Shown here piece after piece: positions 1 to 36,247 of a stretch of 36,247 nt of DNA (position 1 is the stretch's first letter; each line of letters starts with the position of its first letter). The position numbers were made by a program, and so were the translations under genes. The stretch is taken from positions 1 through 36,247 of the forward strand of contig JAKBVU010000004.1 of the NCBI GenBank assembly GCA_021841155.1, written 5' to 3'. Under the pieces are notes generated by a model, which was not told where the DNA came from, did not search any database, and worked only from the letters and a program-made list of their open reading frames with translations. This stretch comes from a bacterium. GTDB lineage: Bacteria; Patescibacteriota; Saccharimonadia; Saccharimonadales; UBA4665.

Positions 1-2
1 AT

Positions 3-857
3 TATGGAGCCAGTGGTTTTGCTTATAGCACACTCGGAGCTATTGCAGCAAAAACAAAACATATCAAATTAATGACAATGGTAACAACACCTCTATTTCG
101 TTTTCATCCAGCTGTAGTCGCTCAAGCTGCCGCCACGATCGATCGTTTAAGTAACGGTCGTTTTTCACTAGGAGTTGGAACTGGTGAAAATATTAACGAA
201 AAACCTTTAGGTTTTGAACTTCCATCATATAAAGAAAGATCTCAACGACTTAATGAAGCCAGAGAAATTATACAAAAATTATTATCTGGTCAAAGTTTAA
301 ACTTTGATGGTAATTATTATCAGACTCAAGCCGCTAAATTATATAGTCCACCACTTCATAATCTACCAATCTTTCTAGCTGCTGGCGGTCCCCAAAGCGC
401 CACAACAGCAGGCAAGCACTACAATGGAATCATAGTTAGTGTTAAAAACATTTCAGAAGCTCTCAATCTGATCAATGTTTCTTCTTCAATTAGCCACAAT
501 CAAGATTTTCAAGTCATCGCTAATCTTTGGTCTATTTACGCTCAAAATGACCAAGAAGCTTGGCAAGCTATTAAACCTCTACGAGGTTTACGAGCACCTA
601 GTCGATCAGATCCTGTTAGTCCGATTCAACTTCAAAATGAAGCCGATCAAATACCTCATAAAACAATACTTAATAGTTATAAACAATTGAGTAATATCAA
701 GGACTATCTTGAAGCTTATGGACCATTAATCACAGAATTAGGTGCTGACATAGTTGGTATTCAAACAACTTCAATCGATCAAGTTGCAACAATTAAAATG
801 CTAGGTACAAAATTATTACCAGAACTACGTAAACTTAAACAAAGGAGGCTTTCATGA
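3..857 (+). CDS. F420-dependent LLM-class oxidoreductase, FGD-like (5' partial)
   Basis: Luciferase-like monooxygenase (LLM) superfamily flavin/F420 oxidoreductase, cytoplasmic TIM barrel. The frame is open to the left edge (from base 3, Tyr-Gly-Ala-Ser-Gly-Phe), so the N-terminus lies outside the window; the ATG at 72 is internal. The block VVTTPLFRFHPAVVAQA, followed by LGVGTGENINE and LAAGGP, closely resembles the F420-dependent glucose-6-phosphate dehydrogenase (FGD) branch as I recall it. It ends in TGA and overlaps the next LLM gene by four bases (ATGA), so the two are translationally coupled. Seen: the motifs and the overlap. Known: FGD-type enzymes use F420 and oxidise glucose-6-phosphate or similar substrates. 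Inferred: F420 rather than FMN as cofactor; the substrate cannot be assigned. Nothing in the visible part looks broken. Confidence 0.85.
   Translation, partial: YGASGFAYSTLGAIAAKTKHIKLMTMVTTPLFRFHPAVVAQAAATIDRLSNGRFSLGVGTGENINEKPLGFELPSYKERSQRLNEAREIIQKLLSGQSLNFDGNYYQTQAAKLYSPPLHNLPIFLAAGGPQSATTAGKHYNGIIVSVKNISEALNLINVSSSISHNQDFQVIANLWSIYAQNDQEAWQAIKPLRGLRAPSRSDPVSPIQLQNEADQIPHKTILNSYKQLSNIKDYLEAYGPLITELGADIVGIQTTSIDQVATIKMLGTKLLPELRKLKQRRLS
841..848 (+). promoter_or_regulatory. Strong Shine-Dalgarno for the second LLM gene
   Basis: AAAGGAGG lies five bases upstream of the ATG at 854, inside the end of the preceding gene. It fixes the start of the second LLM oxidoreductase and supports co-translation of the pair. 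Confidence 0.8.
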
Positions 858-1729
858 AAGTTGGCTTACAAATTAACCGCTTTGATTATCCAGGCGGTAA
901 TAATAAAATCGGTCAAAACGTTCACGATGCATCAATTGCAGCTGAGCAAGCTGGTTTTGATAGTATCTGGGTGATGGATCATTTTTTTCAATTAGAACAT
1001 ATTGGTCAATATACAGACCCGATGCTTGAATCTTATACTACTCTTGGCTATATTGCCGGTATCACCAGTAAGGTTAAGCTGGGCACAATGGTAACTGGTG
1101 TCATTTATCGAGAGCCAGCCTTATTAATCAATGCAGTTACTACTCTAGATGTTGTCTCTGGTGGACGGGCTTATTTAGGTATCGGTGCTGGCTGGAACGA
1201 GCAAGAAGCAAAAGCACTTGGATTCTTAAACCCTCTTCAATCTAGACGATTTGAACGACTAGAAGACACCTTAAAATTAGCTTTACAAATGTGGTCTGGA
1301 GATAGTCAAAGTTTTAAGGGTAACATTTATAACTTACCAGAACCTTATTTATCGCCACAATCTATTACTAAACCCCACCCACCAATCCTTATTGGTGGTG
1401 GTGGGGAAGAAAAAACTCTACGACTAGTGGCTAAGTATGGCGATGCCTGTAATTTATTTGCTCACGATATCGACATCTTGAGTCATAAACTTGAAGTCCT
1501 AAAAAAACACTGTCGGGAAGTTAACCGCCCCTATGAAGAAATTGAAAAAACATCCTTAATTGGTGTTAATATAGCTACTGCCTTAAAAGACCCTCAACAA
1601 ACTATTGATCAAGCTAAAACCTTAAAATCATTAGGCATTGAGCACATTATCTTTGCCAACAGTCATGATATTGAAGCTTCAGCTTATACCAAATTTTCTT
1701 CAACAGTTCAAATCATTCATGATTTATAA
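854..1729 (+). CDS. LLM-class F420-dependent oxidoreductase (Rv1855c-like)
   Basis: A complete 291-residue LLM-family oxidoreductase, a different subfamily from its neighbour. The N-terminus KVGLQINRFDYPG, then AEQAGFDSIWVMDHFFQ, LGTMVTGVIYREPALL and LGIGAGWNEQEAKALG, match the pattern of the probable F420-dependent oxidoreductases related to mycobacterial Rv1855c. The GGGGEEKTLRLVAKYGDACN block is the usual C-terminal cofactor-side signature. The start is fixed by the strong ribosome site at 841-848. Two adjacent F420-type enzymes suggest that the cell makes or obtains F420 and uses it for hydride transfer. The substrate is unknown. The gene ends before a short gap that separates it from a convergent gene; no convincing terminator is visible there. 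Confidence 0.85.
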   Translation: MKVGLQINRFDYPGGNNKIGQNVHDASIAAEQAGFDSIWVMDHFFQLEHIGQYTDPMLESYTTLGYIAGITSKVKLGTMVTGVIYREPALLINAVTTLDVVSGGRAYLGIGAGWNEQEAKALGFLNPLQSRRFERLEDTLKLALQMWSGDSQSFKGNIYNLPEPYLSPQSITKPHPPILIGGGGEEKTLRLVAKYGDACNLFAHDIDILSHKLEVLKKHCREVNRPYEEIEKTSLIGVNIATALKDPQQTIDQAKTLKSLGIEHIIFANSHDIEASAYTKFSSTVQIIHDL

Positions 1730-1773
1730 AAACCAGACTACCTAACGATATTTATTTACTGTGTAGCTAAAAC

Positions 1774-2348
1774 TTATTCTAAATTTTTTAAAATATCTTT
1801 AGTTTGACGCACTAATCCAATTCTAGGAAAAATAGTTTTCATCGATAAATTATGTTCTTTTTTAGATCTTGCACCGCAAGCATCTTCAGCAAATATTTGC
1901 TGATAACCATATTCATAAGCAAAGCGAGCCGTACTCTCAACACCAATATTAGTAGATATACCGCACAAAACAATCGTTTTGATTTGACGTCTTCTTAGTT
2001 GTAAATCTAGTTCTGTGCCGTAAAAAGCACCCCATTGTCTTTTGTTAATAATAAAATCTGTTTTTCAGGACCTAGCTCGGTGATAAATTCCGTCCAATCA
2101 GATGCCATTTGAGATCGACTCTGCATTAGCTGATCATTTTTTGGTTGTAAAGCATCCTTAAAATCGGCTGACATACCAACATGTACTAAAAAAACTGGCA
2201 TATTATTTTTTCTAAATGTTTGAACCAATTTAACGGCATTACTAGTGATTGTATCAACCGAATATGGTTCAGTCGGCATCGATACAATTCCTTTTTGTAA
2301 ATCAATTACAACTATAGCTGTTGATTTTTTATCAATTTCAATATCCAT
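1774..2348 (-). pseudogene. Isochorismatase-family cysteine hydrolase, frameshifted
   Basis: Two reading frames together make one isochorismatase-like hydrolase of about 191 residues. The upstream frame (2348 to about 2040) gives TAIVVIDLQKG with the expected catalytic Asp16, and ends at LLLTK with the catalytic Lys103. It then runs into a stop at 2007. Adding one A to the AAAA run (plus-strand T2040-T2043) continues as [12 protein letters not shown] and then [15 protein letters not shown], which holds the nucleophilic Cys (about 129). All three catalytic residues and the full fold are therefore present once one base is restored. It could be a recent inactivating mutation or an assembly error; I see no slippery site or stimulatory structure that would argue for programmed frameshifting. 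Family members hydrolyse amides or vinyl ethers (nicotinamidase, isochorismatase, ureidoacrylate); the substrate is not assignable. Confidence 0.8.
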
Positions 2349-2425
2349 GATTATCGCCCTATATTAGCTTAATTTATTTTAACAAAGTAAACCTTAAGTA
2401 ACTAAATAATTGATTAATATTAATT

Positions 2426-2478
2426 AAAAAGAGCCTACTTTAAGAGCCTCGTTTTAACAAGAATCTTAAAAGTAGGCC
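2426..2478 (-). terminator. Rho-independent terminator of the small basic protein gene
   Basis: Read on the minus strand, GGCCTACTTTTAAGA and TCTTAAAGTAGGC form a long near-perfect stem (one extra A in one arm), followed at once by CTTTTT. It begins about ten bases after the stop codon at 2489. Confidence 0.8.
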
Positions 2479-2488
2479 GACGAATTGT

Positions 2489-2695
2489 TTAATTAATTCG
2501 TAACTTTTGGGCATTACGTCTAATCCGTTTTCTGATGATCGAATAATACCTTTCAGTTTGTCTTTGTAACCTAGCTGAAGCATCGGCGAATTTTAAATCG
2601 TCATTTGGTTCACTAGAATTATATAGATATTGTTGAAAGTTTGTTTTTGGATGCTTTGGGTATTTGTGTGTAACTGCTCTTTTTGAGTGAGACAT
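2489..2695 (-). CDS. Small highly basic protein of unknown function (68 aa)
   Basis: I do not recognise this gene. It encodes a short, strongly basic, soluble protein starting MSHSKRAVTHKYPKHPK and ending with an Arg/Lys-rich helix, RYYSIIRKRIRRNAQKLRIN. An upstream ATG at 2713 is in frame, but GAAAGGA lies six bases before the ATG at 2695, so the shorter form is preferred. A good terminator directly after the stop makes it a stand-alone transcription unit. The charge and the predicted C-terminal helix suggest nucleic-acid or ribosome binding; this is inference. I compared it by eye with bS18, bS20 and bS21 and could not align it convincingly. Confidence 0.65.
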   Translation of the reverse strand: MSHSKRAVTHKYPKHPKTNFQQYLYNSSEPNDDLKFADASARLQRQTERYYSIIRKRIRRNAQKLRIN

Positions 2696-2808
2696 TGTAT
2701 ATCCTTTCGACATTAAATTTATTAATTAACGATGAGGCGATTTCCAAAAGACCCTCTTTTCTTTAAATTGCTATCTATATTAATTGTAAAACTATTACTT
2801 TTAGAGTC

Positions 2809-2824
2809 TGTGCGCCTTATCACT
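2809..2824 (+). promoter_or_regulatory. CRP-like operator in the regulator's own promoter
   Basis: TGTGC-N6-TCACT (TGTG-N8-CACT, one mismatch to the TGTG-N8-CACA core). Its centre is at 2816.5, exactly -41.5 from the TSS predicted by the -10 box at 2846-2851. A site at that position would be a class II site and suggests autoregulation. The second half-site is imperfect. Confidence 0.5.
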
Positions 2825-2845
2825 GGTTAAATACCACTAAGGCTC

Positions 2846-2858
2846 TATAATGAAATTA
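2846..2858 (+). promoter_or_regulatory. -10 box of leaderless promoter, Crp-family gene
   Basis: A perfect TATAAT at 2846-2851, then six bases, then the ATG at 2858. With normal spacing transcription starts on the A of ATG, giving a leaderless mRNA. No good -35 is visible, which fits an activator-dependent promoter. Confidence 0.65.
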
Positions 2859-3535
2859 TGTTAGAAACTTCATTGGCCGGTATGCCCGTAAAAAGAATTA
2901 TAGACGAAAGTATTATCGCCTATTTTAATGATGGAATTTTATTACACTTTGATAATGGTCAAACAATTATTAACGGTATCGATGAACCTGAAGGTGTCTT
3001 TCTAATCAAAACTGGCTTTGTTAAAGCATTTTCAATTTCACACGACGGACACGTTAACCTCTTATTGATTCATCAGGTTGGTGATTTTATACCACTACCG
3101 TGGGCCTTAGATGGTGCTCATACTACTGGACTTTATTATGAAGCCATTCAAGGTGTTGATGTTATTAAGGCTTCTAAAAATAAATTAAGAACAGCTCTAG
3201 GCAATAATACTTGGTTATCACAAGAAATCATGAGACAAACCGTTAACATCGTCACTGTTTATACTCAAAGAATCCAAACACTAGAGTTTAGATCAGCGCG
3301 AGGTAGAATGATTTCTGAATTATTAAATTCATCAGAAAGATTCGGCGAAAAAAAAGATCAACAAATTTTAATAAACGCTCCTATTACTTATCAAGATATT
3401 GCTGATTCCATTAATATGAACCGAGAGACAGCTAGTCGGGCCCTAGAAGATCTTTTTGAAGAAGGTTTAGTTAATCAATTAAATCACATGTTTATTATTT
3501 TAGATTTACCACGATTACAACAAGCCCTGATGTAA
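2858..3535 (+). CDS. Crp/Fnr-family transcriptional regulator
   Basis: A 225-residue regulator: an N-terminal cyclic-nucleotide-like beta-roll (about 20-130), a dimerisation helix (about 118-148) and a C-terminal winged helix-turn-helix (about 150-220). The recognition helix reads NRETASRAL. Arg189, Glu190 and Arg194 line up with Arg180, Glu181 and Arg185 of E. coli CRP, the residues that read TGTGA half-sites. The protein contains no cysteine, so an FNR-type iron-sulfur sensor is excluded. The usual cAMP phosphate-binding cassette (GE...L...RSA) is not recognisable around residues 75-95, so the ligand is unknown. TGTG-type sites lie at -41.5 in its own promoter and in front of the next gene, so it probably activates itself and its neighbour (inference). 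Confidence 0.88.
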   Translation: MLETSLAGMPVKRIIDESIIAYFNDGILLHFDNGQTIINGIDEPEGVFLIKTGFVKAFSISHDGHVNLLLIHQVGDFIPLPWALDGAHTTGLYYEAIQGVDVIKASKNKLRTALGNNTWLSQEIMRQTVNIVTVYTQRIQTLEFRSARGRMISELLNSSERFGEKKDQQILINAPITYQDIADSINMNRETASRALEDLFEEGLVNQLNHMFIILDLPRLQQALM

Positions 3536-3554
3536 TCAATGATAGTCTTAGTTG

Positions 3555-3570
3555 TGTGTCATAACGCACA
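3555..3570 (+). promoter_or_regulatory. CRP-like operator upstream of the YggT-like gene
   Basis: TGTGT-N6-GCACA has the exact TGTG-N8-CACA geometry of E. coli CRP sites. Its centre at 3562.5 lies 29.5 bases upstream of TATTAT (3592-3597). This is the same offset as in the regulator's own promoter, and gives -41.5 for a TSS at 3604. Confidence 0.6.
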
Positions 3571-3591
3571 GACCAATGACTGATAGGATGT

Positions 3592-3614
3592 TATTATAGT
3601 GATAAAGAGGAGTT
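3592..3614 (+). promoter_or_regulatory. -10 box and ribosome site for the YggT-like gene
   Basis: TATTAT (3592-3597; overlapping TATAGT at 3595-3600 is an alternative), followed by AAAGAGGAG about 7 bases before the ATG at 3621. Unlike the leaderless genes, this one has a short leader with a good Shine-Dalgarno. Confidence 0.5.
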
Positions 3615-3620
3615 ATTATC

Positions 3621-4016
3621 ATGGACAACAACGAACCACAAAACATTAAAGAAACGACCACCAGAACTGGTGATACGGTTCAAAAAACTACACAAATTAG
3701 TCATCCGCAAGATAGTCGTGAACACAACAAAAACAATATAGCAACTGATATAGTTGCTTACTTAGCTGGTTTATTGATCGTCATACTTGGTATTAGATTT
3801 TTTTTAGCATTATTTGGAGCAAATCCAGCCAATATTTTTGCTAAATTTATTTATAATATCTCTCACCCCTTCGTGGCACCATTTTTTAGTTTGTTTAATT
3901 ATCATAGCTACAATTATGCCATTGCTCATTTTGAAATTTATACTTTAGTCGCCATTATAGTTTATGCACTTATAGCCTGGGGAATTATTAGTCTCATCAA
4001 ACTTAATCAAAAATAG
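3621..4016 (+). CDS. YggT-like small membrane protein
   Basis: A 131-residue protein with a polar N-terminal tail rich in Thr, Gln and Asn (1-35) and two clear membrane helices, about 38-60 and 105-127. The connecting segment has FIYNISHPFVAPFFSLF, which fits the conserved loop of the YggT/YlmG family. Family members are associated with cell division, envelope organisation or osmotic tolerance, but their biochemistry is not settled. The start is supported by the ribosome site at about 3606-3614. The CRP-like operator upstream suggests control by the adjacent regulator. The gene ends two bases from a convergent gene and no terminator separates them. Confidence 0.65.
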   Translation: MDNNEPQNIKETTTRTGDTVQKTTQISHPQDSREHNKNNIATDIVAYLAGLLIVILGIRFFLALFGANPANIFAKFIYNISHPFVAPFFSLFNYHSYNYAIAHFEIYTLVAIIVYALIAWGIISLIKLNQK

Positions 4017-4018
4017 AT

Positions 4019-4972
4019 TTACTTTAGTAGAGCTGTCATAGGCTGAGCTTGTCGATCATTATTAGTTAATGGCGGCAAGTTCCAGGCAGTTTCAATGGTC
4101 TTAAGAACCGAATAATGATTATAATAATTAGACGATTGATAACCTTTTTTAGCATCATTACCAACAAATAAAGCTAAGATATGATTAGTCGAAGCGTAGC
4201 CCTCGTCCCAAGTAATAATTAGTAGAGCTTTCTTAGTTGTAAAAGCTTTAGATTTCAAAATTAATGGAACATTATTAGCCAACCATTTATCACCAGTAGC
4301 AATAGAGCAATTATGCATATCATTGCAGAGATTAGGTGTAATAAAAGCATAATTAGGCGTGGTTTTTAATGAAGCTAGGTTGCTGCTAAGTTGACTATAG
4401 GGAACAACGTGTTGGTTACATCGACTAGAATTATTAACTATATCTGAATAATAAAGAAATGGTACATGCTTAGTCGCATATTCTGGTAAGGAATTTAAAG
4501 TATAACAACTAGATGGCATACTTTCGGCATAGGCTTTCCAGGTTCGACCGGATTTTTGAATTTCGTCAGCAATATTTGGCACATTAACTATACAGCCTGC
4601 AGCTGGAGGATTACAGTCTGTTGTCGTACCATCAGTTGATCCACTAGTTAAAGCCAAATAATTAGGCAAACTAGGGTGGGCAACAGCATGATAATTACTA
4701 GCTGAGGCATAATTTTTAATTAAATAATTAATATACGGCGCACTACTATTACCGACAAGGTTATTGTATGGCTGATTTTCATCAACAATCATAAAAATAT
4801 AACTTAGGGTCTGAGCAGTTGGTTTTGGTTTTTGAATCGTTGTCGACGGCTTAGTTTGATGTAATGAGTGAGAGGGAATTGTTTTTTCGGATAATTTCAG
4901 TACCAAAAAAACAATAGCTATAACTAAAATTAAAATAATTAAACTAAAATAAATTACTTTTTTAATTACCAT
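4019..4972 (-). CDS. Membrane-anchored phosphoesterase (phospholipase C / acid phosphatase family)
   Basis: A 317-residue extracytoplasmic enzyme with one N-terminal membrane anchor (about 6-26) and a Ser/Thr/Pro/Lys linker. The rest fits the PF04185 phosphoesterase family: IFMIVDENQPYNNL (metal-binding Glu-Asn near the N-terminus), HPSLPNYLALTSG, PNLCNDMHNC, then ITWDEGYASTNHI and YYNHYSVLKTIE toward the C-terminus, with the Asp/His metal ligands of the alkaline-phosphatase-like fold. Members cleave phosphate mono- or diesters, including phospholipids. It probably works on the outside of the membrane, scavenging phosphate or acting on lipids, possibly those of a host cell (speculation). The cysteines at DCNPPAAGC and elsewhere could form disulfides. 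It has its own leaderless promoter. Confidence 0.8.
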   Translation of the reverse strand: MVIKKVIYFSLIILILVIAIVFLVLKLSEKTIPSHSLHQTKPSTTIQKPKPTAQTLSYIFMIVDENQPYNNLVGNSSAPYINYLIKNYASASNYHAVAHPSLPNYLALTSGSTDGTTTDCNPPAAGCIVNVPNIADEIQKSGRTWKAYAESMPSSCYTLNSLPEYATKHVPFLYYSDIVNNSSRCNQHVVPYSQLSSNLASLKTTPNYAFITPNLCNDMHNCSIATGDKWLANNVPLILKSKAFTTKKALLIITWDEGYASTNHILALFVGNDAKKGYQSSNYYNHYSVLKTIETAWNLPPLTNNDRQAQPMTALLK

Positions 4973-4984
4973 ACTTAAATTATA
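4970..4984 (-). promoter_or_regulatory. Leaderless promoter of the phosphoesterase gene
   Basis: On the minus strand a perfect TATAAT (4984-4979) is followed by exactly six bases and the ATG at 4972, so the predicted TSS is the A of the start codon. No Shine-Dalgarno is possible. Confidence 0.65.
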
Positions 4985-5026
4985 GACCTTTAAGGTAACA
5001 AATAAAATTATAGATAACTAAAATTA

Positions 5027-6814
5027 TTAATTTTTGTGATATTTATGATACTGCCGATAGATTAATTTGTGAATTGGTATATAGCGAGGAATATCTCTTA
5101 AACCCGGTATAAACGGCACAAACATCAGTAAAGCTGAAGCTAGGGTAGTTAAATATACTGCAATTAGATCAACATTAACTGAAGTCGCAAAACCTGGAAC
5201 CTGATACCATAAAGTATATAACCACAGCCAAGGTTGTCCGGGATAACTACCTGATTCATTCATCACACCCCATTGTGTACCATATAAATGATCTTTTTTA
5301 GCCAAACTACTAAAATAGTTTCCGTCTTCAATAAATAATAGTGGTTTAGTGTAATTAGTCCCATAAAAAGGATGCTGAGACAGTAAATCAGCGTCTATAG
5401 CACCAGATCGGGCTAGAATATATTCATTATTAATTAAGGTTGGGACAGGGCCATCATTAATTTTTGGTACAACAGCCTGACCATTAATAATTTTTACTTT
5501 GGTGACAACACTGGCATAATTTGTTGACCAAATTTTCTGTAATTGCCTAGAGGCCTGATTATATTCATTTAAAGCTAGAGCTAACCTAGGATTATCGAGA
5601 GAAGATTTTTCAAGTGGTTGAATCACAAAAGTTTGAGCTGTATTAATGGGTTCTCGAACACCGACCAAAAGTTGCCATGAAAAGCCTAATTTTTGCACCT
5701 GATGATGTCCATGGTTATATGGAGGACCATAAGTAGCGGTATTAGATGTACCATCAAGTTCAGAGGCTGTCGTAGCTATAAAATCTTTTGGAGCTAAGCT
5801 AGCCCATTCTTGAACTGTAACTGGTGGTTTATCAGGAGAAGACAACAAAAAGGCTAAACCTATCACTAAAACAAAAACGATTACAAAAGCAATTGTACCT
5901 TCCTTTAAAATATCATAACGACGGTTAGGACCAGTCCATTCTTGATTATCGGCTTTTTGAGCTAATAGTTTTTGTTGAGCAGTTTTTGGTCTTTTAACTG
6001 GCAGGGGATGAGAAACGCCTCTAATTCTAACTAAAATAATATGAATCGCCACAATCACGACTAAAACAAGTGGAATTAATACAACGTGCCAAAGAATCAT
6101 CTGACCAAAATTCATCAAATTAAAAAAACTACCGACTCCAACAGCATTAAAAGCGTCTTTACCGTTAGTTGCAATCCACTGAGAACTAAAATTTTGCTGA
6201 GATAAATAACCTGTAAAAGCTTCCATAACAGAAACCAAAAAAGCTAAAACACCTGTCATCCAAGTTAAAGCTCGTTTACCGCGCCAAGAAGCTAACCAAA
6301 ACTTGCCCCAAAGATGAATCACCAAAAATGCCATAAAGGCTTCAACGCTCCATAAATGAACACTATTAACAAAATGACCAACCTGACTAGTATGCCACCA
6401 ATCTACGCCACCAATAGCTAGACATAGGCCAGATATGATAGCCATACCGAGAGCAGCCAAAGAAGCAACACCAAAAACGTAAATCCAAGATGAAACATAA
6501 GCCGGTTGAGAATCAGGCAACATTTTTTCTGGTGGTAAAAATTTCAACCAAATTCGACGTAATTTATAAGTCCATAAGCCATTTTTAACCACTGGAGTTA
6601 ATTGTTCGGAACTTGACTTGAAACCATCTGAATGATTAACAATCTCATCTTTATGTTTTTTATTACCAGGAAAAGGTAAGCTAACTGCTAAGCCAAAAAT
6701 AATTAACATAATAACGATTAAAATTAAATTAGCTAACGAAATCGATAAAAAAGAATAATTTAAATAACTATCAGGATGATTTAAATTGATTAAAGCTGCA
6801 AATAAATTAAGCAT
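5027..6814 (-). CDS. Cytochrome b/b6-domain membrane protein (orphan)
   Basis: A 595-residue diheme cytochrome b-like protein. An extra N-terminal helix (about 24-46) precedes a cytochrome b core. His153 and His167 (14 apart), in VHLWSVEAFMAFLVIH, and His243 and His258 (15 apart, b6-like spacing) are the expected axial ligands of two hemes. A helix at about 305-325 follows, then a large extracytoplasmic domain (about 330-535) and a last helix (about 545-570). I find no PEWY Qo-site motif. No Rieske protein or cytochrome c1 gene lies nearby, so this is not a standard bc1 operon. AGAGGAT before the ATG supports the start. It lies 14 bases after the CHAP hydrolase gene, in the same operon. Possible role: quinol oxidation or transmembrane electron transfer to an unknown partner. 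Confidence 0.75.
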   Translation of the reverse strand: MLNLFAALINLNHPDSYLNYSFLSISLANLILIVIMLIIFGLAVSLPFPGNKKHKDEIVNHSDGFKSSSEQLTPVVKNGLWTYKLRRIWLKFLPPEKMLPDSQPAYVSSWIYVFGVASLAALGMAIISGLCLAIGGVDWWHTSQVGHFVNSVHLWSVEAFMAFLVIHLWGKFWLASWRGKRALTWMTGVLAFLVSVMEAFTGYLSQQNFSSQWIATNGKDAFNAVGVGSFFNLMNFGQMILWHVVLIPLVLVVIVAIHIILVRIRGVSHPLPVKRPKTAQQKLLAQKADNQEWTGPNRRYDILKEGTIAFVIVFVLVIGLAFLLSSPDKPPVTVQEWASLAPKDFIATTASELDGTSNTATYGPPYNHGHHQVQKLGFSWQLLVGVREPINTAQTFVIQPLEKSSLDNPRLALALNEYNQASRQLQKIWSTNYASVVTKVKIINGQAVVPKINDGPVPTLINNEYILARSGAIDADLLSQHPFYGTNYTKPLLFIEDGNYFSSLAKKDHLYGTQWGVMNESGSYPGQPWLWLYTLWYQVPGFATSVNVDLIAVYLTTLASALLMFVPFIPGLRDIPRYIPIHKLIYRQYHKYHKN

Positions 6815-6828
6815 AATAGATCCTCTGA

Positions 6829-7851
6829 TTAGTTTGGTGATAAATAATATGTCACATGACCAAGTTGGCCAGCCGAAAGAATGTTATTCGCGGCCATATT
6901 ACCGTTACCAGTTTGAGGGTCAAGCTGAGCTGAATCACCATATATAAAGGTTGGTTTCGCACCACCAACCACTACAATTTCAACATGTCCACCGGGATAA
7001 TCAAAAAAGGCTACATCACCAGCTTGAGGCTTATAATATTGAGCTGAATACTGGCTAAAAATAGCCTGATTAGCGATGTAATTAGCATTATATTCATCCC
7101 AACCGTTTCTTTGACCGGCCGTAAAAGGAGCGCCACTAGTTTTATAGATGTAGCTAACAAAATCAGCACACCATTCTTCTAAACCAAATCCAGCAGTGTA
7201 TTTATTAAGTAGTTGCAAATGATTAGACTTAGGTTGGTGCCAGATATTCCACTGCATCATAGCCTGACAACTAATTTGTTGATTTAAATTTAAGCTGGCT
7301 GGACAACTAAGAGCCTGAATCGAATTAATTTTATTGTTAATTTGTTGTTTGAACTGCCAATTTTGCTGAGAGTTTTTATAATTACAAGCTAGTAGAGTCA
7401 ATTGACTGCGTTGGTTAGCTAAACATTTTTGATATAGGGGACTAAATAAATTATTACCACTAAGCAAAAAAACTTCCGAAGGATTCTGATTACAGTTTTC
7501 TAAATTAAAGCTAAAATTAGTTTTTTTAGTCACGTTGAGGCAATCCTTACCACTGTGAATAAATCCGACTTGAGCATAAAAGGCTTGACCTGAAACTGGT
7601 TGACAACTAGCTAAATTAACCTTAATCGACTTAATCTTTTGATTAGTTGTAGAGTTCAAACACTGATTAGTCGCTAAATTATCAATAAACTTTAAATTAA
7701 TATTATTGTCAGCCATTGAAGAATAAGTACCAAAAATCAAAATTAAAACAACCGATACTAGGCTAATAATCAGTAATCGTTTAAAAAAGTAATCATGGAT
7801 TACTTTTAAGTTATTATCCCTAGATTTAGTATGTTGATGATTTACAAACAT
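6829..7851 (-). CDS. CHAP-domain cell-wall hydrolase with lectin-like N-terminal region
   Basis: A 340-residue secreted or anchored protein. Residues about 24-42 form a membrane helix or signal anchor. Residues about 55-170 are Cys- and Asn-rich, with repeated QxCLN / LxxCN / QQNWQF elements like a ricin-B (beta-trefoil) lectin. The C-terminal domain (about 195-340) is a CHAP amidase/peptidase: EEWCADFVSYIYK supplies the nucleophile Cys228, and QAGDVAFFDYPGGHVEIVVV supplies the general base His289. Such enzymes cut peptidoglycan stem peptides or glycan-peptide amide bonds. It may remodel the cell's own wall or act on a neighbouring cell. Probably first gene of an operon with the cytochrome b gene. 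A TAAGAT box lies only four bases from the ATG, so the start is less certain. Confidence 0.78.
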   Translation of the reverse strand: MFVNHQHTKSRDNNLKVIHDYFFKRLLIISLVSVVLILIFGTYSSMADNNINLKFIDNLATNQCLNSTTNQKIKSIKVNLASCQPVSGQAFYAQVGFIHSGKDCLNVTKKTNFSFNLENCNQNPSEVFLLSGNNLFSPLYQKCLANQRSQLTLLACNYKNSQQNWQFKQQINNKINSIQALSCPASLNLNQQISCQAMMQWNIWHQPKSNHLQLLNKYTAGFGLEEWCADFVSYIYKTSGAPFTAGQRNGWDEYNANYIANQAIFSQYSAQYYKPQAGDVAFFDYPGGHVEIVVVGGAKPTFIYGDSAQLDPQTGNGNMAANNILSAGQLGHVTYYLSPN

Positions 7852-7888
7852 ACTGATCTTAAATGAATTTTTTTAGTCATATTTTTAT

Positions 7889-7915
7889 TTTTGATTCTTT
7901 TGATTCTTTTGATTC
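7889..7915. repeat. Three tandem copies of a 9-bp direct repeat
   Basis: TTTTGATTC occurs three times with no gap (7889-7897, 7898-7906, 7907-7915) in the divergent promoter region between the CHAP hydrolase and the two-component system. OmpR-type response regulators commonly bind short direct repeats, so these could be operator half-sites. Slippage in an AT-rich spacer is the simple alternative. Confidence 0.6.
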
Positions 7916-7974
7916 TATAGTCTGATTATACAATTTAATCTAGAAAAATAAAGTCTAATTTTTCAGTAATTTTT

Positions 7975-8000
7975 AATACTAGAGTATTATGATAGTAAAA
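7975..8000 (+). promoter_or_regulatory. Palindrome and leaderless promoter of the two-component operon
   Basis: AATACT-AG-AGTATT is a perfect inverted repeat (7975-7988) that touches the putative -10 box TATGAT (7988-7993). Six bases separate TATGAT from the ATG at 8000. An operator overlapping the promoter is plausible. Confidence 0.45.
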
Positions 8001-8683
8001 TGCGTATACTGGTGATAGAAGATGAACCAAAAATTGCTCGAGCCATCAAACAAGGTTTAGAGCTAAAAGGTTACGTCGTTGACAGTGTTTATGATGGTGA
8101 TGATGGCTTAGCTTATGCCAAAGATTCAGTTTATGATTTAATTGTTCTAGATCGGATGTTGCCGGGCTCAAAAGATGGTGTTGAAATTTGCAAAATCTTA
8201 AGAGAAGAAAAAAACTCTGTACCAATTATTATGCTGACAGCTCGTGGTACCTTAGGAGATAAAGTTGAAGGCTTAAATGCCGGTGCCGACGATTATTTAG
8301 TCAAACCATTTGCTTTCGATGAATTAATTGCTCGCGTCAGAGCTCTTTTACGCCGACCGAAGCAAAATATTAATAATAAATTAGATGTTGGTCCACTATC
8401 TCTAGATAGTCTTAATTATACCGTTACCAGAGACAATAAAATCATTAACCTAACTCACAAAGAATTTATGTTATTAGAATATTTAATGCGTCACCCTAAA
8501 CAAGTTGTGACTAAAGAAATGATTATTGATCACGTCTGGAACGAAGAATCAGATATTTTGTTAAATACTGTCGAAGTTTATATTGGCTATCTTAGAAAGA
8601 AACTCGAAGATCAAGATCAATTTAAAAATTCCGAACCAATTATTAAAACAAAAAGAGGTTTTGGTTATATTCTTGATTGTTAA
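8000..8683 (+). CDS. OmpR/PhoB-family response regulator
   Basis: A 227-residue DNA-binding response regulator. The receiver domain (1-120) has the acidic pair Glu7-Asp8, the phospho-acceptor Asp51 in LIVLDRMLPG, the Thr of IIMLTARG and the Lys of DDYLVKPF. The C-terminal domain (about 128-227) is an OmpR winged helix with LTHKEFMLLEYLMRHP and a terminal TKRGFGYIL. It is followed at once by its sensor kinase. The promoter region holds a palindrome and three 9-bp direct repeats, so autoregulation and control of the divergent CHAP-cytochrome b operon are both possible. All key residues are present. Confidence 0.93.
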   Translation: MRILVIEDEPKIARAIKQGLELKGYVVDSVYDGDDGLAYAKDSVYDLIVLDRMLPGSKDGVEICKILREEKNSVPIIMLTARGTLGDKVEGLNAGADDYLVKPFAFDELIARVRALLRRPKQNINNKLDVGPLSLDSLNYTVTRDNKIINLTHKEFMLLEYLMRHPKQVVTKEMIIDHVWNEESDILLNTVEVYIGYLRKKLEDQDQFKNSEPIIKTKRGFGYILDC

Positions 8684-8688
8684 ATAAT

Positions 8689-9714
8689 ATGTTTAAATCA
8701 GCCTATACAAAATTAACTCTTTGGTACTTAGCTATCGTTATGACGATTAGTGTTATTTTTTCAGTCATTTTATATAACATAACTTCAACTCAATTAATGG
8801 GAGAGATTAAACGTGAAACAGCTAGAATTCACGCTCATTTTCCAATTATATATAGTGAGCCGGTTCTTCATCCTCATCATGATCTTTTAATTGGTGATCA
8901 TGTTATTATTATTCGCTTAATAGTTTTTAATTTAATTGTCCTGGCTGCAGCTGGATTTGCTAGTTACTTTTTAGCTCGAATTACCTTAAAGCCAATTGAA
9001 CTAAGTCACCAACAAGAAAAATTATTTACTGCTAATGTCAGTCATGAGCTAAGAACACCTTTAACTGCTCTAAAAATGGAAAGTGAAATTGCCTTATTAG
9101 ATCCAAAAAAAAATACCGAAACTTTGTCTGATACTATTAGTTCTAATCTAGAAGAAATTAATAAAATTGAAAACTTAATCAATAATATTCTTAAACTATC
9201 TAAACTAGAGTCATCAGAATCGCAAATAGATTTTAATTTAGCTGATTCTAAAAAAATAATCGAAACAGCCATCAAACAATTAGATCCAATTATTAAAAAC
9301 CGAGCTAATAAAATTAATTTTATACCCTCAAAAAATAAATTATTAATCTATGTTAATCAAGAATCAATTATTCAGCTAATAACCATTATCTTAGACAATG
9401 CTAACAAATATAGTCCCAAAAATTCAACCATTGATGTTAGTCATTATACCGAAAATCATCAAACTGTAATTGAAATAAAAGATCATGGTGAAGGCATGGA
9501 TAAAGAAACTTTGAAACATATTTTTGATAAATTCTACCGAGCCGATGATTCTAGAAATAAAACAACCGAAGGTTATGGTATTGGTTTATCAATCGCCAAA
9601 ATGATTGCTGATATTAATCAAGCAAATATTGTTATATCAAGTCAAATTCACCAAGGTACGACGGTTAAAATTTACTTTAAACAATTTAAAGATAAGTTAC
9701 TCAAAACTACTTAA
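8689..9714 (+). CDS. Sensor histidine kinase with short His-rich sensor loop
   Basis: A membrane sensor kinase of 341 residues from the ATG at 8689; a TTG at 8677, overlapping the regulator gene, would add four residues. Two helices (about 10-32 and 75-97) flank an extracytoplasmic loop of only about 40 residues that holds His48, His50, His61, His63, His64 and His71. The phospho-acceptor is His119 in NVSHELRTPLTAL. The ATPase domain has ILDNANKYSPKNS (N box), DHGEGM (G1), FDKFYRADDSR (F box) and GYGIGLSIA (G2). There is no PAS and no obvious full HAMP domain. The His-rich loop suggests sensing of a metal such as copper or zinc, or of pH (inference). Its 3' end overlaps the convergent cyoE by eight bases. 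Confidence 0.9.
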   Translation: MFKSAYTKLTLWYLAIVMTISVIFSVILYNITSTQLMGEIKRETARIHAHFPIIYSEPVLHPHHDLLIGDHVIIIRLIVFNLIVLAAAGFASYFLARITLKPIELSHQQEKLFTANVSHELRTPLTALKMESEIALLDPKKNTETLSDTISSNLEEINKIENLINNILKLSKLESSESQIDFNLADSKKIIETAIKQLDPIIKNRANKINFIPSKNKLLIYVNQESIIQLITIILDNANKYSPKNSTIDVSHYTENHQTVIEIKDHGEGMDKETLKHIFDKFYRADDSRNKTTEGYGIGLSIAKMIADINQANIVISSQIHQGTTVKIYFKQFKDKLLKTT

Positions 9715-10567
9715 TTAAAAAATTGAATATTAACAAAAATATAAAAATAAGATTAACCACTAAAGAACTAATAAAAATCTTTTGAGCCCATAATTTAATT
9801 TTCACTTTGTTGAATAATCTCAGGCCATAAATTAACCAACCAAACGTCACAATACCAAATATAAGACCAAAAAATTTTAACTGACTAGACAAGAAAACAA
9901 AAAATAAACTGACAACAACCAATAAAACTTGATTAATTATAATCTGATTTTTAGTTTTGTTTAGACCTTTAACAACCGACCAAACTGGTAAATTAGCTTG
10001 CTTATAATCATCATAGCGATAGATACTAATGGCATAAAAATGAGCTAGTTGCCAGACTATCATAATTAATACTAGAAACAATAAAACTAACGACAGTTGG
10101 TTATTCTTAGCTAAATAACCAGCCGCCAATGAAGCAGCACCCGGAATAGTCCCGATTAACGTTCCGTAAATTGAATGCCGTTTAAAATAACCATAAATAA
10201 TAACGTAAAAAATAAACGACACCAAACCAAGTAAGAAAACAGTTAAATTAGTCAAAATTAATAATATACTAAGAGAAATAATCAGTAAAATTACAGCAAA
10301 AATAATCGCGTTTTTAGCCGTAATTAATCCAGTTACTAATTGGCGCTGAGCCGTTCTTTCCATTTTCTGATCAATATTAATATCAAGATAATTATTAAAG
10401 ACACAGGCGCTAGCAATCAAAAGACCAGTACCTAAAATTAAACCAACCAGATGAATCAACTGAAGATGTAAATTTGCCGCTACCATATAGCCAGCCAAAG
10501 CCGTTAAAGTGTTAGCATAGATAATGCCCGGTTTGGTTAACTGATAATAATTCTTAAAACTTTCAAT
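9707..10567 (-). CDS. cyoE: Protoheme IX farnesyltransferase (heme o synthase), apparent ATT start
   Basis: A UbiA-family prenyltransferase that converts heme b to heme o for the bo3-type oxidase; polytopic. CVFNNYLDINIDQKMERT is the first Asp-rich motif and YRYDDYKQANLPVW the second; KRHSIYGTLIGTIPGAA is typical of heme o synthases. No ATG, GTG or TTG is in frame before 10498, which would remove the conserved N-terminus. Reading upstream gives ESFKNYYQLTKPGIIYANTL, which aligns with the start of E. coli CyoE (MMFKQYLQVTKPGII). The only fitting start is ATT at 10567, which shares the last A of the cyoD stop and has GGAGGT five bases upstream (ATA at 10570 is the alternative). From ATT the protein is 286 residues, usual for the family. 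It ends with TAG inside the convergent kinase gene. Confidence 0.88.
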   Translation of the reverse strand: MESFKNYYQLTKPGIIYANTLTALAGYMVAANLHLQLIHLVGLILGTGLLIASACVFNNYLDINIDQKMERTAQRQLVTGLITAKNAIIFAVILLIISLSILLILTNLTVFLLGLVSFIFYVIIYGYFKRHSIYGTLIGTIPGAASLAAGYLAKNNQLSLVLLFLVLIMIVWQLAHFYAISIYRYDDYKQANLPVWSVVKGLNKTKNQIIINQVLLVVVSLFFVFLSSQLKFFGLIFGIVTFGWLIYGLRLFNKVKIKLWAQKIFISSLVVNLIFIFLLIFNFLIK

Positions 10568-10944
10568 TATATACCTCCATTACCTTGCTGAACCATATAC
10601 TCTTCCATTTGCTTAATGGTCATATTGTGATTTAAGTTAGACATAATCCATAAAGATCCAATCACTAGAATTAGAATTATCAACAACATAATAGAGAAGA
10701 CCAATAGACGATATCGAGGTCGTGATTCCTTACCAAGATGTAAGAAAAATAATAATTGAATAGCGAACTGAATAATAGCGGCTAGGCTAATTACAACAAT
10801 AATTGTATTTTTAGTGAAGGCATGTTTAATGGTTATAAAATAGGCTGACAAAGTAAAAAATAATGACAATATAAAACCAATTAAATAAGTCTTAAAATTA
10901 GCTTCTAGCTTATTGTGCTGATTATATGATTTCATTTGACTCAT
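10567..10944 (-). CDS. cyoD: Cytochrome o ubiquinol oxidase subunit IV
   Basis: A 125-residue membrane protein with three helices (about 18-40, 46-70, 82-103). FKTYLIGFILSLFFTLSAYF, then IQFAIQLLFFLHLG and GSLWIMSNLNHNM, match CyoD closely (E. coli has GSIWIMWNLNYNM). The subunit helps assemble the bo3-type quinol oxidase and stabilise its CuB site. Its start overlaps the end of cyoC by four bases (ATGA). Its last codons, GGA GGT, also serve as the ribosome site for cyoE. The C-terminus, QMEEYMVQQGNGGI, extends about 15 residues beyond the E. coli end. Confidence 0.9.
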   Translation of the reverse strand: MSQMKSYNQHNKLEANFKTYLIGFILSLFFTLSAYFITIKHAFTKNTIIVVISLAAIIQFAIQLLFFLHLGKESRPRYRLLVFSIMLLIILILVIGSLWIMSNLNHNMTIKQMEEYMVQQGNGGI

Positions 10945-11576
10945 AAACCAAGTACTCCATAAAGATAAACAATTGTAAAGATAAAGATCCAGACTATGTC
11001 TAAGAAGTGCCAGAACATACTCATTAGAGTTAATCGTCTAGTATTAGATTCAGATAAACCAGATTTTAAAACTTTAAAAAACATAATAGCCATCCAAATT
11101 AGACCGACCGTAATGTGTAAACCGTGAGTGCCAACCAATACAAAGAAAGCCGACAGAAAACCACTTCGTCGCCAACTATCACCAATTGCAATTAAATGAC
11201 TAAATTCATTCATCTCAATTGTCAAAAAAACTGCGCCCAACAAAAAGCTAATTACTAAATAAAACAAAACTTTATTGCGATGACCTTTCTTCATTGATAG
11301 TATTGCTAACCCCATCGTGAAAGAAGAAGTTAATAAAGCTAAAGTTTCAATCAAAACATTGTTAAGATTAAAAATTTGTTGACCAGATGGTCCACCAAAA
11401 GTATTAGCCTCCAAAACAGCATAAACCGCAAACAGACTAGCAAATAAAACTAGATCGGTCATTAAGTAAACAAAGAAACCAAAACTAGCTGTTTCGAAGA
11501 ACTTAGGAGCTTCTTTTTTATATAAACGATTCAGTAATTTTTTATCACTGATTGTCTTAATTTCTAATTCATTCAT
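10941..11576 (-). CDS. cyoC: Cytochrome o ubiquinol oxidase subunit III
   Basis: A 211-residue heme-copper oxidase subunit III with five predicted helices. FGFFVYLMTDLVLFASLFAV, then MNEFSHLIAIGDSWRRSGFL and LVGTHGLHITVGLIWM, match CyoC, including the usual Glu and His of subunit III. The subunit supports proton uptake and turnover stability and has no redox centre. The gene starts directly after the cyoB stop with no spacer and overlaps cyoD by four bases, so the cyo genes are tightly coupled. Nothing is missing compared with the family. Confidence 0.92.
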   Translation of the reverse strand: MNELEIKTISDKKLLNRLYKKEAPKFFETASFGFFVYLMTDLVLFASLFAVYAVLEANTFGGPSGQQIFNLNNVLIETLALLTSSFTMGLAILSMKKGHRNKVLFYLVISFLLGAVFLTIEMNEFSHLIAIGDSWRRSGFLSAFFVLVGTHGLHITVGLIWMAIMFFKVLKSGLSESNTRRLTLMSMFWHFLDIVWIFIFTIVYLYGVLGL

Positions 11577-13565
11577 TTAAACTACATTTCCTGTTTTTAA
11601 TGATTTTTCATGAGTTAAGATATCTTCCGCTCTAACAACTTCATAAGGTTTCTCATCGTTTAGTCTAACCATTAAAATAACCACAAAAGCAATTAAACTG
11701 ACTATGACTAACCACCAAATATGCCAAATCATAGCAAAACCAAAAACTAAAGCACACATACCCAAAATAAAACTAACTGGTGCTCGTTTGGGTAAAATAA
11801 TATCAACGACATCATCATCTGAAACTAAAGCTTGATGATTCTGTTTGGCAACCCAAAAAGCATCTCGATCATGAATGACGGGAATAGCCTTAAAATTATA
11901 GTACGGTGCCGGCGAGGGAACTGACCATTCAATTGTTCGACCATTCCAAGGATCACCCGTTTTATCTTTATATTCTTGTCGACGAAGATAACTAACAATT
12001 TGTTGCCAAATACCCGTAGCCACACCGCCAGCAATAATAACAGCTCCAATGCCAGCTACCACGAATAAGGGTTGCCAACCAAGATTGGCAGCATAATGAT
12101 TAATCCGACGAGTAGCTCCTAAAAAACCCAAAATATAAAGCGGGAAGAAAGCTAAAATAAAACCAACAACCCATAAATAAAAAGTTCTAACGCCTAATTT
12201 TTCATCTAAACGATAACCAAAAATTTTAGGGAACCAATAGGTAAAACCAGCAAAATAACCAAATAAAACGCCACTAACAATCATAGTATGAAAGTGAGCC
12301 ACTAAAAACAAACTATTATGAAGTTGAAAATCAGCTGCCGGGATAGCCATAATAACACCAGCTACTCCTCCAATGGTAAATAAAATTACAAAACCAAAAA
12401 ACCAATAAAGTGCTGAGTTGAAGTGAATCTTACCTTTATACATTGTAAACAACCAATTAAAGATTTTAACACCAGTCGGAATCGCAATAATCATAGTCAT
12501 AATACCAAAGAAACCATTGACGTCAGCCCCAGCACCCATAGTGAAAAAATGATGAACCCAAACCGAAAATGATAAAACTGTAATCGCCGCTAAAGCCCAA
12601 ACCATCGTCCTATAACCAAATAATTTTTTGCGAGAAAAAGTTGCCACGATTTCAGAAAAAACGCCAAAAGCCGGCAAAATCAAAATATAGACTTCTGGGT
12701 GTCCCCAAGCCCAAATTAAATTAACATACATCATCATGTTACCACCACCACCAGCTGTAAAGAAGTGTGTTCCTAGAGTTCGATCCAAGAACAAAAGTGA
12801 AATCGTAACAGTTAAAATCGGAAAGGCAAAAATGACTAAAAACATAGCGCACAAAACACTCCAGCTAAATAGTGGCATTTTCATTAAAGTCATACCCGGC
12901 GCACGATTTTTAATAATCGTCGTCAGAAAGTTAATGCCTGACATTAAACTGCCAATTCCAGCAATCTCTAAAGTCCAAATCCAATAATCAATACCAACTG
13001 AAGGTGAATATTTTAATTCAGATAATGGCGGATAGGCTAACCAACCAGCAGCTGAAAAGCTGCCAATTCCAAGTGATAAATTAATTAAAATAGCTCCGGC
13101 AGCAAATAACCAAAAACTAGTTAAATTCAAAAATGGAAAAGCTACATCTCTGGTTCCAATTTGCAGTGGAACAACCAAGTTAATAATGCCAAACATCAGA
13201 CCCATAGCAGCAAAAAAAATCATAATCGTGCCGTGAGCCGAAAATACTTGTTGAAAAGTTGATGACGATAAAACTCCGTGAGAAGCACCGACAGCCGTGG
13301 CTTGTTGAGCCCGCATCATTAAAGCATCGACGCCACCACGTATCAACATCAATATCGATAAAATCACATACATGACGCCAATTTTTTTGTGATCAGTATT
13401 GGTGAGCCATTCGCGCCACAAATAACCCCATTTCTTAAAATAAGTCAATAAAGCTGCCACTAAAATACCACCTGCTACAATAGTAACAAAAGCACCCAAG
13501 GTAACAATATCTTTTGGAAAAACATGCCAACTTAATTTACCTAATAAAACAGATGCAATAACCAT
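11577..13565 (-). CDS. cyoB: Cytochrome o ubiquinol oxidase subunit I
   Basis: Catalytic subunit of a bo3-type quinol:O2 oxidoreductase and proton pump; 662 residues from the ATG at 13565 (GAGG five bases upstream; a GTG three bases earlier is possible). Low-spin heme ligands are His111 in SAHGTIMIFF and a His in LVAHFHTM, which also carries the high-spin heme His. CuB ligands are in WGHPEVYILILP, with the cross-linked Tyr and the D-channel Glu, and in VHHFFTMGAG. The D-channel entry is in LQIGTRDVAFPFL. The quinol-site residues Arg76, Asp80 and Gln106 match E. coli Arg71, Asp75 and Gln101, but E. coli His98 is Thr103 here in an ungapped alignment. The start codon overlaps the cyoA stop (TGATG). 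Confidence 0.96.
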   Translation of the reverse strand: MVIASVLLGKLSWHVFPKDIVTLGAFVTIVAGGILVAALLTYFKKWGYLWREWLTNTDHKKIGVMYVILSILMLIRGGVDALMMRAQQATAVGASHGVLSSSTFQQVFSAHGTIMIFFAAMGLMFGIINLVVPLQIGTRDVAFPFLNLTSFWLFAAGAILINLSLGIGSFSAAGWLAYPPLSELKYSPSVGIDYWIWTLEIAGIGSLMSGINFLTTIIKNRAPGMTLMKMPLFSWSVLCAMFLVIFAFPILTVTISLLFLDRTLGTHFFTAGGGGNMMMYVNLIWAWGHPEVYILILPAFGVFSEIVATFSRKKLFGYRTMVWALAAITVLSFSVWVHHFFTMGAGADVNGFFGIMTMIIAIPTGVKIFNWLFTMYKGKIHFNSALYWFFGFVILFTIGGVAGVIMAIPAADFQLHNSLFLVAHFHTMIVSGVLFGYFAGFTYWFPKIFGYRLDEKLGVRTFYLWVVGFILAFFPLYILGFLGATRRINHYAANLGWQPLFVVAGIGAVIIAGGVATGIWQQIVSYLRRQEYKDKTGDPWNGRTIEWSVPSPAPYYNFKAIPVIHDRDAFWVAKQNHQALVSDDDVVDIILPKRAPVSFILGMCALVFGFAMIWHIWWLVIVSLIAFVVILMVRLNDEKPYEVVRAEDILTHEKSLKTGNVV

Positions 13566-14524
13566 CACATCCTCATTCCTGATTTAATTGAATTATTCGA
13601 ACTATTTTTATTAATTATAGTCGGATGACTAGCCGTCATATAGCTCATAATTAATTGATCATAAATTGCTGGGTTAACTTTAGAAAAAGACTGAACTTTA
13701 GAGTTAAGTGAAGGCTTAGCGAGCTTTAAAAAACTAGCATAATTTAAGGTTTGATGAGAGTGACTAATGTTTTTCATAATTGTTTGAAAAGCTTGGCTTG
13801 ATCTAACGGCAGCCACGAAAGACATATTAGCAAAACCAACGCCACTAATATTAGCCGATAAACCTCGATAATTTCCATCAGAAGTGGCCATAATATGAAG
13901 TTGAGTACTCATGCCAGGCATAGCATAAATTTGACCAGACAATTGAGGAATCCAAAATGAATTCATCGGCGCATCAGAAGTTAAATGAAAAGCAATTGGC
14001 GTATTGATCGGTAAGGGAAGATAGTTAATCGTAGCGACCTTATAAGCCGGATAGATAAATAACCAACGCCACTGCAAAGAAATGACATCAACTCGAATTG
14101 GTTGAACTTTTGAATCGATTGGTTTAAATGGATTTAAGCTATGGGAAGTATTCCAAGTAATTACACCCAAAATGGCAATCAAAACAGCTGGGAAAAACCA
14201 CCAACTAAACTCTAATAAATTATTTTTGTCCCAATCTGGCTTATAATCAACTTTTTTAGGATTATTTTCTCGATATTTGTAAGCGAAAATAATTAACAAA
14301 CTAAAAACTGGTATAACCACAATTAAAGATAGCAGTAACGCTAAATAAATTAAATTACGTTCTTGTAAGGCAATCGTACCTTTTGGATTTAAAACTTCAA
14401 AATTTAAAGTAGATAAATACCAGACTATTCCACCTAGAATAACCAAACCAACAATTATTATAGTAAATATTTTGTTTCTTTTTTTCTTCAATGTTAGCTC
14501 ACTTTTATATTTATAATATAACAA
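13565..14524 (-). CDS. cyoA: Cytochrome o ubiquinol oxidase subunit II
   Basis: Subunit II of the bo3-type oxidase: an N-terminal helix (about 18-38), two further helices (about 58-82 and 104-125) and a periplasmic cupredoxin-like domain. LNPKGTIALQERNLIYLAL, then SLQWRWLFIYP, APMNSFWIPQLSGQIYAMPG and MQ-type core residues match CyoA. The CuA ligands of cytochrome c oxidases are absent, as expected for a quinol oxidase. The lipobox cysteine of E. coli CyoA has no counterpart before LNPKG, so the subunit is probably held by its helix only. The start is TTG at 14524, or possibly the TTG at 14491 behind AGTGAG. It follows the membrane protein gene by six bases. Confidence 0.92.
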   Translation of the reverse strand: MLYYKYKSELTLKKKRNKIFTIIIVGLVILGGIVWYLSTLNFEVLNPKGTIALQERNLIYLALLLSLIVVIPVFSLLIIFAYKYRENNPKKVDYKPDWDKNNLLEFSWWFFPAVLIAILGVITWNTSHSLNPFKPIDSKVQPIRVDVISLQWRWLFIYPAYKVATINYLPLPINTPIAFHLTSDAPMNSFWIPQLSGQIYAMPGMSTQLHIMATSDGNYRGLSANISGVGFANMSFVAAVRSSQAFQTIMKNISHSHQTLNYASFLKLAKPSLNSKVQSFSKVNPAIYDQLIMSYMTASHPTIINKNSSNNSIKSGMRM

Positions 14525-14530
14525 AAATGC

Positions 14531-15448
14531 TTAAGTTAAAAGTTTTTCTAAACGACTATAATAAGTATGAATTTTTTCAACTGGACTATAATAAATAGCT
14601 CCTAAAATTAAAATCATTGTCGGAGCTGTATTAGGATCAGTCATAAGACCACTAAAATACATTCCAGCCATTTGACCAATTAACCAGATCAAACTTAATA
14701 AAGCTAAGGATACTACGAAACCAATATTAAAAATAACTCTATTATTCACAAAGACAATCATGGCTATAATAATATCTAAAAACACTAATTCAAATAATGA
14801 ACTGGGCCCTAAATAAACTATTAAGTGATGAAATAAATGATCGACATTACTAAGCCACAAAGGTAATTTAAACTGATTCATCAGATAGACATTTTTTAAA
14901 CCCTGATAACCACCAAAAGAAGGTAACATTAAACCTACAGCTGAAAAAATCCAAAATAAAAACCATATTAATTTTAAATAAAAACCAAAATAATTAGTCT
15001 GATCCATTGATTTTTTTAAACAAATAATTAAAATAACTGATAAAATCACATAAATTAGAGCATTACCAGGAAAACCACTAAAGACGTTAAAATTACCACT
15101 AAAAATATTAGCCATATTTTCACCAAAAATCCAAACAAATATACCCCACAATAGAGACATGTAAAGGCCAATTATCCGAGTCGAACGAAAGATAATTAAA
15201 CCACCAATTAAAATTTGAGTTAAGCCGATCATTGAACCAAACAAAAGCGGATTTAATAAAAAAATCCGACTTAACTGATCGGTTAAATTAGTTAAAAAAC
15301 CAGGATAAGCGGAAAAATTAGGCTGAACAACAGCCTCAATAAATTGTTTAGTCAGTAGTCTTGACTGAAATTGACAAAGTCCATCAAAAATCCAAAAAAA
15401 AGCTAAACCATATAAGCTTAACTTAAATGATTTAGTTAAATAGTTCAT
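14531..15448 (-). CDS. Polytopic membrane protein of unknown function in the cyo operon
   Basis: A 305-residue integral membrane protein with about eight hydrophobic helices. It resembles, by motif memory, an uncharacterised actinobacterial membrane protein family: an N-terminal WIFDGLCQFQSRLL, a mid-protein WIFGENMANIFSGN with FSGFPGNALIYVIL, and a C-terminal GLMTDPNTAPTMIL. DHLFHHLIVYLGP adds several histidines near a membrane surface. It lies between the FAD-linked dehydrogenase and cyoA with gaps of two and six bases, so it is co-transcribed with the oxidase. Oxidase assembly, copper or heme handling, or quinone binding are possible roles, all inferred from position only. Confidence 0.6.
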   Translation of the reverse strand: MNYLTKSFKLSLYGLAFFWIFDGLCQFQSRLLTKQFIEAVVQPNFSAYPGFLTNLTDQLSRIFLLNPLLFGSMIGLTQILIGGLIIFRSTRIIGLYMSLLWGIFVWIFGENMANIFSGNFNVFSGFPGNALIYVILSVILIICLKKSMDQTNYFGFYLKLIWFLFWIFSAVGLMLPSFGGYQGLKNVYLMNQFKLPLWLSNVDHLFHHLIVYLGPSSLFELVFLDIIIAMIVFVNNRVIFNIGFVVSLALLSLIWLIGQMAGMYFSGLMTDPNTAPTMILILGAIYYSPVEKIHTYYSRLEKLLT

Positions 15449-15450
15449 TA

Positions 15451-17115
15451 TTAAAAATGATCACGAATATGGGAATAACTGTAATCCCAATCGGCATCAG
15501 CTTTTTTGTGTGGATTAAAGATATTCTCTGGATCAAAGATTTTTTTGACTTCTTGAAACAAATTTAATACTTCCGAGCCAAACTGATTTTTTAACCAAGG
15601 TCCTCTAACTAAACCGTCATTATGCTCACCAGATAATGAACCGTGATAATGTAAAACCAAATCATTGACTTCTTGCATGGCTGGTAATAATTTTTCTCGT
15701 TCTTTTTGGTCTTCTAATTTCATTAAAGGGATAATATGAAAATTACCATCACCCATATGACCAGCAATCGTAGCAAATAATTTATATTTATCAATAATCT
15801 TTCGTAATTTAGGTAAAAATTCAGTTAAATACTCAGGTCGAACGATTAAATCATCAATAAAAGGAGCTGTATGTTTGTCTTTAACTTTAGATCTTAAAAG
15901 TTGAAAACTTTGACGTCGCATAATCCAAAATTTTTCAGATTTACCTTCCGTAGCATCTTCTTCAAAACCATTAATTTCATATTTAGCTTTATACTGTTTT
16001 AAATCACGATGTAAATTCTTAACTTTTTGACGAACTTCATCTTCGCTATTAGCATTAAATTCAACCATTAATATTAATTTCGGAATCCCTCTTAAAAGTT
16101 GAAAACCATCTGGAATTAAGCTAAATAATAATTTAACAAACTTCTTTAAACCTAACATTTTATAAAAACTAGCCATAAACTTAATTGATAATATTAAAGT
16201 TTGATCATCAAAACTCTCAAAAGTAGCTGGCTTATACTCTAAAACTTTTGGTATAATATCACCTAATTCATCAATATCTCTTAAAAATAAAACTAGTAAT
16301 CCACTATGAGCTTTATGGGGAACTAATCGAAAATTAATTTCAGTCACAAACCCTAATGTACCTTCTGAACCAACGATTAATTTGGTAATATCAAAAATTT
16401 GACTATCACGATCCCATACTTCCCAAAGAGTGTAACCCATAGAATTTTTACTAACTTGTGGACGAGCTGATTTAATCAAATCATAATTATCTTCACATAA
16501 TCTAAATAATTTGCTATAAAGTTGACCCTCAAAGTCGTCTTGAGACATTTTCTGATCTAACTCAACTTTAGTAAGTGGTTTTAGTTCATGAATCAAACCA
16601 TCAGATAAAACAACTGATAATTTTTTAACAAAATCTTTTGTCTTACCATACTCTAAAGATTTCTCTCCACCAGAATTATTGGCTACCATACCACCAATAG
16701 TGGCTAAATCTCGCGAAGCCGGAAAAGTTGGCATAATAGCTTGTTTTTGAAAAGTTGATTTTTCAAAATCTCGATAAAATACACCCGGTTCGGCTATAGC
16801 ATCATCAGCACTAATTGACTTAATATCTCGAAAATGTCGATTAAAATCAACTATAATAGAATCATTAATAGCTCCACCAGCCATATCAGTGCCAGCAGAA
16901 CGAGCTGTCAAAGATAACTCTGGATTCTGGTTTTTATTATCTCGAACTAGTTGAACTAAAATTTCAACATCATGAGCCTCTCTAGGAAAGACAACAACGC
17001 TTGGCATGATCTCGAAAAGAGAAGCATCATGAGAATAAAACTCTTTTGTTTCTAAACTATCATCAGCTTCACCCTTAAAACCATTTTGTTTTAATGCTTT
17101 GATAAAATTTTCCAT
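15451..17115 (-). CDS. FAD-linked 2-hydroxyacid dehydrogenase (D-lactate dehydrogenase/GlcD-like)
   Basis: A flavoprotein of 554 residues from the ATG at 17115. The PCMH-type FAD-binding domain includes VVVFPREAHDVEILVQLVRD, LTARSAGTDMAGGAI and ATIGGMVANNSGGEKSLEYG, and is followed by a VGSEGTLGFVTE segment. The C-terminal FAD-oxidase domain has TIAGHMGDGNFHIIPLM, GSLSGEHNDGLVRG and FDPENIFNPHKK. These are the signatures of the D-lactate / glycolate / D-2-hydroxyglutarate dehydrogenase family. There is no fused iron-sulfur domain. As first gene of the cyo operon it probably passes electrons from D-lactate or a similar acid into the quinone pool (inference). Frames further upstream (17169, 17124) are open, but the -10 box TAAAAT at 17128-17123 supports 17115. 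The substrate remains open. Confidence 0.85.
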   Translation of the reverse strand: MENFIKALKQNGFKGEADDSLETKEFYSHDASLFEIMPSVVVFPREAHDVEILVQLVRDNKNQNPELSLTARSAGTDMAGGAINDSIIVDFNRHFRDIKSISADDAIAEPGVFYRDFEKSTFQKQAIMPTFPASRDLATIGGMVANNSGGEKSLEYGKTKDFVKKLSVVLSDGLIHELKPLTKVELDQKMSQDDFEGQLYSKLFRLCEDNYDLIKSARPQVSKNSMGYTLWEVWDRDSQIFDITKLIVGSEGTLGFVTEINFRLVPHKAHSGLLVLFLRDIDELGDIIPKVLEYKPATFESFDDQTLILSIKFMASFYKMLGLKKFVKLLFSLIPDGFQLLRGIPKLILMVEFNANSEDEVRQKVKNLHRDLKQYKAKYEINGFEEDATEGKSEKFWIMRRQSFQLLRSKVKDKHTAPFIDDLIVRPEYLTEFLPKLRKIIDKYKLFATIAGHMGDGNFHIIPLMKLEDQKEREKLLPAMQEVNDLVLHYHGSLSGEHNDGLVRGPWLKNQFGSEVLNLFQEVKKIFDPENIFNPHKKADADWDYSYSHIRDHF

Positions 17116-17151
17116 AAACCTCATTTTAACAAAAAACATAAGAACTAACAA
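17115..17151 (-). promoter_or_regulatory. Promoter of the dehydrogenase-cyo operon
   Basis: Minus strand: TTGTTA (17151-17146), 17 bases, TAAAAT (17128-17123), then seven bases to the ATG at 17115. The message is leaderless or has a one-base leader, though GAGG also lies four bases before the ATG. The region is shared with the divergent NDH-2 promoter. Confidence 0.6.
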
Positions 17152-17179
17152 AAAAAGTTTATGAACCAAAAAGACATGT

Positions 17180-17192
17180 TAAAATGTATCTA
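17180..17192 (+). promoter_or_regulatory. -10 box of leaderless promoter, NDH-2 gene
   Basis: TAAAAT (17180-17185), six bases, then the ATG at 17192. The predicted TSS is the A of the start codon. The -35 region is weak (TTTATG at 17158-17163). Confidence 0.6.
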
Positions 17193-18403
17193 TGACTGAA
17201 AAAATCAAAAAAGAAAACATCGTTATTGTCGGAGGTGGTTTTGCTGGTGTCAAAGCTGCACTCTTTTTAAGTAAATATAGTAATTTTTTTAATATCACCC
17301 TGATTTCGGAAACAGATAACTTAAGATATTATCCATTACTATATAAATTTGCCACCGGGGCTAATCAAGTTCTAGTCTCAATTCCATTAACTAAAATTTT
17401 TCAAAATAAAAAAATTAAAATCGTTCACGGCTCTATAGCCAGTCTAGATCGATCAACTAAATCAATCCATCTTGTCGATAATCAAACTTTTAATTTTGAT
17501 AAATTAATCTTAGCTCTTGGAGTAGTAACTAACTATTTCGGGATTGATGGAATCGAAGATTACGCTTACTCAATTAAATCTGAAGCTGAAGCCATGAAAT
17601 TCAATCGTCATCTTCATGATTATCTAATCGCTAATCATCAACCAGACGATCATTATGTTGTCATTGGAGCTGGTCCAACTGGTATTGAATTAGCCGCTGA
17701 ATTACCTGAATATCTCAGATATTTAATGAAAATTCATCATCTTGGTCGGCATGCAATCAAAGTTGAGATTATTGAAGCGCTCAACCAATTATTGCCACGA
17801 TTACCGAAACCATACGCTCAAAGAATTTCTAAAAAGTTAATTTCGATTGGTGTTAGTTTGAAACTAAATTCAAAAGTCATTTCTCAAAACGATAGTGAGA
17901 TCACGGTCAATGATCAAACTATTAAATCTAAAACTGTCGTCTGGACAGCTGGTGTGGCTAATCATCCTTTCTATAAAGCTAATAATTTTTTAATCACTCA
18001 ACACGGCAAAATTGCTTGTGATATTTTTTTACAAGCTGAAGACAATATTTTTATAGCTGGCGATAATGCCAACACGCCATTTTCTGGTTTAGCCCAAACA
18101 GCTCTTCATGATGGTCAATCAATTGCCGAAAACATTGTTAGAAATCATTTTGGTTATCAAATGAAAGCTTACAAACCAAAAAATATTATTACTGTCATTC
18201 CGGTTGGACCAAAATTTTCAGCTGTTCTCTGGGGCAAAAAAAAGTTTTACGGATTTTACGGATCAGTCATGCGTCATTTGGCTGACATTGATGGTTATAT
18301 GAATGTTTTACCATGGTATTCGGCCCTGGCTTTATGGCTCAAATATTTCCATCGACGACCTCAAACTTGTCCAATTTGTCAGTCGACCAATGGTCAAAAC
18401 TAA
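17192..18403 (+). CDS. ndh: Type II NADH:quinone oxidoreductase
   Basis: A 403-residue peripheral membrane flavoprotein that oxidises NADH and reduces quinone without pumping protons. The FAD-binding Rossmann motif is IVIVGGGFAGVKAA (about 10-24). The NADH-binding motif is YVVIGAGPTGIELAAELPEY (about 150-170). The C-terminal FAD motif IFIAGDNANTPFSGLAQTALH is intact. The C-terminus has the usual amphipathic region, then an unusual short tail with CPIC. It is divergent from the dehydrogenase-cyo operon across a short shared promoter region, so both are probably expressed together as the input and output of one chain. It has its own leaderless promoter. Confidence 0.9.
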   Translation: MTEKIKKENIVIVGGGFAGVKAALFLSKYSNFFNITLISETDNLRYYPLLYKFATGANQVLVSIPLTKIFQNKKIKIVHGSIASLDRSTKSIHLVDNQTFNFDKLILALGVVTNYFGIDGIEDYAYSIKSEAEAMKFNRHLHDYLIANHQPDDHYVVIGAGPTGIELAAELPEYLRYLMKIHHLGRHAIKVEIIEALNQLLPRLPKPYAQRISKKLISIGVSLKLNSKVISQNDSEITVNDQTIKSKTVVWTAGVANHPFYKANNFLITQHGKIACDIFLQAEDNIFIAGDNANTPFSGLAQTALHDGQSIAENIVRNHFGYQMKAYKPKNIITVIPVGPKFSAVLWGKKKFYGFYGSVMRHLADIDGYMNVLPWYSALALWLKYFHRRPQTCPICQSTNGQN

Positions 18404-18406
18404 ACT

Positions 18407-21400
18407 ATGTCCGGTTTTAAATTAAGCGATTTTTTGATTAATTTAAATCCCGCTCAAAAACAAGCCGTTGAAACTATTGAAGGTCCAGTCATGGTTCTAG
18501 CCGGACCGGGAAGTGGTAAAACACAATTATTAACCAGTCGCGTGGCTAATATCTTAAAATCAACCGACTCGTCAGCTGATAATATTCTTTGTTTAACTTT
18601 TACTGATTCAGCCGTGTTAACAATGCGTCGGCGTCTTCTTAATATGATCGGCCAAGACGCTTACAAGGTCAAAATTATGACTTTTCACGCTTTTTGTAAT
18701 GATATTATCCAAAATAACTACTATTATTTTGATCAATTCAATTTATTTCAAGTAGCTGACAACATTACTAGTTTTGAAATGATTGAGAATATCAAAGATC
18801 AATTAGGTTATAATATTAAAATTAAAAATCGAACTAACAGAGATATTATTAATTTGCTCTTAGGACTAAAGCAAGAATTAATCACACCAGACGATCTAGA
18901 ACTAATTATTAAAAATGACAGTGATTTCATGTCTCAAATTAATCTGAGTTTAATTGATCTTAGCCCTAAGATTCAACGTATTAGCTCTAAAACAGCCGGC
19001 CTGTTTGTTGAATTACTTAATTCAATTAAACAATCTAATTATCAGCCGCATTTTAAAGATTATTCTCTCAAACAATCATTAATTGATGATCTAAAATTAT
19101 CTCTAGAACAGTTTGAACAAACCAAAAAAACAACTACTATAACTCAATTTAAGAACAAGTGGTTAAAAAAAGATCAAAACTATAATTATATTTTAAGCGA
19201 TGCGAATAATTATGTAATCCTAGCAGAAATAGTTGAAATTTATCGTCAATACCAAACTACCTTAAAATCTAAAAAATTACTCGATTACCCTGACTTAATC
19301 TTAACTGTCATCAATAAATTAACAACTGAAAAAGATTTACTTTATAACCTACAAGAACAATTTCAATATATTCTAGTTGATGAATTTCAAGACACCAATC
19401 AATCTCAATATAAAATCATTGAACTCCTAGCTGATAATCCAGTTAATAATAATCGACCCAATATCTTGATTGTTGGAGATGATGATCAGGCTATCTTTAG
19501 TTTTCAGGGTGCTAATTATTCTCATATGGTAAAATTTTATCAAACTTATGATCAGGTTAAATTAATTAACTTAACTACCAACTATCGATCCGATCAAGCT
19601 ATCGTAGAATTCAGTCAACAATTAGCCGCTAGCATTACTGATCGAGTTACCAATTTCTTAAGCCATATCAGCAAAAAATTAGAAGCCAATCATCGACAAA
19701 AAGGTTTAATTGATCGACAGGTGTTCGAAACTAAAACCGACCAATTAGACTACATAGCTAAGTTATGTCATCAATTAATTAATCAAGCTAAGCATCAAGC
19801 TAACGAAATTGCTATTATCGCTCCAAAACATGCTCAGTTGAAAGAATTAATCCCATTTTTAAAAAAATATGAACTCAAGGTTAATTATGATAAAAGAGAT
19901 AATATTTTAGAAGACCCCCTAATTAATTATTTAATTATTGGTTGTCGGTTAATTCATGGCTTAACTGACGAAAGTCAATTTTTTGAAGCAGATCAATTAT
20001 GGAGTCAATTTTTAAGTGCTCAATTTTTTAATATTGATCCAATCAAAATCTGGTCAATTTCAAATCAAGCCACGAATCAAAAAGTCAGTTGGACGAAACT
20101 AATTATTAAAGATACTGAATTAAGCCCAATAGGAAAGTTCATAATCGGCTTATCTCAACAAACTAACTTTTATTCCATTGAAGAAATTCTTGATTTTTTA
20201 ATTGGCCTAAAACCCTTTAATGATTATCAATCACCCTTTTATCAATTTTATTTTGATCAAGCCAAAGATCTAACTTTTTACAACTTACTCTTATCCAATT
20301 TGGTAACACTTAAAAAATCATTAACTGATTATCAAAAAAATAGCCAAAAAATCTTATTTTTAACTGATTTTATTAAATATATCGATTTAGTCCAAGCTAG
20401 CCAAGAAGTTCTTTTAAATAATGATGCTCATTTCGACCATCAAGATGCTATTAGTTTATTAACGGTTCATAAGGCTAAAGGTCAAGAGTATAACATAGTC
20501 ATTTTATTCAATCTAACTGATCAAGTGTGGGGTCAGTCAACTAAAAATAATCATGGCATCAAATTGCCTCAAGTGTTAGAATTCATTAATTATAAAGATA
20601 GTTTAAATGAAAAAATTCGAGCTCTATATGTCTCAATTACTAGAGCTAAATCAGAACTTTATCTCTTTAGTTCAACTGAACAAGATGGCTTAGCTATACT
20701 ACAAGAATCATTAACAGAAGAAGGTCTTGAAAGTCCCTTGATTAAACCCCAAAAACAATTAATTGCCATTAATCCACATCATGCTCAGCCACTATCAAAT
20801 AGTGAGCAAGTTAATTCTTGGCAGCAAAGTCATCTTGATGCTACGAATTCCAACAAAAATAGATTGTTTTTATTAGATCGTCTTCAAACATATCAACTAA
20901 GTCCCACAAATCTTAATAGTTTTGTTGACACCCAATATGGCGGTCCTCAAAAATTTTTCCTTGAGAATATTTTAAGATTACCAAAGACTATTGATGAAAA
21001 ATTAGCCTATGGTAATGCTATGCACAGTGTCTTAAATCAACTCAGTCAAAGTATTAACCACAATCAAATAAACAGTTATGATCAATCTGTGAAAATTTTA
21101 AATGAATTTTTAAGAAAACAGAGAATTAAACCACATTCTATAGCTTTATTGCAAGAGAAAGGACAACAAACTCTTAAAATATTTTATCAAGAACATCTCG
21201 ATCGACTTCATCAAAAACATTTATCAGAAGTCAGTTTTAAACATCAGGGAATTACTAATGGACCAGCATTATTAACTGGACAGGTTGATCGAATCGATAT
21301 TGACGAAAAAAATCATATTATTCATTTGATTGACTATAAAACTTCACGGCCAACTAAAAGTATTAAATACAATCATCGTAAACAGCTCTACTTTTACATC

Positions 21401-21658
21401 TATCTATTGCAACAGTCAAAAGAATATAAAAACTGGCAAATTGAAGCATCATTGTTATTTTTAGAACCAGATGAAAATAATCATTTACCAATTCTTGATC
21501 TAAAGTTTCAAGATAAAGAATATCAAAAAGTTTTAAGTCTCATGCCAATTGTTTGGCAAAAAATATTCAACCTAGATTTTCCCGAAATTGATCATTATCC
21601 TCAAAATGAAACTGGTACTAAGCAATTCGAAAATGATCTAATTAATGGGCTTATTTAG
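18407..21658 (+). CDS. UvrD/PcrA-type helicase with C-terminal RecB-like nuclease domain
   Basis: A 1083-residue SF1A DNA helicase-nuclease. LNPAQKQAVE is the Q motif, AGPGSGKT (32-39) the Walker A, LVDEFQDTNQSQ (about 325) the Walker B, GDDDQAIFSFQGA motif III, TNYRSD motif IV, LLTVHKAKGQEY motif V and RALYVSITRAKSELYLF motif VI. The last 200 residues contain GQVDRIDIDEKNHIIHLIDY followed by KTS, the catalytic D...D-x-K core of a PD-(D/E)XK nuclease like those of RecB and AddA/AdnA. The protein probably processes double-strand ends for recombination. It lies three bases after the NDH-2 gene, so it is probably co-transcribed. Its last eight bases overlap the convergent channel gene. Confidence 0.9.
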   Translation: MSGFKLSDFLINLNPAQKQAVETIEGPVMVLAGPGSGKTQLLTSRVANILKSTDSSADNILCLTFTDSAVLTMRRRLLNMIGQDAYKVKIMTFHAFCNDIIQNNYYYFDQFNLFQVADNITSFEMIENIKDQLGYNIKIKNRTNRDIINLLLGLKQELITPDDLELIIKNDSDFMSQINLSLIDLSPKIQRISSKTAGLFVELLNSIKQSNYQPHFKDYSLKQSLIDDLKLSLEQFEQTKKTTTITQFKNKWLKKDQNYNYILSDANNYVILAEIVEIYRQYQTTLKSKKLLDYPDLILTVINKLTTEKDLLYNLQEQFQYILVDEFQDTNQSQYKIIELLADNPVNNNRPNILIVGDDDQAIFSFQGANYSHMVKFYQTYDQVKLINLTTNYRSDQAIVEFSQQLAASITDRVTNFLSHISKKLEANHRQKGLIDRQVFETKTDQLDYIAKLCHQLINQAKHQANEIAIIAPKHAQLKELIPFLKKYELKVNYDKRDNILEDPLINYLIIGCRLIHGLTDESQFFEADQLWSQFLSAQFFNIDPIKIWSISNQATNQKVSWTKLIIKDTELSPIGKFIIGLSQQTNFYSIEEILDFLIGLKPFNDYQSPFYQFYFDQAKDLTFYNLLLSNLVTLKKSLTDYQKNSQKILFLTDFIKYIDLVQASQEVLLNNDAHFDHQDAISLLTVHKAKGQEYNIVILFNLTDQVWGQSTKNNHGIKLPQVLEFINYKDSLNEKIRALYVSITRAKSELYLFSSTEQDGLAILQESLTEEGLESPLIKPQKQLIAINPHHAQPLSNSEQVNSWQQSHLDATNSNKNRLFLLDRLQTYQLSPTNLNSFVDTQYGGPQKFFLENILRLPKTIDEKLAYGNAMHSVLNQLSQSINHNQINSYDQSVKILNEFLRKQRIKPHSIALLQEKGQQTLKIFYQEHLDRLHQKHLSEVSFKHQGITNGPALLTGQVDRIDIDEKNHIIHLIDYKTSRPTKSIKYNHRKQLYFYIYLLQQSKEYKNWQIEASLLFLEPDENNHLPILDLKFQDKEYQKVLSLMPIVWQKIFNLDFPEIDHYPQNETGTKQFENDLINGLI

Positions 21659-22451
21659 ATTTTTTTCGATTAGCAGTTGATCGTTTTTTGTTACTACTTT
21701 TAGTGGCTGTCTTTTTCTTGGTAGTGGTTGAAGTTTTAGCAGCAACACTTTTGTTGCTAGTTTTATCTGATTCAACTTCAACATCAACAGCAGCATCTTT
21801 TTTAACTGGTGCAACACTCTGATCTTTTTCTTTTGATGGAGCAAATAATAATCCATAAAGATTAACGCCGATCACTGCACCTAAAACTGGACCTAAAACA
21901 TAAGTACCCCAAATCCAAGCTCGAGCACCTAAAGCAACAGCTGGATTAACGATACCAATAGCAGCTACAGAAGCGGCTAAAATACCTAACAAAAACGCAA
22001 CTCCACCAACTGACGCTCTAACAGCAGTAGATAATTTTTGAAACATAGCTGACGACCAAATAAAACCAAGTATAAATGCACCAAATGATTCGGATAATAA
22101 AATCTTAGCAGTGTAATGACCACCAATTGGAGCAAATTTAGAGCCGGTTAAATAAGTAAACAAATAATAAGCTAACCAACCACCCAATAACTGAGCTACA
22201 ATATAAAAAACGGCTCTAAGTGTTGAGACCTTGCGAGCTGTCCATAAAGCAACAGTTAAAGCTGGATTAAAATGAGCACCTGAAATATTAATTAAAGCAA
22301 ATGTTAAAACAATAATCACTAGACCAACTGCAATGGCGATAAAAAAAGGTACACCAATAGTTGACCTTTGAACTGTTAAAAATAACATTGTTAATATTCC
22401 CACACCCAAAAATTCAGCTAGAAAAGCTGAAACATGTTTTTTGTTAAGCAT
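21651..22451 (-). CDS. MIP/aquaporin-family channel with Lys/Thr-rich C-terminal tail
   Basis: A 266-residue channel from the ATG at 22451, chosen because GGAGAAG lies four bases upstream; the in-frame ATG at 22475 overlaps the -10 box. Six helices and two half-helices carry the signatures SGAHFNPALTVA and GIVNPAVALGAR, so both NPA boxes are intact. It may pass water, glycerol or small solutes; selectivity cannot be read safely by eye. Residues about 205-266 form an unusual tail, first acidic (DVEVESDK) and then rich in Lys, Thr, Ser and Ala (TSTTTKKKTATKSSNKKRS), much like a histone H1 tail and presumably cytoplasmic. It lies directly downstream of the ATP synthase operon but has its own promoter. 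Confidence 0.85.
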   Translation of the reverse strand: MLNKKHVSAFLAEFLGVGILTMLFLTVQRSTIGVPFFIAIAVGLVIIVLTFALINISGAHFNPALTVALWTARKVSTLRAVFYIVAQLLGGWLAYYLFTYLTGSKFAPIGGHYTAKILLSESFGAFILGFIWSSAMFQKLSTAVRASVGGVAFLLGILAASVAAIGIVNPAVALGARAWIWGTYVLGPVLGAVIGVNLYGLLFAPSKEKDQSVAPVKKDAAVDVEVESDKTSNKSVAAKTSTTTKKKTATKSSNKKRSTANRKKSK

Positions 22452-22473
22452 TACACTTCTCCTATTATTTTGC

Positions 22474-22479
22474 ATTATA
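22474..22479 (-). promoter_or_regulatory. -10 box of the channel gene
   Basis: A perfect TATAAT on the minus strand (22479-22474), about 22 bases before the ATG at 22451. This gene has a short leader containing GGAGAAG, unlike the leaderless genes of the window. Confidence 0.5.
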
Positions 22480-22502
22480 GATTAAGATTACATCTAAGTT
22501 GA

Positions 22503-22543
22503 CTATTTGTAAATAGCTTGTTAAAAAAAATATTATTTTTTTG
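22503..22543 (-). terminator. Possible weak terminator after atpC
   Basis: An A7/T8 hairpin (AAAAAAAT-AAT-ATTTTTTT on the minus strand) spans the atpC stop and is followed by a second small stem, CTATTT-AC-AAATAG. The stems are entirely or mostly A/T, so function is uncertain. Confidence 0.3.
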
Positions 22544-22961
22544 TAACATGTTTTCGTAAATTAACGACTTGAAGACGAATTTGTGAACGATCAATTAGTT
22601 GCTGAGCATGATTGAGACTAATTTCATCATGGGCATTTTTTTTCATCTCTAAAGCTTTGTCATAAGCCAATTCAACTTCAGCTTGATCAATTGAATCAGC
22701 ATGATCAGCTTCGTCAACCAAAATATTAAGTTGATTATTTTTGACTTCAACCACGCCACCATAGGTCGCAAACATTTCTAAATTACTATCAGGATCTTTA
22801 GCATTACGTCTAATCGACAACACGCCCGACTGAATACTGGTCACTATCGGCATGTGATCATTTAAAACAGCTATTTGTCCATCACTGGTTGGAATAACAA
22901 CTTCGTAAACATCATCATTAAATTTAAGGCCCGTTTGAGAAACTAATTTTAAATGAATCAT
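22533..22961 (-). CDS. atpC: F1Fo ATP synthase subunit epsilon
   Basis: A 142-residue epsilon subunit. The N-terminal beta-sandwich is recognisable from GLKFNDDVYEVVIPTSDGQI, AVLNDHMPIVTSIQSGVLSI and FATYGGVVEVKNNQLNIL, followed by a C-terminal helical hairpin (about 92-142) of the kind that inhibits hydrolysis. It links the gamma shaft to the c ring. It follows atpD by three bases and is the last gene of the operon. The length is normal and the C-terminal inhibitory domain is present. Confidence 0.95.
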   Translation of the reverse strand: MIHLKLVSQTGLKFNDDVYEVVIPTSDGQIAVLNDHMPIVTSIQSGVLSIRRNAKDPDSNLEMFATYGGVVEVKNNQLNILVDEADHADSIDQAEVELAYDKALEMKKNAHDEISLNHAQQLIDRSQIRLQVVNLRKHVTKK

Positions 22962-22964
22962 TAT

Positions 22965-24371
<1,407 letters not shown>

Positions 24372-24378
24372 TTATAAA

Positions 24379-25251
24379 TTATTGTTTCAAAGCTTCAACG
24401 CCACCAGAAATTTCAGCCAACTCTTGAGTAATTCTTGACTGTCGAACGGTATTCAAAGTTAAAGTATAATCATCAATCAAATCTTTAGCATTATCGGTCG
24501 CATTTTTCATAGCTAACATTCTCATAGCATTTTCAGATATTAAACTATCCAGTAAAGCTTGCCATAAATTAGCCTCAATTAATCGAAAACTAATTTCATC
24601 GATAATAGTCTCAATATCTGGTTCAAAATTAGTAAAATTTAGTGTCTCTTTAGTTGGCGCCTGATTTTCTTCAAGGGTAATTGGTAAAATAACTTGACTG
24701 ATAACTTTTTGATTAATGTTAGAAATAGATTTAGTGTAAATTAAATTAACTCGGTCAATTTTAGAATCTTTAAACAATTCAACTACTGTTTTTAAAATCG
24801 GACGAATATCGTTGGCTGTTGGTTTGTCAGAAAAATCATTATAAACCGCCATTAAATCAATCTCTTTCAAATTGCGACAATAATTAGCTGCTTTATTACC
24901 AATGGCAATAATTTTAGGAGGGTTTTTATCGCCTGACTGTTGAAGTTGTCGAACAAACTGTCGAATTAAATTAGAGTTATAGGCTCCGGCTAAACCACTG
25001 TTAGAACTAATAATAATATAGAGCTGTCGACTAATGGGACGAACTTGAAAGTAACTATACTTTTCTAACTCATGAATGGAAGCTAAATAATGACCTAATT
25101 TTTCGGCCAAGAGGGCATATTCACGACTCATAGCCGCATAATCTTGCGATCTTTTTAATTTAGAAGCGGCTACCAATTGAAGAGCTTTAGTGATTTGTCG
25201 AATACTCTTAACTGAATTAATACGTCTTTTAAGTGTAATAGTAGTAGCCAT
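24379..25251 (-). CDS. atpG: F1Fo ATP synthase subunit gamma
   Basis: A 290-residue central shaft subunit. The N-terminal helix, TLKRRINSVKSIRQITKALQ then LVAASKLKR, and the C-terminal SENAMRMLAMKNATDNA with LNTVRQSRITQELAEISGG are the conserved coiled-coil ends that rotate inside alpha3beta3. SSNSGLAGAYNSNL is the usual Rossmann-like middle segment. It lies six bases after atpA and is co-transcribed with the operon. Confidence 0.96.
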   Translation of the reverse strand: MATTITLKRRINSVKSIRQITKALQLVAASKLKRSQDYAAMSREYALLAEKLGHYLASIHELEKYSYFQVRPISRQLYIIISSNSGLAGAYNSNLIRQFVRQLQQSGDKNPPKIIAIGNKAANYCRNLKEIDLMAVYNDFSDKPTANDIRPILKTVVELFKDSKIDRVNLIYTKSISNINQKVISQVILPITLEENQAPTKETLNFTNFEPDIETIIDEISFRLIEANLWQALLDSLISENAMRMLAMKNATDNAKDLIDDYTLTLNTVRQSRITQELAEISGGVEALKQ

Positions 25252-25257
25252 TTAGTT

Positions 25258-26796
25258 TTATTCCTGAATATCCTCAAAGGTTTTAAAAACTTTTTTAGCT
25301 ACGTCGGATAAGATTTGATTATCATGATCGGTTGGTTTATCGCCAGTATTAAGTTTTTTAATTAAAGCGGCCTGATGTTGTGTCAAATTATTAAGAAAAA
25401 CGTCTTCAGCAGTTTTAATTTTATCTACCTTGATTTTATCCATTAAACCATTAGTTGCAACATACAAAGAACTATACATTTGCCAAATAGAATAAGGACT
25501 AAACTGAGATTGTTTTAATAACTCAGTTAAACGTTGACCACGTTCAATAATTTGCTTCGTTTCATCATCTAAATCAGTTGAAAATTGACTAAAAGAAGCT
25601 AGCTCTCGAAATTGAGCTAAAGAAAGTTTTAATCCACCACCAACTGACTTAATAGCTTTATTTTGAGCCGATCCACCAACTCTAGAAACCGATAAACCAA
25701 CCGAAATAGCTGGCCTAATACCTTGATAGAATAAATTAGTTTCCAAAAAGATTTGACCATCAGTAATAGAAATAACGTTAGTTGGAATATAGGCTGAAAT
25801 GTCTCCCGCCTGGGTTTCAATAATAGGTAAAGCCGTCAAAGAACCACCACCCAATTCATCATTAAGCTTAGCTGCTCTTTCCAGTAAACGAGAATGGAGA
25901 TAAAAAACATCACCTGGATAAGCTTCACGACCTGGTGGGCGCCTTAAAAGAAGTGACATTTGACGATAAGCTGCTGCATGTTTAGACAAATCGTCAAAAA
26001 CTATTAAAGCATGTTGACCATTATCTCTAAAATATTCGCCAATCGTAGCTCCTGTATAGGGAGCTAAATAAAGCATAGCTGCCGGATCAGCTGAACTAGT
26101 AGCAATAATAATTGTCTTATCTAAAGCACCTTCACGTCTTAGTCTTTCCTGAAGGGCTGCAATTTTAGATAACTTTTGACCAATAGCCACGTAAATATTA
26201 ATCACTCCAGTTTCTTGACGACTCTGGTTAATCATAGCGTCAACTGCAATGGCTGTTTTACCAGTTTGCCGATCGCCAATAATTAACTCTCTCTGACCTT
26301 TACCGATTGGAATCATAGCATCAATAGCCATAATGCCAGTCATTAAAGGCTCAAAAACAGCTTTACGATCTAAAACACCTGGTGCGGCTTTTTCAACTCG
26401 GGACATTAAACTGGTTTTGACTGGACCTTTACCGTCAAGTGGTCGACCAAGTGGATCAATCACTCGACCAATTAATTCTGGACCAACTGCTACCTCTAAA
26501 ATATTACCAGATAATTGGACTTCAGCTCCAGCTTCAACCAAATCATCATCAGCTAAAATCACAGCCCCGATTTCATCAATTGCTAAATTAAAAGCAAAAG
26601 CCATAACTTTGCGGCCATCATGACCATTAATTTCCAACATTTCATTGTAAGAACAGTCACTTAATCCATAAATCCAGGCAATACCATCACCGACGCGAGT
26701 GACAATACCAACATTTTTAATTTCTGGTCGTTTTTTTAGATTTTCAATGGCACTTCGGATATCGCTAGATAATTCTTCAATTGATAAATTTGACAC
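25258..26796 (-). CDS. atpA: F1Fo ATP synthase subunit alpha
   Basis: A 512-residue non-catalytic nucleotide-binding subunit, starting with GTG at 26796 behind AAAGGAT six bases upstream. The Walker A is [58 protein letters not shown] and the alpha-specific arginine-finger region [14 protein letters not shown] are intact. It forms the alpha3beta3 head and follows atpH by two bases. Confidence 0.98.
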
Positions 26797-26798
26797 TT

Positions 26799-27203
26799 TT
26801 AAATCCTTTTCTGTTTAGTTAATGAAAGTAAAGATTTTAATTGGTTTGACATACTTAAATCAAGACTACTATCAGCCATCTCTAATCTCACGCCACCAAT
26901 TAAATTAATATCTATGATTTGTTCAATTAAGATTTCTTTAACATTATTATAATACTGTTTTAATAAATTATTAATATTGCTAAGCATTAATTGATTGAGA
27001 GGAAAGCGAGAAATAACTTTGACGTCTAATATACCATTTTGTTGACGAATCAATTTGACATCTCTAATAATTGAATCTAACTGATCAGTTAAATTGTTAT
27101 TTAATAAAAAGGCAGCAATTTCTTGAGCTAATTGTTTTGTACTAGTAGAATTTAAGGTTTGGCTATAAATAATCTGAGCTAATTCTAAGCGATTGTATTT
27201 CAT
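26799..27203 (-). CDS. atpH: F1Fo ATP synthase subunit delta (short)
   Basis: A 134-residue delta/OSCP subunit that joins F1 to the peripheral stalk. Recognition rests on position between b and alpha and on the C-terminal [20 protein letters not shown], which matches the family ending (LIGG...D...D.S). It is clearly shorter than the usual 170-180 residues, with most of the loss in the N-terminal helical domain that binds alpha. I see no frameshift, and shortened delta subunits would fit a reduced genome. Its start overlaps the atpF end by four bases (ATGA). Confidence 0.85.
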
Positions 27204-27739
27204 TGAACGGTCTTTTCTTCTTCTTGTAATAAACGTTTAATGAATCGATTATCTTCCTCTTGATTTAACTTCTGTCTTAGTAAAGCTTCAGTTGTTTGAC
27301 CAATTAAAGATAAAATTTCACTTTCTAATTCTTTTTTAGCTCGACTGGTTTCTAATTTAATTCGTTCTTTAGCTTCCTCAATTAATAGTTCACCCCGCTT
27401 ATTAGCATCATTTTCGGCCTTTTTAATTAAACTTTGAGCTTCTGAACTAGCGTCAGCAATCATTTGATCAGCTTCTTGACGAGCCTGATGCAATAAATTA
27501 TCAACCTTAATTTTTAATTCTTTTTCTTGTTTGATCATAGCTTCACTTAATTGCAAACCTTGTTCAATTTTCTGATGACGATCATCAAGCATTTTCATAA
27601 TAGGCTTGACGGCATATTTTTTAATCACCAAAAAACCTAAAACAAAAGTAATCAATTGAATCACTAAAGACGACCAATTAACACCCAAGGCAGCTAATCC
27701 AGAAGTTGAAGCTAAAAATAAAGGTAAGTTTAAAATCAT
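27200..27739 (-). CDS. atpF: F1Fo ATP synthase subunit b
   Basis: A 179-residue peripheral stalk subunit. One N-terminal helix (about 20-42; VNWSSLVIQLITFVLGFLVI) crosses the membrane, followed by a long charged coiled coil with ARQEADQMIADASSEAQSLI and KKAENDANKRG typical of b subunits. It connects subunit a with delta and alpha. There is only one b gene, so a homodimer is expected. It follows atpE by ten bases; I see no clear ribosome site. Confidence 0.95.
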   Translation of the reverse strand: MILNLPLFLASTSGLAALGVNWSSLVIQLITFVLGFLVIKKYAVKPIMKMLDDRHQKIEQGLQLSEAMIKQEKELKIKVDNLLHQARQEADQMIADASSEAQSLIKKAENDANKRGELLIEEAKERIKLETSRAKKELESEILSLIGQTTEALLRQKLNQEEDNRFIKRLLQEEEKTVQ

Positions 27740-27749
27740 TGCAAAATAA

Positions 27750-27974
27750 TTAAATAATAAAGATTGAAGCGAAAGCTAGTAAACCAAATAACTCTACAAT
27801 AGCCACAAAAATTAAAGCTTGGCCTAAAAACTTAGCAGCTTCAGGATTGCGACCGACAGCCTGTAAATAATTACCTCCGATTAAGCCAATACCAATACCT
27901 GGACCAATAAAACCACCACCAATCATCAAACCTTTGGCTAAAAGCGTGGTGCTAATTGTTGTTGCTAAAAACAT
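27750..27974 (-). CDS. atpE: F1Fo ATP synthase subunit c
   Basis: A 74-residue two-helix proteolipid forming the rotor ring. The start at 27974 is chosen because GAAGGAGAT lies six bases upstream; the open frame continues to 28037 but would add an atypical polar extension. GGGFIGPGIGIGLIGG is the glycine-rich first helix, AVGRNPEAA the cytoplasmic loop, and VAIVELFGLLAF carries the ion-binding Glu. The sodium-type ligands (Gln in helix 1, Ser/Thr after the Glu) are absent, so proton coupling is expected. Confidence 0.95.
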   Translation of the reverse strand: MFLATTISTTLLAKGLMIGGGFIGPGIGIGLIGGNYLQAVGRNPEAAKFLGQALIFVAIVELFGLLAFASIFII

Positions 27975-28033
27975 GAAAAAATCTCCTTCTTTGTTATTCT
28001 CACTTATTATTGTTTCAAAAAAACGCACTAGAT

Positions 28034-28822
28034 TCAAGCAGTTTGAACCTCCTTTTCACTGGCATGATTAACTACAATAGCCAAATACATCACCGATAAA
28101 ACAGTAAAAATATAAGCCTGCAAAGCCATAATAAAGACTTCAATTAAACTAAAAGGTAAGGCACTAACCGGAGCTAAAAATTGACCAAGATAAGAAAAAA
28201 CTCCAATCACAATTTCACCAATTGTAACATTTAAAAACAATCGAAGCGATAAACTAAAAACTCGAGTTAAATCTGTAATCATTTCTAAAATCCCAATGAT
28301 TAAATAGAGTGGATTAAACGGACTACCGACAAAAAAATGACCTAAATACTTTCTAAAACCACCCGATTCTTTAACTGACGAATAATAAACATAGCCCATA
28401 GTAATAGCCGCCATAGCGAAAGTGGCATTTAAATCAGCTGTAAACGGCCTTAAAAGAGGCCATCCCATTGATTTTAAAGCTTCGCCAGCAAAAGGGAAAA
28501 GTTCAAATTCATTATTAATTAAAATAATCAAGAATAAAGTAATAAAATATGGTTGATATTTTTTAGCTTTATTTTTATCTTCAAAACTAGTGTTAATGAG
28601 ATTAATAATAAACTCAAAAGCATACTCAATTAACTGAACAATCCCTCTGGCTGGTTTAATTTTAACTCTACGTGATATATAGATTAAAAAAATAACTGCA
28701 AAAATAAAAACCAACCAACCATAAAAAATAGAGTTAGTGATTGGAATATTTCCAAGATGGAAAATAACCTTTGGCGATATATAAACTACTGGGCCACTGT
28801 TAGCAAATATTCTAAGTATCAT
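28034..28822 (-). CDS. atpB: F1Fo ATP synthase subunit a
   Basis: A 262-residue stator channel subunit with about six membrane helices. The essential Arg is in VFSLSLRLFLNVTIGE, and the last helix has EVFIMALQAYIFTVLSVMYL. NNEFELFPFAGEALKSMGWP is the usual segment after the second helix. With the c ring it forms the proton path. Its start overlaps the upstream small membrane protein gene by 11 bases. Confidence 0.96.
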   Translation of the reverse strand: MILRIFANSGPVVYISPKVIFHLGNIPITNSIFYGWLVFIFAVIFLIYISRRVKIKPARGIVQLIEYAFEFIINLINTSFEDKNKAKKYQPYFITLFLIILINNEFELFPFAGEALKSMGWPLLRPFTADLNATFAMAAITMGYVYYSSVKESGGFRKYLGHFFVGSPFNPLYLIIGILEMITDLTRVFSLSLRLFLNVTIGEIVIGVFSYLGQFLAPVSALPFSLIEVFIMALQAYIFTVLSVMYLAIVVNHASEKEVQTA

Positions 28823-29105
28823 TTTTTTCTTTTGATCCTTCTACTTGATTGTGCTTGATTTGATCACTTTTTTCAAGTCGATGATTGATTTTTTTAAATG
28901 ATTGCAAAACAACTACTACGCTCAAGATAATGCCTATAACTAAACCAACCAAAGTCCAAAGTGGCGAAGTTTTAAAATGATTATCAATAAAAAAACCAAG
29001 AAAAAATGGCACTAAAAAAACTATGGCTAATCGCCAACTCATATCTAGAGTTGAAGCATAAAAAATAGCTTTAGATTGATCTTTTAAAGTTTTCTTTTGA
29101 TTCAC
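28812..29105 (-). CDS. AtpI/AtpZ-like small membrane protein
   Basis: A 97-residue protein with two helices (about 25-45 and 50-70): WRLAIVFLVPFFLGFFID, then LWTLVGLVIGIILSVVVVL, and a charged C-terminal tail. Position as first gene of the ATP synthase operon and the two-helix layout fit the AtpI/AtpZ (F0F1-ATPase gene 1) family, thought to help c-ring assembly or magnesium/calcium supply. AAAGAG before the ATG and GATAAT about 15 bases upstream give a plausible start and promoter for the operon. The exact subfamily is not certain. Confidence 0.8.
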   Translation of the reverse strand: MNQKKTLKDQSKAIFYASTLDMSWRLAIVFLVPFFLGFFIDNHFKTSPLWTLVGLVIGIILSVVVVLQSFKKINHRLEKSDQIKHNQVEGSKEKNDT

Positions 29106-29150
29106 TCTTTCATCATATTATCACACCATAAAATTTAGTTTAAGAGTCAA

Positions 29151-29186
29151 TTGAATTTTTCAATTTTTATTCGTATAATAAAACCA
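29151..29186 (+). promoter_or_regulatory. Leaderless promoter of the glutaredoxin-cobO operon
   Basis: TTGAAT (29151-29156), 17 bases, TATAAT (29174-29179), six bases, ATG at 29186. This is the most complete example of the leaderless design in the window. Confidence 0.75.
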
Positions 29187-29437
29187 TGACTAATCAAGTT
29201 ACCATTTACTCAGCCGATTGGTGTGGTTTTTGTCGATCAGCTAAAGAATATTTAAAATCAATCAACGTTGATTTTGTCGAAAAAAATGTCGAAAAAAATC
29301 CTGCCGATGGTCAAGAAGCTTTTGAAAAATCTGGTCAACGCGGAATTCCAGTTCTTGATATCGCCGGAGATATTATTGTCGGTTTTGATCGACCAAAAAT
29401 TAATGACAGTCTCAAAAAGCATCAACTAGTTAGTTAG
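29186..29437 (+). CDS. Glutaredoxin-like thiol oxidoreductase
   Basis: An 83-residue thioredoxin-fold protein. The redox motif is Cys13-Gly-Phe-Cys16 in SADWCGFCRSAK. The cis-Pro lies in QRGIPVLDIAGDIIVGFD. It resembles small glutaredoxin/NrdH-like proteins; CGFC differs from the classical CPYC of glutaredoxins. It probably reduces disulfides in the cytoplasm, such as those of ribonucleotide reductase or peroxiredoxins, but the partner cannot be named. The next gene starts directly after its stop, so the two are co-transcribed from the leaderless promoter. Confidence 0.88.
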   Translation: MTNQVTIYSADWCGFCRSAKEYLKSINVDFVEKNVEKNPADGQEAFEKSGQRGIPVLDIAGDIIVGFDRPKINDSLKKHQLVS

Positions 29438-30007
29438 ATGGCTTTTGAGAACTATCAAACCAAACCGTCTGTTGTAATTGTTTATACCGGTGAAGGTAAG
29501 GGCAAGACTTCAGCGGCATTAGGACTGATGGTTCGATCTTTAGGCAATAATAATCAAACTGCTTTTTTACAATTTATAAAATACTGGGGCGTAGCCGAGC
29601 ATATTTTTATTAGAAATATTCAGTCGGTTTATCACGATAAATTATTTTTTTATAAAGGTGGTAAAGGTTTTTACAATGCCGGTGAATTAAGTCCTCGTCA
29701 TATTAGTCAAGAAGATCATCGTCGAGCCGCCCAAGAAACTCTTCGACTAGCCCAATCATTAAGCCGAAGTGGCAAATATCAGGTAGTTATCTGCGACGAA
29801 ATTAATAATGCTGTTAACGACGGCCTAATCTCCAAACAAGCTTTAAAAAATTTAATTACTAAAAAACATGCTTCAACTAGTTTATGTCTAACTGGTCGTA
29901 ATTTTCCAACTGAATTATTTGATTTAGTCGATATCGCTACTGATATGACTAAAATCAAGCATCATTTTGATCAAAAGTTCTTAGCCAATCCTGGAATTGA
30001 TTTTTAG
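29438..30007 (+). CDS. Cob(I)alamin adenosyltransferase, CobO/BtuR type
   Basis: A 189-residue P-loop protein of the CobO/BtuR/CobA family, which transfers the adenosyl group of ATP to reduced corrinoids to make adenosylcobalamin. The Walker A is IVYTGEGKGKTSAALGLMVR (17-36). FLQFIKYWGVAEH, ICDEINNAVNDGLI and LTGRNFP match the family's later motifs. The start codon abuts the preceding stop. No other cobalamin genes are present, so it probably acts on salvaged cobalamin. A related ATPase role is possible because small CobO-like proteins are sometimes misassigned. Confidence 0.83.
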   Translation: MAFENYQTKPSVVIVYTGEGKGKTSAALGLMVRSLGNNNQTAFLQFIKYWGVAEHIFIRNIQSVYHDKLFFYKGGKGFYNAGELSPRHISQEDHRRAAQETLRLAQSLSRSGKYQVVICDEINNAVNDGLISKQALKNLITKKHASTSLCLTGRNFPTELFDLVDIATDMTKIKHHFDQKFLANPGIDF

Positions 30008-30031
30008 TAATTTTATGGTATAATAAAACAA
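29997..30031 (+). promoter_or_regulatory. Leaderless promoter of the lipid kinase gene
   Basis: TTGATT (29997-30002), 16 bases, TATAAT (30019-30024), six bases, ATG at 30031. The -35 box lies inside the end of the preceding gene. Confidence 0.7.
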
Positions 30032-31002
30032 TGGAAGCCAGCCCTAATAGATATAATCAAGGTTTTCAATCATCACAAATTGAAAAATTTATTATTTTAG
30101 GCAATCCCAATCGTCACGGGGTTGTAAAAAGTGCCAATAATTTAATAAAGATTATTGGCCAAGATAGACCGATTGAATTTGTTGAAACTGGTCAAAATCC
30201 TCGAAAAACCTTTGAAAAAATTTATGATCAAACCTTAGATCCCGACAAAAATTGCGCCATCGTTGTTGGAGGTGACGGAACTATCAGAAATGTTTTTGAA
30301 TCACTACGCATTGAAGATTCTTTTCGATCAACTCCAGTTATTACAACTAAATTCGTCGGTGGAGCCAGAGATTTAAACAGTAATTTCGAAATGAGAAAAT
30401 CTCCATATGATCTGATTGATTTAATCTTACAAGATCAATTGATTAAAGGAGAAATTCATCCCATTGAAGCTCATATCAATCAGTCAGATATTATTCGAGC
30501 CTATAATGTTTTAGGTATTGGATTAAGTGGCCTGACAGCGGAAAGAATTAATCAGATGCAACTATTCAAACATCGTTCACCCCAAATGTTTTTAAACGGC
30601 TTAATAGTCGCTAAAACACTTTTAGAACATAGTTCTAGTTTTGGACTCAATCAAACCGGCAAAAATAATATTCAACCAGTCAAAGAATTAATTGTTACAA
30701 AGGGAAAACGATTTGCTGGTTTTATTAAAACTACCTCAAAAAATCTTGAACCAGAAAGTCAAGTCCATATTATTAATGGAGTTACTTTTAAATTTTTAAT
30801 TGATCTAGTCTTGGGTAATCATTTGGATTCAGACAATAAAATTAGCACTGAAGAATCTCAAGACTTTGATCTTAGTGTTTACGATGGACTCATCTTGCAG
30901 GCCGATGGTGATACTTTCAGATTAACTCCACAAAATAAACCAATTCACCTTAATTTAAGACTATCGGAAAAAAGTTCTACTATTTTAACGATTAAAAAAT
31001 AA
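30031..31002 (+). CDS. Diacylglycerol/lipid kinase-family protein
   Basis: A 323-residue protein of the DAGK catalytic superfamily (diacylglycerol kinase, YegS, sphingosine kinase). FIILGNPNRHGVVKSANNLI is the N-terminal nucleotide-domain start and CAIVVGGDGTIRNVFESL contains the hallmark GGDGT (80-84). VIRAYNVLGIGLSG-like sequence (here IIRAYNVLGIGLSGL) and the C-terminal LSVYDGLILQADGDTF with a conserved Asp-Gly-Asp complete the two-lobe fold. It would phosphorylate a lipid at the inner membrane face. The exact acceptor is unknown. It ends six bases from the convergent glycosyltransferase gene. Confidence 0.82.
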   Translation: MEASPNRYNQGFQSSQIEKFIILGNPNRHGVVKSANNLIKIIGQDRPIEFVETGQNPRKTFEKIYDQTLDPDKNCAIVVGGDGTIRNVFESLRIEDSFRSTPVITTKFVGGARDLNSNFEMRKSPYDLIDLILQDQLIKGEIHPIEAHINQSDIIRAYNVLGIGLSGLTAERINQMQLFKHRSPQMFLNGLIVAKTLLEHSSSFGLNQTGKNNIQPVKELIVTKGKRFAGFIKTTSKNLEPESQVHIINGVTFKFLIDLVLGNHLDSDNKISTEESQDFDLSVYDGLILQADGDTFRLTPQNKPIHLNLRLSEKSSTILTIKK

Positions 31003-31008
31003 CCACTA

Positions 31009-31809
31009 TCAATTAATTGGATTAGCTCGTTTAAAGGACTGTTGGGAAGCTACCGGCTGAACATTAAACCAAATAAAAACATAAAAAATCATACTCAAAA
31101 GTAATATAGGATAAAAATAAACTCCTTTAAATTTTTTATGATGAAAATAGGTAGCTGGTGTCGCCAACGCGTATAACATAAAATCTTTAAAACCAACCGC
31201 AAATCTTCTTGAAGAAACATTAACCAATAATTCTTTTTTATAAACTACGCTTAAATGTTCTTCTTGACAATGAAGAGCTAAATCAATATCTTCATGAAAT
31301 TTTGGATTAAAAGACAGTCTATCTCTCACTTTTAAATAAGCGGACTTTTTAATTACCATATTAGAACCATATAGAAACATTGCTTTATTTAATAAAGTTA
31401 CTAAACCACGTCTCAAAATTAAATCTACCTGGTAAGATAATTGAGGCCATAAACAATCATAATAAGCCACCGAACCAGTCACAGCATCTAAGTCAGGTTG
31501 ATCAGTAAAAACACGACTAACGGTTTCTATATAATCTACTGGTAAAATACTGTCAGCATCAATTCGAATCATTAAATCGGCCTTAGAATAATCAAAGCCT
31601 TTAGTCCTGGCGTAAAATACACCTTGTCTAGTTTCGTTAATAACTTTAACAAAAGGATAACGTTTGATTATTTCAAGACTTTGGTCTGTTGAATTATTGT
31701 TAATAAGTATGACTTTATCTGGTTTCAAACTCTGCCGTTGAATCGAATCGAGACAATCAGCTAAAAAATCCTGTTCATTGTATACTGGAATGATAAGGTC
31801 AATTTTCAT
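31009..31809 (-). CDS. Family 2 glycosyltransferase
   Basis: A 266-residue GT-A fold glycosyltransferase. DLIIPVYNEQDFLADCLDSI begins the nucleotide-sugar domain, INNNSTDQS follows, and MIRIDADSILP carries the metal-binding Asp84-x-Asp86. GSNMVIKKSAYLKV and FHEDIDLALHCQE (with the catalytic ED region) fit acceptor-side motifs. One hydrophobic segment near the C-terminus (about 228-248) could anchor it to the membrane. It probably adds sugars to a lipid or surface polymer. A TATAAT at 31827-31822 lies 12 bases upstream of the ATG, so this gene has a very short leader. Confidence 0.85.
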   Translation of the reverse strand: MKIDLIIPVYNEQDFLADCLDSIQRQSLKPDKVILINNNSTDQSLEIIKRYPFVKVINETRQGVFYARTKGFDYSKADLMIRIDADSILPVDYIETVSRVFTDQPDLDAVTGSVAYYDCLWPQLSYQVDLILRRGLVTLLNKAMFLYGSNMVIKKSAYLKVRDRLSFNPKFHEDIDLALHCQEEHLSVVYKKELLVNVSSRRFAVGFKDFMLYALATPATYFHHKKFKGVYFYPILLLSMIFYVFIWFNVQPVASQQSFKRANPIN

Positions 31810-31826
31810 AAACTAAGTAATATTAT

Positions 31827-32912
31827 ATGTCAAAAAGATTAAAGAAAGCTTACATTTTAATTAAAAAACATTTTCTTCACTATTGGCAGACTAGTTTATG
31901 GCAAAAATTCGTCGTGATATTTTTGTTATTTATTTTCTTAATTGGCATCTTGATGTATTCATTTGGTGAATATTATATTATTCAGCAATCAAACCAACCA
32001 ATTACCTTAGGTGTCAGTTTTATACCTGATTATGCTAGTTATTTAGGCCTTAACCCTCAACAAACCATGAAAGCTTTACTCAAAATTGGTGTTCGCGATT
32101 TTAGACTAACTAGCTATTGGACAGATATTGAACCAACTAAAGGACATTATAATTTTTCCCAACTTGATTGGGAATTTAAATTAGCTGAAAAATATCACGC
32201 AAAAATTACATTAGTTTTAGGCTTAAGACAACCAAATTGGCCCGAATGTCATATTCCAAATTGGGCAACCAATGAACCCAGTAAAACCTGGCAACCACAA
32301 CTCTATACAGTTATGAAAAAAGTCATTAACCAATTCAAAAACTCACCAAGTCTTCAATATTATCAATTAGAAAACGAATATTTTCTAAAAGGTTTTGGTA
32401 ATTGTACTAATTTTTCAAGAAAAAGATTAATTCATGAATTTAACTTAATCAAACAATTAGATCCTCATCATCAAATCATTATTGGTCGTAGCAATAACGC
32501 TATCGGCTTACCAATCGGCCAGCCACAACCAAATATTTTTAGTATTTCGATTTATCGACGAGTTTGGGATGCCAGCGTCACTCATTTATACCTAGAATAC
32601 CCATATCCATCATGGTATTTTGCTTTCTTAGCTGAAATGCAACAAATCTTTGAGGGTAAAAATATGTACATCGAAGAACTGCAGGCTGAACCATGGACAC
32701 CTAACGGTCTGACTATTACCCAAACACCTTTAAAGGTATTGAATCACGCTCTCGACGCTCATCAATTTCAACAAAATATTACTTTTGCTAAAAATACCGG
32801 CATGAAAACTATCATGTTATGGGGAGCAGAATACTGGTATTATCTTAAAGTCAAGTATCACGATTCCAGTTTCTGGAATGTAGCTAAACAGGAATTTAAA
32901 AAAGCCAAATGA
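31827..32912 (+). CDS. Membrane-anchored glycoside hydrolase-like protein (clan GH-A type)
   Basis: A 361-residue protein with an N-terminal basic region, one membrane helix (about 28-46) and an extracytoplasmic TIM-barrel domain. FRLTSYWTDIEPTKGHYNFS is typical of beta-galactosidase/cellulase-like clan GH-A enzymes. YYQLENEYF offers the acid/base Glu184 after an Asn, and MYIEELQAEPW offers the nucleophile Glu283 or Glu284; TIMLWGAEYWYY is the usual end of the barrel. The substrate cannot be told; beta-linked surface glycans are a guess. It is divergent from the glycosyltransferase gene and overlaps smpB by four bases. Confidence 0.72.
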   Translation: MSKRLKKAYILIKKHFLHYWQTSLWQKFVVIFLLFIFLIGILMYSFGEYYIIQQSNQPITLGVSFIPDYASYLGLNPQQTMKALLKIGVRDFRLTSYWTDIEPTKGHYNFSQLDWEFKLAEKYHAKITLVLGLRQPNWPECHIPNWATNEPSKTWQPQLYTVMKKVINQFKNSPSLQYYQLENEYFLKGFGNCTNFSRKRLIHEFNLIKQLDPHHQIIIGRSNNAIGLPIGQPQPNIFSISIYRRVWDASVTHLYLEYPYPSWYFAFLAEMQQIFEGKNMYIEELQAEPWTPNGLTITQTPLKVLNHALDAHQFQQNITFAKNTGMKTIMLWGAEYWYYLKVKYHDSSFWNVAKQEFKKAK

Positions 32913-33367
32913 GCCAACATACTAAAAAAATCACTAATCGCCGAGCTAGTTTCGATTATTTCTTAGAAGATGAATTTTTAGCCGGTATTATTCTTAATGG
33001 TCGAGAAGTTAAAAACTTAAGACTTGGTCATGGAGATTTAACCGGTGCTTATGTAACCATCAAAAACCAAGAACTGTGGTTAATCAATTGCATGATTTCC
33101 GGTGTTAATGGTATTCCAATCAGTGAAGACGAAAAAACTCAACCGCGCAAACTATTGGTTAAAAAAAACGAATTCAAAAAAATACTTCAACACAAAGAAC
33201 AAGGTAAAACTATTATACCTTTAGAAATTTTGATTAAATATCGCTACATAAAAATTAAAATTGCTGTCGGCAAAGGTAAAAAACACTACGACAAGAGGCA
33301 AAGCCTAAAACAAAAAGAACAAAAACGAATTATTAACCAAAATTTAAAACAAAAATTCAAAAATTAA
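32909..33367 (+). CDS. smpB: SsrA-binding protein
   Basis: A 152-residue SmpB that binds tmRNA and brings it to stalled ribosomes. NRRASFDYFLEDEFLAGIIL, NGREVKNLRLGHGDLTGAYV and LWLINCMISGV match the OB-fold core. The basic C-terminal tail, KGKKHYDKRQSLKQKEQKR, holds the KKHYDKR block that enters the mRNA channel. It overlaps the end of the glycoside hydrolase gene by four bases. I looked for ssrA nearby and saw none in the window. Confidence 0.95.
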   Translation: MSQHTKKITNRRASFDYFLEDEFLAGIILNGREVKNLRLGHGDLTGAYVTIKNQELWLINCMISGVNGIPISEDEKTQPRKLLVKKNEFKKILQHKEQGKTIIPLEILIKYRYIKIKIAVGKGKKHYDKRQSLKQKEQKRIINQNLKQKFKN

Positions 33368-33396
33368 TTGATTCATAAACTCTAATCATTTATAAT
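33368..33396 (+). promoter_or_regulatory. Promoter of tRNA-Asn
   Basis: TTGATT (33368-33373), 17 bases, TATAAT (33391-33396). The mature tRNA begins 13 bases further on, at 33409. Confidence 0.7.
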
Positions 33397-33408
33397 TCAG
33401 TATTATAT

Positions 33409-33483
33409 TCCGGGGTAGCTCAGCGGTAGAGCGGGTGGCTGTTAACCACTAGGTCGCTGGTTCGAATCCAGTCCCCGGAGCCA
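33409..33483 (+). tRNA. tRNA-Asn (anticodon GUU), CCA encoded
   Basis: A full cloverleaf. Acceptor TCCGGGG/CCCCGGA, discriminator G33480 and encoded CCA (33481-33483). D stem GCTC/GAGC, anticodon stem GGTGG/CCACT with loop CTGTTAA (anticodon GTT), T stem GCTGG/CCAGT with a normal TTCGAAT loop. All invariant positions are normal, which is a useful contrast with the aberrant tRNA at 35618. Confidence 0.95.
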
Positions 33484-33633
33484 AATGTGATATTTCTGCC
33501 ACAACTGATTAACTAAAGTTTGACTATTTTCATATCAAGACATTGTTATTAATTATTTACAAATTTATATCTGGTAAAAAAGTTTGAATCCGTTTTGCTA
33601 AATATTCGTTTTATGATGAATTAATAATATAGG

Positions 33634-33639
33634 TATACT
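33634..33639 (+). promoter_or_regulatory. Possible -10 box for metG
   Basis: TATACT (33634-33639) is the only promoter-like element noticed in the 169-base gap after tRNA-Asn. It predicts a leader of about seven bases to the ATG at 33653. No T-box or other structured leader is visible. Confidence 0.35.
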
Positions 33640-33652
33640 TTTTATTTAGGCA

Positions 33653-35539
33653 ATGTTGCACTTCGGGATACAATCTAATACGATAACCTTGGAATTATTA
33701 CAAAATATATTAATGAGTAGAGATATATTGAAAGAAACAGAAACACCGAATACAAGAGATAGGGTTGCTCGAAAAATTGGGATTTTTGTTGCATGGCCTT
33801 ATTCTAATGGTCCAAGACACGTTGGACATGGAGCCTCACTTCTTCCAGCCGATGTGGTTGCAAGATACGAACGAGGTGTTGGTTCTGATGTACTGATGAT
33901 CAGTGGTACAGATGAATACGGGACACCTAACTTGATAGCGGCAGAAAAAAAAGGTATGTCTCCTACTGATTTTGCCGATATGACGAGTAGTATCATTCGA
34001 AAAGACTTTATTGAACTTGGAATGAGCTTTGATTTATTCACCCACACAACCAGCCCAAACCATACTGAGGTTGCTCAAAATATATTCGCAAATCTTGTCG
34101 ATTCCGGCTATATAAGTATCGATAGTATGAATGGAAGTTTCGATTCCGTCACTTCTCAAGCGTTACCAGATCGCTATGTCGAAGGTATTTGTCCAGTATG
34201 TGGTGCAAAAGATGCCCGTGGTGACCAGTGCGATAATTGTACATCATTATTAAATCCAACAGAGCTAATCGAACCACATTCATCTTTAACTAAAAATGCA
34301 ATTGAATTGAAGCCGACTCCACACTATTTTCTTAATTTAGACATGTTAAAGGATGAAGTAGAAGAGTATATTAACTCTAACCCCAACTTAAGAACTGAAG
34401 CAAAAACTTTATCGATGAGTTTAGTTTCCAAATTAAGACCCAGAGCTATTACGCGTGACTTATCTTGGGGCATACCGCTTCCAGAAGGTTATGAAATTAG
34501 TAAGGATGATCACCGCGTATTATATGTTTGGTTTGAAGCTGTAATTGGATATTTATCAGCATCTATAGAGTGGGCAAAACAAACAGGTAATCCAGAATCT
34601 TGGAAATATTGGTGGGAAGAAAGCGACAAAACAAAAAATTATTATTTCATGGGTAAAGATAATGTTCCTTTTCACACAATCATCTGGCCAGCTATTTTAG
34701 CAGCCAAAAATCATAATATTAAAGAAAATGAGATAAAGTTAAAAAAACCAGACGTAATAGCAAGCACAGGTAACTTAAATTTTGCTGGCACTAAATTCAG
34801 TACAAGCAGGGGAAACGTTGCATACATTAAAGACATACTTCAGGTGGTTGGTCCAGATGCTCTAAGATTTTATCTTATTTTAGCTGGTCCCGAAAATCAT
34901 GACAGCAATTTTACAATTGATGATTTAGTGCAAAGATACAATGGTGAACTACTAACTAAATGGGGAAACTTAATTAGCCGAGTAACTAACTTGATTGATC
35001 GAGATTTCGAAAGTATTGTACCTTCTAAACAAAATGCTGGCAAAAAAAATGATAATGAGTTGCTAAAACACGTAGCTGCTTCTTATAATAATGTTGGTAC
35101 TCTAATTGAACGGGGCAAATTAGCGTCAGCTTTAAAAGAAGTTCTAGGATGTATAGCTCATGCCAATAAATACATTGTTGACGAAAAACCCTGGGAAGAA
35201 GAAAGCAAAAAAACCGGCAGAAACGAAGAAGTTCTGACAACTTTATCAATTTTTATAGAGAATACTAACAAATTATTATGTCCATTCATACCACATTCAA
35301 GTCAAAAAATCAGTGATGCCTTTGGATCGGATGTCTTAATTTCTTCGATGCCTATTGAAACAAATAACTTATATGGCCAAAAAATTCTAACTGGTAATTA
35401 TACAAAAGGTTTAGAGTGGAAATACTCTAAGAAATGTCTAGGAAATAGTCTTACTAAAGGGAAAGCAGTAATTTTTCCAAAGTTTAAGTTGGAAGACATT
35501 CTAGAAAATTTCAATAAACTAAATAGCAATAATCAATAA
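33653..35539 (+). CDS. metG: Methionyl-tRNA synthetase, actinobacterial type
   Basis: A 628-residue class I synthetase that charges tRNA-Met. FVAWPYSNGPRHVGHGASLL holds the HIGH motif as HVGH, and LMISGTDEYGTP follows. A four-cysteine zinc knuckle is intact in GICPVCGAKDARGDQCDNC. AITRDLSWGIPLP is conserved, and the KMSKS loop is GTKFSTSRG. The C-terminal part with HANKYIVDEKPWEEE is the anticodon-binding bundle. AWPY...NGPRH, LPDRYVEG and ARGDQCDNC fit the actinobacterial type of MetRS as I remember it. The start is uncertain: 33653 has a possible -10 box; the ATG at 33713 (MSRDILKETE) would give a more usual length. Arg codons use AGA/AGG more than the neighbouring genes by eye. Just downstream lie an aberrant CAU tRNA and a LeuRS fragment. 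Confidence 0.92.
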   Translation: MLHFGIQSNTITLELLQNILMSRDILKETETPNTRDRVARKIGIFVAWPYSNGPRHVGHGASLLPADVVARYERGVGSDVLMISGTDEYGTPNLIAAEKKGMSPTDFADMTSSIIRKDFIELGMSFDLFTHTTSPNHTEVAQNIFANLVDSGYISIDSMNGSFDSVTSQALPDRYVEGICPVCGAKDARGDQCDNCTSLLNPTELIEPHSSLTKNAIELKPTPHYFLNLDMLKDEVEEYINSNPNLRTEAKTLSMSLVSKLRPRAITRDLSWGIPLPEGYEISKDDHRVLYVWFEAVIGYLSASIEWAKQTGNPESWKYWWEESDKTKNYYFMGKDNVPFHTIIWPAILAAKNHNIKENEIKLKKPDVIASTGNLNFAGTKFSTSRGNVAYIKDILQVVGPDALRFYLILAGPENHDSNFTIDDLVQRYNGELLTKWGNLISRVTNLIDRDFESIVPSKQNAGKKNDNELLKHVAASYNNVGTLIERGKLASALKEVLGCIAHANKYIVDEKPWEEESKKTGRNEEVLTTLSIFIENTNKLLCPFIPHSSQKISDAFGSDVLISSMPIETNNLYGQKILTGNYTKGLEWKYSKKCLGNSLTKGKAVIFPKFKLEDILENFNKLNSNNQ

Positions 35540-35595
35540 AAAATATTTCTACAAAATCAATATTAGATTGCACAAACAAGTTGGTTGAATTAAAG

Positions 35596-35601
35596 TATAA
35601 T
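35596..35601 (+). promoter_or_regulatory. -10 box upstream of the aberrant tRNA
   Basis: TATAAT at 35596-35601, 16 bases before the first base of the tRNA-like gene (35618). No clear -35 is seen. It suggests that the RNA is transcribed, on its own or with the following reading frame. Confidence 0.45.
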
Positions 35602-35617
35602 AAGGTAAAAATTATTT

Positions 35618-35692
35618 GGTACGGCAGCCAAGTGTTTAAGGTAGCGGCCTCATTTACCGCAATCGTAGATTAAAATCCTACCCGTACCACCA
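35618..35692 (+). tRNA. Aberrant tRNA with CAU anticodon (tRNA-Met-like)
   Basis: A complete cloverleaf with a perfect 7-bp acceptor (GGTACGG/CCGTACC), discriminator A35689 and encoded CCA (35690-35692). The anticodon loop is CTCATTT with CAT at 34-36, so CAU plus A73 would satisfy the main MetRS identity elements. G1-C72 pairing argues against an initiator. Several nearly invariant positions are changed: C instead of T8 (35625), T instead of G19, A instead of C56, A53-C61 and C31-A39 mismatches, and T rather than purine at 37. G19 and C56 normally pair with each other; here they are T and A, which could still pair. It may be a decaying tRNA gene or a specialised tRNA. The last A of CCA is also the first base of the next ATG. 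Confidence 0.7.
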
Positions 35693-36227
35693 TGAATAAT
35701 AAGGTATTTATTTCAACAGCTTATATATATCCTGTTTGTCCTCTTAGTTTTAACCATGCCAGAATGTTTGTGATAGCAGATGTTTATGCTAGATATTCAA
35801 AACTCAAAAATCAAAACTGTGAAGTATATTATCCAATTGTGCCACCCATTACAGTGGTAATACCGCCCACAAAATGTCTAACGAGCTTCACGATTACTTC
35901 AATGGGAATAAAACTGAAAGTTCTGAAAAAATTTTTAATCTATATAGCAAAACATATCAAGTTAATCGTGAAATTATTAAGCAGTTCGAAGATCCTAAAT
36001 ATTTACTAGATTATTTTAATGAAGAATGTTTACGGGAATTAAAATCATTGCATATACAAGCAGATTATAGCCGAAGTTATACTTCTATCGAAGATGATTT
36101 TTCTTATTTCGTAAACGCAGTAATCGCACAGTATTTAAAACTAGGCCTTGTGCAAATTAAAGGTTTAGATAATATCGGGATTAAATACGGGCTTAGTAAA
36201 ACAAAATTCAAGTGCATTTTATACTGA
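35692..36227 (+). pseudogene. Truncated leucyl-tRNA synthetase-like N-terminal domain, frameshifted, HIGH motif lost
   Basis: About 177 residues equivalent to the N-terminal catalytic half of archaeal-type LeuRS. VFISTAYIYPVCPLSFNHAR, followed by MFVIADVYARYSKLKNQNCE, aligns with the LeuRS start (FVTVAFPYVNGPLHIGHAR), but HIGH has become SFNH. At 35845-35846 two extra bases (CC) shift the frame; removing them joins YYPIVP to HYSGNTAHKMSNELHDYF, matching LeuRS FPMGFHVTGTP. The second part, FEDPKYLLDYFNEECLREL then DYSRSYTSIEDDFSYF, follows LeuRS up to the editing-domain insertion, then stops at a TGA. There is no editing domain, KMSKS loop or anticodon domain. The protein cannot be a working LeuRS. 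It may be a relic, or a domain kept for another use if the frame is restored. Confidence 0.7.
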
Positions 36228-36247
36228 AAGAGTATAACCTATTTTTT
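36219..36247 (+). terminator. Rho-independent terminator after the LeuRS-like fragment
   Basis: TTATACT-GAAAG-AGTATAA is a perfect 7-bp stem with a 5-base loop, overlapping the stop codon and followed by CCTATTTTTT at the window edge. It marks the intended end of the truncated gene. Confidence 0.5.

Follow-up and report, generated by a model that had tools for sequence, protein, structure and literature searches.

A conserved CRP/FNR-family regulator with a putatively self-activating promoter and a small predicted regulon in Saccharimonadales

Introduction

The closest described relatives of the system analyzed here are members of the CRP/FNR superfamily. E. coli CRP holds cAMP via E72 and R82, the FNR site is TTGAT-N4-ATCAA, and NtcA, the nitrogen regulator of cyanobacteria, combines autoregulation with class II action and recognises GTA-N8-TAC. 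To our knowledge, little work has been done on how Saccharibacteria and other CPR bacteria regulate their genes, and most of these organisms cannot grow alone. Sanchez-Osuna et al. reportedly inferred a LexA regulon for the Patescibacteria in 2017; that work likewise used comparative genomics within the same superphylum, for a regulator of different family and function. In the available text of a 2025 survey, CRP/FNR-type proteins are given as absent from the present lineage (PMC12531629), and the accessible portions of the literature on regulation in the lineage, leaderless transcription, YggT together with Crp, and lmo0937 (including PMC7739468 and PMC12641178) describe neither a CRP regulon nor leaderless transcription for Saccharibacteria.

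Here we analyze a CRP/FNR-family regulator and its surroundings in a window of 36,247 nucleotides (the whole stretch of DNA under study) from a Saccharimonadales genome of 599 kb in 35 contigs (G000). Like NtcA, its best Foldseek and profile match, the regulator has the CRP/FNR fold; however, the two are only 22–23% identical, and the sites at this regulator have the form TGTGCG-N4-CGCACA rather than GTA-N8-TAC. With E. coli CRP/CAP and the actinobacterial MtbCRP/GlxR it shares an RE-x3-R helix, TGTG/CACA half-sites and the class II position of -41.5, but its cAMP-contact positions are not Glu/Arg and the inner part of its half-site is CG rather than A/T. FNR has the family and the class II position in common with the regulator, which, unlike FNR, is without a cysteine cluster and has a site other than that of FNR.

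Results

Two operators with the same promoter geometry

An earlier note on this DNA had proposed two CRP-like sites, each 29.5 bases upstream of a -10 box and therefore at -41.5, and the coordinates proved to be exact on the sequence (Table 1). With the -10 boxes assumed to lie at -12 to -7, operators 1 and 2 are both centred at -41.5. The predicted start of transcription at the first promoter is the A of the regulator's own ATG (2858), which would leave the regulator mRNA without a leader. The yggT-like gene has a Shine–Dalgarno (SD)-like aaagaggag 5' of its ATG at 3621. Elsewhere in the window, an isochorismatase-like gene recognised by eye (1774–2348, minus strand) appears divided between two frames, 1774–1968 and 2007–2348, through a frameshift or an assembly error.

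Table 1 Features of the regulator locus in the window
Feature	Position	Strand	Remarks
Divergent gene for a small basic protein of 74 aa as called	2489..2713	-	without Pfam family
Divergent -10 box TACAAT	2783..2788	-	28.5 from operator 1 centre
Operator 1, CRP-like, TGTGCGCCTTATCACT	2809..2824	+	centre 2816.5; probably bidirectional
Regulator promoter -10 box TATAAT	2846..2851	+	29.5 from operator 1 centre; 6 bases 5' of ATG
Regulator gene, CRP/FNR family, 225 aa	2858..3535	+	PF13545, PF00027; predicted leaderless start
Operator 2, CRP-like, TGTGTCATAACGCACA	3555..3570	+	centre 3562.5; counterparts in relatives
yggT-like promoter -10 box TATTAT	3592..3597	+	29.5 from operator 2 centre
YggT-like membrane protein, 131 aa	3621..4016	+	PF02325 sub-threshold match

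A predicted CRP/FNR fold without the cAMP contacts of CRP

The regulator matches PF13545 with 47.5 bits and PF00027 with 27.1 bits, just below the cut-off of 27.5, and its predicted structure (pLDDT 86.6, pTM 0.83) adopts the CRP/FNR fold, with NtcA, MtbCRP and GlxR as the nearest structures in a Foldseek search. Both Pfam domains are matched at E<=0.01 by all 28 aligned proteins, three of which come from other CPR records. Since every one of these 28 has both domains and matches occur in 91 of the 93 family genomes, the statement of absence, as it appears in the available text of PMC12531629, needs an exception.

The recognition helix RE-x3-R, together with the absence of a cAMP cassette and of cysteine, had been claimed beforehand, and both the sequence and the alignment of orthologues bear this out. 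R189 and E190 are present in 24 of 24 orthologues and R194 in 23. P79, P81 and W82 are invariant in the same set, with L or M at position 80; in the register derived from the alignment, no E occurs at 78–83 in any of the 24 and no R at 85–92 in 23 of them. The regulator of the window contains no cysteine and each of the 24 orthologues at most one, so the four-Cys cluster of FNR is not found. A class III cyclase (PF00211) was detected in 0 of 93 family genomes, a search that covers class III only and in which controls were matched in 5 of 14. The best reading of the alignment is that the signal would not be cAMP acting via the known residues of CRP, the cassette being replaced by P-L/M-P-W; a different ligand, or constitutive action, is suggested by the motif PLPW...TG..YEA, which is conserved in the pocket.

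Conservation of site and spacing in orthologous promoters

We compared 26 promoters from 24 genomes, namely that of the window and those of 25 loci (29 returned by the search), with orthologues of 49–91% identity. A TATAAT-like box stands 6 or 7 bases 5' of the ATG in all 26, and the site is present in 24, that of L179 being weak; no site was found in the promoters of L175 and L177. The spacing from site to -10 box is exactly 29.5 in 17 of the 24 site-bearing promoters and between 26.5 and 31.5 in the others, and in the four of them whose box is 7 bases from the ATG (L160, L174, L178 and L180) the site is shifted along with it. The consensus of the 24 promoters is TGTGCG-N4-(CG/AT/GT)CACA, also given as TGTGCG...TCAC/CGCACA, and L171 carries the full palindrome TGTGCG-CAAA-CGCACA. 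Kinship inflates counts of this kind, and the regulators were therefore also clustered at 80% identity: 24 of the 26 form 19 clusters, with L175 and L177 as the two lacking a site, while L178 and L180, which were outside the clustering, both have sites.

Each promoter was additionally scored with a leave-one-out PWM, for which near-identical sites were dropped from the training set, and compared with sampled 160-nt stretches of the same locus. In the window, operator 1 scores 18.4, which none of 149 other stretches equals. The promoter is unmatched by any sampled stretch in 18 of 24 loci, two of which (L168 and L176) owe their top match to a second, upstream site; stretches scoring as high as the promoter number 1 in L162 and in L171, 3 in L180, 5 in L173 and 6 in L169, and L179 failed the test (72 of 146 stretches). 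The second palindromes of L168 and L176 are near-perfect and lie 115.5 and 78.5 bases 5' of the regulator ATG, respectively, 74 and 37 bases away from the first site.

Promoter architecture and the direction of control

The quality of the -10 box peaks at a distance of 29.5 from the site, where 23 of the regulators' own promoters average 4.35 of 6 matches, against 1.93 over all distances. For 14 target promoters, which were picked for having sites and of which L161 and L237 fit less well, the corresponding values are 4.07 and 2.01. A -35 signal is missing from the regulator promoters (2.35 matches vs 2.54 when shuffled), whereas other leaderless promoters nearby show a slight one (3.02 vs 2.57 when shuffled). 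The promoters thus pair a predicted site at -41.5 with a -10 box while lacking a good -35, the arrangement of class II promoters, and the lack of a -35 together with the near-fixed 29.5 spacing, also at targets, would favor class II activation.

Alternatively, the regulator could be an autorepressor that blocks RNA polymerase from the same sites, as a site at -41.5 overlaps the place of sigma region 4. Autorepression is common in the CRP/FNR superfamily, and in every promoter that has a site, the site extends over the -35 region. However, there is no -35 in these promoters to block, unlike in the other leaderless promoters, and the site is held near 29.5 at targets too, as contact with the polymerase predicts, whereas a repressor would tolerate other positions. 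We therefore consider autorepression improbable, and class II activation the preferred reading.

Leaderless starts seem to be general in these genomes. In a count of 260 genes from the window, L097, L157–L180 and L185, with the regulators left out, a TATAAT-like box stands exactly 6 bases 5' of the ATG in 35, against 1–11 at any of the remaining spacings between 0 and 30; the mutual exclusion of SD and box in this gene-start test is partly geometric, because the box occupies the SD region. The pattern TATANT-N6-ATG shows no excess in the genome of the window (56 vs 65 at N10 spacing), and an excess in some relatives (for example, 114 vs 40 in G087 and 69 vs 23 in G023). Given the lack of excess in the own genome, the genome-wide count was dropped as proof of leaderless starts, and the gene-start test was judged the better one.

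A divergent small basic protein gene

A gene for a protein of 66–74 residues points away from the far side of operator 1. In the window its likely start is the ATG at 2695, following the SD gaaagg, which gives 68 aa. A two-round HMM search finds homologues in 18 of the 26 regulator loci, and in 14 of these 18 the gene is divergent within about 200 bases; it lies elsewhere in the locus in L165 and behind another gene in L180, and in L171 and L173 it is downstream of the regulator with a site of its own and a box at 29.5. The 14 members compared with Pfam all fall short of its cut-offs. On the reverse strand, a -10 box with at least 5 of 6 matches occurs 28.5–30.5 bases from the site in 12 of 26 loci, compared with 4% of shuffles. 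Operator 1 thus probably works both ways and would serve the regulator as well as the divergent gene, which would probably make the circuit larger than the earlier note had it. In L165, the divergent place about 208 bases upstream of the regulator ATG (minus strand) is taken by a 432-aa protein with an N-terminus that shows weak similarity to the small basic protein (E=6e-3).

YggT-like and DUF5670 genes as candidate targets

The YggT-like protein of the window matches PF02325 with 26.0 bits (E=1.3e-5), against a cut-off of 27, and homologues occur in 47 of the 93 family genomes. A site and a box at 29.5 precede the yggT-like genes of G000, G044, G043, G021 and G040, in the last of which the gene is on a different contig from the regulator; PWM scores are low in G044 (5.6) and G043 (4.0). 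In G009 the yggT-like gene is in an operon behind a site, and G009 and G040 share the arrangement of a DUF2142-type gene (the Pfam match was made on the gene of G009), a site, a membrane protein of 121–126 residues and then the yggT-like gene. No site was found directly upstream of the yggT-like genes of five other regulator-bearing genomes (G001, G010, G013, G079 and G085). Among non-bearing genomes, chance matches of at least 9 bits occur 5' of yggT in 3 of 19 cases, none of which has a box at the right distance.

A second group of candidates are the DUF5670 (lmo0937) genes, which 15 of 93 family genomes carry and which were identified by Pfam (52.2 and 50.0 bits vs a cut-off of 23.5) and NF033488 (52.5 and 49.8 vs 30). 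With a PWM trained solely on regulator promoters, a site appears 130–134 bases 5' of the gene in three of the four bearing genomes that have one (G021, G044 and G025) and was not found in the fourth, G088; upstream regions from non-bearing genomes reach 9 bits in 0 of 11 cases. DUF5670 and yggT genes adjoin on one strand in G080, G082 and G053, which are without the regulator, so the two target families are linked independently. The best reading of these data is that DUF5670 genes would belong to the regulated set in relatives.

Motif counts across the family

The earlier note had proposed a scan for enrichment of the motif, and the outcome depends on how strictly the motif is drawn. Plain TGTG-N8-CAC shows no enrichment in the own genome (20 places vs 24 in the control), so that part of the expectation failed. 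The looser search for TGTG-N8-CAC with a box is near control in most genomes and was left out of the evidence. The part that includes the distance to the -10 box held. For this we used two strict patterns, TGTGCG-N6-CAC or TGTG-N6-CGCAC, followed by 21–23 bases and TANNNT, which occur at 3 places in the own genome against 0 in the control, operators 1 and 2 among them. The third place, G000:C26:1752, was taken as chance, since it coincides in part with the start of a minus-strand ORF of 83 aa; no plus-strand ORF of at least 70 aa lies close downstream. Likewise, TGTGCG-N5-WCAC has only 3 places in the own genome, including both operators, and together with the plain count this ruled out a global regulator.

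A close orthologue of the regulator is present in 14 genomes of the family; in these, the strict patterns match 20 times against 2 in the control, while the 79 genomes without one have 21 matches against 22 (Fisher p=6.7e-4 for the contrast between the two groups). The 20 sites comprise 8 regulator promoters, 2 of the same sites read outwards, 3 yggT genes, 1 DUF5670 gene, 1 DUF2142 gene and 5 places outside named genes. In three genomes without the orthologue (G017:C8:10290, G018:C14:3889 and G023:C124:4112), a TGTG...GCACAGTCTTGGGGGGT stretch is followed by TATGAT.

It could be argued that the sites serve another CRP-family protein, the paralogue G000:C31, instead of the regulator between them, as the own genome does hold this second HTH_Crp_2 protein above cut-off, with TGTGCAAACAATCAC upstream; the latter was not counted as a site, there being by eye no -10 box at 29.5. 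We find this very unlikely. Proteins matching the regulator, for the most part with an identity of about 33%, occur in 91 of 93 family genomes, but strict site and box are enriched only in the 14 with a close orthologue, and the upstream regions of 16 paralogues look different. These commoner paralogues (L037–L052, about 33% identity) have another upstream motif, in many cases TGATG-N4-TCACA by eye, and perhaps constitute a second autoregulated circuit. That the sites are functionless chance matches of TGTG/CAC in AT-rich intergenic DNA, as the genome-wide count of 20 vs 24 might suggest, has next to no probability, since sequence and position are kept in 24 of 26 orthologous promoters and also at unlinked targets; for operator 1, this retention in relatives excludes chance.

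Discussion

The comparative data point to a real and conserved promoter that is putatively controlled by its own product, a CRP/FNR-family regulator whose predicted regulon is small. From the conservation of the sites, their spacing and their co-occurrence with the regulator we infer binding and activation, and the signal and the envelope role proposed below are drawn in the same way. In the circuit that we propose, the regulator, presumably as a dimer, would recognise palindromes like TGTGCG-N4-CGCACA through its Arg-Glu-x3-Arg helix and bind at -41.5 of its own leaderless, -35-less promoter, activating itself. The palindrome of operator 1 would also face the second -10 box, that of the divergent gene for the small basic protein, and the copy at operator 2 would activate the yggT-like gene from -41.5. 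In relatives, the orthologous regulator would control genes of the yggT-like and DUF5670 kinds at other loci. The regulon would be small and consist mostly of small membrane proteins, with a possible role in the envelope or in stress.

The circuit first proposed in the earlier note, in which the regulator activates itself and drives the YggT-like gene as well, is thus supported by a site in 24 of 26 promoters, by the missing -35 and by strict sites enriched only where the regulator occurs. We think it quite likely, judging from sequence, that the protein is a self-activating class II regulator of the CRP/FNR type that governs a small envelope regulon and does not use cAMP in the way of CRP. 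A fuller version can be put forward only tentatively: a CRP-type envelope regulon independent of cyclic nucleotides, in which a single palindrome, centred near -41.5 of each, activates two divergent promoters, the new small basic protein may feed back on the regulator, the leaderless regulator needs no ribosome-binding site, and yggT and DUF5670 genes form the output.

Full CRP/FNR-type proteins exist in a lineage that, in the available text of the survey cited above (PMC12531629), is reported to be without them. What the analysis offers for these bacteria is a regulon open to testing: it comprises a regulator, its motif and a rule for the spacing, along with predicted leaderless starts and a handful of candidate targets.
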